Below, in pieces: positions 1 to 64,000 of a stretch of DNA of 64,000 nt. The notes beneath the pieces were generated by a model, which made no database searches, was not told the origin of the DNA, and saw only the letters and a list, made by a program, of their open reading frames with translations. The DNA is taken from contig NZ_CP062983.1 of assembly GCF_015500095.1 (NCBI RefSeq), positions 434,001-498,000 on the forward strand. The letters are read 5' to 3'. The first letter of the stretch is position 1. Each line of letters starts with the position of its first letter. Position numbers and translations under genes: made by a program. The stretch is from Phototrophicus methaneseepsis (GTDB lineage Bacteria; Chloroflexota; Anaerolineae; Aggregatilineales; Phototrophicaceae).

Positions 1-652
1 GAAGCAGGGCGGCTTGTCTTGCCATTGCAATTGCGGACAATCCTGAGCGAGCAGTGTTTTCCTTTGCCTGACGAAATGCAGATGCAGATTCGTGTGGGAT
101 GATGATGCAAGGAATCATGCCATCACTCTCATAACCAGAGATAAAATCACGCAATAGCCATGTGGCCCAATAGCGGCGTTCACCTGTTTCGATGCGGAAT
201 TGTCTTGTCACACCTTCTGATACATCCACCACGGTCAAGGGGTTGACTTGCCCATCATCGCGGATAGTGATTGCGAGATTGACCAGATCATGAACGAGCT
301 GTTCTTCAGGGGATAAGGGTTGTGATTCTTGTTCACTCTCATCATCAGGATTCCCCAATAAATCCAGCACATTATTGAAAGGTCGTCCCTGCTGGCGTGC
401 TGCAAGTTGAGCAGTCTGGATTAACTCACGTAATGCCTGAGTGGGTGTCATCCGGTCACCATGAAAAGCCTGATAGATACGATCTGGCAAAACTCGTCGT
501 GGTTGCAATGGATCAGGTCGCACAAGTTCTAGCAAGATACGTTCAACTCGCAGGCTGTCATCTTGAAAGAAGTCTACGTCATCACCACCGAGCATGTCGG
601 CAGTGACGCTATCCAATAAACTGGTGTTAATTGCGCGTTTATTACGTGCCAT
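1..652 (-). CDS. ParB-like partition protein, 3' end cut by window
   Basis: A minus-strand frame opens at the ATG at 650-652 and runs without a stop for 217 codons to the window edge, so the C-terminus is not seen. Residues about 115-215 look like a ParB/Spo0J nuclease-fold domain: a GERRYWA box at 157-163 and an ENTARSGLSAI box at 198-208 match the two signature motifs (GERR and EN-x-x-R-x-x-L). The first 110 residues are a less conserved, acidic extension. The gene follows parA with only three bases between, as in ParAB operons where ParB binds parS sites and stimulates the ParA ATPase. The domain call is fairly sure. Whether it serves the chromosome, a plasmid or an integrated element is not decided here. 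Confidence 0.82.
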   Translation of the reverse strand, partial: MARNKRAINTSLLDSVTADMLGGDDVDFFQDDSLRVERILLELVRPDPLQPRRVLPDRIYQAFHGDRMTPTQALRELIQTAQLAARQQGRPFNNVLDLLGNPDDESEQESQPLSPEEQLVHDLVNLAITIRDDGQVNPLTVVDVSEGVTRQFRIETGERRYWATWLLRDFISGYESDGMIPCIIIPHESASAFRQAKENTARSGLSAIAMARQAALL

Positions 653-655
653 GAG

Positions 656-1483
656 CTACACTGCCTTCCGACGTGCCATCTGACGCACGAGGTTGCTAAC
701 CAGTTCGGCATACGCATTGCTTGCGGGTGCTTTGGGATCATAGTTGAACACACTCAGGTGATTATGATGCGAATAGGATACGGCTTCATTCTGGGGGATT
801 ACACCGCAGAGAAGCTGTCCGAGAACACTATGTGATTTGAGTTCATTCAGAAGTTGATTGTGTCCCTTGATACGGCTATCCATCTTGGTCACGAGAATGC
901 CACTCACACGCAGGTTGGGATGTCGCCAGCCCTCACGGATGTCATTGATTTTATTGATGACACTTAGCAAACCAACCGTTTCCAGATAACGGGGTTCGAC
1001 TGGCACGATAGCATCGGTGGCAGCCAGCAATCCCATTTCCGTCATCAGTGAGAACGATGGACGAGTGTCGATGACAATTGCCGCATAGTGTGGGGCGATC
1101 TTTGAAAGGGGATCCGCTATCCGATAAGGTGCGCCTGCTGTCCCTGTTAGTTCACGCTCTGCACCTTCCAACATCGGTGATGCAGGCAAAACATGCAAGT
1201 CAGCATCCCATTCACTCGGGACAATGCATTCTGCAAGTACACGTGATGCTTCTTTGCGATCTGCCATCAGGACGGTGTAGAGGCTGTTATCTGTGCCAAA
1301 GTCGTTACGTCCGGTAGTCACCAGCGACGCATGTCCCTGACTGTCTGTGTCGATTAGAAGCACACGAGAATTGTTCGCTTTGATATGGCGCAAAACATGC
1401 ACCAATCCCAAGGCAATATTCGTTGCAGATGTGGATTTCCCCACACCGCCTTTATGATTCGTTAGTACGATTGAACGAGTCAT
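656..1483 (-). CDS. ParA family partition ATPase
   Basis: This 275-residue protein has the deviant Walker A box KGGVGKST at residues 11-18, a switch-I-like DTDSQGHAS near 45 and a Walker B region IVIDTRPS near 136, the order expected of ParA/Soj ATPases that segregate DNA on the nucleoid. A strong Shine-Dalgarno (GGAGG) lies just upstream of the ATG at 1481-1483. It is the first gene of a two-gene operon with the ParB-like gene, separated by three bases. No gidA/gidB, dnaA or rnpA is nearby, so the usual chromosomal parAB neighbourhood is absent. A plasmid-type or integrated-element partition system is therefore possible. Confidence 0.9.
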   Translation of the reverse strand: MTRSIVLTNHKGGVGKSTSATNIALGLVHVLRHIKANNSRVLLIDTDSQGHASLVTTGRNDFGTDNSLYTVLMADRKEASRVLAECIVPSEWDADLHVLPASPMLEGAERELTGTAGAPYRIADPLSKIAPHYAAIVIDTRPSFSLMTEMGLLAATDAIVPVEPRYLETVGLLSVINKINDIREGWRHPNLRVSGILVTKMDSRIKGHNQLLNELKSHSVLGQLLCGVIPQNEAVSYSHHNHLSVFNYDPKAPASNAYAELVSNLVRQMARRKAV

Positions 1484-1766
1484 GATAGATATTTCCTCCG
1501 CAGACTGAAGTTAATTGAACAAAACCGCTTGCGAAAACAAGGAACTGCCAACCCGTGATATGCTATGGGACGGGAGTGCCGTTTGCCTCCGCGACGGTAC
1601 TTCAAGGTGCGATGGGGGAGAGGTTTGCCTCCCTCATTTCACCGTAAAGCCAAATCAGCGTTTGTTCGAGAGACGCGCAAGGATTGCGCTCTGAGGAAAT
1701 GTCAGTTGCTGGAGAAAAAATGCGGTTTGATATTGTGGGGGATGTTCGGATTGGGTCTTATCAGGT

Positions 1767-1784
1767 TCACAAATGAAAGGCCCG
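1767..1784 (+). repeat. 18-base direct repeat, left copy
   Basis: The sequence TCACAAATGAAAGGCCCG occurs here. It reappears to the right of the receiver-TIR gene once the IS200 element is removed (2736-2740 joined to 3450-3462). Each copy leads into a terminator-type hairpin. Confidence 0.6.
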
Positions 1785-1805
1785 CATGTGCGGGTCTTTT
1801 TGTTT
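1777..1805 (+). terminator. Rho-independent terminator
   Basis: A CCCGC/GCGGG stem (1781-1794) with a short ATGT loop is followed by TCTTTTTGTTTT on the plus strand. It terminates plus-strand transcription, yet there is no clear gene just upstream. Confidence 0.65.
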
Positions 1806-1895
1806 TGTCCACGTTTGCTGGAGTATAGTATTAACAATGACTGCACATATACTGTGGTTATCTCGCTCACCTATCATTTAACACTGAAAACAATT

Positions 1896-2678
1896 ATGTT
1901 AAATCAGCCTCTGAATATCCTCGTTGTAGATGATGAACCGCACCTTCTTTCTGATATTGCTGAGGGTTTGGAAATAGAAGGTTACAATTGCCGTACAGCA
2001 TTAGATGGACATCAAGCAATTGAGTATGCAACAAAGTACTTACCCGATCTTGTCCTACTCGATCTAATGATGCCCCGTGTTTCAGGATTCGAAGTACTTA
2101 ACAGATTAAAAGATCAACCATTAACATCCGAGATACCTATTATCATTTTAAGCGGAAAGATCGATCAAAGTACTATCCTTGGTTGTCTTGAGCGAGGAGC
2201 GGAAGACTTTATTACGAAGCCATTCACTTATGAAGAGCTTTTAGTAAGAATCAAAATTGTTCTAAAAAAGAAAATGGCTATTTATACTCGCACTCACACA
2301 TCGGATGTGGTCAAACATATTTTTATTTCCTATAAGCGAAACGATTGGTCACAATTTGTGAATCCTCTAGTCAATATATTTGAAACAGAAAGATTACCTT
2401 ATTGGGTAGATCAAAAAAGTATAGAAGGTAGTCATGATTGGCTAGATGAGATAAACACTGCTCTTAAAGTGGCAAGTTGTCTCGTATTATGTATCACTCC
2501 AGATGCTTTGGAATCGCGATATGTGAAGATGGAATATCGTTATGCATTCAACAATCTGATACCAATTTTCCCTATTATATGTAAGAAATCGGATCTACCT
2601 GCTGAATTACAATTGTTCCAATATTATGAATATCATCAATTAACTGATTTGATTTTAGCCCTCAAGCGTAAAATCTAG
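1896..2678 (+). CDS. Response-regulator receiver domain fused to a TIR domain
   Basis: From the ATG at 1896 the protein has 260 residues; the frame is open further upstream, but homology begins at MLNQPLNILVVDDE. Residues 7-127 are a receiver domain with acidic pair D12/D13, phospho-acceptor D56 (LLDLMMP), S86 and K108. Residues about 140-260 are a TIR domain: the FISYKR strand at 143-148, W170/D172, a W182 helix, and E213 (YVKME) at the position of the catalytic glutamate of TIR NADases. Receiver-TIR fusions suggest an effector switched by phosphorylation, which is inference. The gene is clearly more AT-rich than its neighbours. It lies between parAB and an IS200 copy and is bracketed by a direct repeat, consistent with acquisition. 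No partner histidine kinase is visible. Confidence 0.9.
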   Translation: MLNQPLNILVVDDEPHLLSDIAEGLEIEGYNCRTALDGHQAIEYATKYLPDLVLLDLMMPRVSGFEVLNRLKDQPLTSEIPIIILSGKIDQSTILGCLERGAEDFITKPFTYEELLVRIKIVLKKKMAIYTRTHTSDVVKHIFISYKRNDWSQFVNPLVNIFETERLPYWVDQKSIEGSHDWLDEINTALKVASCLVLCITPDALESRYVKMEYRYAFNNLIPIFPIICKKSDLPAELQLFQYYEYHQLTDLILALKRKI

Positions 2679-2710
2679 TTTTTAGCTGCCATCACACAAG
2701 CACAACAGAG

Positions 2711-2738
2711 TGTCGAAGGTTCGAGCCTTCCGGAGTCA
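2711..2738 (+). other. tRNA 3'-end-like T-arm sequence, possible attachment-site relic
   Basis: The bases around 2719-2729 (GGTTCGAGCC) have the form of a tRNA T-loop flanked by a partly paired stem (GAAGG/CCTTC) and then GGAGTCAC. No D-arm or anticodon arm precedes it. It could be the 3' fragment of a tRNA gene left by an integrating element, or chance. Confidence 0.2.
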
Positions 2739-3451
2739 CAAGTCAAGACCACCCGCATAGCGGGTGGCTTGATCCAGCCCTATAAGGGCTTGGCACTTGC
2801 TGCACCTCAAGGTGCTCTTTCACTGCGTTCAAGCCGATGCATCGATTACCTGGCTAACCCCTAAAGGGGTCGTCATGCTCTTTTGTGCTGATCCGATCCA
2901 TCATTTGATCGTGTTTCTCTTGCTCACGCACGTACTTTGCGATCGTCGCTTCATTCAGTCCTACTGTGCTTACGTAGTAGCCTCGCGCCCAGAAATGCCG
3001 ATTCCCGAACTTGTATTTTAGATTCGCATGGCGGTCAAAGATCATCGTGGCACTCTTGCCTTTCAGATAGCCCATGATAACCGACACGCTATATTTGGGT
3101 GGGATCGATACTAACAGATGGATGTGATCGATTCGGGCGTTTCCCTCTATGATCTCCACGCCTTTCCACTTGCACAAATCCTTCAATATCTCCACAATAC
3201 TGGCTTTGTACTGGTTGTAGATTACTTTCCGTCGGTACTTGGGCGTGAACACGATGTGATACTTACACATCCATTTCGTGTGTGCTAGACTTTTGCTCAT
3301 GGATTTCACTCCTCGTTATAGAGTTGGCGGCTTGAACACTGCCATCCTAACGGGAGTGATTTTCTTTTCCTATAAGGCTTTTCTTCTCCACCCGCATAGC
3401 GGGTGGTTTTCTGTTTCGTGCCTTCGGCACTCAACTCACTGAAGTGCCTAA
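2739..3451 (-). mobile_element. IS200-type insertion sequence, copy 1
   Basis: This 713-base unit is repeated, as far as I could compare, without change at 7897-8609, and the flanks differ at once outside it. It encodes only a TnpA (2854-3309, minus strand). Each end carries the same subterminal hairpin, CCACCCGC-ATA-GCGGGTGG, at 2749-2767 and 3388-3406. Such imperfect-palindrome ends without terminal inverted repeats or target duplication are the hallmark of the IS200/IS605 family, which moves as single strands. A further short hairpin (CCCTATAAGGG) lies near the right end. The insertion falls between the receiver-TIR gene and the terminator at 3458. Confidence 0.92.
2854..3309 (-). CDS. tnpA: IS200/IS605 family transposase TnpA (Y1 HUH)
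   Basis: A 151-residue Y1 transposase of normal family length. The HUH metal motif is H62-I-H64 (DHIHLLV), and the catalytic tyrosine is Y126 in AKYVREQ on the C-terminal helix. The enzyme cuts and joins single-stranded element ends by recognising subterminal hairpins. Both active-site motifs are intact and the reading frame is complete, so the copy is probably active. No TnpB or IscB partner is present, as in IS200 proper. The protein is identical to that of copy 2. Confidence 0.96.
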   Translation of the reverse strand: MKSMSKSLAHTKWMCKYHIVFTPKYRRKVIYNQYKASIVEILKDLCKWKGVEIIEGNARIDHIHLLVSIPPKYSVSVIMGYLKGKSATMIFDRHANLKYKFGNRHFWARGYYVSTVGLNEATIAKYVREQEKHDQMMDRISTKEHDDPFRG

Positions 3452-3457
3452 TGAAAG

Positions 3458-3481
3458 GCCCGTCTATAGATGGGCTTTTTT
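3458..3481 (+). terminator. Rho-independent terminator beside IS200 copy 1
   Basis: A GCCCGTC/GATGGGC stem with a TATA loop (3458-3475) is followed by six Ts on the plus strand. It probably served the receiver-TIR gene before the IS separated them. In the minus direction the IS joins right after the T-rich tail of the same hairpin. Confidence 0.65.
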
Positions 3482-3585
3482 GTTTCAAGTGATTCAAGCT
3501 GCGAGATCGGACTTTGAGACAGAGTTATAGAACGTTGGAACAATAACAGCACTACAGCCTTTAGCGCGTCAAATAGTGCATCAGC

Positions 3586-4029
3586 TTAAGCGTTTGATCG
3601 GCTTCGACGCCAAGCTTGCCAAGCCCCTGTGGACCACAAAGCCCAGATAACGAGCAGCGGCTGGAAGAACAACCGGATCAGGCGAGCCTGGTCTGTATCC
3701 AGGCCAAAGGCGTCGATGCGATTAACATATTGGGAAATGTTGCCGGGGAAGATAGCGACGAAGAAAGCCGCAACCACCCATCCCACCGTGACGCGATGCC
3801 CTGGTAGAGCGACCAGCGAGCCACCTAAGGAAACTTCTACGATGCCGGATAAAACAACTACGAGGTCCTTATCTAATGGCACCCAATCCGGCACCTGCGC
3901 CAAAAATTCATCTCGTGCCCAGCTCAGATGGCTGATACCAGCAAAGAGCAAGAAAAATCCGAGCAGGAGACGGCCTGCCGTCTGGAAAGGGCTTGTTTTG
4001 GGTGCGCTCATTTGAGCTTCAGAAGTCAT
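3586..4029 (-). CDS. DoxX family membrane protein
   Basis: 147 residues with about four hydrophobic helices. The LLLGFFLLFAGISHL segment near residue 24 resembles the first helix of DoxX/DoxD-like proteins, integral membrane proteins of uncertain redox-linked function. An AAGGTGA ribosome site precedes the ATG at 4027-4029. The gene is monocistronic, with its start 157 bases from the stop of the glycosyltransferase that precedes it on the same strand. The C-terminus is basic (WRRSRSNA), suggesting an inside end. The family call rests on topology and the N-terminal motif; the substrate is unknown. Confidence 0.7.
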   Translation of the reverse strand: MTSEAQMSAPKTSPFQTAGRLLLGFFLLFAGISHLSWARDEFLAQVPDWVPLDKDLVVVLSGIVEVSLGGSLVALPGHRVTVGWVVAAFFVAIFPGNISQYVNRIDAFGLDTDQARLIRLFFQPLLVIWALWSTGAWQAWRRSRSNA

Positions 4030-4186
4030 AGTGTGTCACCTTTATAAGTCAGTCAATACATACCTAAGGAAAATTTGGGTAACAAAAACGCTATGACTTC
4101 GACAGCGTGAAGTTTACCTATCTTACATTAGGTGACGATGATGAAATGCTCAGCGCGAACATATTTTGCACGGCCTGCATGAGAAC

Positions 4187-5446
4187 TTACCTGGCTATTT
4201 CTGCGTTGATAATCGCCACAGCATTGGCAACGCCGTGTTCATGGCGGATTTTTTGCCCAAGCAGTTGAGCGCGGTCTTTCATCGCCATATCCTGCGTGAT
4301 GTTCTGGATAACTTTAGCGAGCCGTGCCGTGGTCAGCTTATGACGGTAGACAAATGGCCCGCTCACGCCCAGGTCATGAACGCGTTGGCCCCAATAAGGC
4401 TGGTCCGCCATGTGAGCGATGATGTTTGAGGGCACGCCTGCGCGCAAAGCAGAAGACGTCGTCCCGGCACCACCATGATGAATAACCGCCTTCATACGTG
4501 GGAACAGCCAATCATGCGGCGCGCTATCCAGCAGGAAAATGTCATCTGGCAAATCATCTGCCTGTAAGCCGGCCCATCCACTCTGAATGATGCCACGCTG
4601 CCCGGTCATCTGGAGCGCGTCGATCATCATGTGCGCCGTGCCCTGGGGGTCCTTACTGGGCATACTGCCAAAGCCAATATAAACAGGCGTTTCGCCTGCT
4701 GCCAGGAAGGCACTTAGCGCTGGCGAAGGTTGCCAATCAGTGGCCGCATCATAAAACCAGTAACCCGTCACATGGATACGACTGCCCCATTCAGCAGGGC
4801 GCGGCATCACCAGCGGGCTGATTGCATACAGCACTGTCGTCTGACGATTATAAAGCCGCGCGTAATTGCCATAATGAAACGAGCCCAACCCTAATTTTGA
4901 GCGAAACGCATTCACGGCATTCTTCGTCACCCAGTGCATAAAATACTGCGCCCCATAGCCAGAAAAGCGGTTCAAGAAGGTATTCACCTTAGGTACGCTA
5001 GGAACCATCGTGGCAGCATAACGGGAAGTCGGGTTTAATGGGGAAAATAAGGCGATGAGGTGCTGCTTATTGAACTTCTCGCAGACAGCCTGCGTGTGAC
5101 CAGCAGAAGTCAGGCCACCGATGACGCAATCGGCCTCACGGGTCGCATTGAGGATATCCTGCCCCAGGACTTCGCCCATCTCATCAACGACACGGCGCAT
5201 GTGCTGCGCTTCTTTGAGCGAGTTTGTACCTTCTTCAACCCAGTCCTGCCCTGTTTGACTGTTCATCAAGGCTTCGATATCCGTCTGTAAAGCATGATAA
5301 CCCAGCCCGGCATCTTCTACCAACGCCTGGAAGTTCTTCCCGGCGGCAATAGCGACCTCGTGGCCCGCAGCCTGTAACCCAGACCCCAGGGCCAGCAGCG
5401 GCTGTACATCCCCGCGGGACCCAATAGCGACCATGGCAATCCGCAT
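4187..5446 (-). CDS. UDP-sugar glycosyltransferase, GT1/GT28 type
   Basis: 419 residues. The N-terminal half starts MRIAMVAIGSRGDVQPLLALG, the acceptor-domain signature of sterol 3-beta-glucosyltransferase and macrolide/rhamnosyl GT1 enzymes. The C-terminal half has the nucleotide-sugar box HHGGAGTTSSALRAGVPS near residue 318, followed by DQPYWGQRV. Such enzymes move a sugar from a UDP- or dTDP-sugar to a lipid, sterol or polyketide acceptor in the cytosol. An AGAAGG ribosome site lies upstream of the ATG. There is no biosynthetic cluster next to it, so the acceptor cannot be named. Confidence 0.9.
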   Translation of the reverse strand: MRIAMVAIGSRGDVQPLLALGSGLQAAGHEVAIAAGKNFQALVEDAGLGYHALQTDIEALMNSQTGQDWVEEGTNSLKEAQHMRRVVDEMGEVLGQDILNATREADCVIGGLTSAGHTQAVCEKFNKQHLIALFSPLNPTSRYAATMVPSVPKVNTFLNRFSGYGAQYFMHWVTKNAVNAFRSKLGLGSFHYGNYARLYNRQTTVLYAISPLVMPRPAEWGSRIHVTGYWFYDAATDWQPSPALSAFLAAGETPVYIGFGSMPSKDPQGTAHMMIDALQMTGQRGIIQSGWAGLQADDLPDDIFLLDSAPHDWLFPRMKAVIHHGGAGTTSSALRAGVPSNIIAHMADQPYWGQRVHDLGVSGPFVYRHKLTTARLAKVIQNITQDMAMKDRAQLLGQKIRHEHGVANAVAIINAEIAR

Positions 5447-5606
5447 CTTTTTTATACCTTCTGTATAGACGATTCATCTCCTTGCATGACCATTATATGC
5501 AAACGGCAGTGGGCCTGCCCAAACCTGAGTATCTACAAAGCAGATTGATGAGGATGAATCCAGCCCATCCTCAGGGTAATGGCATGAATAGGACGTAAGT
5601 AAGTGG

Positions 5607-5634
5607 TTGCGAAGAAACTGTAATCCTCTATAAT
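5607..5634 (+). promoter_or_regulatory. Sigma-70-type promoter for the M20 hydrolase
   Basis: TTGCGA at 5607-5612 and a perfect TATAAT at 5629-5634 are separated by 16 bases. The start codon at 5679 lies about 40 bases below the expected transcription start. Confidence 0.6.
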
Positions 5635-5678
5635 GGATTCGCAAAACCAGCAGTCATAAAAAACGGGTTTTGCACTCT

Positions 5679-6929
5679 ATGGTAGCGATTGTGCCCAGGC
5701 TCCGAATTAATAGTCCCCGGCTCAAAACAGATTTCGATGCGCTTGCTGAAATTGGTGCCACTCAAAGCGGTGGCGTCACTCGTGTTGCATTGTCTAATGA
5801 AGACCTTGAAGCCCGCGCCTGGTTTGCGAACCGAATTGAGGACGCGGGCTTTTTTGTGCGTGATGACGAGGTTGGCAATCTCAGCGGCGTTTTACCCAGC
5901 AAACAGCCTAACGCGCGGACTTTACTGCTGGGCGGGCATCTGGATACAGTGCCAAATGGTGGGCGCTTTGATGGCAGCGTCGGCGTCTTAGCTGGCCTGG
6001 AATGTTTGCGGACGATCAGCGAAGCGGGTATTTCGCTGCCCTGCCATCTGGAAGTCATCAGCTTTACAGATGAAGAGGGTTGGTGGCAGTCATTCTTTGG
6101 TAGCCTGGGTATGACAGGCACCTTGCAGCCCCATCATATTAACGATGTGCAGCAGGATAACGCGGCTTTCCGCGCGGCGCTGTACCGGGCAGGCATCCGT
6201 GTATCGGAAGTTGGGCGCGCCAAGCGCGACATGAACGACCTGCTCGGCTATTTAGAACTCCATATTGAGCAGAGCAAACGCCTGGAACAGGCCAATATTG
6301 ATGTTGGCGTCGTCACAGGCGTCGTCGGGCGCTCCACCTACGTCTACACCTTCTTTGGAGAAGGCACCTCCGCAGCGACAACGCAGGCACCGGATCGACG
6401 CGATGCCCTGCAAGGGGCAGCGATGTTCATCACGCAGATGTACGCCCTCATCGCGGATGAATACCCAGATGGCATCGTCAATTGTGGCAATATTGAAGTC
6501 CAACCGGGCACCTTCAACGTCGTCCCGGCAGAAGCCAAGCTCCGCATTGAATGTCGACATCAAGACAGCGACATTCTCAACGAGATTGAGTCCCGGCTCA
6601 TCCGAATGGCCCAGGACATCGCCCTTATGTATCATCTCAGCGTCCATGTGGAGCAGATGTACAAACGGCAGGTCGCCATTATGGACGAAGGCATCCTCCG
6701 ATTGATTGAGACGGTCTGTGACGATGAGCAACTCACCCATCAACGCATGGTCAGTTACGCAGGACACGACGCACAAATCCTCAGCCCATTTCTCCCCACA
6801 GCAATGATTTTCATCCCAAGCAAAGACGGCATCAGTCATAATCCAAAAGAAGAAACCGATTGGGAAGACGTCGAGAACGGCGCGAACGTGCTGCTCCAGA
6901 CGATCCTGCGCATGGCTGAGCACGCCTAA
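5679..6929 (+). CDS. M20 family Zn-dependent amidohydrolase (carbamoylase / allantoate amidohydrolase type)
   Basis: From the ATG at 5679 the protein has 416 residues, typical of the hydantoinase/carbamoylase family, which remove carbamoyl or ureido groups from N-carbamoyl amino acids, allantoate or beta-ureidopropionate. Metal-site motifs are in order: GGHLDTVPNGG (His), FDGSVGV (bridging Asp), SFTDEEG (Glu pair), LHIEQ (His) and a C-terminal ISHNPKE (His). The dimerisation domain lies between them. A TTG nine bases earlier is an alternative start. It is transcribed toward a creatininase-family gene, with a strong terminator between, hinting at a shared theme of cyclic or ureido-amide breakdown. 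Substrate is not predictable from sequence alone. Confidence 0.88.
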   Translation: MVAIVPRLRINSPRLKTDFDALAEIGATQSGGVTRVALSNEDLEARAWFANRIEDAGFFVRDDEVGNLSGVLPSKQPNARTLLLGGHLDTVPNGGRFDGSVGVLAGLECLRTISEAGISLPCHLEVISFTDEEGWWQSFFGSLGMTGTLQPHHINDVQQDNAAFRAALYRAGIRVSEVGRAKRDMNDLLGYLELHIEQSKRLEQANIDVGVVTGVVGRSTYVYTFFGEGTSAATTQAPDRRDALQGAAMFITQMYALIADEYPDGIVNCGNIEVQPGTFNVVPAEAKLRIECRHQDSDILNEIESRLIRMAQDIALMYHLSVHVEQMYKRQVAIMDEGILRLIETVCDDEQLTHQRMVSYAGHDAQILSPFLPTAMIFIPSKDGISHNPKEETDWEDVENGANVLLQTILRMAEHA

Positions 6930-6972
6930 AGCCACCTATCGGCTTTTCGCCGCTTATCTCCTGACACTCAAG

Positions 6973-7011
6973 TAAAAAAAGACCCATGCGAGCTGTTTCT
7001 CGCATGGGTCT
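6973..7011 (-). terminator. Strong hairpin terminator between convergent genes
   Basis: The arms GACCCATGCGAG and CTCGCATGGGTC pair perfectly over 12 bases (6981-7010). A run of seven As on the plus strand gives a U-tract for the minus-strand creatininase transcript. In the plus direction the T-tract is poor. Confidence 0.85.
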
Positions 7012-7043
7012 ATAATCATAAACGACCAGTTAGCCTTGCGCGC

Positions 7044-7742
7044 TTACCAGCCTTCCGTCAGCAGGTCGCGCGTTTCCTGTACAGCAACATCCCATATCGC
7101 CAGCATCTCGTCATCAGGACGCTGGTAAACACCCGCGTAGTTGCCATCGCCGATGAGGTCGCGGGCCGCTTCTGGCGCGAGCGTCCGCAGCAAGCGCAGG
7201 TCCACGGGCGGCTTCTGCTCATCCGGCATCGTCACATCCGGCAGGCGCGTCCAGGGGAAGTTCTCCATCCAGGAGGCATGCGATGCTACAGAATCTGTCT
7301 CCATGACCTTAGCCCAGACCTGGGGCGCGTTCCACCAGTTATGGAACTTCACCTTGCAATCAGGATGATCGGCCATCCATTCGCCGACGTAGCTCTGGGC
7401 TGGCGTATTGCCCCCATGCCCGTTGACGATCAAAATACGACGGAAGCCCTGTTCTCTCAGGCCATCGAGGATATCTTCAACGATCTTGAGATAGGTCGAA
7501 ATGCGGATGCTCACACTGCCAGGGTACGCCTTAAAATACGGCGTGATGCCATAATTCACCACCGGGAAAACTGGGATACCCAGTGGCTCCGCGGCGGCTA
7601 CAGATACAGTCTCTGAGAGGATGTTATCTGTACATAAGCTCAGGTAAGCGTGTTGTTCCGTACTGCCCAACGGCAGCACACAGCGGTCATCCTGCTGAAG
7701 ATAGGCTTCAACCTGCGTCCAATTCATGTCTTTGATGTGCAC
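7044..7742 (-). CDS. Creatininase family amidohydrolase
   Basis: Members of this family hydrolyse creatinine, 2-amino-5-formylamino pyrimidines and mycofactocin precursors with a two-metal site. Here the LPLGSTEQHAYL box (Glu and His ligands), the following TDNIL Asp and the NGHGGN box are all present. The open frame reaches back to 7916, inside the IS, but homology starts at VHIKDMNWTQVEAYL. A GTG at 7740-7742 preceded by AAAGGTGAG is the best start, giving 232 residues; ATGs at 7727 and further upstream are alternatives. IS200 copy 2 lies about 155 bases upstream. The physiological substrate is unknown. Confidence 0.85.
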   Translation of the reverse strand: MHIKDMNWTQVEAYLQQDDRCVLPLGSTEQHAYLSLCTDNILSETVSVAAAEPLGIPVFPVVNYGITPYFKAYPGSVSIRISTYLKIVEDILDGLREQGFRRILIVNGHGGNTPAQSYVGEWMADHPDCKVKFHNWWNAPQVWAKVMETDSVASHASWMENFPWTRLPDVTMPDEQKPPVDLRLLRTLAPEAARDLIGDGNYAGVYQRPDDEMLAIWDVAVQETRDLLTEGW

Positions 7743-7896
7743 GATGCTCTCACCTTTGATACAACCTGTTGATAAATCCACGGCGTCAGGGAACAACAAC
7801 CGCATAGTCAACCCTAATTCTATAGAGAGATGGCCGACCCTACACCTGAAATTGGATATTGGTATCGCTGCGATTTCGCCAGAAGGAGAGACATGG

Positions 7897-8609
7897 CAAG
7901 TCAAGACCACCCGCATAGCGGGTGGCTTGATCCAGCCCTATAAGGGCTTGGCACTTGCTGCACCTCAAGGTGCTCTTTCACTGCGTTCAAGCCGATGCAT
8001 CGATTACCTGGCTAACCCCTAAAGGGGTCGTCATGCTCTTTTGTGCTGATCCGATCCATCATTTGATCGTGTTTCTCTTGCTCACGCACGTACTTTGCGA
8101 TCGTCGCTTCATTCAGTCCTACTGTGCTTACGTAGTAGCCTCGCGCCCAGAAATGCCGATTCCCGAACTTGTATTTTAGATTCGCATGGCGGTCAAAGAT
8201 CATCGTGGCACTCTTGCCTTTCAGATAGCCCATGATAACCGACACGCTATATTTGGGTGGGATCGATACTAACAGATGGATGTGATCGATTCGGGCGTTT
8301 CCCTCTATGATCTCCACGCCTTTCCACTTGCACAAATCCTTCAATATCTCCACAATACTGGCTTTGTACTGGTTGTAGATTACTTTCCGTCGGTACTTGG
8401 GCGTGAACACGATGTGATACTTACACATCCATTTCGTGTGTGCTAGACTTTTGCTCATGGATTTCACTCCTCGTTATAGAGTTGGCGGCTTGAACACTGC
8501 CATCCTAACGGGAGTGATTTTCTTTTCCTATAAGGCTTTTCTTCTCCACCCGCATAGCGGGTGGTTTTCTGTTTCGTGCCTTCGGCACTCAACTCACTGA
8601 AGTGCCTAA
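7897..8609 (-). mobile_element. IS200-type insertion sequence, copy 2
   Basis: The second copy of the 713-base element, offset by exactly 5158 bases from copy 1 and in the same orientation. It has the same end hairpins and an intact TnpA. It sits between the terminator of the 8698-9714 gene and the upstream region of the creatininase gene. In the minus-strand direction the element follows directly after the U-tract of that terminator, as copy 1 does with its own hairpin. Lack of visible divergence implies recent transposition. Confidence 0.92.
8012..8467 (-). CDS. tnpA: IS200/IS605 family transposase TnpA (copy 2)
   Basis: A 151-residue protein identical to the TnpA at 2854-3309, with HUH H62/H64 and Y126 intact. 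Because both transposases are full length, either element could mobilise the other. The 44 bases between stop codon and the right end carry a short CCTAAAGGGG hairpin. Confidence 0.96.
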   Translation of the reverse strand: MKSMSKSLAHTKWMCKYHIVFTPKYRRKVIYNQYKASIVEILKDLCKWKGVEIIEGNARIDHIHLLVSIPPKYSVSVIMGYLKGKSATMIFDRHANLKYKFGNRHFWARGYYVSTVGLNEATIAKYVREQEKHDQMMDRISTKEHDDPFRG

Positions 8610-8610
8610 C

Positions 8611-8639
8611 AAAAATCGGGATACAGGCTGCATCCCGAT
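8611..8639 (-). terminator. Rho-independent terminator
   Basis: An ATCGGGAT/ATCCCGAT stem (8615-8622 with 8632-8639) has a nine-base loop and an A-run at 8611-8615 that becomes the U-tract in the minus direction. It terminates the 8698-9714 gene. IS200 copy 2 begins two or three bases further on. Confidence 0.8.
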
Positions 8640-8697
8640 GAAAAGTTGAAATTTATCCTTGCAGCTATGACGCTGCAACGGCGTCGTTTATAGCGAC

Positions 8698-9714
8698 CTA
8701 GAGCGTCATCATGCGCTTGGCAACGCGCAACTGCGTCGGGAAGTACGGCAAAAAGTCGATGAACGTCTCATAGCGGTTGCCACGCTCCTGTAGGTAGCGC
8801 CGCAAGACGCTGATTGTCCCTGGCAGCAGGGCGATGCTGTGCGCCTTCTTCTCGATCAGCATATAGGCTTTGGCTTCCAGCGGGTCCACATAGTCTTCCA
8901 GGTACATCGCCACAGCCGCCTTCGTAAAGAGCATCAGGAATTGTTCTTCCCAGGTGGCATACTGCTTCTTAAGTTCCTGGCTGATGGGCAAATCCTTCTG
9001 TTGAGCTTCCGCCAGTTTTTCAGCATTGGCGCGCAGGTAAGCCAGCATCAGCAAACGCCCATACTGCACAATGGCCGACCTGTAAACACTGATAAGCTGC
9101 GTCTCGTCATCATAGGGCCAGGGCGGGCTATCGCCCCAGGCCTGCGGCGGCGGCACAATTGCGATCAACTGGTTTTCGTGGCGGATTCCCAGGTCGGTAT
9201 TAGCAGGATAGGAGATATTTGGCATAAACACGAATTGCTCCGCGATGCCGCCCGTAAACGGCTCAAGGAATGCCGCAAAGCTCACCTCGCTAAAAATCCG
9301 TTTGGATTGCGTCATCGCATCCTGCCAGGGCAGGCTGTTCTCTTCCCAGTAGGCAGCCAGCTCACTTTTGTTGTAAAAATCCCAGAGCTGCTCCGGCCAT
9401 TCCTGCGGGACCCATGATGGCAGCGTGCCGGATTGCAACCCCGGCCAGGGGAGCTGCATCGCCAGCGTGTAAAATGCTTCTAGCGGGGCCTTTGCATCGA
9501 GCAACGTCTGCATGGTCTTGACAGCCGGATGCAAAGCATAGCCCCTGGTTTGCAGGTACTTCTGGGTATTGCGTGCATGGGAATGCGCCAGATGACGCTG
9601 GTGATCCTGTGCCGCCTGGGGATAGGTCGTTGCTGCGAGCGCAGCCGACATCAGGCGAATACGGTCATCAAGGGTCACAATGACGGGCATATTGACAGTA
9701 ACAGTCATAGGCAT
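8698..9714 (-). CDS. Unrecognised conserved-looking protein
   Basis: 338 residues with no family I can name. It has no signal peptide or clear membrane helix. The sequence alternates helical stretches with aromatic-rich segments (LPSWVPQEWPEQLWDFY near 119) and a proline-rich loop (IVPPPQAWGDSPPWPYDDE) near residue 198. The second half is mostly helical, with a long charged segment. No HExxH or other metalloprotease box is visible. Codon use and base composition fit the surrounding core genes, and it has its own terminator, so it is very probably a real gene. A start at the ninth codon (MPVIVTLDDRIR) is also possible. Confidence 0.75.
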   Translation of the reverse strand: MPMTVTVNMPVIVTLDDRIRLMSAALAATTYPQAAQDHQRHLAHSHARNTQKYLQTRGYALHPAVKTMQTLLDAKAPLEAFYTLAMQLPWPGLQSGTLPSWVPQEWPEQLWDFYNKSELAAYWEENSLPWQDAMTQSKRIFSEVSFAAFLEPFTGGIAEQFVFMPNISYPANTDLGIRHENQLIAIVPPPQAWGDSPPWPYDDETQLISVYRSAIVQYGRLLMLAYLRANAEKLAEAQQKDLPISQELKKQYATWEEQFLMLFTKAAVAMYLEDYVDPLEAKAYMLIEKKAHSIALLPGTISVLRRYLQERGNRYETFIDFLPYFPTQLRVAKRMMTL

Positions 9715-10060
9715 TGAGCCACAGAGATATGATTACAGGTGGATGCAAGCAAAACGCCCTACGGACGCGTACAAGTCAGCGCATATGCATGTTATGATGC
9801 AGAGCACAACTCGTAAAATCCATTGTACGGGGCATTAGGATGTCCCGCAAGACACTTAGGTTAAGCTTTCCTGATGAGGGCAAACCTGGCATGGACTAGC
9901 TTTGTCATATATTCAGGAACCAGCAAGCCATATTACAAAGCCAAAACTCTGACTAAACTGGCACCTTCCATGAGTGGTCATTTTGGCGGGCCTCTTTTAG
10001 AATAGATTTGCTTGGATCATATCCAATCAGCGAATGTCGGTAGCAGCCTAGGGATAACCC
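9715..10060. other. Divergent intergenic region, no gene seen
   Basis: 346 bases separate two outward-facing genes and must hold both promoters. I see no stable hairpin, tRNA or long repeat; no consensus promoter stands out. Confidence 0.4.
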
Positions 10061-11584
10061 ATGTCGGATGATCAGCATCGCCCTCCAGATAATCCGGTAA
10101 CACCGTCAGAAGGCGGTAATGACGACGCTGCGCCTTCGACGATCTTCGTAGAGCTTATGCGAGAAGCAGCGGCCAAACGCGCCGAACGCATGGAAAAGCG
10201 CGATATGTATCGTAGGCCACGTGTTGAGCGCGTGCGCCCAGAAGCTGCCGACGATGATGAATCGGATGATACGACACCTGCGGATCAACCTGCCCACCAG
10301 CCAACGCCCCCAAGGCCAACCAGTGCGTCCCTCTCAGGCGGGGCACCTTCCAGGACGCCGGACCAGAGAGCGCCCAAAACAGCGCCCCCCACAGAACAGG
10401 ACGATACATCCTTACCAGATACCTCTGTGCCGGATGCGCCATCAGATGCGCCGTCAGCTTCTGAATCATCACCTGAACCAGAGCAGACGATGCCAACTTA
10501 TTACGACCTGCTCTTTGAAGAAATTGAACCTGCGGATACACAGAAGCCAATAGAGCCACCCGCGCCGCTGCGCCCGCCGGAGTCTATCGTCCAGCAAACG
10601 GCACACCCAAGCATCCCTATTTATGAGCCGCCATCGCAAGAAGAATTAGAGCGCTCCGCCAAGCTGGAAGAGCAGCGCATCCGGCGTGTGCATCGCCGCC
10701 AGGAACGCCGTCGTCAGCGGCGGGCGGGCTTGATGGGTGGCTTCATCTATACCTTGCTGATTGTGGGGATCGCGGCCTGCATTGGCTCGACCATCTTCAC
10801 ATGGTTTACGGACCCTCAGTTCTTCAATGCCGCTGTGGTGACGGGGTTGCAAGTCGCCAGTGAGGACCTAGAAGCCACCCATGCGCCCACCAGCATGCCC
10901 ACCCCGAACTGGTACCGTCGCGTAGGCATTGTGTCCGGCCACCGTGGCCCTGAAGATGACCCCGGCGCAGTCTGTGATGATGGCCTGACAGAAGCGGAAA
11001 TTAACTTCAACGTGGCGACGCGTGTTGTGCGCAACCTGCGCGACATGGGCTATTCTGTTGATCTACTGGATGAGTTTGATACACGGCTGGATAATTATCA
11101 GGCGGCGGCCCTCGTCTCTATCCATTCTAATGATTGCACCGATTATGGCGAAGTCGTCACAGGCTATCTCGTCGCTAAAGCCGCTGCCCGTGCGGAGGGT
11201 GGCCCAGATACACGCCTTGCGGAGTGTTTGGCCCAGTATTATGGGCAGGCGACGGGCCTGCGGCGGGGCGAGAGCCTCACTATCGACATGACCGACTATC
11301 ACAGCTTCCGAGAGATTCATCCGCTGACCCCGGCAGCTATCCTGGAACTGGGCTTTATGCGTGCAGATAGGGACCTACTCACACAACAGCCGGATCTACT
11401 GGCACAGGGCATCACCCAGGGGATTGTCTGCTTCCTGAACCCGAACAATACCAATCCGGCACAATCACAGGATACAGCCGAGGATACAGCAGCCACACCA
11501 GATGCGGCGTCCGACGAAGGCGTACCTCTTGATGCAGCAGAAGCTGCCGAAGCTGCGCCCATTGAGCCGACAGCGGCCCCTTAG
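10061..11584 (+). CDS. Membrane-anchored N-acetylmuramoyl-L-alanine amidase
   Basis: 507 residues. The first 220 are disordered, rich in Pro, Asp, Ser and Arg. A single membrane helix follows (GFIYTLLIVGIAACIGSTIF, about 227-246), after an arginine-rich stop-transfer stretch. An Amidase_3 domain spans about 285-465: GIVSGHRG (zinc His), a Glu in EAEINFN, VSIHSND (second zinc His) and the catalytic Glu in ILELGFM. The enzyme cleaves the lactyl-alanine bond of peptidoglycan, here probably outside the membrane with a long cytosolic tail. The C-terminus is an Ala/Glu/Thr-rich tail. The cytosolic tail is longer than usual and might be a phosphorylation or protein-binding region, which is inference. 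Confidence 0.88.
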   Translation: MSDDQHRPPDNPVTPSEGGNDDAAPSTIFVELMREAAAKRAERMEKRDMYRRPRVERVRPEAADDDESDDTTPADQPAHQPTPPRPTSASLSGGAPSRTPDQRAPKTAPPTEQDDTSLPDTSVPDAPSDAPSASESSPEPEQTMPTYYDLLFEEIEPADTQKPIEPPAPLRPPESIVQQTAHPSIPIYEPPSQEELERSAKLEEQRIRRVHRRQERRRQRRAGLMGGFIYTLLIVGIAACIGSTIFTWFTDPQFFNAAVVTGLQVASEDLEATHAPTSMPTPNWYRRVGIVSGHRGPEDDPGAVCDDGLTEAEINFNVATRVVRNLRDMGYSVDLLDEFDTRLDNYQAAALVSIHSNDCTDYGEVVTGYLVAKAAARAEGGPDTRLAECLAQYYGQATGLRRGESLTIDMTDYHSFREIHPLTPAAILELGFMRADRDLLTQQPDLLAQGITQGIVCFLNPNNTNPAQSQDTAEDTAATPDAASDEGVPLDAAEAAEAAPIEPTAAP

Positions 11585-11637
11585 CAGCACCGATGAGCAT
11601 AGACTAACGCATAGACCACAAAGGACGAATCACAGCG

Positions 11638-11973
11638 ATGACCACTGACAAAACGCTCGTCATGTACAGCCGGACTTATGGCTGTCCTTTTGTTTCCGTG
11701 GCGAAACAAGTACTTCGCGAGCATAACATCCCCTATGAAGAACGTTTCATTGACCAGGATGCAGCCGCTAAAGAGCGCGTTCTGACGTGGACGGGCTTCC
11801 TTTCCGTGCCAACGATCATCGTGGCGGAACCGGGCGAAAAGGTCCCTTATACTGATTTTGCACCGCTGCCAGATGGGGATTCGCCGCGCGGGGTTGATCG
11901 CGGACCCATGATCACGGAAGCCAATGCTCAGGAACTCACGGCATGGCTGACGAAACACGGCTTCATCGGGTAA
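11638..11973 (+). CDS. Glutaredoxin-like protein with a single active-site cysteine
   Basis: 111 residues with a thioredoxin fold. It has a beta strand followed by YGCPFVSVAKQVL, where the usual C-x-x-C is replaced by C-P-F-V, and the conserved cis-proline segment FLSVPTI. Monothiol glutaredoxins normally carry CGFS, so this is a different, less common variant. An acidic loop (PLPDGDSPRGVDRGP) lies before the last helix. An AAAGGAC ribosome site precedes the ATG. It follows the amidase by about 50 bases on the same strand and may be co-transcribed. The role could be thiol transfer or glutathione-dependent repair; the substrate is unknown. Confidence 0.75.
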   Translation: MTTDKTLVMYSRTYGCPFVSVAKQVLREHNIPYEERFIDQDAAAKERVLTWTGFLSVPTIIVAEPGEKVPYTDFAPLPDGDSPRGVDRGPMITEANAQELTAWLTKHGFIG

Positions 11974-12078
11974 GTTCTTGCTGCTTACTGCCAATACATT
12001 GCACTAATAAAAGCCATTTTACGTATAGATAAGAGATATTTTTGTATTCATCTCTCTGATTAGGCAGACGCAAAACGA

Positions 12079-12429
12079 ATGTCCCGGGCACGCGTTCTCT
12101 TCTTGATTAAGTCGTTCCATTCTGTTGCATTCCTGCTGATTTCAGCGTGTATTCTCTACATGCTGTACGCTGGCCTGACAGGCCAACTAACGCCCTTCTT
12201 GCCTGTTGCGATTGGGATCGTAGTTGCGGAAATAACCGTTTATACACTGAATGGCTTTCACTGCCCGCTAACAGCGCTGGCAAGGCGCTACGGCGATGTA
12301 GACGGCCATGACTACATCGCGGATATTTTCCTGCCGACGTGGTTTATTCCGTGGGTGGTGCCCTTCTGTACGAGCCTCGTGATCATCGCCAGCATTGCAC
12401 TGGCTTTCACATGGTGGCGGCTGCATTAA
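12079..12429 (+). CDS. Small integral membrane protein
   Basis: 116 residues with three or four hydrophobic helices: about 12-32, 38-58 and 86-110. The loop CPLTALARRYGD recalls the conserved CPLT motif of DUF2784-type membrane proteins, but I am not certain of that family. It lies about 100 bases after the glutaredoxin-like gene and ends just before the convergent vWA operon. No function can be assigned. Confidence 0.6.
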   Translation: MSRARVLFLIKSFHSVAFLLISACILYMLYAGLTGQLTPFLPVAIGIVVAEITVYTLNGFHCPLTALARRYGDVDGHDYIADIFLPTWFIPWVVPFCTSLVIIASIALAFTWWRLH

Positions 12430-12458
12430 ATTAACAGCCTATCGTTTCAAGAGATAGG

Positions 12459-15362
12459 TTATTCGTCGCCCTGCTCATCATCCTGGCGTTCCCGACGGCG
12501 CTTAAGCAAGCTGCCAACTGTGCTATCCTGGCTGGTGCGGTCTGGTGGTAAATTAAACTCAGGATCGCGCGAGGAAGGACGACGCGGAGCCTGGGGCCGG
12601 GGCTGCTGGTCAGCTTCTGTACTGCGCCGTTGGTCACGCCGCTGGCGCAACCGCGCGACAGTGGCATCTTCTTCGCCTGCGCCAGTCCGGTTGCGCGCCC
12701 GTGAACGGGCATCCCGCAATGTAGACAGCCGCTCATCTGGCACAGCAACGCTGCGTCCTCTGTTCATCCAGTCGCCCAGGCGCTGCAAGTCACTGCGCGT
12801 GATGATCAGGCGGCGCACAGCAATATCAAAGGGCAGCAACATCATCGCGGCCAGCAACAGCCAGGGCCACAGCGGCAGCGCGGCTGTGCGGAATTCTTCA
12901 CTGGGGACGAATGCCTCTTCTGGCACGGCTTCTAACGACTGCCCCCCGGTTAAGGCTGCAATGCTCACCAGCAAGCCTTCATCAGGCTCCGGTTGTGTAT
13001 ATTCCGGCGAATAACTCTGGACCCAGCCGTTCACCTCGTTGAAGCTGGTCTCCTCGCCATCCACGAGGCCGCTCCCTGTAATCGTCAGGAAGTAAGCACC
13101 TTCTTCTGTCGGGCGGAAGGCCCCTTCATAACGCCCCGGCGCGACCTGAGACAGCCGGACTGTACGCCCGGTGTTGGTTGGGTCTAGCAAGGCAGCTTCT
13201 AGCTGGAGGTTATTCAAGAAGCCACCAACTTCATCCTGTGCATCGACGATAATACGCGCCATCTCATCCTGCATGACGATGCGCGTCTCGATATTGTTGG
13301 TGGCGCTCTCCGTAATGGACCAGGTGACGACCTGCCCCCAGAAGCGCACAAAATTATCCCAGGTCACCCAATTGCTGGCCCAGCGGGCAGTGGCATCGCT
13401 GGTAAACGCGACAGAACGCCCCAGTCCATACTGCCATGTCGCCAACAGCGGATCGCTGTTTGGTTCCGGGCCGCGTAAGACCACTGTCGCCAGGTCTTTT
13501 TCCGTCGTGGCGATGTAACCACTGTAAGGCGGTAGGGCGGTGATGCCATCCAGAATGGGGCTGTTAGATGTACGAACCGCTGTGAAGTCGCCTTCTTCGA
13601 TGAAGGTACGGCTAGCAAGGACAGTCTCCAGGGCGAAGACGTTCGGTATCTGGCCTACATCCGCCACCTGATGATAATTACCATCACCCACACGCGCCAT
13701 CTCTTGCAAGAATGCGGGTGGATTACTGCCAATGGCGATCACGGATGTGGTCACGTCGTGCTGCTCATAAAGCTGCTGTGTGCGCTCCACCAGCCCTTCT
13801 GGATTGCTGCCGCCATCCGTCAGCAAGATAATGTGCTTGCGCTGGCTCGGCTCCTGGAGGATGTCGCGCTCGACAAGGCTTAGCCCTGCGCCAATATCCG
13901 TACCGCCACCGCTGCGCAGCGTGGCAACCAGGCGTTGTAATTCACGCTCATCATACACAGGCTGGAAAGGTGCCACCCACGCCCCCCCCGTATCAAAAGT
14001 GCCGACAGCGGCCCGGTCTGTGGGCTGCAAAAAGCTGATAGACAGATCAATTGCACGCTTCGCCAGCTCAATATTGGCGACGCCGCTGGTACCGACCGCC
14101 GCCATACTGCCGCTGCGATCAATCAAATAAGCGATCGTGAGCTGTGGCAAGCGCTGTTGATCCCGAATTTGCATTTCAACAGGCAGCGCGTCCTCGATGG
14201 GCGTGTCGTAATAACGCCCTGGCCCGTAACTATCCGGCCCGCCGATGAAAACCAGCCCACCCCCTAGCTCGCTCACGTAGCTATCAAGGCGTTCCATCTG
14301 ACGCTGTGTAAAATCCGTCGCGGGCACATTCGCCACGATGATGCTTTTATAATCGGCCAATCCCGCGCTCTCCGGCGAGAGGTTCGCTGGCGTGGTGACG
14401 TCCACATTCAGCCCGGCCTCTTGCAATGCAGGCAGCAATTGTGTGATTTCTGCTTCCTCACTGGCGACGAGCAGCACACGCGGCGGCCCCACCACCTGCG
14501 TGAAGGAGGCAAGCTGGTTATTCTGGCTGAAGCCATCTTCATTGAGCACATCAATGCGCGCGCTGAAGTTCAAAAAGCCAGATTGCGCCCCAGATTGCGT
14601 CAGCGTATAGCGTGTGATGCCTTGCGGCAGTTGTATATCTTCTTCCCGGATGAGGTTGCCATTGGCATACAGCGAAAGCCGAGCGGGCGTTTCTAAGGCG
14701 GATTCAATGCTGACGGAGAGGTCAAAATCCTGCGATTCAATGACGCGGCTGGGCGCTTCAAGGTCGATGATGCGCACATCAGCCATTTGCTGGCGGAAGA
14801 AGGGGACATAGCTAATTTCAATGCCAGCCGCTTCGGCCAGACGAGCTTTAGCCTCAGCATCGCCAATCGTCTCCTGCCCATCGGATAGGATAATGATGCG
14901 GCGGCGTGCATCCGCCGGGAAGATCGCAATCGCGGTCTGAATGGCCTCTGCGATGTTGGTGTTCCCTGTTAATACCTGAGAACGCAAATTAGGCGGTGCT
15001 TCCGTCAATGTGTTGAAAGCCCGCTCCGGCGCGACATCTGCACCAAAGACCACAACCGCCCATTCGTCATCTGTGGGCTTGTTGCTAATCGCTTCCTGAA
15101 TATAGGCAAGCTGTGCTTCCTGCATCTCAGTGCCGACGCTGTCGGAGACATCCACAAGGAAAACGACAGACTGCTTTTCCACAGCGCGCACCAGTTGCAG
15201 CCCGCCAATAGCGAGGATCACCAGCAGTAGCAGGACGGAGCGTATCACCAGGCTGACCACATCGCGCCGCCTACGGAAGCTGTAGCGCGGCCAGCCAATC
15301 ACCCACGTCAGCGGCAGGGCCAGCAGCAAAATCAGGAAGAGAACCGGGTTCGCAATGCTCAT
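12459..15362 (-). CDS. Large membrane protein with two vWA domains and a GATase-like domain
   Basis: 967 residues. Two N-terminal membrane helices (about 5-22 and 37-58) precede a first vWA domain with the MIDAS-type DVSDS near 72. A beta-rich region leads to a class I glutamine-amidotransferase-like fold (SIIVANVPATDF, LGGGLVFIGGPDSYGPG, about 300-390). A second vWA domain follows, with a full MIDAS motif DRSGS near 416 and a later TDGGS. A further membrane helix (LWPWLLLAAMMLLPFDIAV) lies near 835, followed by a disordered, arginine-rich C-terminal tail. This architecture belongs to MoxR-associated vWA proteins thought to act as metal-dependent adaptors in envelope or complex assembly. It is the last gene of the MoxR operon, 230 bases after the BatA-like gene. 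Confidence 0.88.
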   Translation of the reverse strand: MSIANPVLFLILLLALPLTWVIGWPRYSFRRRRDVVSLVIRSVLLLLVILAIGGLQLVRAVEKQSVVFLVDVSDSVGTEMQEAQLAYIQEAISNKPTDDEWAVVVFGADVAPERAFNTLTEAPPNLRSQVLTGNTNIAEAIQTAIAIFPADARRRIIILSDGQETIGDAEAKARLAEAAGIEISYVPFFRQQMADVRIIDLEAPSRVIESQDFDLSVSIESALETPARLSLYANGNLIREEDIQLPQGITRYTLTQSGAQSGFLNFSARIDVLNEDGFSQNNQLASFTQVVGPPRVLLVASEEAEITQLLPALQEAGLNVDVTTPANLSPESAGLADYKSIIVANVPATDFTQRQMERLDSYVSELGGGLVFIGGPDSYGPGRYYDTPIEDALPVEMQIRDQQRLPQLTIAYLIDRSGSMAAVGTSGVANIELAKRAIDLSISFLQPTDRAAVGTFDTGGAWVAPFQPVYDERELQRLVATLRSGGGTDIGAGLSLVERDILQEPSQRKHIILLTDGGSNPEGLVERTQQLYEQHDVTTSVIAIGSNPPAFLQEMARVGDGNYHQVADVGQIPNVFALETVLASRTFIEEGDFTAVRTSNSPILDGITALPPYSGYIATTEKDLATVVLRGPEPNSDPLLATWQYGLGRSVAFTSDATARWASNWVTWDNFVRFWGQVVTWSITESATNNIETRIVMQDEMARIIVDAQDEVGGFLNNLQLEAALLDPTNTGRTVRLSQVAPGRYEGAFRPTEEGAYFLTITGSGLVDGEETSFNEVNGWVQSYSPEYTQPEPDEGLLVSIAALTGGQSLEAVPEEAFVPSEEFRTAALPLWPWLLLAAMMLLPFDIAVRRLIITRSDLQRLGDWMNRGRSVAVPDERLSTLRDARSRARNRTGAGEEDATVARLRQRRDQRRSTEADQQPRPQAPRRPSSRDPEFNLPPDRTSQDSTVGSLLKRRRERQDDEQGDE

Positions 15363-15439
15363 CTATTGAACCGCCAAATCGTTCATGTCAATTTGTCTAC
15401 TCAGTTTGCTACAACGTCCATCATCACCCCAGGGCGCAC

Positions 15440-15520
15440 ACAGAAAAGACAAAGCACTCAATGCGCCTAATAGACTTCGTCCAGGTTCTTTACGCACCTC
15501 AATGGCCGCGCCCATCATGT
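15440..15520 (-). pseudogene. Possible decayed GxxExxY gene fragment
   Basis: In the 230-base gap between the two vWA genes, a minus-strand frame reads GAAIEVRKEPGRSLL. This resembles the N-terminal GAAIEVHKELGPGLLES stretch typical of GxxExxY proteins, as I recall the family. Just after it the frame loses the resemblance, as if shifted. Upstream, GCACA/ACACA-rich DNA resembles worn copies of the CACAGAG repeats that enclose the intact GxxExxY gene in the next gap. The match is short, so this remains tentative. Confidence 0.3.
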
Positions 15521-15592
15521 CATGTGCTTTACGATGTGCCTTCGCATGTGTCTTATCAGCGGTTGTCATCTCTTGCCTGCCCTGTGGTGAAA

Positions 15593-17533
15593 TCATCTCA
15601 AAGCGGTGCTGCGCTGGAGCCGCCGCCCGACGACCTGCCCCACAGTCGGCACGCGCAGCCGTTGATGATAAACAACCCACTCGATCAAAAGCACAAGCAG
15701 AGCCAACGCCGCCAGATACGGCCAGAACTCATCCAGGCCAAGCTGCGCCTCTTCACGCGCGGCCTGGTCAATCGTCCCGCCGCCCAGTGTAATCGCAGCA
15801 GGGCTCACGGGCGTGATGTCGCTTTCGTTCGTCCCAAAGAGCGTCACAGCCACTTGCTGCGTCTGCATGACAGCATCCGCACCGAGCACATCCACCGTAT
15901 AGATACCGGGTTCGTTCACATCTGCAAAGAGCACTTCATCTTCTTCCGCTGGCAGAGTAGTGCTATCGCCTCCGGGTGATGTCACGCGAACGGTCGTGGT
16001 TCCTAACGGCGCACTGATGCGCAGCGGCGTACCCACCATGACGCTATCTTCTACGCCAACCAGATTAGCCGGCGTGAACCATTCCACCACGTTCGCCATG
16101 AGTACAGGCCAGGCAATGCGCAAGCTCAGGTCACTATCGCGCAGATCAAACGGCAAAATAACCACCTGTCGCCCACGGTCGTCGCCTGCAATTAATAAGG
16201 GATCATCGTCAACCGTCACGAGCGTATCAGCCCATGACAGGCCACCCAGGCGGGTATATTGCCGCAGATTGAGCGTATCTATATCGACATAGGTCAGCAG
16301 GGGATGCGCTGGCAGCAGCGTTGTGATCTGTCCCACATCCTCAACAGCTTCACCGTGAATGAACAGGCTGCTACTCGTTGGCGGGTTGATGATGAGCATA
16401 TCTGCTTCCGGCAGCACATCCGGCAGCCACCCATCGAAGATGTAGAAGTCGTAGGGCTGGTTGGGCAGGGTTGTCTCGTTTACGTTGCCCCGGAAGGTTT
16501 GCACACCGGGCAAGGATCGCAGCACCTGGTCCAGGAAGATATTGTCAGCTTCCGAGAGCAGCAAGACGCGCCGTGTACGGGCCTCACTGGCGACATTGAC
16601 CGCGCTGTTATCCAATACCAGATAATCCGTGACGCTGTCATCAAAGGTCAGGCTGGCCTGAACAGTGGTGAAGTCCTGTTCAATAGGCGGGAAATTAAAG
16701 GCGCGCTGGCTGCGGGCGGAAATCGTCTGTGTGTTGCTCTCCCACAAAACCCCATCCAGCCGGATGCTCATGGTCACTTCAGCGGCGCTGCTGCCGAAGT
16801 TCGTCGCCTGGGCGAACAGCTGCGGCGCATTGCCCGGTTCAGCGCGGGTTGCCAGCGCCGTTACGGCGATATTGTCGCTGCTGCTGCCAATCGGCACAAT
16901 CACAGGCGCGGGGATATTCTCCGGCAGTTGGCCGATCTCACCAATGCCGCCGTCCGTGATAATCACCATGGTGAACAGGTCGGCATCCTGCGCCCCTGCT
17001 GCCGCTAATGTGAGCGCCGTCTCCCAATCACCGCCGCCGCTGCCCGGTTCAGCAGCACCAATCGCCGCACGCAGTTCTGTGAGGCTGTTGGTATATTCCA
17101 CCAAGATATGGCTTTCATCGCCCACACGTATCACGGACATTTCGTCCCCTGGGCCAAGCTCCCCAGCCAATGATAATGCTTCATCGCGGGCCTGCTCGAA
17201 GCGTGTCTCGCCACCTTCGCCATCGGTCGCCCGCATACTGGCGCTGGCATCCAGCAAAATGACCGTCTTGCCAGAGATAATGCGTGGCACGATCTGTGCT
17301 GGGCGCACCAAGGCCAGCACCAGCAGCAGCAAAATCAGCAGTTGCAATAAGAGCAGCAAGTTACGCTTCAGGCGCTGCCAGGGAGTATTGGCTTCCGTAT
17401 CCTGGACGACCTGCTGCCACAAAAAGTTACTGCTGATGAAGACCTCGCGCCGCCTTAGCCGCAGCATGTACAGCAAAATGATGGGAATGCCGATCAGCAG
17501 GCCGAGCAAAGCGAGTGGCGCTAAAATAGTCAT
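15593..17533 (-). CDS. BatA-like vWA membrane protein
   Basis: 646 residues. The N-terminus MTILAPLALLGLLIGIPI plus LLLLQLLILLLLVLALVRPA near 60 is the two-helix hairpin of BatA-type proteins. A vWA domain follows with MIDAS DASAS near 93 and ITDGG near 195. The middle is beta-rich, and a last helix (FWPYLAALALLVLLIEWVVYH) sits near 610. AGAGGGTG precedes the ATG. These proteins work with MoxR ATPases and DUF58 partners. Its start is now 639 bases from the end of the DUF58 gene because a GxxExxY cassette has entered the gap. Confidence 0.88.
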   Translation of the reverse strand: MTILAPLALLGLLIGIPIILLYMLRLRRREVFISSNFLWQQVVQDTEANTPWQRLKRNLLLLLQLLILLLLVLALVRPAQIVPRIISGKTVILLDASASMRATDGEGGETRFEQARDEALSLAGELGPGDEMSVIRVGDESHILVEYTNSLTELRAAIGAAEPGSGGGDWETALTLAAAGAQDADLFTMVIITDGGIGEIGQLPENIPAPVIVPIGSSSDNIAVTALATRAEPGNAPQLFAQATNFGSSAAEVTMSIRLDGVLWESNTQTISARSQRAFNFPPIEQDFTTVQASLTFDDSVTDYLVLDNSAVNVASEARTRRVLLLSEADNIFLDQVLRSLPGVQTFRGNVNETTLPNQPYDFYIFDGWLPDVLPEADMLIINPPTSSSLFIHGEAVEDVGQITTLLPAHPLLTYVDIDTLNLRQYTRLGGLSWADTLVTVDDDPLLIAGDDRGRQVVILPFDLRDSDLSLRIAWPVLMANVVEWFTPANLVGVEDSVMVGTPLRISAPLGTTTVRVTSPGGDSTTLPAEEDEVLFADVNEPGIYTVDVLGADAVMQTQQVAVTLFGTNESDITPVSPAAITLGGGTIDQAAREEAQLGLDEFWPYLAALALLVLLIEWVVYHQRLRVPTVGQVVGRRLQRSTALR

Positions 17534-17571
17534 GCGGCACCCTCTGATACATACGAGTAGTGGAAAAGAGA

Positions 17572-17608
17572 CAACACAGAGACACAGAGGCGCAGAGGCG
17601 CAAAGAAA
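17572..17608 (+). repeat. CACAGAG-type inverted repeat, left arm
   Basis: Begins CAACACAGAGACACAGAGG and continues with two further GCAGAGG/GCAAAG units, an internally repetitive, purine-rich sequence. Its partner is at 18100-18136. Confidence 0.75.
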
Positions 17609-17703
17609 AGGAATGAGAGAAGGGCCTCTGTCAACAGCCAGCCGTAAACACGCAACATATCGTACCTATTGCCACCGTCATCAACACAGGAGCCATTATA
17701 AGC

Positions 17704-18081
17704 ATGATTGAAAACCAGATCAGTGCAGGTATCGTTGATGCTGCTATTGTTGTCCACCGGACTCTTGGCGGCCCCGGTTTGCTGGAATCCGTCTATGAAG
17801 AAGCTCTCGCTTATGAATTGGCTGAGCGTGGTTTTGATGTTCAACGGCAGAAATTGATACCCATCTCGTATAAAGGTCATGAGTTAGGGACGCCCCTGCG
17901 TCTGGATTTACTGGTTAATCGTACGGTGGTTGTCGAATGCAAGGCGACGACGCACTATAACACGATCTATGAAGCACAAGTCCTGACCTATTTGCGCCTC
18001 ATCAACTTAAGACTCGGTCTTGTCATTAACTTTGGCGAACGTCTTGTTAAAACTGGTATTCATCGCGTTATCAACAATTAA
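17704..18081 (+). CDS. GxxExxY family protein (PD-(D/E)XK-like)
   Basis: 125 residues, the usual family length. The name-giving motif is GLLESVY near residue 26. A nuclease-like core follows: RLDLLV (Asp) and VVVECKAT (E-x-K) near 70-80, matching the PD-(D/E)XK superfamily to which PF13366 is assigned. The biochemical function of the family is not established. An AGGAG ribosome site lies 11 bases before the ATG. The gene is complete, so it is under selection or recently arrived. It is antisense to, and splits, a MoxR/DUF58/vWA operon, so it must be expressed from a promoter inside the cassette. It is the clearest case in the window of one gene carried in by a repeat-bounded unit. Confidence 0.88.
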   Translation: MIENQISAGIVDAAIVVHRTLGGPGLLESVYEEALAYELAERGFDVQRQKLIPISYKGHELGTPLRLDLLVNRTVVVECKATTHYNTIYEAQVLTYLRLINLRLGLVINFGERLVKTGIHRVINN

Positions 18082-18099
18082 AATGTGTCACTCTCTTTA

Positions 18100-18136
18100 T
18101 TTCTCTGTGCCTCTGAGCCTTTGTGTCTCTGTGTTG
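18100..18136 (-). repeat. CACAGAG-type inverted repeat, right arm
   Basis: Read on the minus strand it begins CAACACAGAGACACAAAGG and matches the left arm at 17572-17608 with about four differences over 37 bases. The gene between the arms ends 18 bases before it. Confidence 0.75.
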
Positions 18137-18172
18137 AACTTTCTGCACAGTGTTAAAAATCATGCGACCATG

Positions 18173-19093
18173 CTACTTCACCAGCCCCAGGCGGCGCAGA
18201 TCATACAGAATCACACTCTCGAAGGGCGTATCGGTCTGTGCCAGCACATAATGGACGCCACGCCGTGCACACGTATCGCGTAGTTCATCCAGCCATGCGC
18301 GCAGCCGCTGCTCATAAATCGCGCGCATCGTCGCATCAATCGTCACCTCTTGCGGACGGTCCGTTTCAACATCGACCAGCCGCAGATCGCCGCCCAGAGG
18401 AGGCGTCATCTCATCCGGCGAGAGAATATGCACCAGCACCACCTCATGCCCCTTAGCCAACAGCCGATTCAACCCTTCCAGGTAACCACCTGGGGAGAAC
18501 ATATCGCTCATCAAGATGACCAACCCGGCGCGACGCTCTCGCAGGGCGAAGTTCGCCAACGTCTTGTTGAGGTCGGTAGTCCCTATTGAACGCAGTTGAT
18601 GTAGATAGCGCAGCATAGCGACACTGCGACCCCGACCCCGCGCCGGCCCATAGAGCTGTGGGGTCCCTTCAGCCAAGGTCGAAATTAGCAGGCGGTCCCC
18701 GGTACTGAGCGCCATATAAGCCAGGGCAGCACATAATCGCTGGGCATAAAGCAGTTTGTGGTGGGCGCGGTCACCACCTTCTTCATCCCCTCGCGGCCAA
18801 TCCATGCTGCCGCTCACATCCAGCAGCAGGTGCACAGCCAGGTCTTCTTCATCTTCTAATAGCTTGATGTAAGGCCGTTCCAGGCGAGCATACACATTCC
18901 AGTCGAGCTTGCGCAGGTCATCGCCGGGGGAATAATTGCGATAATCAGCGAACTCGATGCTCGTCCCGCGCTTGACGCTGCGACGCTCACCCTTCATAGC
19001 GCCAGATCGCATCTTGCTAGCAACCAGCATCAACGGGTCCAGCCGTCGCCGAACCGCTTCCGGCAGTAATTGCGTCTCCTGGGCTTCAGTCAT
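18173..19093 (-). CDS. DUF58 domain protein with vWA-type fold
   Basis: 306 residues. The DUF58 signature FADYRNYSPGDDLRKLDW is at about 48-65 and the MIDAS-like DVSGSM at about 92. Proteins of this family are encoded next to MoxR ATPases and are thought to be their substrates or adaptors. There is no membrane segment. It is the second gene of the operon, 137 bases after moxR; that gap contains a palindromic repeat. Its start ATG at 19091-19093 follows GAGCGAAA. Confidence 0.92.
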   Translation of the reverse strand: MTEAQETQLLPEAVRRRLDPLMLVASKMRSGAMKGERRSVKRGTSIEFADYRNYSPGDDLRKLDWNVYARLERPYIKLLEDEEDLAVHLLLDVSGSMDWPRGDEEGGDRAHHKLLYAQRLCAALAYMALSTGDRLLISTLAEGTPQLYGPARGRGRSVAMLRYLHQLRSIGTTDLNKTLANFALRERRAGLVILMSDMFSPGGYLEGLNRLLAKGHEVVLVHILSPDEMTPPLGGDLRLVDVETDRPQEVTIDATMRAIYEQRLRAWLDELRDTCARRGVHYVLAQTDTPFESVILYDLRRLGLVK

Positions 19094-19148
19094 GATTTTC
19101 GCTCATTGGCTTTGCGTCATCTAAACTATGTTCAGCTTCATGATCCAT

Positions 19149-19205
19149 CTCATCCCTAGCCCCTTCTCCAGCATAGCGATAGGAAGGAGCAGACTTAGGG
19201 GTGAG
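19149..19205. repeat. Palindromic intergenic repeat
   Basis: The outer arms CTCATCCCTA (19149-19158) and TAGGGGTGAG (19196-19205) pair at nine of ten positions. CCTTCTCC and GGAAGGAG pair imperfectly further in. CTCACCCCTA...CTCC palindromes of this kind are scattered between genes in many bacterial genomes. Here it lies in the moxR-DUF58 gap and would form a hairpin in the operon mRNA. Confidence 0.6.
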
Positions 19206-19230
19206 GTTACTCCAATAAATTTCACACCCG

Positions 19231-20238
19231 CTATTTTTTGACCGTCTTGAGCAGATCATCCACGATGCTATCGGTACTGATGCCCTCTGCCTGCCCTTCG
19301 AAGTTGAGCAAAATCCGGTGCCGCAGTGCAGATGGCGCCACAGCCGCCACATCGTCATAAGCCACGTTATAACGACCATCCAGCAGCGCGTTCACCTTCG
19401 CGCCGATGATGAGGGCCTGCGCACCTCGCGGCGACGACCCGACACGGACGTATTGGCGAGACATGGCTGTCGATAGCTCACTATCAGGATGCGTGGCGAC
19501 GACCAGCCGAGCCACATACTGGCTGACGTGCGTCGGGATGGGCGTGCTGAGCGCGAGTTCGCCCATCTGGATAACCTGCTGCGCGTTGGCGACAGTTTGC
19601 GCTTCTGGCGCGTCAACGCCCGTGGTGCGGTCAAGGATCGCCACCAGATCATCAACGGAGGGGAACGTCACATTCACCTTGAACAAGAAGCGGTCAAGCT
19701 GTGCTTCTGGCAGGGGATAAGTGCCTTCCATTTCCAGCGGGTTTTGTGTTGCCAGCACGAAGAAAGGCTTTTCCAGGTCATAGCGCCGTCCCGCAACAGT
19801 GACTGTCTTTTCCTGCATGGCTTCTAGCATGGCGGATTGTGTCTTGGGGGTCGCGCGGTTGATTTCATCCGCCAGCACTAGGTTGGCGAAGATCGGCCCG
19901 GCCTGAAAACGGAACTCACGACGGCCTTCTTCAGTCTCTTCCAGGATGTCCGTACCCACAATATCAGCAGGCATGAGATCCGGCGTAAACTGAATGCGTG
20001 AGAAGTTCATATCAAGCACATCGGCCAGGGTACGGATGAGCATCGTCTTCCCCAGGCCAGGGACGCCTTCCAGCAGCGCATGACGCCCCGCCAGAATACA
20101 GATCAAGGCACTGCGGACGACTTCGTGCTGGCCCACAATCACTTTGCCAACTTCGCGCTCGATAGCCTGCGCCAGGGCGCTGAATTCATCAAGCTGCATA
20201 TGCGGCGGAGAAGGCGGCATCGCCTGGGCTGAAGTCAT
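19231..20238 (-). CDS. MoxR family AAA+ ATPase
   Basis: 335 residues. Walker A GVPGLGKT near 58, Walker B LADEINR near 123, sensor I ATQNP near 164, and the characteristic helix-2-insert segment QFTPDLMPADIVG before Walker B place it in the MoxR branch of AAA+ proteins. These chaperone-like ATPases help mature metal-containing or multisubunit complexes together with vWA partners. It leads the operon with the DUF58, BatA-like and vWA/GATase genes. A TATAAT-like element on the minus strand at 20278-20283 lies about 40 bases upstream of the start. Confidence 0.94.
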   Translation of the reverse strand: MTSAQAMPPSPPHMQLDEFSALAQAIEREVGKVIVGQHEVVRSALICILAGRHALLEGVPGLGKTMLIRTLADVLDMNFSRIQFTPDLMPADIVGTDILEETEEGRREFRFQAGPIFANLVLADEINRATPKTQSAMLEAMQEKTVTVAGRRYDLEKPFFVLATQNPLEMEGTYPLPEAQLDRFLFKVNVTFPSVDDLVAILDRTTGVDAPEAQTVANAQQVIQMGELALSTPIPTHVSQYVARLVVATHPDSELSTAMSRQYVRVGSSPRGAQALIIGAKVNALLDGRYNVAYDDVAAVAPSALRHRILLNFEGQAEGISTDSIVDDLLKTVKK

Positions 20239-20564
20239 GAGGGCATCCTTTGCTATTTATGACCGATGAGTGGCCTTATTATACCGAACAATCGCGATCC
20301 ATTGGCACGATGGCTTAGAACACAATCGCCATGTCATCCAGTATGAAGCTGCCAATGGGCACATTCTCTTATACACAGGGCACGCTGTTGATGCGTATCA
20401 CCTTACCTAACCCGAAGCGCATTTTGGTGCGTATCCTGCTTGATACTAACAAAGACTCATGACGAAGTGATGAAAACCTGTATCAATTTTTGCCAGGAAA
20501 GCGGCAACATGACGTATCATTGCTTACAATAGAAGTCCATTCGCTCATTTTGATAGGGGTAGAG
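20239..20564. other. Divergent intergenic region with moxR -10 element
   Basis: 326 bases without a gene. A TATAAT on the minus strand (20278-20283) suits the moxR operon, though no good -35 is seen. AGGGG at 20557-20560 sets the start of the TIR gene. Confidence 0.45.
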
Positions 20565-21647
20565 ATGGCTTCTTATCAGAATACATTTATCGTCCCAGGT
20601 GGCATCGCGTATCTCATTTTGGATACCTGCTTAAACGCGTTAAAGCAGGTAGAGGCCCAGGTCATCCACACAGACGCCGTTCATAACCGTATCGTTGCCC
20701 GCACGAAGGCCACACCTTACATACCCAGCGAGACGCTGACGATTAGCATCTTCCCTCAGGAAAATCAACAGGGCGAGAGCCGCCATCGCATCACCGTTGT
20801 GAGCGAATCCCAGGACACAGTGGCGAACCATAATCAGCAGAACACAGCCCAATTTGAACAAGCCTTCTGGGCTTTATACCCTGGGACCACGACAAGCCCT
20901 TATGGCTCATCGTCAGAAGCGCCCAAACAGTCGAAGTTTTTAGACCCGGATGCCTTCAAGCGTGCAACCCCTTCTGAACAACAAGCCAGCCCGGATGATG
21001 AATGGCTGACGTTTGACAATGATGATTACTACGATCCCTACGCCAAGAAAGACCAGCAAGCATCCGACCAATGGCATAGCGGCCCGGCCAATTCGCCCCT
21101 GATGGATGTCTTCCTTGAGAGCATCAACAAAAGCCGAGACGCACAGAATCCTGCACCCGCCGAGCCACGCGTCTTTATGTCCTATCGCCGGGCCGATAGT
21201 GCGGACGTCAGCGGGCGCATGTATGATCGCCTGAGTGCCGCCTTCGGCCAGGAAGCGATCTTCAAAGATGTCAATAATATCCCAATTGGCGTTAACTTCC
21301 CGGATTATCTGCTGCAACAGGTGCAGCAGTGTGACGTGCTGCTGGCGATTATGGGGCCTATCTGGGCGAACATCACATATACAAGTGGCGCTAAAGAAGG
21401 CCAGCGCCGCCTGCACGACCCTGCTGATTTTGTCCGCATCGAGATTGAATCCGCCCTCAAGATTGGGTTGCCCGTGGTGCCTGTTTACGTTGGGCATGCC
21501 AGCCCACCCGCCCTAACGGACCTGCCGGAGGTCTTGCAGCCGCTCGTCTGGCTCAATGGCATCCAGGTCCGCCCAGACCCGGATTTTCATCACGATATGG
21601 ACCGACTGATTGAGGGCCTGCGCAGCATGAAACAATCATCAAGCTGA
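20565..21647 (+). CDS. TIR domain protein with unknown N-terminal domain
   Basis: From the ATG at 20565 (AGGGG just upstream) the protein has 360 residues; the open frame extends 25 codons further without a ribosome site. Residues 1-110 form a beta-rich domain I cannot name (FIVPGGIAYLILDTCLNAL onward). A disordered, Asp/Ser/Pro-rich linker runs to about 200. A bacterial TIR domain follows: VFMSYRR at 203, a DVNNIP loop, CDVLLAIMGPIW, and Glu residues E293/E295 (RIEIESAL), one of which matches the NADase glutamate position. It is divergent from the MoxR operon. A role in NAD-based defence or signalling is possible, but no companion sensor gene is adjacent. Confidence 0.85.
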   Translation: MASYQNTFIVPGGIAYLILDTCLNALKQVEAQVIHTDAVHNRIVARTKATPYIPSETLTISIFPQENQQGESRHRITVVSESQDTVANHNQQNTAQFEQAFWALYPGTTTSPYGSSSEAPKQSKFLDPDAFKRATPSEQQASPDDEWLTFDNDDYYDPYAKKDQQASDQWHSGPANSPLMDVFLESINKSRDAQNPAPAEPRVFMSYRRADSADVSGRMYDRLSAAFGQEAIFKDVNNIPIGVNFPDYLLQQVQQCDVLLAIMGPIWANITYTSGAKEGQRRLHDPADFVRIEIESALKIGLPVVPVYVGHASPPALTDLPEVLQPLVWLNGIQVRPDPDFHHDMDRLIEGLRSMKQSSS

Positions 21648-21917
21648 TACAAACAATCATCAGGTTGATACCCGGCCATTGATGAATCATAGCGATTTAT
21701 CGTCAGTCTATTTGTTGGACGAGACTTCACCAGAACTTCACCAAAATTTCGCAGCAAGATGATAATGTGGTGCTATACTGCCGCCGCTCCATCATGTTAC
21801 TGTACAGAGCGTTGGAACGACACATCGTCGGGCACGGGGACGTGCAAATATCCAGGCACGTGATACCCCGTTCAATCAACCAAACACAAGCATGAAAGGT
21901 CTTGCAAACGCAAGCTT

Positions 21918-22943
21918 ATGGTTAAGATTCTCGTCATTGGTGGGACCCGCTTTATCGGGGCAAAAGTGGTCGAAACGCTGTATGATATGGGCCACAACGT
22001 GGCCGTATTCAATCGCGGCCAAACGCCCAACGCCCTGCCAGATGATGTCCAGCAAATTACAGGCGACATCAACGACTTAGCAGCAAGCCGTGAGGCGCTG
22101 CAAGCCTTCGCCCCCAATGTGGTGCTGCACAATATCGTCCTGAACAAGAAGATGGTCACGGAGATGCAGGACATCTTCAGGGGTATTGCCAGCCGCTTTG
22201 TGCTGACGAGCAGCATGGACGTTTACCAGAGCTATGGGCGGCTGACTGGCATCGAAGATGGCCCAGTCGATAACACGCCCGGTGACGAAACATCCCCCCT
22301 GCGCACATCACGCTTTCCCTATCGCACAGATGATATGCCGCCGGATCATCGCTATTACGATTATGACAAAATCCCAGCGGAAGAAGCCGCCCTCAACGAC
22401 CCGGACCTACCCGGTACGGTCTTGCGGCTGCCTATGGTGCTCGGTGCCAATGATGCACAGCGGCGCTTACTGCCCCTGTTGCAGCCCATGCGTGATAACC
22501 GCAAGGCAATCGTCATGGACGAGCGGTATGCACAGTGGGTTAGCACATATGGCTATGTCGATAATGTGGCCCAGGCAATGGCAATGGCCGCGACCGATCC
22601 CCGCGCTGAAGGGCAAATCTATAACGTGGGTGATGCGGCGCTTTCTACGATGGATTTAGCGGAAATGATCCGCGAAATGATGGAATGGTCGGGAGAATTT
22701 CTCTGTTTACCGCCGGAAGAACTGCCGGAATCGCTGCAATTCGGCATACCGAACCCGGCACAGCATCTGGTCTTCAAAGCGGAGCGCATCCAGAATGAAT
22801 TGGGTTATATGCCTGTCGTGCAACTGACGGAAGGCATCCGCCGCACAATTGGCTGGGAACTGGATAATCCGCCGGAGCCTATGCCAGAGGCGCTGACAGA
22901 TTACAGCGCTCAGGATGCCGTACTGGCAGCCCTCAAGCGCTAA
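21918..22943 (+). CDS. NAD-dependent epimerase/dehydratase (extended SDR)
   Basis: 341 residues. The N-terminal Rossmann motif GGTRFIGAKV (residues 8-17) and an active-site-like YDYDK (Y-x-x-x-K) near 150 mark an extended short-chain dehydrogenase, the class that includes UDP-sugar epimerases and isoflavone-reductase-like enzymes. The closest style is the group of small NAD(P)-binding proteins starting MKILVIGGTRFIG. There is a good terminator 45 bases downstream. The gene lies about 270 bases after the TIR gene, which probably gives it its own promoter. Substrate unknown. Confidence 0.85.
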   Translation: MVKILVIGGTRFIGAKVVETLYDMGHNVAVFNRGQTPNALPDDVQQITGDINDLAASREALQAFAPNVVLHNIVLNKKMVTEMQDIFRGIASRFVLTSSMDVYQSYGRLTGIEDGPVDNTPGDETSPLRTSRFPYRTDDMPPDHRYYDYDKIPAEEAALNDPDLPGTVLRLPMVLGANDAQRRLLPLLQPMRDNRKAIVMDERYAQWVSTYGYVDNVAQAMAMAATDPRAEGQIYNVGDAALSTMDLAEMIREMMEWSGEFLCLPPEELPESLQFGIPNPAQHLVFKAERIQNELGYMPVVQLTEGIRRTIGWELDNPPEPMPEALTDYSAQDAVLAALKR

Positions 22944-22987
22944 GCATATCGACATTTCGTTTGTAAAAACGTTATAGGGATTATCAG

Positions 22988-23030
22988 GGGGCATCGTATC
23001 GTATACGATGCCCCTATTGTTTATTTTTTC
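22988..23030 (+). terminator. Rho-independent terminator
   Basis: GGGGCATCGTA pairs perfectly with TACGATGCCCC (22988-22998 and 23004-23014) around a five-base loop and is followed by a T-rich tail ending TTTTTTC. It ends the epimerase transcript. Confidence 0.88.
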
Positions 23031-23051
23031 TTGTGTGCTCAGGTGCTGGCA

Positions 23052-24200
23052 TCAATAGCCATAGATGAGCGTATCAGGATGCGCCTCTGCCCAGGAGAAC
23101 CAGAAATGCGGCGTACATTCGATGTAAGTCAGCTTCTGGCCTTTAAGAGGGCCATCCGTTGCTTCGCCGTAGATGTTCCAGGTACTGTCCGTCTCCGTAT
23201 CGACGATAGCGCCTGCTCTGTACTCAAAGGTGAGAGTTCGCCCGTCAATGATCGGGCTGAATACTGCCGCCATACCCACATCACGAGATGTATCAATGCT
23301 GGCCCGGTCCAATGGGCTGGCGGCACCGGGCTGCCAAAAGACCACCACCGGCACATCACCGACGGTATCGTGAATGACGCCTTCCTGAGAGAGGATGCTA
23401 AATGGAAAGGCAATCGGCTGGTCATCAATGATAGAAGCCAGAACCCAACCCGTGGAGAGCATACGATCATCCGGCTCATCATCGAAGAGCAGCGGCTCCT
23501 GATTGCTATCATAGCTAATGTAAGGATTGCGCCCATACTCCATATCCGGGCAGCAGGTATCCCCAATCAGCACGCTCCCTTCAGGGTAGCGCTCTTTGTA
23601 GACTTCAAAGCCGACAACCTGCGACGTCACGACGGGCAGCATCTCGCCAGCGTAATCGCCCACAATGGCCTTACCTGTGAACTGCCGCCACCAGCTTTCC
23701 GTGCGGTCATCCCACATGATAAAACCACTTTTGTACAGGTAGCCCGTTACACCAAAGCGCAGCGTTTCGCCATCAATAGCGCGCTCGTACACAATCGGGC
23801 TGTAGCATAGGGGGCAAAACGTCACGGCAATAGGCACATCGCCAAACATGTCATTGACGATCTCATGACGCATGAGCACCGCCAGAGGATAAGCGCGAAT
23901 CTCGTCACTCATTTCCACAAGGATGACGGGGGAACGCTCCCCAAGCCAATCGACCGTATCAGCGGGGGCAAAGCGCGGTGAATCAATGGGTTTGATGCCA
24001 TCACGCCCCATGCCGCCATCAACGAGTTCATCCATATCAATCAGGCTGTTGCTGAAATCGGTGCGCCAGCCCCCCATCGACATGTCTTTTCGTTCTAATA
24101 CGAAAATACCAAAGAGAATGAAGACGCCTACCAGGCCAATCGCCATCATAACGCCTTCATTTTGTGATAACCAACGCCGCAAAGCGAACCCTCTACCCAT
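23052..24200 (-). CDS. DUF3179 domain-containing membrane-anchored protein
   Basis: 382 residues. One N-terminal membrane helix (VMMAIGLVGVFILFGIFVL, about 16-34) anchors an outward domain. The DUF3179 features are all seen: RAYPLAVLMRHEIVND, the cysteine motif TFCPLCYS, TGYLYKSGFIMWDD, TESWWRQFTGKAI, and a later CCPD plus TPHFWFSW near the end. The function of DUF3179 is unknown; the paired conserved cysteines suggest metal or redox chemistry outside the cell, which is inference. It has no operon partners and is convergent with the epimerase. Confidence 0.92.
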   Translation of the reverse strand: MGRGFALRRWLSQNEGVMMAIGLVGVFILFGIFVLERKDMSMGGWRTDFSNSLIDMDELVDGGMGRDGIKPIDSPRFAPADTVDWLGERSPVILVEMSDEIRAYPLAVLMRHEIVNDMFGDVPIAVTFCPLCYSPIVYERAIDGETLRFGVTGYLYKSGFIMWDDRTESWWRQFTGKAIVGDYAGEMLPVVTSQVVGFEVYKERYPEGSVLIGDTCCPDMEYGRNPYISYDSNQEPLLFDDEPDDRMLSTGWVLASIIDDQPIAFPFSILSQEGVIHDTVGDVPVVVFWQPGAASPLDRASIDTSRDVGMAAVFSPIIDGRTLTFEYRAGAIVDTETDSTWNIYGEATDGPLKGQKLTYIECTPHFWFSWAEAHPDTLIYGY

Positions 24201-24596
24201 ACTGCTATGTTAGCTGCATTATTTGAACATCATACATCAAAGTAACGTACCCTAGTTGACCATCTCATTGAGTTCTTTTAAAGCAATCTCATATAAGGCA
24301 AATTCATAAAATACCCTGGTATGGATGATGTTTTTTACCATCATCCTGCGAGGCCAAGCAAAGTGCTGTTGATTGACTCTATGGCAGGATTCTTACAGCC
24401 ACGTTACATCCGCGTTGTGATATCGAACCTATGAACTGGCACAAGCAAGAATTGCAACATGTTGGCGTATTGGCCCTATGGACGGTAGCATGTTTGCACA
24501 TCATAAGGCATGATGCACTCAACTGGTTATCCACGCCATATCAAGGCCATGTAGAACGATGCGTGGCCTATGAGCAGCACCTATAGAGAGCAAAAC
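24201..24596. other. Divergent intergenic region with a small hairpin
   Basis: 396 bases. A GGATGATG/CATCATCC stem with a T-rich loop lies at 24323-24346; its flanks are not terminator-like and it could be an operator or chance. No gene or RNA is recognised. Confidence 0.4.
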
Positions 24597-25877
24597 ATGC
24601 ACTTCCCACGTACCAAACAATTCTGGGCTGTTGGGCTCGGCCATATGGCAAACGACATCATGATGACGATGGGCGTTGTCCTGCTGACGTTCCTGAGCGG
24701 CAGTCTTCTGCCCATGACCAATACCCAAATCGGCCTTGCTGTCAGCAGCCAACAACTCGCAGGCGCGCTCAGCCAGCCATTTTTTGGCGGCATCGCTGAT
24801 AAACGCGGCGGGCGCTGGGTGGGCGCAGGCGGACTTATCGGCACAGCAGTGGCTTTCTTATTGACGATCATCATGGCTGCGACAACGCACAATTACGTCC
24901 TGATGTTGATCCCGTTTGTGATCCAGGGCCTGGGCAGTGGGGCTGTGCACCCTGTCGGCATGTTGAACGCAGCCGAGAGCGACCATACACGCGTCGCGAG
25001 CAACATGTCCTATTTCTTCCTGATGGGCCAGTTTGGCGGGGCGATTGGCCCCCTATTGCTGGGTATCCTGTTAGATGCCGCCAATGTGTCGCCCCTGGTA
25101 CAGATCACGCAGGCACTCAATATTCCCTGGTTATTCACAGTACAAACCCATATTGAGCCCGTCTTCCTGGTACCCCTCCTTGCATTACCTTCCATCATTA
25201 TGATGACGCGCAATATCCCCATGCGGGACCATGTACACGAAGCACGGCCCAAACGCACACAGGAAAAAGACGCTGCTCCAGTTTCCCTATTACGTGTTGC
25301 GGCCCCTTTCATCGCGCTAACGCTGATGGTCATCCTGCGCGCCCTGGCACATCCTGGCAGCGTGAACTTTATTCCGGTGCTCTTCCAGCAAAAGGGCTGG
25401 TCCCCGGCACAATATGGCGCGATTACGAGCGTCTTTTGGGTGGCATCCGGCATCAGCGGCGTGGTCTTCGGCAATCTGGCGGATCGCTATGATCGGCGGC
25501 GGGTCATCACAGCCAGCTTACTCCTGGCGGCCCCGGCGTTCTTTTTGCTCCCTATCACAGATGGCGTGTTCGCCTTCGGGCTGGCGATTGCAGCAGGCGG
25601 CTTCGTCGGGGGGTCACACAGCATCATTGTGGTGCTGGCGCAAGATTTAATCCCTGTGGGCAAGGGGATGGCTGGCGGTGCCGTGCTCGGCTTTATTTTT
25701 GGGGCGGGGGCCTTCGGCAGTTTGATTATCGGCACACTGTCGGATAGTATCACCCTGGGAACGACATTCCAGCTCGTCGCCGTGACCACAGCAGCCAGCG
25801 GCATCATCGCGCTATTCCTGCCACGGCCCGCATCACAGGAAGAAAACGACCTGGAGACGGAGCCAGAACCCGTATAA
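24597..25877 (+). CDS. MFS transporter, fosmidomycin-resistance type
   Basis: 426 residues from the ATG at 24597 (TAGAGAG just upstream); an in-frame ATG nine codons earlier is the alternative. Twelve hydrophobic helices in two halves are separated by a charged loop near 205-225 (HEARPKRTQEKDA). The loop between helices 2 and 3 has the MFS motif GGIADKRGGRWVG, and its counterpart in the second half is GNLADRYDRRRV. Opening TKQFWAVGLGHMANDIMM resembles the Fsr/fosmidomycin-resistance subfamily of drug or sugar exporters. The substrate is not known. Confidence 0.88.
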   Translation: MHFPRTKQFWAVGLGHMANDIMMTMGVVLLTFLSGSLLPMTNTQIGLAVSSQQLAGALSQPFFGGIADKRGGRWVGAGGLIGTAVAFLLTIIMAATTHNYVLMLIPFVIQGLGSGAVHPVGMLNAAESDHTRVASNMSYFFLMGQFGGAIGPLLLGILLDAANVSPLVQITQALNIPWLFTVQTHIEPVFLVPLLALPSIIMMTRNIPMRDHVHEARPKRTQEKDAAPVSLLRVAAPFIALTLMVILRALAHPGSVNFIPVLFQQKGWSPAQYGAITSVFWVASGISGVVFGNLADRYDRRRVITASLLLAAPAFFLLPITDGVFAFGLAIAAGGFVGGSHSIIVVLAQDLIPVGKGMAGGAVLGFIFGAGAFGSLIIGTLSDSITLGTTFQLVAVTTAASGIIALFLPRPASQEENDLETEPEPV

Positions 25878-25902
25878 GGCGGTAGCCACTTCACCCACAT
25901 AG

Positions 25903-26532
25903 CTATTTATAAGGATCACTAAGCGGGTTAGCCCCACTGATTTCGAATATTTTTTGTCGGTCGAGCCATTGCATAGCAATGTATTCTTTTATTTCATTTA
26001 TAGATGTACAAATCTTATCATCGTTGGGATTCGTAATAGCATATGGTCCGCCCGGAAAACGTATTACAAAGTAGGGTTCTTGCCTTATCACATCATTTCC
26101 ATCTTGTTGACCACAATTCATTTCAATGACGATGCAGTCATAGATATAATTATCAGATAATGTAGGGTATCCCACCATACAGCTTGAAGAATGTGGCTGA
26201 TAAGAATAACCTTGTTTAACATACGGATATTCTTGTGCAGAATTCATCGTCCATATGCCATCCTTAGACTTATATCCATACCACATGTCTAAGCGAGCAC
26301 TATCTTCCCACACAGACAAAACAAAACGTTCTCTTGCGCTTGAATCACCATCAAAGCGTTTCTTTTTTGTCGTTTGTTCATACCCCTTCCAACCATCTCG
26401 CCCGACTTCCCTGAGTAAGGAAATTAACAGAGGAATCTGCTGTTTTTTGAAATCATGGCAATTTTGCAGGGCAAAATTCTCATTTTCTATTTTTTGTTTT
26501 CTCTTGTCCTCAGCATCACGCATCCAAGTCAT
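25903..26532 (-). CDS. AT-rich orphan protein of unknown function
   Basis: 209 residues that I do not recognise. The first 60 are charged and helical (EDKRKQKIENENFAL), followed by a beta-rich, Tyr/Trp-rich region (LDMWYGYKSKDGIWTMN) with no known motif. There is no signal peptide or membrane helix. The gene is strikingly AT-rich and uses A/T-ending codons unlike its neighbours, the usual sign of horizontal arrival. It sits alone between an MFS gene and a hydrolase. Confidence 0.65.
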   Translation of the reverse strand: MTWMRDAEDKRKQKIENENFALQNCHDFKKQQIPLLISLLREVGRDGWKGYEQTTKKKRFDGDSSARERFVLSVWEDSARLDMWYGYKSKDGIWTMNSAQEYPYVKQGYSYQPHSSSCMVGYPTLSDNYIYDCIVIEMNCGQQDGNDVIRQEPYFVIRFPGGPYAITNPNDDKICTSINEIKEYIAMQWLDRQKIFEISGANPLSDPYK

Positions 26533-26627
26533 TTGATGTTTCTCTCATATATTTTTGTTAGATACTATAATATTAGCTAACTTTGGCTGTGTAGTCACTG
26601 AATTTTGATAATATGAGAGGAACGACC

Positions 26628-27248
26628 ATGACCCTGACATATGATACGCTCAGCATCACAGCAGAAGATGGTACCATCCTGACGCATGGGTATGACCACC
26701 ATATGCCGCGTAACCATGATGCCCTTGTTGTCATGCTGCCAGGGCGTGGCTACCTGAACAGCCATCCCCTACTGCACTTCATCCGCTTGATCTCGCTACA
26801 GCATCAACGCGATGTCCTCGCCGTGAACTATCGCTTTCATCAGACAAACAGCGATGTCAACCCGGAAGACCTCTCTAAAGTCTATGCAGAAAGCGTCGAA
26901 GCCATTCAGAAAGTGGCACCAGATTACAAAGAAGTTATCATTGTGGCTAAATCCATGGGGACGCCGATTGCGGCTTCGCTCATCGGGCAGTTAAGTGGGT
27001 TACGCTTGTTGATGCTCACGCCCATTGGCACCGCCGTTGCTGATGCCAGCGGCACCCCTATGCTGGCGATTATCGGCACGGCTGACCAGGCTTACGCGCC
27101 AGAAGCCGTCAGAAACACGGATACCACTACCTGGAAAGTCTATGATGGGCTGAATCACGGCTTGCAATACGGTGGCGATTGGCGCGCTTCCGTCAATGTG
27201 CTGCCAGATATTCTGCAATCGTGCGAAGATTTCATCCTGGGGAAGTAA
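26628..27248 (+). CDS. Alpha/beta hydrolase-like protein
   Basis: 206 residues from the ATG at 26628, which GAGAGGA precedes; an earlier ATG lacks such a site. The nucleophile elbow is VAKSMGTP near 109 (a G-x-S-x-G variant with Ala in the first place), the acid is in the loop GTADQAY near 153, and the histidine in NHGLQYGG near 181. This spacing fits a small serine hydrolase of the dienelactone-hydrolase or acyl-esterase style. No neighbours point to a substrate. Confidence 0.72.
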   Translation: MTLTYDTLSITAEDGTILTHGYDHHMPRNHDALVVMLPGRGYLNSHPLLHFIRLISLQHQRDVLAVNYRFHQTNSDVNPEDLSKVYAESVEAIQKVAPDYKEVIIVAKSMGTPIAASLIGQLSGLRLLMLTPIGTAVADASGTPMLAIIGTADQAYAPEAVRNTDTTTWKVYDGLNHGLQYGGDWRASVNVLPDILQSCEDFILGK

Positions 27249-27346
27249 GCGCGTCAGGCCCTTAAGTGGCGATTTTGCACATTCAGGTTTTGAGCATCCG
27301 GGCATGGCGTTAATCAAGCGAGGATACGGATTGGCAGGGAGGGCTT

Positions 27347-28384
27347 ATGTCGTTCGATTCTTTTTTCTCGTCGTCTTTTCCGTCTGGTGGAGCACCCCCG
27401 CCATCGCCAACTGAACCCCCTGCCCAGCAGCCAGAGGCCAGAGCATCCAAAGACGAAGGCCTCATCAAAACCATACAGAATTTCATTGCGATGCTGGTCG
27501 CTTTCGGTGCTATCCTCACCGCGACGGGCTTTGTCGTCGTCAACACCTTCCTGAACCAGTACACTGACCTGCACGGCTACAATGTGCTCTCGACAACATA
27601 TCTGACAGGTGGGGTGGGTCTGCTGCTGGCCTTCTTCGCATTAGCCACCTTGTTATTCGTGATCTTCATGATTTCATTCGTGGTGCGTATCCTGATTTTC
27701 ATCCTCATTGCCCGCCTGACGCATATCGACCAACCTCCAACAGAAAACTCGCCTAACCCAAGCCGCGCATCGCGGACGATAAGAGCCATCTCCAACGGGT
27801 TGATCTTCATCCTGTTCTTTGTCGTCGCCGCAGAAGCCATTGGAGTCAATCGGTTACTGCAAGTAGCCGGGCTGATTATTCCGTTCCTGGGTGCATTGAT
27901 TCTTTTATATCTGCTGAACCTGTTTATGGTCGTCTTTTCCGTAGGGCGCTTCTGGCTTCGGTTTGTGGAGCAGCCATTCAGCATCTATGGAGTCATTGTG
28001 CTGGTAATCCTTGTGGGGTTGTTTTCCTTGAGCGGCTACATCTATTCCCAGACGATTTATGGCACGATTGATCGCTCGATTGGCGGCGGCAAGCCCGCGA
28101 CAGCGGTCCTCATCTATGCCGGGGATGACGAAGCCGTGACCCGCATCAGCCAGATTGTATCGCCCAACCAGCAAAACGCACCGCTGTGCATCCTGAGCGA
28201 ACTCAACGATGGCTATCTCATCTATAACCCGGCTACCCTGCAAACCATCGCCCTACAGGATGCTGCCATCCTCGCTTTACAGGATACCGCGCAACCAGTC
28301 GACTGCAGCCCGCCAGATCGCAATGCGACCCCGCTAACCCCGATACCACCGACGCCCACGCCCTCCGTGACGCATACACCTTAA
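27347..28384 (+). CDS. Multi-pass membrane protein of unknown function
   Basis: 345 residues. A Pro/Ser-rich N-terminal tail (about 1-38) precedes helices at about 45-65, 82-118, 143-168, 170-200 and 220-240. A folded C-terminal part (about 245-315) follows, then a PTPTPP-style tail. GGGAGGG is a good ribosome site. The C-terminal domain reads TAVLIYAGDDEAVTRIS and LNDGYLIYNPAT, suggesting a small extracytoplasmic sensor or structural domain, but I cannot place it in a family. A terminator follows seven bases after the stop. Confidence 0.7.
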   Translation: MSFDSFFSSSFPSGGAPPPSPTEPPAQQPEARASKDEGLIKTIQNFIAMLVAFGAILTATGFVVVNTFLNQYTDLHGYNVLSTTYLTGGVGLLLAFFALATLLFVIFMISFVVRILIFILIARLTHIDQPPTENSPNPSRASRTIRAISNGLIFILFFVVAAEAIGVNRLLQVAGLIIPFLGALILLYLLNLFMVVFSVGRFWLRFVEQPFSIYGVIVLVILVGLFSLSGYIYSQTIYGTIDRSIGGGKPATAVLIYAGDDEAVTRISQIVSPNQQNAPLCILSELNDGYLIYNPATLQTIALQDAAILALQDTAQPVDCSPPDRNATPLTPIPPTPTPSVTHTP

Positions 28385-28390
28385 GAATAC

Positions 28391-28417
28391 AAAAGGCACG
28401 CCGCAAGTCGTGCCTTT
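28391..28417. terminator. Bidirectional hairpin terminator
   Basis: AAAGGCACG pairs with CGTGCCTTT (28392-28400, 28409-28417) between convergent genes; A and T runs within the stem ends allow use in both directions. Confidence 0.75.
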
Positions 28418-28451
28418 CGAAGTTATTTGTTTATGGACTGCCCCTGTGCAG

Positions 28452-29876
28452 CTATTGCAGCACGGCGCGGATCGCGTTACAGGACGGGCAGCTATTGTTC
28501 GGACGGACAATCGCATAACCAGCCTGCGGGTCATCACCATACGTGGTGTTATCGACATTCCAGACGACCAGCAAACGGACGCGACCACTGTTCTTAGCGG
28601 ATTGTACAGACTGTGCCAACCACTCAGCCTGATTCGCCAGGGTGGTCCCTGCGGCCCAGGAGTAGCTATCTGGCAATGCCGGGTAACCTTCGCTGGTCAG
28701 GTAGCCCAATTCTGTAAAGCACAGCGATTTACCAGGGAAGGTGCCTGCATACAGGTTCACCATGCGGGGATAGTACCAGCTATAGTGACCGCTGCTGCCA
28801 ACAGGTGCGCCGGAGCTAACCAGCGGCGAGGTGATGCCTGCGTTGTAATGAATACCCACGCAATCCATATAATTGGCTGCGCCTGCGTTCGCCATCTGCT
28901 GGATGAAGACATTATCGTCACAGCCTGCGGCCTGGCAGCCACCAAAGAAGCCCGTCGGCGTGGGCGCACCACTGATAACCAGCGTGTTGCCATTGCGGCT
29001 CTTGATAGCCTGATAAGCTGCGCGGAGCATCTGCGTATAGGCACCGCCACTGACGAGGCCATTCGGCCATTCACGGTCGATATTCGGCTCATTCCAGACT
29101 TCGATGCCATCTGCACCCGCAGCAGCGACTTCACCCAGGAAGTTAGCGAAGTCCTGATAATACTGGGTGGGGTTGGCCGCGATCTGGGACGGATTACCGA
29201 CCACGCTCAACAGAACTTTAAAGCCCTTAGCATGCGCATCATCGATCATGGCTTTGGCTGTATCAACGCCGCCACCGTTCCATACAAGCTGACGCTTGGC
29301 CCAGGTCATGCCTGTATCCTGCATCAACTGCGGCATATTGAAGGCGAAGACATGCCCGCCTAATTCAAAGCTGGCGTTAGTCGGTGGTGGGGTGCTATCG
29401 CCATCACCAGGAGCAGGCGTTGGCGTTGTGGGCGGTGTACCGCTACTACCTGGGATAATCAACTGCTGCCCCGGATAAATCAGATTGGGGTTGGCGATGT
29501 TATTCGCCGCAGCAATTGCGGACCACGTTGTGCCGAAGCGGGCCGCAATCCGGCTGAGCGTATCACCCGGCTGCACGGTATAAACCCCGCCAGAAGGTGC
29601 CTCAGTCGCAGGCGGCTCGTCAGTCGGTGGGGTACCCGTCCCGCCAGGGATGACGAGTTGCTGACCGACGTAAACCAGGTTGACGTTCGAGATGCCATTT
29701 GCAGACGCAATAGCACCGATGGAAACGCCATAGCGCAACGAAATCCGGTATAAGTTTTCCCCAGGCTGCACGACGTGGATGAGCTGACCTTCCTGGGCGG
29801 CAGCAGCAAAACTCACGCTCATGAACAGCGTCAGCAGTGCCAGCAATGCAATCGAAGTGCGCAGTACATTCCGCAT
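28452..29876 (-). CDS. Secreted LysM protein with a glycoside hydrolase-like domain
   Basis: 474 residues from the ATG at 29876 (AAAGAGAG upstream; a TTG five codons earlier is also in frame). A signal peptide (LRTSIALLALLTLFMSVSFAAAA) leads to two LysM repeats, each ending in GQQLVIPGG or GQQLIIPGS, that bind peptidoglycan or chitin. A Thr/Pro linker (TPPTTPTPAPGDGDS) and a catalytic TIM-barrel-like domain follow. VWNEPN near 268 supplies a likely acid/base Glu and CFTELGY near 400 a likely nucleophile, as in clan GH-A hydrolases (GH5/GH39-like). The enzyme would act on cell-wall or extracellular polysaccharide. Exact GH family undetermined. Confidence 0.85.
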   Translation of the reverse strand: MRNVLRTSIALLALLTLFMSVSFAAAAQEGQLIHVVQPGENLYRISLRYGVSIGAIASANGISNVNLVYVGQQLVIPGGTGTPPTDEPPATEAPSGGVYTVQPGDTLSRIAARFGTTWSAIAAANNIANPNLIYPGQQLIIPGSSGTPPTTPTPAPGDGDSTPPPTNASFELGGHVFAFNMPQLMQDTGMTWAKRQLVWNGGGVDTAKAMIDDAHAKGFKVLLSVVGNPSQIAANPTQYYQDFANFLGEVAAAGADGIEVWNEPNIDREWPNGLVSGGAYTQMLRAAYQAIKSRNGNTLVISGAPTPTGFFGGCQAAGCDDNVFIQQMANAGAANYMDCVGIHYNAGITSPLVSSGAPVGSSGHYSWYYPRMVNLYAGTFPGKSLCFTELGYLTSEGYPALPDSYSWAAGTTLANQAEWLAQSVQSAKNSGRVRLLVVWNVDNTTYGDDPQAGYAIVRPNNSCPSCNAIRAVLQ

Positions 29877-30270
29877 AACGCTCTCTTTCAATATTCGTAT
29901 GAATAACCAAGCAAAATTACAGTTAGTTTATTCTAACATAGGTTAATAAACTGTGCTGACAACTTTTTCAAAGATTTTTACTATTTTGCCAGTCTTTTTT
30001 TGATCCCCTGACGATACGTCGCCCCTCATGGATGAACTCAACAATCAACGTGATGGTCCTAATGTCTATTATGACCTGATAAGAAATAAAAAGCGTCCTC
30101 TTTCATTGCAGGCAACATAACGTCATAAAGAGTTAAATTACAATGCATATAAGATAAAATCAGATACAATATTACAATCCTATAACATAGATTGTTCTTA
30201 ATTGTTTCTCCCGTAATTTTGTATAATATAAGAAATATAGCGATATATACGGCATCAGATGGGGGAGAAA
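29877..30270. other. AT-rich divergent intergenic region
   Basis: 394 bases. An 8-base inverted repeat, AGTTTATT/AATAAACT (29925-29932 and 29945-29952), lies 50-75 bases before the LysM gene start and could be an operator. The rest is AT-rich, and GGGGGAG before 30271 sets the STAS-like start. No RNA gene seen. Confidence 0.45.
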
Positions 30271-30675
30271 ATGGCTATTACGACCTTTTGGGTGAAGCAA
30301 GAAAAGTCCATTATTCGCATTCATCTTAAGGGAAACTGGCAGTACGAAGACCTCATGCAGGCGGTCCATGATATGAAGCTGGATATTCAACGCCTGTCCG
30401 CCCCGGCGCATATCGTCATAGAGTTTGATTCCAATCGTCGTATCCCACGCAGCATCCTTTCCATGCTTTCTTATGCCTTGCAACAATTACCCGATAACAT
30501 TGGCTCTGTCACCATCGTCACCAATGGCAATGCCTTCATCAACGCCATTGTCCGCGTCGCAGATCGGCTGCATCCCTTCGTTGGCTGCGGCTTGCAACTC
30601 GCCAATGATTATGATGAGGCTTACCAACGTTTGAAGCAATTTCCTGTAGGGAGCATGTTACGCCCGACTGCCTGA
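30271..30675 (+). CDS. Small STAS-like (SpoIIAA-type) protein
   Basis: 134 residues from the ATG at 30271, next to GGGGGAG; an ATG four codons earlier has no ribosome site. The alternation ITTFWVKQEKSIIRIHLKGNW, YEDLMQAVHDM, PAHIVIEFDSN, RSILSMLSYAL, SVTIVTN, AIVRVADRL is a beta-alpha pattern matching the STAS or anti-anti-sigma fold. Three other proteins of similar size and fold are in this window (38953, 57688, 58159). No clear phospho-serine box (D-x-S) is seen. Such proteins usually pass partner-switching signals; that is inference. Confidence 0.6.
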   Translation: MAITTFWVKQEKSIIRIHLKGNWQYEDLMQAVHDMKLDIQRLSAPAHIVIEFDSNRRIPRSILSMLSYALQQLPDNIGSVTIVTNGNAFINAIVRVADRLHPFVGCGLQLANDYDEAYQRLKQFPVGSMLRPTA

Positions 30676-31004
30676 TCGTCACACATTCAAAAAAGCATAT
30701 GTTAAAAATCACACTTTAAAAATAAATCAAAGACACTTCATAGAAGGCAAGCAGAATAACCCCAATATTCTGCCAACCAGATGCACCACTCTTATGCACT
30801 ATAGCACCACCCTTTAGCACCACCTTTCTGGCAACACAAAGCGCATCCTCATGGGTGCGCTTTGTGGTTCTGTTTGTGGTTCTGGATGAGGGTTCGCATA
30901 AGGATTCTACGATGCGCAGGCCGCCCTCACTGCAAGCTGGCGACGCAGGGTTATGATTTACGTTATAATCTAAGCATTATTGGGACTCTTGCTAAGGAGA
31001 CCTT
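30676..31004. other. Intergenic region with -10 element for the deacetylase gene
   Basis: 329 bases. TAGCACCAC occurs twice in tandem near 30801-30822. A TATAAT at 30964-30969 is followed by AAGGAGA before the ATG at 31005, which sets the start of the downstream gene. Confidence 0.45.
30835..30866 (+). terminator. Hairpin, probable terminator of the STAS-like gene
   Basis: CACAAAGCGCA pairs exactly with TGCGCTTTGTG around a ten-base loop. The T-tract is weak (GTTCTGTTTGTGG). Confidence 0.6.
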
Positions 31005-31838
31005 ATGCCTAAATTTCTCATTGTGAATTCAGATGATTTTGGCATTTCCCCAGGCGTCAACCGAGGTATCTTAGAAGCCCATCACAACGGCATCGTGACC
31101 TCAACCACAACCATGGTCAACATGCCCGCCGCAGCCGAGGGCATTGAAAAAGCACACCAATCCGCGCCAAAGTTGGGGCTGGGGCTGCACTTCAACCTAT
31201 CTTTTGGGGCCCCTGTGAGTGCGCCGGAGGAGGTGCCCAGCCTCGTCACAGAAGACGGCACCTTCGTTTCAGACTATCCGCAGCTTATGGAGAAAATGGC
31301 GCATTTTGACCCGGCAGAGGTTGAGCGCGAGCTAAACGCGCAATTCCTGCGGTTTATCCGCCTGGCTGGTACCCCGCCCGACCACATCGACAGCCATCAT
31401 GGTATTACCTATTTTCATCCGGCTGGCCTGAATACGATGTTGGAGCTTGCTAAAGAATATCATCTGCCCATCCGGCGGCTGGCACGCCCGGAGCCTATTG
31501 ATGGCAGCGAACAGCCAGCCAGCGCTGAACACACGTTAACAAACGAGTTGACGGCGATTATCGAAAAATATGGTCAGCCCCGCCAGCCGGACCGCCTGCT
31601 AGACTTGATCTTTGATTTTGAAACAGGGGATCGGTTGGAGCCGCTGAAAGCTGGGCTGAAAAATTTACCAGAGGGCTACAGCGAGCTGTTGGTACACGTT
31701 GGCTATGCAGAAGGCCTGACGGAAGCCTATACCACCCAGCGAGAAGAAGAACTCACGGCCATCACCGACCCCTCTTTGAAAGCGATTATTGAATCCGAAG
31801 GCATCGAACTCATCACCTTTGCCGAGTTGCCGCTTTAG
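31005..31838 (+). CDS. YdjC/ChbG-family carbohydrate deacetylase
   Basis: 277 residues. The start FLIVNSDDFGISPGVNRGI is the family signature (Asp-Asp pair), LGLGLHFNLSFG carries a metal His, and DHIDSHHGITYFHP near 127 another metal-site group. ChbG/YdjC enzymes remove N-acetyl groups from chitooligosaccharides or similar sugars and also occur in lipid or hopanoid pathways (HpnK). AAGGAGA is an optimal ribosome site, and TATAAT at 30964 a likely -10. Substrate unknown. Confidence 0.9.
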   Translation: MPKFLIVNSDDFGISPGVNRGILEAHHNGIVTSTTTMVNMPAAAEGIEKAHQSAPKLGLGLHFNLSFGAPVSAPEEVPSLVTEDGTFVSDYPQLMEKMAHFDPAEVERELNAQFLRFIRLAGTPPDHIDSHHGITYFHPAGLNTMLELAKEYHLPIRRLARPEPIDGSEQPASAEHTLTNELTAIIEKYGQPRQPDRLLDLIFDFETGDRLEPLKAGLKNLPEGYSELLVHVGYAEGLTEAYTTQREEELTAITDPSLKAIIESEGIELITFAELPL

Positions 31839-31855
31839 GCCCTATTTTGAAACAA

Positions 31856-31882
31856 CAGTGGCACACAATTTGTGTGCCACTG
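31856..31882. terminator. Perfect palindrome between convergent genes
   Basis: CAGTGGCACACAA and TTGTGTGCCACTG surround a single T (31856-31882). Its position 18 bases after the deacetylase stop and 34 bases from the glycogen-debranching stop fits a shared terminator, although T-tracts are short. Confidence 0.6.
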
Positions 31883-31915
31883 CATGGATGAGGTTCTGGA
31901 TTCAACGTAACAGGG

Positions 31916-33889
31916 TCAACGCTCCGCAAGCTTGCGATAGGTACGCAGCACTTCTGCAACGGTCCATGCCTGGGCGAAGGCCGCGCGCGGCGTATGCGGG
32001 GGGTCCCCATCGAAGATTTCATTCATACTGCCAATGCAATCCGCTGTGCCGAGATGGACCAGGAGCGGCTTCAAAAAGGCCTTTGCACGTTCACGATCTT
32101 CATACGCGCGGGCATATGCCTCTACAAATGGGCCAATCAGCCATCCCCACACAGGCCCCTGATGATAGACAGAATCGCGTTCGTAGGCATCGCCACCATA
32201 TGTACCCGCATAAGCTGCATCTTTAGGTGATAAGCTGCGCAAGCCATAAGACGTCAGCAAATCCCGCGCACACACATCGACCACACCTTTTTGCTGCTCT
32301 GGCGTCAGGGGTGTATGCGGCAGCGAAACGGCGAAAATCTGATTCGGACGGATGGTGGCGTCATGGCCTTCTGGCCCGTCGATGACATCATAACAATAGC
32401 CACCTTCGCCATACCAAAAGCGCTCAAAATGGTCTGCGGTTTTGATGGCTGCCGTATCATATTCATCTGCATCCGTTTCGCCCAGGAGGCGGGCGAAATC
32501 GGCCATATGGCGCAGCGCGTTATACCATAACGCGTTGATCTCCACGGGCTTGCCTACACGCGGCGTCACAACCCATCCCTCGATTTTGGCATCCATCCAG
32601 GTGAGGTTACTGCCATCTTCCCCGGCATAGAGCAAGCCATCTTCATCATCGACATGAATATTGAAGCGAGTGCCCTTCTGGTAGAAGTGGATGATCTCTT
32701 GCAAAGCCGGGTATAGATCGCGCAGCAGGTCCATATCATGTGTGGCTTCGTAATACGCGTTGACGGCGTTGATATACCACAGCGCTGCATCGACAGTGTT
32801 GTAGCCGGGTTCGTCTTCCTCATCTGGGAAGGTATTCGGCAGCATACCCTGGCTGATATAACGCGCATAAGTACGCAGAATACCCGCAGCATCTTCATAG
32901 CGATGGGTCGCCAACGTCAGGCCCGGTAGAGCGATCATCGTATCGCGGCCCCAATCGCTGAACCACGGATAGCCCGCAATAATCGTGCGGCCCATGACGC
33001 CTTCCGCTGTCAGCCGATGCACAATGAACTGATCCGCCGCCAGCACCAGATGCGTCACTTCCGGCGGCACATCCTTCATACCGCTCTGGGCGATCAGATC
33101 CTCTTCGCGCGCTTTAAAGCGCTCATAAGCCGCATCGCCATTCAGGTCAACCTCTGGCTCCGTCGTAGCGACGAGCGTCACCGTCTCGCCAGCACCGAGC
33201 TGCGCACGTACAAAGCCGCCATAGAGGCTATCCGTCAGATCCGGCAGCCCCCGAAAAGACTCTTTACTCAGCCAATAATCCTGATACCAGGTGTGTTCAG
33301 GCTGCATATGGGCCTTATCACTTAAGAGATAGTACGGCTTGGCTTCGTAATATGCATCGACCCGCAAGCCATGTGTCACTGGCTTGATCTGCATCTTCCA
33401 GTTGCGGGCGCGCAGGATGGCATGGTGATCGCGGTATTGCAGCATAGCATGCATTTCCAGGGTCAGGGGCTTGTTGGCACTGAGCAGTGTATACTGCACA
33501 TACGTGGTATTGGTCCCGTAAGCCATCCAGACGCGCTTACGCAGCCGTGCGTCTGCAATGGCATATTCCCAGGTGGGGATGCTACCATCCAGGTAAAAGC
33601 GCTCTATAAAATGAAAGCCCTGTGGTTTGGGGTCTGTATGGTCGTACCATTGGTTGCTATAGAGATCGTAGCGTGCGCCATCATAAACGACCATTTCATC
33701 AAATTTGCTGAGCAGGGCCAATCGCCCCAGGGGCGGCTTGAGTGCTGCAATCAGATAGGCATGATAGCTGCGTGTCATCACGCCGCTGACGGTGCCAGAA
33801 GCATAACCACCGATCCCATTCGTCACGAGCCATTCACGGTTTGCAGCCGCCGCAGCTTTGTTCGTGATGTCTCGCCCTATTTCAAACAT
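31916..33889 (-). CDS. Glycogen debranching enzyme (amylo-alpha-1,6-glucosidase)
   Basis: 657 residues. The N-terminal GDE_N domain starts NREWLVTNGIGGYASGTVSGV (about 18-38), the signature of bacterial/archaeal GH133-type debranching enzymes. The C-terminal (alpha/alpha)6 barrel includes AGYPWFSDWGRDTMIALPG near 303, with the catalytic Asp, and QGPVWGWLIGPFVEAY near 587. It removes alpha-1,6 branches from glycogen or related glucan. No other glycogen gene is adjacent. The length is right for the family and no key motif is missing. Confidence 0.93.
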   Translation of the reverse strand: MFEIGRDITNKAAAAANREWLVTNGIGGYASGTVSGVMTRSYHAYLIAALKPPLGRLALLSKFDEMVVYDGARYDLYSNQWYDHTDPKPQGFHFIERFYLDGSIPTWEYAIADARLRKRVWMAYGTNTTYVQYTLLSANKPLTLEMHAMLQYRDHHAILRARNWKMQIKPVTHGLRVDAYYEAKPYYLLSDKAHMQPEHTWYQDYWLSKESFRGLPDLTDSLYGGFVRAQLGAGETVTLVATTEPEVDLNGDAAYERFKAREEDLIAQSGMKDVPPEVTHLVLAADQFIVHRLTAEGVMGRTIIAGYPWFSDWGRDTMIALPGLTLATHRYEDAAGILRTYARYISQGMLPNTFPDEEDEPGYNTVDAALWYINAVNAYYEATHDMDLLRDLYPALQEIIHFYQKGTRFNIHVDDEDGLLYAGEDGSNLTWMDAKIEGWVVTPRVGKPVEINALWYNALRHMADFARLLGETDADEYDTAAIKTADHFERFWYGEGGYCYDVIDGPEGHDATIRPNQIFAVSLPHTPLTPEQQKGVVDVCARDLLTSYGLRSLSPKDAAYAGTYGGDAYERDSVYHQGPVWGWLIGPFVEAYARAYEDRERAKAFLKPLLVHLGTADCIGSMNEIFDGDPPHTPRAAFAQAWTVAEVLRTYRKLAER

Positions 33890-34210
33890 GTGTTTGCCAG
33901 TCTCCAGAGTTAAGTTTTGTCATCGGTGAAATCAGGAGCACCATTGTTGCCTTAAGATATCATCTCGTCACATCTTGCCTGTACCATGTGCCTGTACCAC
34001 CTTGCTCTTACATCCCGCTAGTGTAACGAGACGTTGGCAACTTCGCAGTAGACAGCGCGCATCCTGCAGATTACAGTTTACATAGAATGCTCGCCATGCT
34101 CTCTCAAGAAAATCTCTCGAAAGAAGCTGATTGCCAACTCAAGCACTTTTATTCGCCCAGTGATCGAACCTATTTCATAGTGCGATCTAGCCAAGTTACA
34201 AAAAGTGAAG
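33890..34210. other. Divergent intergenic region, no gene seen
   Basis: 321 bases. A tandem decamer GCCTGTACCA occurs twice near 33977-34000. No promoter, hairpin or RNA that I could defend. Confidence 0.35.
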
Positions 34211-35347
34211 ATGTCCCACTCTATCTTATTCGTTGCAAGCTTACACCATCCTGAACAACTCCTAACAGAATGGGAAGGGATTCCGGAAGGGATTCCGCGC
34301 CCCCTGTTCCCGACCAGCCTGCGCCAGCATTATCTGGAACGAGCCATGCTGCGGCGCGGCTACAGGCTGGATGTCTTCTGGCGTAACCTGCCCGGTTTTG
34401 GGCCGCAGGATATTCACCGTCTCCAAGCAGAGCGGTTCCGAGAAGGCATGACGCCCCAAAAAGTCACTCAGGCGCTGCTGCGGCGCTTACCAGCGCGTGC
34501 CAACCCGGATCTACGCCAGCGCAATGCGGCTCTGCTCAAAAAAGCAGAACAATTCCGGCCAGAGATTGTCTGGGTGGTGGGCGATAATACCGTCATCTAT
34601 CCAGAGACGCTTGCCACGCTTAAACAACGCTATGGCTGCAAAATCGTCTATGCGACGGGGGTCTCGCCAATCGTCTTTGCCGGGAAGTTAGAACGCGATG
34701 CCGCCCCATTGTATGATCTGGTACTCGTCAATGACTTCTATCATGGCATCCAATGGTTGGAACTTGGCGCAAAGCAAGCCGAATGCCTGCCGCTTTCCGC
34801 CATTGACCCGGATTTTCATAAGCCGCAAGTCCTCAGCGATGCTGAAAAGGCGGCCTTCGCCTGTGATGTCACTTTCGTGGGAACGCTGCTGCCTGCTCAC
34901 TTATATGGCGAGCGTGTAGAGGCATTGAATGCCCTTACGGATGTGGACCTGGGCCTATGGAGCGTGCATGATGCCCCGGCCAGCCTCAAGCCCTATTTGC
35001 GAGGGTCTGCATTGGGCCGCGAGATGTTCCGCGTGCTGAGCGGGGCTACGATCAGCCTGAATGTTCACGGCAACTTCATGCGATATGGCGGCAACATGCG
35101 CTTATTCGAGGCAGCGGGCGTCGGGGCCTTCCAGATCAGCGACGAGCGCCCCGGCATCCATGAGTGGTTCACAGTTGGGGAGCATCTCGTCACCTACAAC
35201 GACCTGGACGACCTGCACGCCAAGGTACAGTACTATCTGGCCCATCCTGATGAGCGTGAGCAGATTGCCCGCGCAGGCCGGGAGCATGCCCTCAAGCATC
35301 ATACTTATGAGCAGCGGCTGGACGCGATAGAGGTGCTGTTAGGCTAA
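34211..35347 (+). CDS. Glycosyltransferase, CgeB/GT4-like
   Basis: 378 residues from the ATG at 34211; a GTG two codons earlier is possible and neither has a good ribosome site. The C-terminal half has SLNVHGNFMRYGGNMRLFEAAGVGAFQISDE and YNDLDDLHAKVQYYLAHPDER, the pattern of CgeB-type GT4-like enzymes with a nucleotide-sugar fold. The N-terminal half (ILFVASLHHPEQLL...) is the acceptor side. Its stop TAA overlaps the next ATG (TAATG), so the two glycosyltransferases are translationally coupled and probably build the same glycan. Donor and acceptor unknown. Confidence 0.82.
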   Translation: MSHSILFVASLHHPEQLLTEWEGIPEGIPRPLFPTSLRQHYLERAMLRRGYRLDVFWRNLPGFGPQDIHRLQAERFREGMTPQKVTQALLRRLPARANPDLRQRNAALLKKAEQFRPEIVWVVGDNTVIYPETLATLKQRYGCKIVYATGVSPIVFAGKLERDAAPLYDLVLVNDFYHGIQWLELGAKQAECLPLSAIDPDFHKPQVLSDAEKAAFACDVTFVGTLLPAHLYGERVEALNALTDVDLGLWSVHDAPASLKPYLRGSALGREMFRVLSGATISLNVHGNFMRYGGNMRLFEAAGVGAFQISDERPGIHEWFTVGEHLVTYNDLDDLHAKVQYYLAHPDEREQIARAGREHALKHHTYEQRLDAIEVLLG

Positions 35348-36165
35348 TGGAACTCTCGGTCGTCATCGTCAACTACAACACGCGGGAACTGCTGCGCGCT
35401 TGCCTGCAATCGCTGATGAATCAGCCAACAGATGCTGAAATCATCGTTGTAGATAACGCGTCGTCTGATGGTAGCGCGGCAATGGTCGCAGAGGCATTCC
35501 CGGATGTCCGGCTGCTGGCCCAGGCGGAAAACACATGGTTCTGTGGGGGCAATAACCTGGGTATCGCCGCAGCCAGAGGCGACTATGTGCTCCTGCTCAA
35601 CCCGGATACCATCGTCGCACGCCATACGCTAGGCACACTGCTCAGTTTTATCAAGCAACACCCTGGTTATGCCGGGTGCACGGCCCAGATGCGCTACCCT
35701 GACGGGCAGATCCAACGCACATGCAGCCGAACCCCCTCCATAGCGTATCTCTTCGCCAACCATACGCCGCTCATGCTGCTGAAGGCATGGCAGGCACGCC
35801 TGAACGCCCATCACTGGTATGCAGAATGGGACCGAAAGAGCGATAAGGATGTTGAGGTTGTGCCAGGGAGCTGCACAATGATGCACCGCAACGACATCAT
35901 TCTGGATAGCGACCTGCGGCTTTACTTCCCAGAAGATGACCTGGCCCAGCGCATCCAGCGCCCGTTCCGCTATCTGGCTGCCGCGCAGATCACCCACTAT
36001 GAAAAAGCCGCCACACAAAATTGGGCCGCCACGCGCAACTACTACCGCGACTTATTCATCTATACGCACAAGCATCATGGGTGGGCCGTGATGGCGCTGC
36101 TGTGGCTGCTCAGCCGCCCGCTATATTGGGGGATGTGGCTCAAAAAAACAGCCAGGTCAACATAG
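35347..36165 (+). CDS. Family 2 glycosyltransferase (rhamnosyltransferase-like)
   Basis: 272 residues. LSVVIVNYNTRELLRACLQSL at the start, VVDNASSDGSA, NLGIAAARGDYVLLLNPD (D-x-D-type metal site) and a later EDDLAQRI mark a GT-A fold, GT2 enzyme of the dTDP-rhamnosyl transferase group. A last amphipathic segment (AVMALLWLLSRPLYWGMWL) may touch the membrane. It overlaps the preceding glycosyltransferase stop by one base. Likely role: adding sugars to a surface polysaccharide or lipid, inferred from family only. Confidence 0.88.
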   Translation: MELSVVIVNYNTRELLRACLQSLMNQPTDAEIIVVDNASSDGSAAMVAEAFPDVRLLAQAENTWFCGGNNLGIAAARGDYVLLLNPDTIVARHTLGTLLSFIKQHPGYAGCTAQMRYPDGQIQRTCSRTPSIAYLFANHTPLMLLKAWQARLNAHHWYAEWDRKSDKDVEVVPGSCTMMHRNDIILDSDLRLYFPEDDLAQRIQRPFRYLAAAQITHYEKAATQNWAATRNYYRDLFIYTHKHHGWAVMALLWLLSRPLYWGMWLKKTARST

Positions 36166-36197
36166 ACCCGGCTGCAATATCCTCTTAGCAATACACA

Positions 36198-37124
36198 CTA
36201 AACCCGCTTGACCTGGGGATAAATATCTTCAACATCTTCTTTACGGCACAATTCCGTGCCTGGGGTCATCACCGCTGCGGAGCCAGCAGCCACGCCATAA
36301 CGCATCGCATCCGCCAGATCACGCCCCTGTGCCAGCGCCCACACAATCCCGCCAACCATGCTATCCCCCGCGCCGACTTTGCTCTTGATCGGCACAACGG
36401 GCGGGCGCATTTCAATGTAATCATCGGCAGTGACGAGCAGCGCACCGCCGGACCCCATCGAAATCACAAGCACTTCGGAAAGGCCGCTGCGGATATATGC
36501 CTGGGCTGTTTCTTTGAGGCGGCGCTCCCCTGTGAATTCTTCGCCCGTCAAGAGTTGGAGTTCATGCAGATTCGGCTTCAGCAAGAAAACGTGTTTGTTG
36601 ACGAGGGCACCTAGCGCCGGGCCGGATGTATCGACAATCAGCTTGCCGCCTTTGCCGTTGACGCGCTCCGCCAGGCGAGCATAATAATCGACGGGCATTT
36701 CTGAGGAGAGGCTGCCACTGGCGACGATAAAATCTGCTTCCAGGGCCACAGTCGCCTGAATACAGGCTTCCATTTCGCCTTCGCTAAGCAGCGGCCCCGG
36801 CATCCCAAAGCGATATTGCAGGGTAGTGGTTTCCTCAAAGACCGTCAGATTCTCACGGGTCATGCCTGCAATCGGTACCGGGTGCTGTGTAATTTCTTCC
36901 TCTGCCAGCAGTTTGAATAGCATATCGCCGGGGCCGCCACCCTGCGTATAGACGGCCACGGATTCACCCCCCAGCTTTTTAATGGCACGGGAGACATTGA
37001 TACCACCGCCACCGGGGTCAAAGGTGGGCATTGTGCAGCGCAGCTTAATTTCAGAAGCAACGGAATCGACAGTGGTGCTTTTGTCGATAGTGGGATTCAC
37101 GGTCAGCGTAACGACTTTTTGCAT
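36198..37124 (-). CDS. pfkB: 6-phosphofructokinase II (PfkB family)
   Basis: 308 residues that follow the PfkB/FruK family throughout: LTVNPTIDKSTTVD at the start, PTFDPGGGGINVSRAIKKLGG near 34, YRFGMPGPLL near 105 and the catalytic VGAGDSMVGG near 253. Similarity to E. coli PfkB, including the LRCTxPxFxPGGGGINVxRAI stretch, is high, so it should phosphorylate fructose-6-phosphate at C1-equivalent position 1. A 1-phosphofructokinase or tagatose-phosphate kinase specificity is less likely. It is alone on its strand, with a DUF348/3D gene further upstream. Confidence 0.86.
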   Translation of the reverse strand: MQKVVTLTVNPTIDKSTTVDSVASEIKLRCTMPTFDPGGGGINVSRAIKKLGGESVAVYTQGGGPGDMLFKLLAEEEITQHPVPIAGMTRENLTVFEETTTLQYRFGMPGPLLSEGEMEACIQATVALEADFIVASGSLSSEMPVDYYARLAERVNGKGGKLIVDTSGPALGALVNKHVFLLKPNLHELQLLTGEEFTGERRLKETAQAYIRSGLSEVLVISMGSGGALLVTADDYIEMRPPVVPIKSKVGAGDSMVGGIVWALAQGRDLADAMRYGVAAGSAAVMTPGTELCRKEDVEDIYPQVKRV

Positions 37125-37323
37125 GGCTACTCCTAAATCGTCCTTAAATATGGGCTTTTATGTTAACCAGTACGTCGCCTGAGCGAATTCTGTGCAGAAC
37201 ATGCAGCAAGCTCGTCATAGATCACAGCATAAGATACACAGCGTAAAGTACATAGCCATCTCGTGCGCAATCTACCTGATGAGCTTTTTTACATATTTAT
37301 TTTAACGCTCTATTGTAACGGGC

Positions 37324-38814
37324 TTAGTGACCGCGTAAAGGCGTCCATGTCGGCAAGAAATAATCAATTTCAGCCGGGACAGGTGTCAGCAAATAAACAT
37401 CGACGTAACGGCTCCAACTGACCCAATCCTCATCACTGTAACCCAGGTCAACCCAATAGGGTGAGCTGCGCGCGCCGCCTGTATCTGCGATGATGCCCGT
37501 TCCATAACCGGGTACATAGACATTGGTGCGGAAAGGGATAATATCCGGGTTGGCGCCAACAACGCCCTTTTGCAGCTTCATGCCGATAGCCGTCACATCA
37601 TCACCGCCCAGTGCTGCCGGGTGGTAGCTGGTGGCGTATACACGGAAGGTTCGCCAGTATTCGCGCGGGCCTTCTGGCGTATCAACTGTGCGAACGACAA
37701 TCCGGGTGCCATAAGCGACGACCTCGTTCACAGGCTCCTGCGCGACAACACTGCCATCCGGCTCACGCGCAACTTCAACGCCATTTTCATAGCGCACACG
37801 CGTATAGACTTCCAGCACGCCAGCCTGCCCACCCTGGCGTACCTCGCGCGTATCCAGGTCCATATTGGCATCCGCGATATACGTCGTTTCATAGGGGATC
37901 GGCTCGGTGCTGGTTTCTTGATCTTCCGTCACGCGGATAACTTCAACATGCATCCCTGGCTCTGTCGGCTCTGTCTCCGCTGGGCGCGTATAATCTAGCC
38001 CGGTTAAGGCGATACCCGCTTCTGCCAGTGCGGCGCTGATCGTCAGGCCCTGTACCCGCGTTTCGATCTCCGTCCCATCTACAGCAATCGTCATCGGTTG
38101 GGCGCGATCAATGTGAATCATGAGGCCATCACTGAGCGGCTCGCTGACATCCGGCGAAACAATATCCGTCAGATAGAGGGGAACATCTGCCTCAAACAGC
38201 GCTTCGCCGACAGTCTCCGCTGTTGTCTCTATGGCGTGGGTTTCATCACCATCCACAATGGTGACTTGAATCGCATGTTTCACTTCAATGGATAACACGG
38301 AGACAGGCCATAACAACACATTACCGGGTTCCGTTTCAGTGTCATCTAGCCAGACGCGGTCGGCATCGCTCAGGCTGATACCTGCCTGCTGCAAAATATC
38401 ATACGGATTGGTCAGGGGCGTATGGACGCGCTGTGCTTCGCCATCCACGATGATATCGACATCGCGCGCACGATTGATATAGATAATGTGACCCGTACGC
38501 AGCGGAGCGGTAAGTGGGTCTGAAATGGCATCATCCGAGCCGAGGGTGATATTTTCTTGCGCAAGCACATCGCCAATGGTCTTGGCTGTCGTCTGGACGA
38601 TATGCCGCTCACCCGCCACATCAATCTCGACTGTCATCGGGTTTATAGTTGCCACAGCGAACTGCGAAGGCCGCCCGCCAAACCACCAGGCTGTCGTCAG
38701 CATCAGCGAAATAGCCGTGATGGCAATCAGTACCAGCAGCCATCTGCGGCGGGCAGGAAGCCGAACGGGGTGCGTGGGTTGTGTATCCTGGTCACTGGGC
38801 GGCGGTTCAATCAT
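37324..38814 (-). CDS. YabE-like cell-wall protein with DUF348, G5 and 3D domains
   Basis: 496 residues. After a cytosolic start, a membrane helix (WLLVLIAITAISLMLTTAWWF, about 25-45) leads to three DUF348 ubiquitin-like repeats (about 58-118, 130-190, 200-255, each with TTAKTIGDVL-type starts). A G5 domain (about 295-360) and a C-terminal 3D domain follow. The latter has YATSYHPAALGG, IPFRTNVYVPGYG and GIIADTGGARS, whose Asp residues are catalytic in the MltA/Rpf-like lytic transglycosylase fold. Proteins of this build (YabE, Rpf2) act on peptidoglycan during growth or resuscitation. It is a lone minus-strand gene. Confidence 0.88.
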   Translation of the reverse strand: MIEPPPSDQDTQPTHPVRLPARRRWLLVLIAITAISLMLTTAWWFGGRPSQFAVATINPMTVEIDVAGERHIVQTTAKTIGDVLAQENITLGSDDAISDPLTAPLRTGHIIYINRARDVDIIVDGEAQRVHTPLTNPYDILQQAGISLSDADRVWLDDTETEPGNVLLWPVSVLSIEVKHAIQVTIVDGDETHAIETTAETVGEALFEADVPLYLTDIVSPDVSEPLSDGLMIHIDRAQPMTIAVDGTEIETRVQGLTISAALAEAGIALTGLDYTRPAETEPTEPGMHVEVIRVTEDQETSTEPIPYETTYIADANMDLDTREVRQGGQAGVLEVYTRVRYENGVEVAREPDGSVVAQEPVNEVVAYGTRIVVRTVDTPEGPREYWRTFRVYATSYHPAALGGDDVTAIGMKLQKGVVGANPDIIPFRTNVYVPGYGTGIIADTGGARSSPYWVDLGYSDEDWVSWSRYVDVYLLTPVPAEIDYFLPTWTPLRGH

Positions 38815-38952
38815 CGTCTCATCACATCTGTGCGTCGTCTCTGTGCGTCGTCGGGCCGTATTGTATGTGGCTTATGCCGTATTGCAAGCCTGCGCCTCAT
38901 GCAGGGCCGTGTGCTGCGCACAAGGTCAACATGATATCGAGACATTGAGGGG

Positions 38953-39375
38953 TTAATTCAGGCGGGCCATATTGTTGTTATCGTGGTTGTGTCTGCGTCG
39001 CTCTTGTGCTTCTTCAATGAGGGTATAGGATTCGTCCACACTGGCCGTAAAACAGATATCCACCACCATATTAGGCATCATGCGTTGGACGGTGCTATAG
39101 AGTGTTTGCCAGAAGAGCGAGTTAGAAATAACGACGATGCGTGTATCAAAGTGGCTGAATTTGGTGATGGCGTCGCGGCAAATGCCGATGAGGTTTGGGG
39201 GGTTGGACATCGCCTTGCGAACGTCGATAATCACATCGACGGGGTGGTTTTTGCTGCGTATCCCCTGGAGGACGAGGGCTATAGCCTGTTGGTAGTCGTC
39301 ATAGGACCAGCGCAGATCGAGTTTAACGACGATGAACGTCTCCTCGATATTCCCCCAATCGACACTTAAGCCCAT
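38953..39375 (-). CDS. Small STAS-like (SpoIIAA-type) protein
   Basis: 140 residues. Its beta-alpha order is VDWGNIEETFIVVKLDLRWS, YDDYQQAIALVLQGI, VDVIIDVRKA, RDAITKF and DTRIVVISNS, followed by a C-terminal helix with a basic, His/Asn-rich tail. This is the same pattern as the protein at 30271, including a W-x-Y-D/E-D start to the first helix (RWSYDDYQQA versus NWQYEDLMQA). It lies about 55 bases from the end of the SRP RNA. No classical phosphoserine site is visible. Function is inferred only by fold. Confidence 0.55.
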   Translation of the reverse strand: MGLSVDWGNIEETFIVVKLDLRWSYDDYQQAIALVLQGIRSKNHPVDVIIDVRKAMSNPPNLIGICRDAITKFSHFDTRIVVISNSLFWQTLYSTVQRMMPNMVVDICFTASVDESYTLIEEAQERRRHNHDNNNMARLN

Positions 39376-39429
39376 CTATTGGCCCCTTGTCCCTATAGAG
39401 TTGATTGCGCTCCGAGCCAGGAAACACAA

Positions 39430-39564
39430 TGTGGTAGCCAGTGAAGCAAACCGGGGTGACTCACGGCACCCGGGTGGACACCTTAGTGCTGCTCCCTCTC
39501 AGGCCTGACACGGTTCGGAGTTTCCCGCCGCGCAAGGCCCCGATTTGCCTCACCAACCACCACA
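39430..39564 (-). ncRNA. ffs: Signal recognition particle RNA (small bacterial type)
   Basis: Read on the minus strand, the core GTCAGGCCTGAGAGGGAGC, followed by AGCACTAAGG, is the SRP RNA helix 8 apical loop that binds Ffh. The 5' end (TGTGGTGGTTGGTGAGGC) pairs with the 3' end (TTCACTGGCTACCACA) to form a long rod. The length of about 135 bases is between the E. coli and Bacillus types. A near-consensus promoter sits just upstream (39576-39604). The ends are estimates from pairing, with an uncertainty of a few bases. Confidence 0.9.
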
Positions 39565-39575
39565 TGATGACCCTT

Positions 39576-39604
39576 AGTATAGAAAACGGACCGCCCTACG
39601 TCAA
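39576..39604 (-). promoter_or_regulatory. Strong sigma-70-type promoter for the SRP RNA
   Basis: On the minus strand, TTGACG (-35, 39604-39599) and TATACT (-10, 39581-39576) are exactly 17 bases apart. Transcription should begin near 39569, matching the deduced RNA 5' end. Confidence 0.85.
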
Positions 39605-40063
39605 TACAAGTTGCGCAATCCAATGATCTTTTTATAAAGGCGACGGCTTACAGTTTGTTACATCTCAGCGATTGCAGCCTCTCAAAGTCTGTTCTATCGA
39701 CATCAAGCTGCACCTCAGACTGTGCCTACCTGTTCCCTTGGGCCTCGCTTATAATGACACCATGATGAACATCAATCACCTTTTCAGACGCCTCGACGCT
39801 TTATAGCATGCTGAACGCATCACTTGCTGAATGTGCTATCGCTTGCTGATGGTTTCATGATTGGCAGTGCTGCCCCCCACAGCCACCTCACCAATACGGC
39901 TGCATGGGCCATGGCGGCATAAAGCCATCGCTGCATGGGCAGCGACAAGCCATACGGACAGCAATCATTGTTCACACGGACCGTCTTTAACATCCAACCA
40001 GAATCACGAAGATATCGCGAAAGTTAAAATCGCGAATAAGAACAGCCCAAGAGGGATAAAACC
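39605..40063. other. Intergenic region upstream of prfA, no gene seen
   Basis: 459 bases. A TATAAT near 39751-39756 is a possible -10 for prfA, though far upstream. No open frame of convincing composition and no stable RNA shape was found. Confidence 0.4.
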
Positions 40064-41134
40064 ATGCTAGGAAAACTCGCAGGCGTAGCCACACGCTACC
40101 AGGAAATTGAACGCCAGATGATGGACCCGGAAATCGTAAGCGACCATCACAAACTGACGGATCTGGCAAAAGAGCGCTCCGACATTGAGCCTATCGTGCA
40201 GGCTTATAACCGCTATCAAAAACAGGTGGAAGAGCTGCAAGGGGCGCGGGATCTGCTGCGCGAAAGCAGTGACCCTGAAATGAAAGAAATGGCAGAGATG
40301 GAAATTGATGAGCTACAGACCAGCAATGAAGCCCTGCTGGAAGAGCTCAAGCTCATGCTGCTGCCGAAGGATCCGCGCGATGGTAAAAATGCCATTGTGG
40401 AAATCCGTGCAGGGGCGGGCGGTGACGAAGCGGGCCTCTTTGCCGGGGATTTGCTGCGCATGTACACACGCTATGCAGAAAATAACCGTTGGAAGACGGA
40501 AATCCTGGAAATGACCGAAACCGGCGGCAATGTCATCCGCAGTGTGACCTTTATGGTTAAAGGCGCGGATGTGTTCAGCCGTTTGAAGTTCGAAAGTGGC
40601 GTGCACCGCGTCCAGCGCGTTCCTGAAACAGAAAGTCAGGGCCGCATCCATACCAGTACAGCGACCGTCGCCGTGTTGGCGGAAGTCGACGAAGTGGATG
40701 TTGAACTCGATATGAGCGACGTGCGCGTCGATGTGTTCCGCAGCCGGGGCGCAGGCGGCCAGAGCGTCAACACCACAGATTCCGCCGTACGTATGACCCA
40801 TCTGCCGACGGGCCTCGTCGTTGAAATGCAGGATGAGCGCAGCCAGTTGCAAAACCGCGAACGCGCCAAGCAGGTGCTTGTGGCGAAGTTATACGAACTG
40901 GAACTAGAGAAGCAGCGCAGCGAGCAAGAAGCTGAGCGCCGGGGGCAGATCGGCAGCGGCGACCGCAGCGAGAAGATCCGCACTTATAATTACCCGCAGA
41001 GCCGCGTCACAGACCACCGCATTAACTTCAGCAGCTATAACTTGCAAGGCGTGATGGATGGTGACCTCGACTCCTTCGTCGACCAGCTCGCTACCGCTGC
41101 CCAGGCAGAACTGCTGGCCGCAGGCGTGGAATAA
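40064..41134 (+). CDS. prfA: Peptide chain release factor 1
   Basis: 356 residues, the standard RF1 length. The GGQ loop is in RSRGAGGQSVNTTDSAVR near residue 230, and the stop-codon-reading loop reads RVPETES, with PET at the P-x-T position (PAT in E. coli). This identifies RF1 (UAA/UAG) rather than RF2 (SPF). The N-terminal coiled domain and the C-terminal segment, with RSEKIRTYNYPQ and DHR, are complete. It is followed 94 bases later by prmC, the methyltransferase that modifies the GGQ glutamine, the classic gene pair. Confidence 0.97.
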   Translation: MLGKLAGVATRYQEIERQMMDPEIVSDHHKLTDLAKERSDIEPIVQAYNRYQKQVEELQGARDLLRESSDPEMKEMAEMEIDELQTSNEALLEELKLMLLPKDPRDGKNAIVEIRAGAGGDEAGLFAGDLLRMYTRYAENNRWKTEILEMTETGGNVIRSVTFMVKGADVFSRLKFESGVHRVQRVPETESQGRIHTSTATVAVLAEVDEVDVELDMSDVRVDVFRSRGAGGQSVNTTDSAVRMTHLPTGLVVEMQDERSQLQNRERAKQVLVAKLYELELEKQRSEQEAERRGQIGSGDRSEKIRTYNYPQSRVTDHRINFSSYNLQGVMDGDLDSFVDQLATAAQAELLAAGVE

Positions 41135-41228
41135 CACATAAAACATGTCCATCTGGTGATATGGTCAGGGGCGCAATAGACTGTGCCCCTCCAAGAACCC
41201 GCATCCAATAACAGCCTTAGCCCCTATC

Positions 41229-42068
41229 ATGCCGACGATCCGAGAAACACTTCAACAAGCACGTACACGCCTCGCCCACTTACCCACGCCGCGCCTGGAT
41301 GCAGAATGGCTGCTATGCCATGTCCTGGGTGTCTCCCAGAGTTATCTCATCGCACACTCGACAGAGCCTCTGCCTGAGCAACACTTCAACGCCTTCATGG
41401 CCCTGGTCGAGCGACGTACAGCCGGGGAACCTGTCGCTTACCTGATGAGCGAAGTCGGTTTTTATGGGCGCACATTCCACATCACATCAGATGTACTCAT
41501 CCCCCGCCCTGAAACAGAACACCTCATCGAAGCGGCCCTCGGTTTCGCACAGCGCTGGTCGCAGCCCGTCATCGCTGATATTGGGACTGGCAGCGGCGCG
41601 ATTGCCGTCACATTAGCCGCAGAATTGCCTTCGGCCCAGGTCTACGCCACAGACATCAGTGCGGATGCCCTCACTGTAGCGCGGCAAAATGCCACATCAA
41701 ACAGCGTCAATGTCACTTTTAAGCAGGGCAATCTGGCCCAACCCCTGCTGCCTGCACTCGCTGGACAAGTTCATTTGCTAGCCGCCAACCTGCCTTACAT
41801 CGCCAGTGACGACGTGCCGACCCTGGCCGTCAGCCAGTATGAGCCGCAGCTCGCGCTCGATGGCGGCCCTGATGGGCTGGACCTGGTGCGGGAGCTTTTG
41901 GCCCAGGTACCGCTGCTGTGCACGCCAGACGCCGCCATTCTGTTAGAAATTGGTACCACTCAGGGGCCAGCCACCCGGCAATTAGCCCGCGATATTCTGG
42001 GCGACATCTGGGCGACTATTAAAAAAGATTATGCAGGACACGACCGCCTTGTTGTGATCGAACGATAA
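41229..42068 (+). CDS. prmC: Release factor glutamine methyltransferase PrmC
   Basis: 279 residues. An N-terminal helical domain (PRLDAEWLLCHVLGVS) that recognises the release factor precedes a SAM-binding domain with DIGTGSGAIAVTLA near 118 and LIPRPETEHL just before it. The substrate motif normally N-P-P-Y reads NLPY at about 187, a substitution also found in some other PrmC proteins. PrmC N5-methylates the Gln of the GGQ motif in RF1 and RF2. It is placed directly after prfA on the same strand. Confidence 0.94.
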   Translation: MPTIRETLQQARTRLAHLPTPRLDAEWLLCHVLGVSQSYLIAHSTEPLPEQHFNAFMALVERRTAGEPVAYLMSEVGFYGRTFHITSDVLIPRPETEHLIEAALGFAQRWSQPVIADIGTGSGAIAVTLAAELPSAQVYATDISADALTVARQNATSNSVNVTFKQGNLAQPLLPALAGQVHLLAANLPYIASDDVPTLAVSQYEPQLALDGGPDGLDLVRELLAQVPLLCTPDAAILLEIGTTQGPATRQLARDILGDIWATIKKDYAGHDRLVVIER

Positions 42069-42123
42069 GGACTATACTCTCTCGCTGTTGCAATTTACCG
42101 ATACCACCTCTGGAATAGATAGC

Positions 42124-43257
42124 ATGCAGGAACATTGGTTAGTTGACCCAACCGTTACCTTCTTAAATCACGGGTCATTTGGGGCCTGTCCGGAGCCTGT
42201 TTTTAAGGCTTATCAGGATTGGCAAAGAGCACTGGAATTACAACCTGTTGAATTTATGGGGCGGCGCTATGATGGCTTGATGGATGAGGCCCGCAGCCAG
42301 CTCGCCGCTTATGTGGGCGTGCCAACCAAAGACCTTATCTTCATGCCAAACGCCACCGTCGCCCTGAACCTGGTGGCTCGCTCGCTGGATTTACAGCCCG
42401 GTGATGTCATCGTGCTGAGCAACCATGAATACGGCGCTGTGGAAAAAACATGGCAGTATGTCGCCAATAAAACCGGGGCACGTCTGCTCATCAAGGACCT
42501 GCCGCTGCCCTTAACCGACCCACAGCAAATCGTCGATGCGCTCTTTAGTGATTTGCCTGCACAGACCAAAGCCATCTGCGTCAGCCATATTTCCTCGCCA
42601 ACGGCGTTAATCTTCCCCATTGCGGAGATTTGCCAGCGCGCGCAAGCATTAGGCCTGCTCAGCATCATTGATGGGGCGCACGCACCAGGGCAGATTCCGC
42701 TGGATATTACAGCCCTGGGCGCTGATTTTTATACAGGTAACTGCCATAAGTGGCTGTGTGCACCCAAAGGCTCGGCCTTCCTGTACGTCAAAGAAGCGCA
42801 CCAACCCATGATGGACCCGCTCGTCATTAGTTGGGGTTGGGGCTGGCCGGATTCCGACTTTATCTCCATGAATCAGTGGCAGGGTACGCGAGATGTGGCC
42901 GCTTACCTAACAGTCCCTACAGCGATCGCTTATCAAAAAGAACATGATTGGGATGCTGTCCGTGAGCGCTGCCATGCGCTGGCGATTGAAACGCTGCACC
43001 GCATCGCAGATTTGACCGAGTTGGCCCCTGTTGCGAGCGATAGCTTCTATGGGCAGATGGTGGCCGCGCCGCTGCCAGATGTGGACCCAACCACCTTAAA
43101 GACGCGCCTCTACGACGACTATCGCATCGAAGTACCGACGACACAACTGGGCATGACGAAAGACGTTGGCCCGTATTACATCCGTGTATCGTTCCAGGCA
43201 TATAATACGCGTGCCGATGCTGATAAGCTCCTGCAAGCGCTGGCGGCATTGTTATAA
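42124..43257 (+). CDS. Class V aminotransferase (isopenicillin-N-epimerase-like)
   Basis: 377 residues from the ATG at 42124; a TTG twelve codons earlier is less likely. The sequence FLNHGSFGACPEPV at the start, the NATVALN region, SIIDGAHAPGQIPLDI with the PLP-contacting Asp, and YTGNCHKWLCAPKGSAFLY, with the PLP lysine in the HKW-type box, are the hallmarks of the egtE/isopenicillin N epimerase group of PLP enzymes. Reactions in this group range from epimerisation to C-S or C-N lyase. It starts 55 bases after prmC and may share its transcript. Reaction not predictable. Confidence 0.88.
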   Translation: MQEHWLVDPTVTFLNHGSFGACPEPVFKAYQDWQRALELQPVEFMGRRYDGLMDEARSQLAAYVGVPTKDLIFMPNATVALNLVARSLDLQPGDVIVLSNHEYGAVEKTWQYVANKTGARLLIKDLPLPLTDPQQIVDALFSDLPAQTKAICVSHISSPTALIFPIAEICQRAQALGLLSIIDGAHAPGQIPLDITALGADFYTGNCHKWLCAPKGSAFLYVKEAHQPMMDPLVISWGWGWPDSDFISMNQWQGTRDVAAYLTVPTAIAYQKEHDWDAVRERCHALAIETLHRIADLTELAPVASDSFYGQMVAAPLPDVDPTTLKTRLYDDYRIEVPTTQLGMTKDVGPYYIRVSFQAYNTRADADKLLQALAALL

Positions 43258-43281
43258 AATACCCACCCCAAAAGGCAGGTC

Positions 43282-44019
43282 ATGACGGATAAAGTTGCGA
43301 TCATCTCCGATATTCACGGCAATATGGATGCGCTTAAGGCTGTGCTAGCGGATATTCAACAAAGAGGCATCGAGACAATCTACTGCCTGGGCGATCTGGC
43401 GGGCAAGGGGCCGGATGGTGACCAGGTAGTAGATACATGCCGTGATGTTTGCGAGGCCATCGTCAGGGGCAATTGGGATGCCCTATTGCAGAACAAGCAA
43501 GAACACCCGGCGGTGCAGTGGTGGCAAGCACAACTCGGCCCGGAGCGCGTCCAATACCTTGCGAATTTACCCAATTCGCACGATTTCTGGCTGAGTGGGC
43601 AGCACGTTCGCCTGTTCCATGCATCGCATATCAGCGAACATCATCGCATCCGGCAAGATGCCCCCGCCGAGAAACAGCGGGAAATGTTCACCAATACCGA
43701 TTTCACCGGGTTTGACCAGCCAGAACCGGATATTGTCGGCTATGGGGATATTCACGGGGCATTCTTAATATCACCATCTCATAGTCGGAAGTTGTTGTTC
43801 AACGTGGGCAGCGTCGGCAATCCGCTGGATTTGCCTATCCCCGTCTACGTCGTGATGTCCGGGGATGTGGGTAGCAGAGCATCCGGGCCTTTTGGCATTG
43901 AATTTGTGCGCGTCCCTTATGACATTGAGGCGCAGGTCAAGCGTGCCTATGACCTGCAAATGCCGGAAGCGGCACCCTACGCGAGTGAATTACGCACAGC
44001 GGTCTATCGTCATAGCTAG
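43282..44019 (+). CDS. Calcineurin-like metallophosphoesterase
   Basis: 245 residues. Metal-site boxes are in order: ISDIHGNMDAL (D-x-H), CLGDLAGKGPDG (GD), RGNWDALL (GN-W-D, where many relatives have GNHD), then FHASH, and YGDIHGAF in place of the usual GHTH. This pattern fits the YfcE/serine-threonine phosphatase-like or diadenosine polyphosphatase style of enzymes. It lies 25 bases after the aminotransferase, so it is the last gene of the prfA strand run. A related but shorter enzyme is at 56210. Confidence 0.85.
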   Translation: MTDKVAIISDIHGNMDALKAVLADIQQRGIETIYCLGDLAGKGPDGDQVVDTCRDVCEAIVRGNWDALLQNKQEHPAVQWWQAQLGPERVQYLANLPNSHDFWLSGQHVRLFHASHISEHHRIRQDAPAEKQREMFTNTDFTGFDQPEPDIVGYGDIHGAFLISPSHSRKLLFNVGSVGNPLDLPIPVYVVMSGDVGSRASGPFGIEFVRVPYDIEAQVKRAYDLQMPEAAPYASELRTAVYRHS

Positions 44020-44060
44020 AAAAAAGAAGGCAGCCCTATCTGGCGACGCCGCAAGCGCCC

Positions 44061-44978
44061 CTAGCCTACACGCCGGAATGTGACGTAGTAGCTGGTGACG
44101 GCTTGCTCGCCGCTGGCAGTCGTACAGGGGTTGGCGTTAATCGCGCTGGAAATCGGATCGCTCAGGCCGGGCATATCAACGATATAGGATCGGCCTGCTT
44201 CCATTTTGAAATCGGCATATTCCACATCGCGCTCCGGCTTGAGGCCCGTCACAAAGCGATCTTCGCCCCCGTCCCAACGCACGCGGATCATCTCCCCGCC
44301 AATGCCCTGGCCGTTGAAATCCACCACGCGCACTTCAATCAGGCCAGAAAGCTCAGAATCACAATAAGTACCACCAATCCCACCTTCATAGGCGCGTTCC
44401 GGCACAGAAGTGGGCACCACCACAAAAGCCGCCTGTGTCGATTCCGCATCTGGGCGAAGCGTAGGCGTTTTGGTGGGTGGGGGTGGCAGCGTTGGCGTCG
44501 CCGTCGGAACCGATATCGTCGCTTCTAAGACCACCTCGACTTCAGGCAGCAGGCTATCCGCACAACTCTGGCGGCCCTGTAATTCATAGAACGTCTGCAT
44601 GTAACGAATGGCACGCACGCCAGCACTGCTATCGACATAACCGCTACGCGCCAAGTCACAGGCAGCCGTGGCAACAGAGCCGATAGGGTCCAAACCGAGG
44701 TTTAATTCTGATAGACGATTGATCGTCTGGCCCAGGTCACTGTTATACGCATGGCTGAGCATAATGGCGACGACATAATCCGTTTTACTTTCTGGATTAA
44801 GTTGCCGGGGGGTGGTATCAAATTCCTCCAGCGGGGCGATATTCCACGCATAGAACAGGCCGCCGCTCAGGCCAATAACCAACCCAATAAACAGCCCCCA
44901 CCAGGAGACAACATGGCGGGCACGGCTATATTTGCTATCGCGCGGGGGTGTGATGTGCGGCGTGTAGGATTCGCTCAT
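44061..44978 (-). CDS. Single-pass membrane protein, N-terminal part shared with the preceding gene
   Basis: 305 residues. A cytosolic start leads to a helix (WWGLFIGLVIGLSGGLFYAWNIAPLE, about 26-51). A helical extracytoplasmic domain follows, with YVVAIMLSHAYNSDLGQTI, then a TPTLPPPPTKTPT linker near 157 and a beta-rich C-terminal domain (about 205-300) with SGLIEVRVVDFNGQGIGGE. The helix and first domain (G-L-x-Y/I-G-W-N-x-A-P) resemble the protein at 44975-45361, so the two are likely paralogues. Its ATG overlaps that gene's stop (ATGA), so they are coupled. No family known to me. Confidence 0.78.
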   Translation of the reverse strand: MSESYTPHITPPRDSKYSRARHVVSWWGLFIGLVIGLSGGLFYAWNIAPLEEFDTTPRQLNPESKTDYVVAIMLSHAYNSDLGQTINRLSELNLGLDPIGSVATAACDLARSGYVDSSAGVRAIRYMQTFYELQGRQSCADSLLPEVEVVLEATISVPTATPTLPPPPTKTPTLRPDAESTQAAFVVVPTSVPERAYEGGIGGTYCDSELSGLIEVRVVDFNGQGIGGEMIRVRWDGGEDRFVTGLKPERDVEYADFKMEAGRSYIVDMPGLSDPISSAINANPCTTASGEQAVTSYYVTFRRVG

Positions 44979-45361
44979 GAGTTGGTCCCCGCCGCTGGCT
45001 GGAGTTGATAGTAGGGTTCCATAACGGGCGTCAGGCGGCCCAGGCCAGCAGCCAACGCCACCAGCTTACGAATATCTTCCAAATCACGCGAGTTGGAAAT
45101 AAACGTTTCCGTCACTTCCTGCACGTAAAGCGGCACATTCGAGACGCCTAGCACACGCAGACGTTCCACCGCGCCCAGGGCATCCGCGTCTAGCAGGTAG
45201 CCTTCTGCGATCATCACAGTGTATTCTTGTTGGTAGCGCTCTGCTAGTGCTGGCATAGGGCTGTTGATATATTCCGTTGGTGCCAGGTTCCAACCAATGA
45301 ACAAACCAGCCAACAGGCCAGCCACAATCCCTATCCCTATCGAAATGAAAAACCGCTGCAT
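44975..45361 (-). CDS. Small single-pass membrane protein, paralogue of the next gene
   Basis: 128 residues. A helix at about 5-27 (ISIGIGIVAGLLAGLFIGWNLAP) is followed by a helical domain, YQQEYTVMIAEGYLLDADALGAVERLRVLG, with the same TM-GWN-AP arrangement as the downstream protein. No enzyme motif is visible. The stop overlaps the next ATG by four bases, which implies coupled synthesis in one membrane complex. The PP2C-like/propeller gene is 151 bases upstream on the same strand and may belong to the same unit. Confidence 0.75.
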   Translation of the reverse strand: MQRFFISIGIGIVAGLLAGLFIGWNLAPTEYINSPMPALAERYQQEYTVMIAEGYLLDADALGAVERLRVLGVSNVPLYVQEVTETFISNSRDLEDIRKLVALAAGLGRLTPVMEPYYQLQPAAGTNS

Positions 45362-45512
45362 AGATTTAGATTCCAGGTGATGTGCTGATGATCTGCCGAA
45401 TAGACGACTATCCCGGCATGTTTATTTATCATAATCGCGCATGATGGCATCGCAAGGTAAAGAAACCGCCTGCCACCCCACGTTCTGGCAGCGAAAACAG
45501 CCGCCAGGGCGC

Positions 45513-47609
45513 TTACTCATCCATGCGGAGGGCGTAAATCGCGTTACCCGTCCCCGCGTAAATCAGCCGCTGACCCGGGTCAACCGTGACAGCGCTGAGT
45601 CGCTCAAAGATGCTCTCGTCGTAAACGCGATAAGTCGCATGGTAAGTTCCGATCAGGCCCGTCTCGAAGATGGAGCGCGTCTGAAGGCTGATGAGATATA
45701 AGCCAGGGAGCAAGTTCCCGCTCAGGTACATGTGCTGTAAGCCAGAATCAGACGGGTCCTGGCCGGGTGGGAAGTTCGCAAAGGCGAAATCCAGGGATTC
45801 ACCACCGCGGTGACGCGTCATATAGCCGTCACCGTAGAGCACGTAAATATCGCCATCCTGCGTAATGGCAAAATCAACAGCATCGACAAGCTGTGGCAGG
45901 CTTGTCCCGGTGAAGTACTCTCGCGGGCGATCCGGGTACAGGTTCGATGTCGGCTGGTAGCGCCAAATCTGGTTTGCACCGGAATCCAAGATATAGAAGT
46001 TGCCGGTACGGTTAAAGACCTGGATAGCTGTCGGGTTGCGCAGTAAATCTGTATTGAGCTGTTGGGCGGAGCAATCCGTAATCAGGTTCAATGCACAGGA
46101 GATCAAGACGCCATTCACATCCAGCGCCAGCACATTCCGCTCGCTAAGCGTCATATCAACCAGCTCACCCACAATAAGCCCGCTGACGGCAGCCCCTGCG
46201 CGCATACTCGTCACCGGGTTCTGAGCAATCGCCTCATCCCCATTGGTATTGAGCTGAACGCGATAAATCGTATCCAGGGCACTATCCAGCACATACAGAT
46301 CCGTCCCCTGGAGGATCATACGCTCAATCGTCGCACCAGGGATCACGGCCACGGGCTTGGCTTCTCTACGAGAAACTTGGTTGATACGATCAAGCGTATC
46401 CTGGGCTTCTCGTTTGAGGGCATCAATGACCGGGTCGCCTGTACGCTCCGCCTGGCACTCAGCGATATTCGCCAGCACCACTTCCCACGTATTGACCACT
46501 GCCGCTGTCTGGGAGGAATCAATGCCGCGTGCGACCTGCGCATTCGCCATCGCATTCTCCACACAGGTATCGTAGCGTGTTTCGCCCAGGCCACCGACCC
46601 AGGAAAGCACCACCACCAGTACCAGCGCGAGCGGCAGCGCAATCGCCGATGTGATAATCACAGACGTGGGTACGAGAGGTTTATCATCTTGCTTACGCTT
46701 AAAGACCTTGGCGGCCACATCGCCCAGGGCTTCCATACCCGTCCCCGCGCTTTTGGCCGTCTCGCCGATGCCCTGCTGCATGCGGCGGCCAATCTTCTTC
46801 GCCGGGTTCTGACGGCGGCGTGCTTCAGCAACGCGCACAGCTTCCTGCTGGATATTGGTACGCGCCTGGGTGATCGTCTGGCTCAGCGCACGACTATCTT
46901 CACCTTCCGCCGCGATGACGGGTATCTTCCGCTCAGGGATGACGAATTCCGTGGCGATAAGCTGCGTCTGCAACGTAATGAGCGTCTTGAACTCATTGAG
47001 GACATCTTCAAGCGTCTTGGCGACCATTGCCTGCGTAATACGCGCCAGCGTGACTTCTCGGATGCCAGCATCCACAAGCAGCAAACGCGTGCCACTGTCG
47101 ATGATGAAGCGCTTCATATCGACTTCTGGGATGGGCTGTGTGCCCAACGGTGCCATAAAGAGCTTCTCATCACTGCTGAAGTCTTCCGGCAGGGTGAATG
47201 TATCGCCGCTGTAACGCAGCAGCGCCACCGCCGCGCCGGAGCGTGCGATATAAAGTTCATCGTCGCGCAAAACAGCACAAATCATGTGTGCTTCGTAGTG
47301 GCTGCGACCACTCTGGTTATGCTCATAGAGGTTGTGATTCAGCGTGTTGAAGACATCACGCAGTGCAGAGGTCACGCTGCCCGTATTGCTAAAGTAGCGC
47401 TCAGCGCTCATGCGCGCCATCTGTTCGTAAAATGTGGTTGGCACCACGCGGCCAGAGGGCAATACCAGCGAGAAGAATGTATCGACATCGCGCCCGCGTG
47501 CCGCATTCTTTGGCGCTGTCTGCACCAGGGAACCCGGCGGCGTCGTATTGATCGCGCGGCCCCCTGCAATATACAAATGCCCGACAAGTGCTTCTAATTC
47601 AAACGGCAT
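45513..47609 (-). CDS. PP2C-like domain - membrane helix - beta-propeller protein
   Basis: 698 residues. Residues about 1-235 look like a PP2C phosphatase-like fold (DVDTFFSLVL near 42, AHMICAVLRDDELYIARSGAAVALLR near 110, LLLVDAGIREV near 178), but several metal-binding Asp positions appear changed, so activity is doubtful. A basic linker and a membrane helix (SVIITSAIALPLALVLVVVL, about 320-340) lead to an outside part with a short coiled segment. A propeller-like repeat region spans about 410-698 (TIYRVQLNTNGDEAI, FYILDSGANQIWRY, IYVLYGDGYMTRH, LIYAGTGNAIYAL). An inside phosphatase-like module joined to an outside propeller suggests transmembrane signalling, which is inference. It heads the three-gene minus-strand run. 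Confidence 0.72.
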   Translation of the reverse strand: MPFELEALVGHLYIAGGRAINTTPPGSLVQTAPKNAARGRDVDTFFSLVLPSGRVVPTTFYEQMARMSAERYFSNTGSVTSALRDVFNTLNHNLYEHNQSGRSHYEAHMICAVLRDDELYIARSGAAVALLRYSGDTFTLPEDFSSDEKLFMAPLGTQPIPEVDMKRFIIDSGTRLLLVDAGIREVTLARITQAMVAKTLEDVLNEFKTLITLQTQLIATEFVIPERKIPVIAAEGEDSRALSQTITQARTNIQQEAVRVAEARRRQNPAKKIGRRMQQGIGETAKSAGTGMEALGDVAAKVFKRKQDDKPLVPTSVIITSAIALPLALVLVVVLSWVGGLGETRYDTCVENAMANAQVARGIDSSQTAAVVNTWEVVLANIAECQAERTGDPVIDALKREAQDTLDRINQVSRREAKPVAVIPGATIERMILQGTDLYVLDSALDTIYRVQLNTNGDEAIAQNPVTSMRAGAAVSGLIVGELVDMTLSERNVLALDVNGVLISCALNLITDCSAQQLNTDLLRNPTAIQVFNRTGNFYILDSGANQIWRYQPTSNLYPDRPREYFTGTSLPQLVDAVDFAITQDGDIYVLYGDGYMTRHRGGESLDFAFANFPPGQDPSDSGLQHMYLSGNLLPGLYLISLQTRSIFETGLIGTYHATYRVYDESIFERLSAVTVDPGQRLIYAGTGNAIYALRMDE

Positions 47610-47836
47610 AAGACAATCACATTATGCTTTTCATCATGGATGTAACCAGGACATGGCTGACAAGATAGGATCCACAAGACATGACGTACAGGATCTGTGT
47701 TTATCTATTGTACATGCAACTGCCGACAGTCACATGACGCGATGAGCATATCCAGTCAGTTCATACTGAGCCATATTGTACACATTTAAATGCCCCTGGT
47801 CAGGGAAGATGGCGCAGAAGGTGACGTAAAGCAGGT

Positions 47837-48202
47837 TTAATCTTCAAATAAGCGCTCTGCGATCTCCATCACCTGCCTGGGTAAAATCGGTTTGATGAAG
47901 AATTGACCATTTTGAACAGAATCCAGGGCAGAAGCATATTCTTTGGCGGAACTGGCAACAAGAATAAATGTTTCTTTTAAACGAGGTTGGCGCACCACAT
48001 AGTCGATGAGATCTTTGCCGTTGATATTCGGCAGTAACATATCCATCATAATCAGCCGGGGCGTATACGCCTGCAACAAATCTAAGCCGCCTGTGCCTTC
48101 GCTTGCCATCAAAACCCGATAGCCAACTCGCGATAAAATACGTTCATACATAATGGCAAGAGCAGTCTCGTCTTCGATAACGATGGCTAAGTCGCGTTCC
48201 AT
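47837..48202 (-). CDS. Single-domain response regulator
   Basis: 121 residues from the ATG at 48202; a GTG two codons earlier is also in frame. It is a stand-alone receiver: acidic residues EDE near 10, phospho-acceptor Asp in LIMMDMLLP near 53, Ser-Ser in LVASSAKE and Lys in FFIKPI. There is no output domain, so it should act through protein contacts. No histidine kinase is adjacent. It lies between the PP2C-like gene and the Bax-inhibitor gene, with wide gaps on both sides. Confidence 0.9.
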   Translation of the reverse strand: MERDLAIVIEDETALAIMYERILSRVGYRVLMASEGTGGLDLLQAYTPRLIMMDMLLPNINGKDLIDYVVRQPRLKETFILVASSAKEYASALDSVQNGQFFIKPILPRQVMEIAERLFED

Positions 48203-48569
48203 GATCACGATTATCTTAAATCCTGTACGTCAGATGTGCAGACAGCACGTTTCCCGGTAACCCAACCCCGAATATTTACCCGATGATGTACCCTGTTACG
48301 TGTGAATTGTATAACAATTCACAAACCCCCGTCGATCCAGTATAAACTATAGCGCTATAAATATTGTTAGAACATAGTTTGTATTTTAGGTTAACAGTCA
48401 TCACACATGGTTCATTAACATAAGATTGATGATATGAGAAACTTATATCGATTCTTTTGGCTTGTTTCTTACAGCATCCCTTAAGAAGCGCGGGAAATAA
48501 AAAGAAAAACGGGACCTGACGGCCCCGTTTTCATTGGTTTTGTGTATGGCTTTATTGTCGCGACATGCG
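48203..48569. other. Intergenic region, AT-rich
   Basis: 367 bases. Apart from the terminator at 48506-48531 nothing was recognised. The response-regulator promoter must lie in the AT-rich part (48210-48440). Confidence 0.4.
48502..48531 (-). terminator. Rho-independent terminator of the Bax-inhibitor gene
   Basis: AAAACGGG pairs with CCCGTTTT (48506-48513, 48524-48531). The A-run on the plus strand gives the U-tract in the minus direction, about 40 bases after the stop. Confidence 0.8.
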
Positions 48570-49346
48570 TTAGTCGCGGTTGCCTGCGAAGATACGCAGC
48601 AAGTACATGAACAGGTTGATGAAATCCAGGTACAGCGTCAGCGCACCCATGATACTCAACCGGGTCATGGCATCGCTCTTCTGGCGCATTTCCGGCATGG
48701 CGGCCATCCGCTTGATCTTCTGGGTATCATACGCCGTCAACGCGGTGAAGATGAGCACACCCGCAGCACTAATGATGAAATCCAGCATCGTGCTCTGCAT
48801 AAATATATTGACAACACTGGCGATGATCAGGCCGATCAGAGCCATCAACAGGAAGGTGCCGAACTTGCTCAGGTCAATTTTGGTGGTGTAACCAATGACG
48901 GTCATCACACCAAAAAGGCCGGCTGTCGTAGCAAATGCCTTCGCAATCGCCCAGAGCCCTTCGCTAGCCGGGGCATACCCACCAGGGACAGGTTCCGCCG
49001 TAATGCCGAAGAAAACGGCACCCAACGTCACACCCATCGTAGCGGCATAGACGAAGAATAAGCCCAGCGCCATCGTTGGCGAAATCCGGTTAATAGCCCA
49101 GCTCAGGCCAAAGACGATGCCCAACTGGACGACTAACAGGATAATCCAGCCTGTAGCGAAAGCGCTCAACAGTTCCGGATTGCTATAAACCGCTGACGTG
49201 ACCAGATAGGACACGCCAGCCGTGACCAATAAACCCAGGCCCATCCACATATAGACCAACCGCATCAACGGTTGGAGATCAATTTGCACATTCGATAGGA
49301 AGCCAGAATCACGTTGGATCGCTGACTCAAAGTTGTAGTCCTGCAT
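48570..49346 (-). CDS. Bax inhibitor-1 / YccA family membrane protein
   Basis: 258 residues with seven hydrophobic helices between about 30 and 250. MGLGLLVTAGVSYLVTSAV, ALGLFFVYAATMGVTLGAVFFG, FATTAGLFGVMTVIGYTTKIDL and LIFTALTAYDTQKIKRMA, with the conserved Asp of the last loop, match the TMBIM/BI-1 family, whose bacterial members are linked to proton or calcium leak and to protease control (YccA). The C-terminus LYLDFINLFMYLLRIFAGNRD is the standard ending. It is monocistronic with its own terminator. Confidence 0.95.
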   Translation of the reverse strand: MQDYNFESAIQRDSGFLSNVQIDLQPLMRLVYMWMGLGLLVTAGVSYLVTSAVYSNPELLSAFATGWIILLVVQLGIVFGLSWAINRISPTMALGLFFVYAATMGVTLGAVFFGITAEPVPGGYAPASEGLWAIAKAFATTAGLFGVMTVIGYTTKIDLSKFGTFLLMALIGLIIASVVNIFMQSTMLDFIISAAGVLIFTALTAYDTQKIKRMAAMPEMRQKSDAMTRLSIMGALTLYLDFINLFMYLLRIFAGNRD

Positions 49347-49522
49347 AGGTACCTACTCCACTAAACCATCTCTTACACGCTTATACACGCTTGATTGCAC
49401 TTATTATAACGATATTTTTGGGCCAGGGCCCCCAAATACTGGGGTGAATTAACGCATATTTTACGTTATGCACGGCTGGCGTTTAATTTCGCGGCCCATA
49501 AGCTTTCTCTACGCCGGGTGCC

Positions 49523-49966
49523 CTATTCTTGCGCTAGTTCCGGCTCATACTCCAGGATTGCATGCCGCCAGCTATCCGGTACGGGGGCACTGACTCGTTT
49601 TTGATAATCATAAGCGACCATAACAGTCTTCGCACGGGCAACAGCTTCTGGCGCGGCGCTCATATGCTGCCGGAACATCACATACTCCAGATCAAAGCTC
49701 TTGGTACCCAGCCGAACACAACGCGTATAAACTGTAACGGCATCGCCGAAGATAACAGGCAGCATATAATCGACTTCGACATGGGCAAGGATGAGACCAA
49801 GGGTATCCCAGTTACCTTGCCAACTACAGACTTGCTGCACATAATGGATGCGGGCTTGTTCCATATAGGTCAGGTACTTAGCATGATTCACATGGCCCAT
49901 AATATCAATATCAGCAAAACGGACACTGATAGGTGTTTCATGACGAAAGCCTTCTGGCAGGGGCAT
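49523..49966 (-). CDS. Acyl-CoA thioesterase, hotdog fold
   Basis: 147 residues from the ATG at 49966, which TTGGAG precedes; the frame extends four codons to a TTG. VRFADIDIMGHVNHAKYLTYMEQAR near residue 17 is the 4-hydroxybenzoyl-CoA thioesterase/YbgC signature, with the catalytic Asp and helix. VDYMLPVIFGDAVTVYTRC follows in the expected place. It likely hydrolyses short or medium acyl-CoA. The start is about 160 bases from the divergent FolC gene. Confidence 0.9.
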   Translation of the reverse strand: MPLPEGFRHETPISVRFADIDIMGHVNHAKYLTYMEQARIHYVQQVCSWQGNWDTLGLILAHVEVDYMLPVIFGDAVTVYTRCVRLGTKSFDLEYVMFRQHMSAAPEAVARAKTVMVAYDYQKRVSAPVPDSWRHAILEYEPELAQE

Positions 49967-50124
49967 AACAATCTCCAAACAAGTATTTCTAATGGAATCA
50001 CTTTAACCCAATTATCACAACACACCACTTGGACAAAGATTATATCCTAACATATCGTCTTGAATGGCTACTGAAGCGGAGCGCTCTTCACCGTATAATA
50101 CCCGGATACACAAGGGAGTTCGAC

Positions 50125-51483
50125 ATGCGCTTTACGACTGAGCATGATGCGATTGCTTATATCTTCTCCACCCGGGACCGAATGGTAAAAATACCACATG
50201 GCCTGGATGAAAACGTCCGTGATCCTTCCATCACACGCCGCATGTTGATGCGCGCAAACCTGAACCTGGAAGGCCGCGAATATGTGACGATTACGGGTAG
50301 CAAAGGCAAGGGCAGCACAGCCGCCCTGTGCGCCAAATTGTTGCAGCATCTGGGGCATACTGTCGGCTTACTGACGAGTCCCCATCTCATCACATGGTAC
50401 GAGCGCATCCGTGTGAATGGCCGCAGCATCCCACAGGAAGATTTTCTGCGTATCCTTTCGGATCTCTCGCCTGTGATTGATCTGGAAGCCTCCCGGTTGG
50501 AGCCGCAGCAATATATCAGCCCACAGGGCATTTTGCTGCTGATCGCACTGCGCTACTTTGATGAGCAGGGCGTCAATGCCGCTGTGCTGGAAGTTGGGCG
50601 CGGTGGGCGCTATGACGATGTGACGATGGTCCCGAACAGGCTGGCTCTGTTCACACCCATCATCATTGAGCACGCCCAATATCTGGGTGATACCCTGGAG
50701 CGCATTGCATGGCACAAAAGCGGCATCATTGATACAGGCAGTTATGCTTACAGCGTCCCCCAATCGCGCGAGGTGCTGGACGTGCTGCAACGCGAGGCCG
50801 ACGTCAAAAGTGCAGAGTTCTATTGGCTCAGCCGTATCGACATGCCGGAATACCTGGGCGAGACAGAAAACGGCCAGCGTATGAAGCTGGGCCGTTATGG
50901 CGAATGCGAGCTTTCGCTGTTGGGGCGTTATCAATTGGAAAATGCGGCCCTGGCCGTGCAGGGTGTCGGCAATATGCACGCCCGTCTGAAAGGCATCCCC
51001 CATGGCAGCCAGGAATATGTCGATGCAATCCGGGCCGGGTTAGCAGACGTCCGCTGGCCGGGCCGGATGCACAAATTACAGGATAACCCGCTCGTGATCG
51101 TCGATGGTGCGGTTAACACGCTCTCTGCAAAGAGCTTCCTCGATAGCGCGGAAGGTCGCCTGACGCACCCTGTGGTGACCGTCCTGGGCGTACCACAGGA
51201 TCGCGATTATCAGGCTGTATACGAGCTATATGCCCAGAAGAGCGATGCCATGGTCATTACGAGCAGCACCATTAATCCGCGTATCCTCTTCCCGGATGAA
51301 GAAACGGCCCTGACGACAGCACAAGCCTATATCAGTGACGTGCAATACCGCGATACCCTACCAGAAGCGCTGGAGGCCGCTTATGCCAAAGCCGGCAAAG
51401 AAGGTACCGTGCTGTTAGGCGTGGCCCAACCGCTAGTGGGCGAAGCCATGATATTGTGGGATGTGGATATGACGCAGATATAG
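50125..51483 (+). CDS. folC: Folylpolyglutamate/dihydrofolate synthase-like Mur ligase
   Basis: 452 residues from the ATG at 50125, with AGGGAG just upstream; the open frame begins 32 codons earlier. The P-loop TGSKGKGSTAALCAKLLQ near 71, TSPHLITWYERIRVNG near 97 and VLEVGRGGRYDDV near 166 match FolC, where the Gly-rich segment is normally LEVGLGGRLDAT. The C-terminal domain has VIVDGAVNTLSAKSF, where FolC usually has DGAHNP. It would ligate glutamate to folates. The small departures leave a related Mur-type ligase as an alternative. A TATAAT at 50094-50099 is a likely -10. Confidence 0.8.
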   Translation: MRFTTEHDAIAYIFSTRDRMVKIPHGLDENVRDPSITRRMLMRANLNLEGREYVTITGSKGKGSTAALCAKLLQHLGHTVGLLTSPHLITWYERIRVNGRSIPQEDFLRILSDLSPVIDLEASRLEPQQYISPQGILLLIALRYFDEQGVNAAVLEVGRGGRYDDVTMVPNRLALFTPIIIEHAQYLGDTLERIAWHKSGIIDTGSYAYSVPQSREVLDVLQREADVKSAEFYWLSRIDMPEYLGETENGQRMKLGRYGECELSLLGRYQLENAALAVQGVGNMHARLKGIPHGSQEYVDAIRAGLADVRWPGRMHKLQDNPLVIVDGAVNTLSAKSFLDSAEGRLTHPVVTVLGVPQDRDYQAVYELYAQKSDAMVITSSTINPRILFPDEETALTTAQAYISDVQYRDTLPEALEAAYAKAGKEGTVLLGVAQPLVGEAMILWDVDMTQI

Positions 51484-51528
51484 GCTTTTTATAGGCATTC
51501 ACATAGACAAATTAGATCCAGCGTGGCC

Positions 51529-52515
51529 TCAATAGCCTGCTTTCAGATCAACCTGATGCGGTACAGGTTCACCACGGGCAGCCGCATTGAGATAATCCGC
51601 GATGGCATCCATGCGCATCCGCTCAATTTCCGGGTTGCCAGCGGCCCCGGCCCGATGTGGGCTCATAACGATGTTATCCAACTCGTGGAATGGCACATCA
51701 GCCGGGGGCGTATTGCTCTGGGATGCTTCATCCTGTGGGTAGTTGTACCAGACTTCAATGCCCGCACCATAGAGGTGACCGCTTTTAAGTGCATTGTACA
51801 GCGCGTACTGGTCAATCACCGGGCCACGGCCCACATTCACCACAATAGCCCCCGCTGGCAGCAAGGCCAGTTCAGTTTCGCCAATCAGGCCGATTGTCTC
51901 CGGCGTGGCAGGCAGTGCCACCATGAGCACATCTGCCAGGGGTAGCAAATCGGGCAATTGATCAATCGTGTAAATATCATGGGTAGGGTCTGCTTCTCGC
52001 CGCCGCACACCGATGACGCGCATCTCCATCCCACGTAGTACCGGGGCCATATAACGGCCAATCGAGCCATAGCCCAGGATGAGCGCGGTCTTCCGATAGA
52101 GCAAGGTCAATGGATATGGCTCATTGCGCGCCACCCAATCATGCTTCCTGAACTCACGGTCGGAAGGCACAATGCTGCTCGCCGTTGCAAAGAGCAGGGC
52201 AAGGCCCATTTCCGCTGTTGGCGGCGTGTTGTGATGCAAATTATGTACGCTGATTTGTGGGTAATCTTGCATCAGTTCACGCGTTGGCGCGGGCAACCCC
52301 GCAAAGGGGATAATCAGCATCCGCAGGTTCGGGCTGGCTTCTAACTGTTCCGGCGTTGGGCGGCCATTAATGAGGACGTGATAGCTGGCGTCCTGCGGCA
52401 TATCGCCATAAGTGATGGTCACGGCATCATCGACGCGGCTTTGCAGGTACGTGATTAAACGCTCGAAGCCTGTATCCATCGGGTCGCGCAGCCAATGCGC
52501 TTTGATTTGGGGCAT
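51529..52515 (-). CDS. D-2-hydroxyacid dehydrogenase
   Basis: 328 residues from the ATG at 52515, which AAAGAG precedes; the frame extends five codons to a GTG. The NAD site is LILGYGSIGRYMAPVLRGM near 146. The catalytic Arg is in VNVGRGPVID, and the His in MSPHRAGAAGNPE near 295. This is the usual order for phosphoglycerate/lactate/glyoxylate reductase-type enzymes. The N-terminal half is weakly conserved, so the substrate cannot be told. It is convergent with folC. Confidence 0.92.
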   Translation of the reverse strand: MPQIKAHWLRDPMDTGFERLITYLQSRVDDAVTITYGDMPQDASYHVLINGRPTPEQLEASPNLRMLIIPFAGLPAPTRELMQDYPQISVHNLHHNTPPTAEMGLALLFATASSIVPSDREFRKHDWVARNEPYPLTLLYRKTALILGYGSIGRYMAPVLRGMEMRVIGVRRREADPTHDIYTIDQLPDLLPLADVLMVALPATPETIGLIGETELALLPAGAIVVNVGRGPVIDQYALYNALKSGHLYGAGIEVWYNYPQDEASQSNTPPADVPFHELDNIVMSPHRAGAAGNPEIERMRMDAIADYLNAAARGEPVPHQVDLKAGY

Positions 52516-52628
52516 GGTCATCTCTTTCACGACGTCGGTTATGCCTAGACCATACCACGCAGCATCTCATCCGGCGATAGACACCTGTATACCATCGGTA
52601 TTGCTTTTAAACGTCCTGAAAAAAGGGC

Positions 52629-55600
52629 TTATTGGCCGCTCACGCCCAGGGTGCCTTGCAGGGCGGCAATCTGCACTTTATGCCAGGGCATATCCAACTC
52701 ATTGGCAAGTACGCGCGCCTGAGTCATCGCATTTGCGGCGGACTCAATCTCGTCATGCTCATAGCTGAGTTGTGCAAGCTGGAAGAGCGCATTCGCCAGC
52801 AGTGGGAGCGCTTTCATTTGTTGGAACATGGCAATGCTCTGGCGGATATGCGTCCGGGCACGCTGCCACTCCATGACGTTCATCCCCGCTTCGGCATAGA
52901 TACAGCCCAAAGCACGGCGGACTTCCGCTTCACTCAGGCGTTGATGTGTTTTCTGGGCCAGTTGGAGCGCATTTTCTGCCAGCCGCACCGCCCGCTGCCA
53001 ATCGCCAGAAGAAGCGATTGTTTCAGCATGCCATGCCTGGAACATCGGCACCGTGGTATAGACCTGCTTTTCAAAGGCCAGCTTTAAGGCGATCTCGAAT
53101 TCATGGGCCGCACGTCGCTCCTGCCCCAGGAGCATATATACGCGCCCCATAGAAGCGCGAGCAATATACTGCGGGTGAACATCGGCTGTTTTTTGGCAAA
53201 TTTCCAGGGCCAGTGTAGCCCGCTGCTCAGTCTGCTCGGTATAGCCTGTGATGGCATCCAAGAAGGCTAAAACGGAGAGGTTCCCGGCGATCTGGCTGGG
53301 ATGGGCAATCACATTTGCCAGTTGCATCGCGCGATCTGCGATTTGCAAAGACTGCTGGCGATTGCCCGTCATATACTGGCTAACAGCCTTCCACATCAGG
53401 TTGCTAGAAACAACGTGATATTGTTGGGTCGCCTGCCCCATGGCAATGGATTGATCCAGGGCTTCGATAGATTCTTCAAATTCCCCACTGAGGATTTGCG
53501 TCCGGCCCAGGGTGCCATAAGGACGCATCATATAATCCAAGAGCGTCTGATCCCGATCAATGCCGTATTCATGCCCTAATGCGAGGCAGCGTGTCACCAC
53601 ATCGCGCGCCGCGTTGACCTGCCCGACCATATAATAGTAGGTGCCATAAGCGGAAAGCACTTTCATGACCGCTATGACATCACTCACTTCCTGGGCTGCC
53701 TGCATGGCATGATCCAGCATTTCAGGGATGCTGTCATCAGGATGATAGAAAGAGACTTCTGCGCGCCGTGTCGCCCAATCAATAAGCTGCAAGCGCCGTT
53801 CGCGCGTTTGGGGCAATGCGGTGATGGCGCGTAAAGCCTGCTCATACAGGGCTTTGGCTTCAAGGTTTAGGCCAGCCTGCACCATCTGCTCAGCGGCAAG
53901 GCTGGCATAATAAGCTTCTTTTTCAAGATCACCTGCCATCCCCCAATGATAGGCCAGCCGCTTATACTGTTCCGGGACGATGCCATAGACGGTTTCAATA
54001 GCGAGTGCGACGCGACGATGCAAGACGAGCCGCTGTTCATCGTCGATACGGTCAAACAACCCGCCGCGCAGCTTATCATGGGCAAAACGCCAGCGCCCTT
54101 CATTGACATCCAGCACTGCCGCATCGGAGCAAACCGTCAACCAGTGCAAAAGGTCAACATCTGGCTCCAGGTAAGTGAGCACATCCAGGTCCAGGTATCG
54201 CCCTACGACTGCTGCAATCTGTAGCAGAGGGCGGTCCCTCAACGGAACGCGGGCCAATCGCCGCTCGATGATCGTCTTCATGCCACGCGCAAAGACCGTT
54301 GGTGGCAGCGTCTGGGTGCCGATCAAATCCAGCCGCCCCGTTTCTTCTGCCAGGGCGCGCACCACCTCTACGATGAAGAACACGTTGCCTTCGCTCTCGC
54401 GTTCTAATAGATCAATGACCGCTTCCTGGTTCGTCACACGGTCGCCCAACATGGAGTGGCACAATTCGCCAATTTCATCCGCTTCCAGGCGCTTTAGTTC
54501 GATCAGATGCGCATGGGGCAGTACAGAAGGGAGATCCGGCGCTTCATCATTGCGGAAGCTGGCAATGAGCATGACAGGCAGTTGCCGAATGCCCTGATAG
54601 ACACGCGTCAGCAAATCAACGCTCTCACGCGCCCAGTGCAAATCCTCCAGGAAGATCACAAGAGGTTGGGTCTGTCGCCGCAGCAAGGCTTCCAGCACAG
54701 CCGGGAGCTGGTCCAGGGCAGATTGTCGCCCCATCGCAGGCAGGTCCGGCACGCTGAGTAAGCGCTCAATATCCGGCACAAGGACCTTTAAGACGGCTGT
54801 TTCTTCAGCCAATACGGGTGTGAACAAAACCAGCCGTTGGATGATGGGCCGCCATGCATGATAGAGGCTGCCGCCATCCTGCATGGATTGGCCGCGCGCC
54901 ACGCGCATGCCCCGCACCATGGCATGCATACGGACTTCATCCAGCAAGCGAGACTTACCAACGCCGCTCTCGCCACCCACGAGCACCACAGCCCCTTCAC
55001 CTTCTGTCAGGGCGTCCAGCCCTTCCAGCAGGTCGTTAAGCTCATGCTGACGCCCGATGAAGCGTGCCGCCTGCAAAAAGCTCTCGCGCGTGGCATCGCT
55101 CTCGCGTAAGGCTACCCCTGCTGCCTGGGCATATAACGTCAGGACGCGGGTGGCATCACTATGGCGCTCCGCCAGTGACTTCGCGACAAGGCCTTTGAGC
55201 AGTTGAGCCAGCTTCCTGCGGATATCTAAGCCCGATAAATCCGGAATGCGCGTATAAATATCCTGGATGAGGTTAGCCACGTTGTGCGTATCAAAGGGGT
55301 GTTCGCCTGCCAATAATTCAATGGCAATCATGCCGAAGGCGTATAAATCAGAAGCTTGTGTCGCAGGGGTTTCTTGTAACAGTTCCGGGGCCATATAAGC
55401 CAGCGTCCCCGCAACAGGGGGTTCCGTCGCCAGGCCGCGCTGTACCGCCAGGCCGAAGTCCAGCACTTTCACCTGACCATCGACAACCAGCACATTATCC
55501 GGCTTAAGGTCACGGTGAATGATGCCACGTCGATGCAAATAAACCAGGGCCTGGAGCAATTGCAGGATATGGTCCAGCTTAGCGGAGACGTCCATATCTC

Positions 55601-55937
55601 GCCCGGCTTCGATGATATTGCGCGGTTGGTGCAGCAGCTCCATCGTGAAGAAGGGCTGCCCCTCCTCATCGTCAAAGCCATAATCGAGCACGCTGATGAT
55701 ATTAGGATGCCGCAGCGACCCCAACGTCTGGAACTCCATCGCCAGCGCCAGACGATTATCAATGCCAGGGACAGTCAGGTCGCTTTCGCCATGGGGCAAC
55801 ATGACGCGCTTGAGCGCAACCGCTTCTTGCATCAGCCGATCATACGCCAGGAATACCTCGCCCATGCCACCCCGTCCGATCAGGCGGCGCAGTTGATAGC
55901 GATTATTCACATAGCGTCCGGGTAGCTGTTCCGTCAT
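52629..55937 (-). CDS. Ser/Thr protein kinase fused to AAA ATPase and TPR repeats
   Basis: 1102 residues. Kinase domain about 12-270: IGRGGMGEVFLAYD (glycine loop), ALKRV (Lys), HRDLKPDNVLV (catalytic loop), LDFGLAVQ (DFG) and TLAYMAPELL (APE). An AAA_16/STAND-type ATPase follows at about 295-600, with FIGRQHELNDLLEGLD, Walker A VGGESGVGKSRLLDE and Walker B VIFLEDLHWA. The last 450 residues are helical TPR-type repeats (WRFAHDKLRGG through to NALFQLAQLSYEHDEIESAANAM). This resembles the large kinase/STAND regulators of Chloroflexota and cyanobacteria, but lacks a LuxR DNA-binding end. A role in signal integration is inferred. It is monocistronic, with its start 272 bases from a phosphoesterase gene. 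Confidence 0.93.
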   Translation of the reverse strand: MTEQLPGRYVNNRYQLRRLIGRGGMGEVFLAYDRLMQEAVALKRVMLPHGESDLTVPGIDNRLALAMEFQTLGSLRHPNIISVLDYGFDDEEGQPFFTMELLHQPRNIIEAGRDMDVSAKLDHILQLLQALVYLHRRGIIHRDLKPDNVLVVDGQVKVLDFGLAVQRGLATEPPVAGTLAYMAPELLQETPATQASDLYAFGMIAIELLAGEHPFDTHNVANLIQDIYTRIPDLSGLDIRRKLAQLLKGLVAKSLAERHSDATRVLTLYAQAAGVALRESDATRESFLQAARFIGRQHELNDLLEGLDALTEGEGAVVLVGGESGVGKSRLLDEVRMHAMVRGMRVARGQSMQDGGSLYHAWRPIIQRLVLFTPVLAEETAVLKVLVPDIERLLSVPDLPAMGRQSALDQLPAVLEALLRRQTQPLVIFLEDLHWARESVDLLTRVYQGIRQLPVMLIASFRNDEAPDLPSVLPHAHLIELKRLEADEIGELCHSMLGDRVTNQEAVIDLLERESEGNVFFIVEVVRALAEETGRLDLIGTQTLPPTVFARGMKTIIERRLARVPLRDRPLLQIAAVVGRYLDLDVLTYLEPDVDLLHWLTVCSDAAVLDVNEGRWRFAHDKLRGGLFDRIDDEQRLVLHRRVALAIETVYGIVPEQYKRLAYHWGMAGDLEKEAYYASLAAEQMVQAGLNLEAKALYEQALRAITALPQTRERRLQLIDWATRRAEVSFYHPDDSIPEMLDHAMQAAQEVSDVIAVMKVLSAYGTYYYMVGQVNAARDVVTRCLALGHEYGIDRDQTLLDYMMRPYGTLGRTQILSGEFEESIEALDQSIAMGQATQQYHVVSSNLMWKAVSQYMTGNRQQSLQIADRAMQLANVIAHPSQIAGNLSVLAFLDAITGYTEQTEQRATLALEICQKTADVHPQYIARASMGRVYMLLGQERRAAHEFEIALKLAFEKQVYTTVPMFQAWHAETIASSGDWQRAVRLAENALQLAQKTHQRLSEAEVRRALGCIYAEAGMNVMEWQRARTHIRQSIAMFQQMKALPLLANALFQLAQLSYEHDEIESAANAMTQARVLANELDMPWHKVQIAALQGTLGVSGQ

Positions 55938-56209
55938 ACGCTGATGCTTGACCTACATATTCCCTAATATGTTCACTTAGACATTCATCTAGACGTTCAC
56001 TTACGAAACGTGCACTGAGATGTCTGTTTCCTTGCGCGTTTATCATACCGCAGGATAGGCCAAAACGACCTATCTGTTTTTAACGATTCGTTCTTACGAT
56101 TTTTACGTGCCAGCAAGGCGCTGAGGGCATTATGCACTTTGCACAGGGTACACAGTCGGAACAACGTCGCCTATAATGTAATCATGTCCACAATGTTAGG
56201 ATCGTAAGG

Positions 56210-56812
56210 ATGAGAGTTGGTATTATATCTGATGTTCACGGAGATTTAACCACCTTACTCAATACGCTGGATCGGTTAAAGTATCATCACAATACGGCCC
56301 ATGTGCTCTGTGCTGGCGATATCGTCGGGCGTGGCCCTGATGAGAACGCCGTCGTAGAAGAAATACGCCAGCGCAGCATCGTCAGCGTGCGTGGCAACCA
56401 TGATGATTATGTGAACGATATCAGCCCTGATAATCATGATTACCTTAAAAACCTACCCATTGATTGGGAAGGACGGTTTGGCGACCGCAGCATCTTCATG
56501 TGCCACGGCAAACCCGGCAACAATATGTGGGGGATGTACCGCGACCACCTATCGGAAACATACCTCAGCATGGTTTTGTCGTCGTTGCAGGTCGATGTCC
56601 TCGTCACCGGGCATACGCATGTGCCACTGTTCATGCAAGTGCCGGAAGGCATCCTGGTCAACCCAGGTTCGTTGTATACTTTCGACAGCAGCCGAGCGAC
56701 ATCAGGCACGTATGGCGTGCTCGATTTGAGTTTACTCAGCTTTGAGCTGTATGATGCCCGCGCCACACAGGTGCAGCAGGTCGCTTTCACAAATTATCAG
56801 AACAGCGTATAA
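56210..56812 (+). CDS. YfcE-type metallophosphoesterase
   Basis: 200 residues: VGIISDVHGDLTTL (D-x-H), CAGDIVGRGPDEN, VRGNHDDYV, FMCHGKPG, and VTGHTHVPLFMQ. All calcineurin-type metal motifs are present, so an active two-metal phosphodiesterase or phosphatase is expected. TCGTAAGG lies just before the ATG, and TATAAT at 56173-56178 is a probable -10. It differs from the longer enzyme at 43282, which lacks the GHTH box. A terminator follows. Confidence 0.9.
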   Translation: MRVGIISDVHGDLTTLLNTLDRLKYHHNTAHVLCAGDIVGRGPDENAVVEEIRQRSIVSVRGNHDDYVNDISPDNHDYLKNLPIDWEGRFGDRSIFMCHGKPGNNMWGMYRDHLSETYLSMVLSSLQVDVLVTGHTHVPLFMQVPEGILVNPGSLYTFDSSRATSGTYGVLDLSLLSFELYDARATQVQQVAFTNYQNSV

Positions 56813-56815
56813 GTT

Positions 56816-56831
56816 CGGTTGGATCACCTCC
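56816..56831 (+). other. Exact copy of the 16S rRNA 3' tail in a 3' UTR
   Basis: CGGTTGGATCACCTCC is the sequence found at the very 3' end of bacterial 16S rRNA, including the anti-Shine-Dalgarno CCTCC. Here it begins four bases after the phosphoesterase stop codon and also folds on itself (GGTTGG with CCAACC). The upstream flank does not look like 16S, so it is not an rRNA fragment of any length. Meaning unknown. Confidence 0.5.
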
Positions 56832-56839
56832 AACCAACA

Positions 56840-56862
56840 GGGCACGGCTTATCGTGCCCTTT
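56840..56862 (+). terminator. Rho-independent terminator of the phosphoesterase gene
   Basis: GGGCACG pairs with CGTGCCC (56840-56846, 56853-56859) around a GCTTAT loop and is followed by a short T-run. Confidence 0.75.
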
Positions 56863-56914
56863 CCCTGTTACCACCCACTAAACGAAACCATCTGTTACCA
56901 CAGACGAGGCCCCT

Positions 56915-57664
56915 ATGAGCGACAATCAAGCCCCGGTTGAGCACTATACCGATGAATACTTCGACAAATGGAATTATGCCGATCGCCCTCTTGGCAAATT
57001 CAGCATGTACTGGTTTGCTCGGCGTTACTTCGCCGCATTAATCAAGCGTTATGCGCCTCCAGGTGGGCCGGAACGCAAACTGGTTGAAATGGGCTGTGGC
57101 CTTGGCGATTTACTCAGCCTGCTGCAAGACGATTTCACCTGCATTGGCGTGGACCTCATCCCGCGCAGTATCGAGAGTACGCGTCGGATTGCCCCACGAG
57201 CAGAAGCCTATGTGGGCGATGCCACGGACTTCAGCCGTTATGCAGATGGTGAATTGAGCGTGGTCGTCGCGCTGCATCTCGTTGAGCACCTGCCCAACCC
57301 CAGGCAGACCCTGCGCGATATTTACCGGGCGCTGGCACCGGGTGGATTGTTCTTCTTCGCGACCCCTAATCCGGAATACAGCCTACGACGTTTTAAAGAC
57401 CGCGAAAATGATGCTATCGGCAAGGATAAAACACACATTAATTGCCATGTACCCCAAACCTGGAAGCAATGGAGCGAGGAAACTGGCTTTACGGTATTGA
57501 AGCAATTCGGAGATGGTCTCTGGGATGTGCCTTATGTGCCGATACTGCCCAAGAGCGTTCAATTCGCCCTTTTTGGCCTACCAGCCGCGGCGCAGCTCTT
57601 CACACGGACTACGCTGATGCCGCTCTCGATGGGGGTGAATCAGATTAATATTGTGCGGAAGTAA
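56915..57664 (+). CDS. Class I SAM-dependent methyltransferase
   Basis: 249 residues. Motif I is LVEMGCGLGDLLSLL near 51, followed by IGVDL (motif post-I Asp) and a later ALHLVEHLPNPRQTL and LAPGGLFFFATPNP. These are standard for a Rossmann-fold methyltransferase of the UbiE/polyketide type. The C-terminal part, with LPAAAQLFTRTTLMPLS, is probably substrate-binding. Monocistronic; no clear pathway partners. Confidence 0.88.
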   Translation: MSDNQAPVEHYTDEYFDKWNYADRPLGKFSMYWFARRYFAALIKRYAPPGGPERKLVEMGCGLGDLLSLLQDDFTCIGVDLIPRSIESTRRIAPRAEAYVGDATDFSRYADGELSVVVALHLVEHLPNPRQTLRDIYRALAPGGLFFFATPNPEYSLRRFKDRENDAIGKDKTHINCHVPQTWKQWSEETGFTVLKQFGDGLWDVPYVPILPKSVQFALFGLPAAAQLFTRTTLMPLSMGVNQINIVRK

Positions 57665-57687
57665 GCCATAGCAAGTTCATGCTGTGC

Positions 57688-58119
57688 TTATGGACCGAGG
57701 AGCTTCAGCCGCTCTACCAGCCAGGTCATCGCAGCTTCACGATCCGTGAACAATCGCATCGGGCCTGTTTTGGTAACAGGCAGGTTCTTCATGACGCTGC
57801 GGATGAAGGTGTTAATCATGGAAGTTGGCGTCAGGATGGCGACAGATTCCCTCAAACCAGCGGGGGTGGAACGAACCATATCCTGAATGCGCATCATGGC
57901 ATAGGGCGTCGGGTAAGAGAGGCGAGAGAAATCCGTCAGTGAACGGCAATGGCGGTTAGCCTCGTAGTAGAGCAGGTCCATCCGGTGAACAGTCTCGACA
58001 AAGCAGTCAACCGTATCGTGCTTCAAATCATGGACGTAATAGAAAATGATGCCATCCGCATCCTGATAATAGCTAAAGCCATCTGCGCAAGATTTTCTGT
58101 TGTCTTCATCAAGTACCAT
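57688..58119 (-). CDS. STAS-like protein, tandem copy A
   Basis: 143 residues. The order GFSYYQDADGIIFYYVHDLKHDTVDCFVET, LYYEANRHCRSLTDFSRLSYPTPYAMMRI, ESVAILTPTSM, MKNLPVTKTGPMRLFTDREAAMTWLVERL fits a small alpha/beta domain of STAS/SpoIIAA type. It is clearly paralogous to the next gene: DFSRLSYPTPYA corresponds to DVSNLSFPTPYA, and LRESVAILTPT to LRESYAVVTPT. GGGGAAAG before the ATG sets the start. The D-F-S/D-V-S turn sits where the phospho-serine of anti-anti-sigma factors lies, but is not proof of phosphorylation. The ECF sigma cluster is upstream on the same strand. Confidence 0.65.
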   Translation of the reverse strand: MVLDEDNRKSCADGFSYYQDADGIIFYYVHDLKHDTVDCFVETVHRMDLLYYEANRHCRSLTDFSRLSYPTPYAMMRIQDMVRSTPAGLRESVAILTPTSMINTFIRSVMKNLPVTKTGPMRLFTDREAAMTWLVERLKLLGP

Positions 58120-58158
58120 CTAAACAGTGCTTTCCCCATACACAAGCCAACCTGGCCG

Positions 58159-58578
58159 TCAGTCACCCAATTCCTGCAAGCGATCTGTTAGCCATAACAA
58201 CGCATCTTCTTGAGAAGAAAAGAGATGAATGCTGCTGGTTTTGCTGCTTGGCAGGTTGCTCATGATGCCACGCGCAAAGGTATAGATCGGCTTGGTGGGG
58301 GTTACAACGGCGTAGGATTCTCGTAAACCGTCCGGGGACGTGCTGATACTCTCTCGTATGCGTTTGATAGCGTATGGCGTTGGGAAAGATAGGTTTGAAA
58401 CATCCAACAGGCAGCGGCTGTGCATACTCGCCTCATAAGCCTGTATATCATGCTCGTGAGAAAATTCAACAAATGCATCAACTGTATCCCGGTGTAAGTT
58501 GGCCAGTCGATAGATGAGGATACCATCCTCACGCATCTCATACGAGAAGCCCGTTTGCTGCTGCTGCGTATCTTCCAT
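58159..58578 (-). CDS. STAS-like protein, tandem copy B
   Basis: 139 residues, closely similar to the gene that follows it 39 bases later: GFSYEMREDGILIYRLANLHRDTVDAFVEFS, RCLLDVSNLSFPTPYAIKRI, LRESYAVVTPTKPIYTFARGIMSNLPSSKTSS and LFSSQEDALLWLTDRLQEL. A tandem duplication of one small STAS-like gene is the simplest view. It follows the sigma/anti-sigma/Nudix set on the same strand, with about 55 bases between, so it could be part of that transcript. Confidence 0.65.
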   Translation of the reverse strand: MEDTQQQQTGFSYEMREDGILIYRLANLHRDTVDAFVEFSHEHDIQAYEASMHSRCLLDVSNLSFPTPYAIKRIRESISTSPDGLRESYAVVTPTKPIYTFARGIMSNLPSSKTSSIHLFSSQEDALLWLTDRLQELGD

Positions 58579-58633
58579 GCTAAAACCACCTAGTATAAAG
58601 TCCTACTAAGCAGTTTAACATAGGTTCACAGAT

Positions 58634-59140
58634 TTATAAGTTATTATTTGCCCAGGCACCAATCAGGGTAATCGAGGGGTAAAAAATGAGTTGATCCAGG
58701 GGGACCGATTGGCGTGTATACCAGCGTGCGTCGCAAGCGTCATCGCCTGCACAAAGCTGCCCACCCTTTACCTGGGCCGCGTAGGCAATGACGATATCTG
58801 CAAGACCGTTGTCCTTCTTGGGGAAGACGTCCATCAAACGCGTGACAGCTACATTCAGGCCTGTTTCTTCCAGGGTTTCGCGCACAGCGGCATCAATCGG
58901 TGCTTCATCATACTCCACAAAGCCAGCGGGCATCGCCCACTTACCCCGCCCAGGTTCATTATCGCGCTGCACCAGTAAGACCTTATCATCTTGCTCGATG
59001 AAGACGACTACGGCCACCTTAGGATCATAATAAACGACATAATGGCAGGCTGGGCAAACCGGGCGCTGCCTGCCATGCAGTTCAACTTGTTCCAGCGCTG
59101 AGCCACATTGAGGGCAGTAATGGGCGGCACGATGATTCAT
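58634..59140 (-). CDS. Nudix hydrolase with N-terminal zinc ribbon
   Basis: 168 residues. Cys pairs in YCPQCG and VCPACH form a zinc ribbon (about 9-34). The Nudix box GFVEYDEAPIDAAVRETLEETGL (positions about 70-92) contains the full G-x5-E-x7-R-E-x-x-E-E pattern. Enzymes of this type hydrolyse NADH, ADP-ribose or related diphosphates. The ATG overlaps the anti-sigma stop codon (ATGA), so translation is coupled to the sigma cluster. Confidence 0.92.
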   Translation of the reverse strand: MNHRAAHYCPQCGSALEQVELHGRQRPVCPACHYVVYYDPKVAVVVFIEQDDKVLLVQRDNEPGRGKWAMPAGFVEYDEAPIDAAVRETLEETGLNVAVTRLMDVFPKKDNGLADIVIAYAAQVKGGQLCAGDDACDARWYTRQSVPLDQLIFYPSITLIGAWANNNL

Positions 59141-60360
59141 GGGGCTTGCTCCGCTTCGTGAATGAGTTTGCTCGCAACCTCTACAAAGGCATCCACCAGG
59201 TTGCGCACAGTAAAGGTCCTGCCATCCGGCAGCGTCACCAGGTTGATCATCTCCGAGGCCTTGTATAACTCGCGGAAAACACTCTGTGTGACAAATCGAG
59301 CATCCAGCTTTTGTTGCTCAGCGGCCTCTGGCACGATGATCTGAGCCATCACCCCGGCTTCTTCATCAGCCGTTGCTTCAGCCGCGTCACTATCAAGCTC
59401 ATTTTGTGTCGCATCATCGGCTGTGGCATCCTGAACAGTAGGTGGCTCAGAGGGCCGACTTGTATTTTCCAGCTCTGATTGGGTCGGCACAGGCGTATCT
59501 ACCATCACGTAACCCATGGTTTCTTCGGTTTGTGTGGGCATCGTCGTTGTATTGGCATCTGCTCCGGCACCTGCCATACCTGTTTCGCCATAGCCATCGC
59601 TTGCCGTAGGCTCTAATGCTTCGCTTTCAGCGCTTTCAGCGGCAAAGGTATCCACATCGGATGTTTCATCAGCGGCGAACGTTTGGGATTCTGCCGGTAC
59701 TATATCCTGCGCTTCTTCGACAGCTTCTTCTTGCTCTTCGGTTTGTTCTTCGATTTGCTCTTCAGCGACCGTATCCTGCATGCTGCGGGTTTCCATCGTG
59801 CTGATGCCCGCTTCGGTCGTGGGCTCGATGAGGCGCGATTGTGTTTCGTCTTCTGGCGTGATGTCATCGGGCAAAGCGAGTGGCTCAGCACTCGTGGTCA
59901 TCTCAGTCTGACGCATCGCACTTACGGTAGCGGGCAGAGACGGCGCGGCAGCAACTTCGACAGTATCATCCGGCTGTGACGAGAATCCGGTCTGGTTCAG
60001 CACCAGCACGAGGCCAACCATGACCACGACAACCGCCGCCGCTGTGCCAAGAGCCATGCGCCATGGGCTGCGGCGCGGTACAAGCCGCAACGCGGGACGT
60101 TGGACTTCGGCAGGAGCTTCTAGCACAGCAGGTGCCTCCCCCACCATATCAGCGGTCAATGTGAAGTCGCGCGGGGCGCGCAACGTCGGCATCTCGCGTA
60201 CAAGCGCAACCGTCTGCTGCAAACTGCGCAACTGGCGACGCAAGGCCGGGTTCGACGCCAGACGTGCTTCTAGAGCGGCTCGCTGTTCAGCGTCCAATTC
60301 CCCATCAATATAAGCCGAAAGCAATTCGGCATCGCGGTTCGTCAGTTCGTAGGGTTCCAT
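59137..60360 (-). CDS. Anti-sigma factor with long extracytoplasmic acidic domain
   Basis: 407 residues. The N-terminal sigma-binding helix region (about 8-55) has LLSAYIDGELDAEQRAALEARLASNP, typical of zinc-free anti-sigma domains; no H-C-C zinc motif is seen. A membrane helix (WRMALGTAAAVVVVMVGLVLVL, about 98-119) follows. The outside part (about 125-350) is low-complexity, rich in Glu, Thr, Ser and Ala (EEQIEEQTEEQEEAVEE), and may span the wall. The last 60 residues are folded (LPDGRTFTVRNLVDAFVEVAS). It is downstream of the ECF sigma gene (54 bases) and overlaps the Nudix start. It would hold the sigma factor until an envelope signal arrives, by analogy. Confidence 0.82.
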   Translation of the reverse strand: MEPYELTNRDAELLSAYIDGELDAEQRAALEARLASNPALRRQLRSLQQTVALVREMPTLRAPRDFTLTADMVGEAPAVLEAPAEVQRPALRLVPRRSPWRMALGTAAAVVVVMVGLVLVLNQTGFSSQPDDTVEVAAAPSLPATVSAMRQTEMTTSAEPLALPDDITPEDETQSRLIEPTTEAGISTMETRSMQDTVAEEQIEEQTEEQEEAVEEAQDIVPAESQTFAADETSDVDTFAAESAESEALEPTASDGYGETGMAGAGADANTTTMPTQTEETMGYVMVDTPVPTQSELENTSRPSEPPTVQDATADDATQNELDSDAAEATADEEAGVMAQIIVPEAAEQQKLDARFVTQSVFRELYKASEMINLVTLPDGRTFTVRNLVDAFVEVASKLIHEAEQAP

Positions 60361-60414
60361 CAGATTACAATATCACCAACATCTTAACGGCTGGGTCTGT
60401 TAAAGACTGCATGT

Positions 60415-61053
60415 CTACTCATCTACCAGACGAAATTCAGGCGGTAAAAGTTCCTGAACAGCTTGCAAACAATTACGAACAGAAAATCTCGCCCTGCTCA
60501 GGCGCGATTTAACAGTCCCTAAATTGATGCTGAGCGTCTCTGCAATTTCCTGGTAACTCTGTCCCTGCACATCACACATCACCATCACCACGCGCTGATC
60601 TTCGTTCAGGGATTGGATGCAATCCTGTATCGCATGGCTCAAATCTGATTGAAGCGCCACTTCTTCCGGCGTGGGGGTATCTGCTGGCAGCGGTGGGCCA
60701 TCATCCGCATCCCCACCGGGCAAATCATCGAAGGCTGTCGCAGGGCGACGCTTGCGACGGCGAATCTCGTCATAGCACGCATTGGTGACGATACGCCCTA
60801 GCCAACCAACGAAGCTGCCGCCCCGGTAGGTATCCAGCTTACGATAGGCGCTGATGAAAGCGTCCTGGGTCATATCTGCGGCGCTGGCCCCATCGCCCAT
60901 GATGCGATAGGCAATGCTATAGATGCGGTCCTGATAACGCAGGACCAACACATTAAATGCATCGACATGACCATCCTGGGCTTGCGCGATGAGTTCACTC
61001 TCGTCCAGGTCTGGCAGGGATTGGGCTTGCAGGTCTGCCTTGCGGTCTGGCAT
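60415..61053 (-). CDS. ECF RNA polymerase sigma factor
   Basis: 212 residues. Region 2: AFNVLVLRYQDRIYSIAYRIMG, DMTQDAFISAYRKLDTYRG, then FVGWLGRIVTNACYDEIRRRKR. Region 4: LNEDQRVVMVMCDVQGQSYQEIAETL and LGTVKSRLSRAR near 190. The length and absence of region 1.1/3 are typical of extracytoplasmic-function sigma factors. The partner anti-sigma gene is 54 bases downstream. Many such factors transcribe their own operon. The start ATG at 61051-61053 is about 100 bases from the tRNA-Leu gene on the other strand. Confidence 0.94.
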   Translation of the reverse strand: MPDRKADLQAQSLPDLDESELIAQAQDGHVDAFNVLVLRYQDRIYSIAYRIMGDGASAADMTQDAFISAYRKLDTYRGGSFVGWLGRIVTNACYDEIRRRKRRPATAFDDLPGGDADDGPPLPADTPTPEEVALQSDLSHAIQDCIQSLNEDQRVVMVMCDVQGQSYQEIAETLSINLGTVKSRLSRARFSVRNCLQAVQELLPPEFRLVDE

Positions 61054-61156
61054 TGACTTTTTAGCCTATAGCCTCTACTATCCAATACATCATATCATGC
61101 CGTGTGTCAGTCGTATCTTGCCACGACAGACGCACAAAATCCACAATTAAATCTAT

Positions 61157-61237
61157 GCCGAAGTGGTGGAATGGCAGACACGATCGCCTCAAAAGCGATT
61201 GCCTACGGGCGTGTGGGTTCGACTCCCACCTTCGGCA
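61157..61237 (+). tRNA. tRNA-Leu (anticodon CAA)
   Basis: Acceptor GCCGAAG pairs with CTTCGGC. A D-arm follows (GTGGTGGAATGGCAGAC), then an anticodon stem ATCGC/GCGAT with loop CTCAAAA (anticodon CAA), a long variable arm and a T-arm GTGGGTTCGACTCCCAC. Discriminator base A73 is present and CCA is not encoded. It reads UUG codons. Confidence 0.95.
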
Positions 61238-61243
61238 CACCTC

Positions 61244-61266
61244 AACCAGCGTCATGCTGGTTTTTT
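61244..61266 (+). terminator. Rho-independent terminator after tRNA-Leu
   Basis: AACCAGC pairs with GCTGGTT (61244-61250, 61256-61262), followed by a TTTTTT run. Confidence 0.85.
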
Positions 61267-61351
61267 GTTGTCACAAGCCCGTGGGGTTTTCATGAATCCA
61301 AATCGCCCTTCGCCCTATGGGTCGACAGCCATGCGGCTCAACCAGCAAGCG

Positions 61352-61975
61352 TTATTTCTCAAATAAAAACGTCACTAAGCGGGGCGGAATCGGCGCATCC
61401 TCATCATGCCACCATTCTTTGAGCGAGCGCATGGTGAAGCCCACAGCCTGCGCAGCATCCAAGAAAGATGAGATATGATGCACGAACGCATCAATGAACC
61501 TCACATCATCCCCTTGTTGGAAGGTGGCTTTCTTGCCAACGTACTGCTTGCTGGGATGCAGTTCACTGATGAAGAACTGCCCGCCCGCAACCAGCACACG
61601 CCGAGCTTCTGAGAAGATAAACGACAGGTCTTCAATGTGCTCAAGCACCAGATTGCAAACGATCAGATCAAACGCCTGATCCGGGCACGGCCAGGGCTGC
61701 GTCAGATCAGCTATTGAGAATGTCACATTGTCGTGTTGAACTTTGGCTTTCCCCTGGGCGAGCATCCCCTCAGAAAAATCGAGCGCTGTCACGTGCTGCC
61801 CCATGTCAGCCAGGAAAACCGTATTTTTGCCTGTGCCACAGCCCAATTCCAGGATCGAAGCCGCCTTGTAATTGGCCAGCATCTGCCGCGTCACAATCTG
61901 GTCGAGGTCACGCGTCAGGTTACGATCTGTATCGTAATTGTGGGACCAGTGGGTATAGGCATCTTGAATGCTCAT
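61352..61975 (-). CDS. Class I SAM-dependent methyltransferase (UbiE-like)
   Basis: 207 residues. Motif I ILELGCGTGKNTVFLADMG near 41, post-I VTALDFSEGML, IVCNLVLEHIEDLSFIF near 102 and ARRVLVAGGQFFISELHP near 120 give the standard Rossmann methyltransferase order. The size and C-terminal SLKEWWHDEDAPIPPRLVTFLFEK resemble UbiE-type enzymes. It starts about 190 bases from the protease stop codon and has no operon partner on this strand. Confidence 0.9.
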   Translation of the reverse strand: MSIQDAYTHWSHNYDTDRNLTRDLDQIVTRQMLANYKAASILELGCGTGKNTVFLADMGQHVTALDFSEGMLAQGKAKVQHDNVTFSIADLTQPWPCPDQAFDLIVCNLVLEHIEDLSFIFSEARRVLVAGGQFFISELHPSKQYVGKKATFQQGDDVRFIDAFVHHISSFLDAAQAVGFTMRSLKEWWHDEDAPIPPRLVTFLFEK

Positions 61976-62099
61976 TCTTCTTCCTCACAGCGCGTACAAG
62001 ACAGCGCGTACAAATCCCACACATGATGCATAACAGGCTTAACCATATCAGCGAACGGGCATTATGTTTAGAGGCAGCCGCCGGTCCCGTCTGTACATT

Positions 62100-62132
62100 A
62101 AAAACATCGAGCACGGCGAACCGTGCCCGATG
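62100..62132 (-). terminator. Terminator of the protease gene
   Basis: CATCG-A-GCACGG pairs with CCGTGC-C-CGATG (62105-62116, 62121-62132), with loop CGAA. The A-run at 62100-62104 gives a U-tract in the minus direction, 36 bases after the stop codon. Confidence 0.8.
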
Positions 62133-62167
62133 CAAATATCGTGTGTTCAGCCGCAGGCGATTGCAGC

Positions 62168-64000
62168 TTATTCCGTGCCGATATGGAACACCATGATGTA
62201 CTGACCGCTGCTTTCCTGATTGTAGCTGGTCATCACATAGGTGAAAGCCAGCGGATCAGTCGCATCCGGCGTATTCATGGGGATAGAGATCATCGGATCA
62301 TATTCATCAGCGGTGTAGGTACGGTTACCTGCACGGCTGACGGTGCCGCCGCCAAAGGCATAGGATGTCCCCCAGCACGTATCGCCCCCGGCATCGTCAC
62401 AGATCACCTGACCCGCACTGGTTTCGAAGGGTTCCATCGTATCTGTGTTGAGCAGGTACATCAGTGGGTCAAGCTGGCTTTCTGCGCCGATCATATACAG
62501 CGTCGCCGGGATAGGCGATGCCAGCACATTGGGCGTAGCCGTCAGCAAGAAAGGATCGCCAATGCCATCTGCGGATGTCGCCGCCATGCCTTCCAGAACG
62601 AGGACAAATTCACCCGGCAGGCGGTCATACTCACCCACGATGAAGGAGACGTTCAAAAAGTCGCTGTCGCTATGGCTAAAGCGAACGCGGGCGCTGCGGC
62701 TGCTGGCGCTGACGTTACCCGTCGTCGGCAGGCTGACGCTGTAACCAGCGGCGACGGAATCATCATCAGAGCATAGTTCTGCCTGATAGGCCCCTTCACC
62801 GTCGAGTGTTGGCGTCACAGCCAGAACGGGGTCATAGTCGCCAAGGCCGATCACAGTCGCCGTGTATTCAAAGCCGGGGCGCATCTGAATCACGGTGATC
62901 TCAACACCATCTTGAATCGTTGTGCCATCCGGGCAGATGACGTCAACGCCTTCATAAGCCCCGCCTGATGAATCGGATTTGGTCGTTGTATCCGTACCAG
63001 CCGACACGCTATAAGGCCAGGACTCGCTAATGACATCAAAGCCCACATTATCCACACCAATGGCACCTACCATGACTGCGGTACGATCTGCAGATTCAAC
63101 CGGGAACGCAGTCAGCGGCACATAGAAAATCAGGTCGTCCCAGATGGTATTGTCATAGGTCGCTGTGATGACATCCTGCGCACTAAGACCCCCACTGGGC
63201 GTCATAAAGTCTTCAAGCTGCGCGGGGACATCTGTCAGTTCGTCCGTATCATCATAGTAGAAGAAGACACCCACCTGTAAATCGGTGCCCAGGTAACCAA
63301 TCGCCTGGACTTGCATGTGGATCGCAACGACGGCTTCGCCATTGAACTCAGCATCCCATTCCACATTGGTGATTTCAATCGACATGCCGGCATCAGAGCT
63401 GGTTGTCTCTGGGGCATCAGGATTATCAATCGTGGGGCCGGTATCGGGCTGGACGAGGCGATTTTCCACAGCCGCTTCGACAACGCTGTAAGGAATAATG
63501 CCGCTCAGGCGGGCCGCAGTCCGGTCTTCGGAACGGACGCTCGTCGGAATACCCAGCAATTCACCCTCGCCATTGGTCGCAAGGCCGCCGCTGTTCCCAG
63601 GGGCGATTTCTGCATTTGTCTGGTAGAACACGGGCATACGGGTGCTGCCGACTGTCGCATTCTGTATGGAGCTGATGAGGCCGTTCGTAAACACAAAATA
63701 GCCGTCACCAATCGTCGGGTAACCAAAAACGTAGACCTCATCCCCACGGCGGGCCTCAGCAAATTTAGTGGTATCCAGGAAAGGCAAGTCCAGGCGTGTG
63801 CGGAAGATCGCGTTACCATCAATATCGCGGTCAATTTGCAATGTAGCAAAGTCGAGCTGGAATTCACCGTAATCCAATGGGAACATCGTCTCAATGCTCG
63901 CATAATACGATGGAACAGGCAGTTCATTGGGGTCATCAAGCATCGAGATGATGAAATCATCCGCGCCCTCGACAACATGGCGGTTCGTGAAGATCAGGCC
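62168..64000 (-). CDS. Trypsin-like serine protease with C-terminal beta domains, 5' end cut by window
   Basis: The frame has no stop up to the window edge, giving 610 codons; an internal ATG at 63943 is not the true start, because coding continues upstream. The upstream part reads GLIFTNRHVVEGADDF, with the catalytic His. LDFATLQID probably supplies the Asp, and EIAPGNSGG the Ser nucleophile, so the S1C (DegP-like) triad is complete. After the protease domain (to about residue 190 of the visible part) come beta-rich segments, one with MSIEITNVEWDAEFNGEAV and one PPC-like region (YTATVIGLGDYDPVLAV, FVLVLEGMAA). Such enzymes cleave misfolded or surface proteins outside the membrane. N-terminus and signal peptide lie outside the window. 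Confidence 0.9.
   Translation of the reverse strand, partial: GLIFTNRHVVEGADDFIISMLDDPNELPVPSYYASIETMFPLDYGEFQLDFATLQIDRDIDGNAIFRTRLDLPFLDTTKFAEARRGDEVYVFGYPTIGDGYFVFTNGLISSIQNATVGSTRMPVFYQTNAEIAPGNSGGLATNGEGELLGIPTSVRSEDRTAARLSGIIPYSVVEAAVENRLVQPDTGPTIDNPDAPETTSSDAGMSIEITNVEWDAEFNGEAVVAIHMQVQAIGYLGTDLQVGVFFYYDDTDELTDVPAQLEDFMTPSGGLSAQDVITATYDNTIWDDLIFYVPLTAFPVESADRTAVMVGAIGVDNVGFDVISESWPYSVSAGTDTTTKSDSSGGAYEGVDVICPDGTTIQDGVEITVIQMRPGFEYTATVIGLGDYDPVLAVTPTLDGEGAYQAELCSDDDSVAAGYSVSLPTTGNVSASSRSARVRFSHSDSDFLNVSFIVGEYDRLPGEFVLVLEGMAATSADGIGDPFLLTATPNVLASPIPATLYMIGAESQLDPLMYLLNTDTMEPFETSAGQVICDDAGGDTCWGTSYAFGGGTVSRAGNRTYTADEYDPMISIPMNTPDATDPLAFTYVMTSYNQESSGQYIMVFHIGTE

Follow-up and report, generated by a model that had tools for sequence, protein, structure and literature searches.

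A GxxExxY gene between inverted iteron arms in a MoxR operon: a candidate small mobile element

A 565-bp unit spanning positions 17572–18136 of the window (i.e., the whole 64,000-nucleotide stretch of Phototrophicus methaneseepsis DNA analyzed here) encloses one GxxExxY gene between two inverted arms, and iteron-armed GxxExxY genes are a real, widespread architecture over many bacterial phyla. Our best explanation, to which we assign a probability of about 0.6, is that the unit is a small mobile element that has no DDE or Y1 transposase and whose PD-(D/E)XK protein would recognize and cut its own arms. Iteron binding, DNA cutting, and the route of movement are what we infer, for an element class in which one PD-(D/E)XK (GxxExxY) gene lies between two inverted arms, each with three or four short iterons. 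(i) Recognition: the GxxExxY protein would recognize the iterons of its own unit and cut DNA there. (ii) Movement: cutting would lead to the copying of unit-bearing DNA into intergenic gaps, chiefly within operons, or to its exchange there, either by homing-like copying or by transposition without target duplication. (iii) Decay: loss of the gene would leave a two-arm mini-unit.

A wider reading, which we advance tentatively and at somewhat less than even odds, is that these units form a new minimal class of mobile DNA, in which one gene (GxxExxY, GIY-YIG, or four-helix-bundle 23S-IVP) sits between inverted iteron arms, protein and word co-evolve as a recognition code, and the units turn over in operon gaps across phyla and leave gene-less hairpin remnants. 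Were it true, a single life-style would unite three protein families whose roles are unknown or poorly understood.

The armed unit and its protein

The left arm (17572–17608, plus strand) and the inverted right arm (18100–18136, minus strand) are each 37 nt long, lie 491 nt apart, and pair at 33 of 37 positions (89% complementary). Each arm contains four tandem 7-bp iterons at a spacing of 8 bp, whose limits were taken directly from the window sequence. On the left, these are CACAGAG (17575–17581), CACAGAG (17583–17589), CGCAGAG (17591–17597), and CGCAAAG (17599–17605), in that order; on the right, the plus strand carries CTCTGTG (18103–18109), CTCTGAG (18111–18117), CTTTGTG (18119–18125), and CTCTGTG (18127–18133), i.e., CACAGAG, CACAAAG, CTCAGAG, and CACAGAG when the other strand is read inward. 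The initial annotation had described the inverted repeats (37 nt, about 33 matches), the opposite-strand GxxExxY gene, and the co-oriented MoxR/DUF58/vWA operon, all of which were confirmed at their positions; the tandem four-iteron make-up of the arms is an addition to it. It had also placed the gene ‘exactly between’ the repeats, which is correct in that the gene is enclosed, but the fit is loose, with 95 nt from the left arm to the ATG and 18 nt from the stop codon to the right arm.

The GxxExxY gene (17704–18081, plus strand), which encodes a 125-residue PD-(D/E)XK-type protein, is antisense within the co-oriented MoxR/DUF58/BatA operon. The flanking operon genes, both on the minus strand, are BatA/VWA (15593–17533), whose start codon is separated from the unit by 38 bp, and, on the opposite side, DUF58 (18173–19093), whose stop codon lies 36 bp from it. 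The operon also includes a MoxR-type ATPase gene (AAA_3; 19231–20238, minus strand), and a VWA gene (12459–15362) is a further minus-strand neighbor.

The arms stand out from their surroundings. Only one ungapped inverted pair matching at 33 or more of 37 positions within ~1 kb occurs in the 16 kb between window positions 10001 and 26000, and none in five block shuffles. A detector built for this architecture, which looks for three tandem 7-mers per side with matching words and calls arms at a threshold score of 80, found a single pair of three-iteron arms in the entire 64-kb window, namely this unit, and none in one shuffle. Nor did the same detector call any pair in 400 kb of the window’s own genome (20 stretches of 20 kb, two of them placed on known arm sites), and the window’s GxxExxY gene is the sole PF13366 match in that 5.63-Mb genome. 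Searching it for CTCTGTGTCTCTGTG with up to two mismatches returned 22 matches, whereas the reversed control gave 13. Arms of this class, standing alone or at one site doublet-like, and all lacking a GxxExxY gene, occur near positions 1238084, 5510360, 4610060, 5079305, and 5290611 (L006, L007, L018, L020, and L003, respectively).

Profile matches make the window protein a clear member of the GxxExxY family, scoring 136.1 bits against TIGR04256 (E = 6.5e-40; curated cut-off 35) and 129.5 bits against PF13366, PDDEXK_3 (E = 9.9e-38; curated cut-off 22). It is encoded by the unit’s only ORF, for which a Pfam scan returned PDDEXK_3 and no other family at E 0.001, i.e., no DDE and no Y1/HUH transposase, in line with the absence of a transposase noted initially. 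An AlphaFold2 model (pLDDT 96.5, pTM 0.90) searched with Foldseek against the PDB gave one match below 0.001, 4ic1 (SSO0001; E = 4.2e-4), which we take to be a Cas4 protein, followed by 4r5q (named Cas4), LHK-Exo, and lambda exonuclease. VIA-align Z scores were 9.3 for 4ic1, 8.7 for 3ijm (restriction-endonuclease-like), and 6.9 for Hjc. The D...E-x-K signature of PD-(D/E)XK enzymes, read earlier from this one sequence, is borne out across 109 sequences, with D68 unchanged in all and E78 and K80 each conserved in at least 90%, and the predicted fold agrees with it. Thus, both fold and catalytic motif place the protein in the PD-(D/E)XK superfamily as a predicted nuclease. PADLOC returned nothing but Cas4 (E = 0.04), and a sequence search against solved structures gave three unrelated matches, all with E above 0.6. 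With one query protein, the family was matched in eight of 72,556 plasmid records and in none of 50,697 phage records.

Iteron arms and their proteins across phyla

We sampled the family by searching TIGR04256 in 61 genomes of relatives, the window’s own included (27 matched), and in 400 genomes of the phylum (76 matched), and by a profile search of genome contigs, from which the best 80 of 574 loci, from many phyla, were taken; weak family members are under-sampled because the loci chosen were the best family matches. A total of 140 loci were read, 139 of which held a match (all except L050), with 142 matches altogether. A flank was missing in six (L041, L045, L095, L143, L162, and L185), leaving 136 copies with both flanks, a set in which L040 is the window’s own unit and five copies are fragments, from L049 and L090. 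Two loci of simple sequence (L135 and L160) were removed ahead of the tests on 78 loci.

Iteron arms scoring at least 80 flank 80 of the 136 copies, versus none of 479 ORFs of 80–250 codons on the same contigs; the other 56 copies (about 40%) fall below threshold. An earlier, plain inverted-repeat test reached a score of 20 in one of 483 neighboring ORFs, which is itself a 23S_rRNA_IVP (four-helix-bundle) gene. The expectation that GxxExxY genes elsewhere would carry the same CACAGAG repeats thus stands for the repeats but not for the word, which is locus-specific: CACAGAG, CGCCAAG, CGCAAAG, CACCGAG, CGCGAAT, CACGAAT, GCAGATT, ACAGGAT, ATCCGTG, and ACGGACT are among those seen. The outer boundary of the unit is sharp, and AAC or CAC often directly precedes the first iteron. 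Target-site duplications were not found above chance, with direct matches of at least 4 bp at 13 of 78 loci and ~14 expected. In the 55 loci of the genome-contig search in which orientation could be assessed, 37 genes are co-directional with both neighbors and four are antisense between co-oriented neighbors, like the window’s. An inverted-repeat scan of 360 kb of one genome (G460), made with no use of the protein, gave nine pairs versus four in a shuffled control; one of the nine corresponds to a GxxExxY unit, and the scan missed another GxxExxY copy in that stretch, which contains an internal stop. The paired three-iteron detector misses the arms of Flavobacterium units, since their second iteron pair begins ~12 bp after the first. 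GxxExxY genes also adjoin MoxR/DUF58 genes on four more contigs from other groups (L129, L144, L103, and L087), three of them at other operon junctions. In Sphingomonas, a GxxExxY gene (L225, 2983–3411) lies between fabD and fabG with gaps of 33 and 2 bp, which leave no space for arms.

The two arms of a locus belong together. Arm identity is 0.90 within loci versus 0.54 between them, a contrast biased by the choice of arms; in its unbiased version, the arm on each side was picked independently of the other side, and 98 of the 136 loci yielded both. In these, the mean match was 16.4 within and 8.1 between loci (highest of 5000 permutations, 9.58), the locus’s own partner was the single best of all arms in 35 of 98, and the direct orientation outscored the inverted one in 18 of 98. 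In 68 of 78 loci, the left and right arms share one iteron spacing (19 on average and at most 33 under permutation). The words nevertheless form one loose class, as 88 of 407 mismatched locus pairs score 85 or more.

Arm similarity also follows protein similarity, with rho = 0.47 over 3003 pairs and rho = 0.36 over the 1801 cross-phylum pairs (highest of 1000 permutations, 0.21). In six genomes with paralogues, proteins resemble each other no more closely within a genome (0.43; 49 pairs, drawn from 25 of 28 rows, with three fragment rows omitted) than between genomes (0.41), and armed paralogues of one genome mostly carry different words. Recent multiplication within a genome was considered and rejected, the top within-genome protein identity in the 49 pairs being 0.70. 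The equal spacing, the tracking of arm by protein, and the differing words of paralogues point to the GxxExxY protein as the arm-recognizing factor; on these sequence patterns, it probably recognizes the iterons of its own unit.

The same data bear on whether GxxExxY is instead a cargo gene, with arms that mark the termini of an element mobilized in trans by some other recombinase of the host. Such an arrangement would accommodate the gene-less mini-units, the two further protein families found between arms of like plan, and the fact that no unit shows movement through its own protein. However, the arm word correlates with the GxxExxY protein even across phyla, and words differ among copies of one genome, where a single trans-acting recombinase should impose one word; we regard this explanation as unlikely.

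One of those further families leads to a second alternative. The four-helix-bundle genes (TIGR02436, 23S-IVP) of relatives (L194–L223) have inverted iteron arms of another class, and 11 of the 27 loci scored reach or exceed the 99th percentile set by mismatched pairs. Since this is the family of the 23S intervening-sequence protein, and the general plan is the same, the arms might pair in the operon mRNA, where RNase III would remove the stem as in 23S rRNA intervening sequences, making the unit a neutral RNA insert. In Coxiella, RNase III excises the intervening sequence, which ends in inverted repeats, according to the excerpt available of its description (PMC4990558), and 37 of 55 units are sense relative to their surroundings. 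Paired RNA should favor wobble, but arm mismatches show no G-U preference (88 versus 86; 78 loci), and in 78 short gaps of Flavobacterium the bias is opposite (43 versus 70, p = 0.014). Moreover, a stem needs no repeated word within an arm, and pairing leaves the protein–word association unexplained. We rejected the stem model on the lack of wobble bias and consider an RNA-level origin of the arms improbable.

Turnover at two operon sites

Among the 30 BatA loci of the window’s own genome and its relatives, 18 DUF58|BatA junctions were resolved and 12 were not. Nine of the 18 are gene-less (19–199 bp), seven hold GxxExxY (the window’s included), and two hold another gene, so the empty versions of the operon site that the initial annotation had called for do exist. 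In one of the two (L061, genome G023), the junction gene is presumably Uma2-like and has no iteron arms. The window’s site is occupied in its sister genome G001 too, and in both the unit is antisense and keeps both arms; it is sense in the other seven genomes having both genes at the locus. Genome G005 retains GxxExxY at the site in a tight operon with no arms. Within one genus (g12), G036 lacks an insert (73 bp; 78–80% flank identity with the other two), G012 carries a CACAGAG unit, and G029 has a CGCAAAG-type unit, whose gene contains an in-frame TGA, next to a CACAGAG-type left arm common to G012; the flanks of G012 and G029 are 92–94% identical and their junctions 77%. In the tree of the GGPGLLES subfamily, 11 of 15 inner branches are open, so phylogeny does not settle descent at the MoxR site.

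A second site was followed in Flavobacterium, the genus of locus L105, downstream of a gene that we take from its sequence to be hemW, next to a presumptive ruvC. The query gene was present in 147 of the 150 genomes searched, 111 of the 147 were read, and 102 gaps after hemW were resolved. These contain GxxExxY (24), GIY-YIG (9), 36–200 bp (44), at most 35 bp (18), or other DNA (7), and the hemW stop codon is often inside or adjoining the unit end. At the GxxExxY units, iterons of the class point inward rather than outward on the left (51 versus 1) and on the right (50 versus 2). At least two inward iterons per side are likewise found in 20 of the 44 short gaps, versus none in the reverse arrangement and none after shuffling; the pattern for this oriented count was chosen after the gaps had been viewed, and the count replaced a weak plain inverted-repeat shuffle test, by which 27 of 63 and 7 of 44 short gaps were significant. 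Short hemW gaps with inward iterons on each side are gene-less mini-units. Overall, the iteron class occurs in 20 of the 44 and a second class (ATCYG) in 15, and 14 show neither, with overlap possible between classes. All nine GIY-YIG genes after hemW (L257, L261, L269, L281, L283, L287, L292, L306, and L307), one of which was checked and is PF01541, have inverted TTTCWGSATCT / AGATGCTGAA arms. The ruvC|hemW gap holds four-helix-bundle genes in 16 genomes and short gaps in 63, and the class differs, CAGT prevailing on the left side and ACTG on the right-hand side; none of these short gaps has the GxxExxY iteron class on both sides.

These distributions are also where a non-mobile reading has to be weighed, in which GxxExxY is a resident host or defense gene that is flanked by operators and is passed on by descent or lost rather than moving. 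Occupancy is in part inherited: GxxExxY identity at the hemW site tracks hemW identity (rho = 0.45; permutation maximum 0.37), the nearest relatives share the same gap state in 47 of 102 cases (shuffled mean 28, maximum 45), and a single protein lineage, 71–99% identical among the 23 copies compared out of 24, occupies the site. The first two of these observations indicate that hemW-site GxxExxY is partly inherited. The preference for sense over antisense between co-oriented neighbors (37 versus 4) and the persistence of armless members also suit a resident gene. Such a gene would, however, not be expected to be replaced among near relatives by a different unit standing beside the arm remnant of the first, as in G012 and G029. 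Gap content also differs in 3 of 11 pairs of Flavobacterium relatives at 0.90–0.95 hemW identity and in 91 of 166 at 0.85–0.90, and in five of the eight pairs examined, some of them chosen as extremes, unit identity exceeds that of each flanking gene (e.g., 0.97 versus 0.91 and 0.92). A purely resident gene is, in our judgment, quite improbable, and turnover at the DUF58|BatA and hemW sites, as read from sequence comparison, supports mobility. The earlier proposal of a self-recognizing, repeat-bounded unit is therefore favored in part: the protein–iteron association, the different words of paralogues, and turnover at two operon sites speak for it, while inherited occupancy and armless members speak against it.

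Known systems and possible uses

The closest parallel in layout is REPIN-RAYT. In the portions of two descriptions available (PMC3116915, PMC8266576), short inverted repeats flank one small gene, gene-less inverted doublets occur elsewhere in the genome, and the elements are extragenic, with several distinct copies per genome, each with its own repeat. GxxExxY units share all of this, i.e., a gene flanked by inverted repeats, gene-less inverted doublets elsewhere, an extragenic position, and several copies with their own word, although the window’s own genome has doublet-like or solo arms only. As far as those portions go, the RAYT protein is a Y1/HUH transposase, whereas the unit encodes a PD-(D/E)XK protein, and REPIN repeats are GTAG-tagged palindromes, whereas the unit has arms made of 7-bp iterons in series, with no GTAG; doublet copy number is also low in most genomes tested here. 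With no Y1 transposase and no GTAG palindromes, the unit is not a REPIN-RAYT member, though the layout works alike.

Other systems share fewer features. Insertion sequences with terminal inverted repeats and MITEs resemble the unit in their ends and in having gene-bearing and gene-less forms, but the unit has no DDE transposase and no target-site duplication, and its end word varies from copy to copy. Homing endonuclease elements are free-standing or intron-borne, and some are PD-(D/E)XK enzymes. They share with the unit a nuclease-type gene, occupied and empty site versions in relatives, and one protein lineage per site; the unit lies between two genes, possibly at a cut site of its own, rather than in an intron or intein, and is bounded by inverted iterons. 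The 23S rRNA intervening sequences, as far as the excerpt of PMC4990558 describes them, are likewise about 430–650 bp long, with one small ORF and terminal inverted repeats, and IVP genes located elsewhere than in rRNA are flanked by arms of similar layout. The unit differs in lying in a MoxR operon rather than in 23S rRNA, in encoding GxxExxY rather than a four-helix bundle, and in giving no sign of selection for RNA pairing. BrickBuilt MITEs of Porphyromonas were also compared and rejected, their ends being different in the excerpt available (PMC4596501).

No function is known for the widespread GxxExxY family. Among the matches listed in searches of the open-access literature, no function or flanking repeats were found for it; the excerpts returned name GxxExxY as an annotation beside a reverse transcriptase and in the gene table of an algal virus. 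The name PDDEXK_3 had no match in the open-access literature, where the iteron words gave, among the matches listed, only matches on animal tissue. The architecture is thus undescribed as far as open-access literature searches show.

If the arms are the substrate, each armed copy comes paired with a predicted binding site, which would open the function to direct testing, and the natural protein/word pairs would provide material for learning how a protein of ~125 residues recognizes DNA. Short inverted repeats in operon gaps of Flavobacterium, Litoribacter, and Nostoc would likewise be explained as mini-units or remnants. Doublets of CGCAAAG number 78 in Litoribacter (G463) versus 2 in the reversed control, partly as tandem arrays of mini-units, and doublets number 24 versus 2 in Nostoc (G461); in four other genomes, the counts against control are 9/0, 6/0, 5/6, and 2/6. 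At two Litoribacter loci (L406 and L407, both in G463), gene-less mini-units stand in tandem with periods of ~117 and 185 bp.
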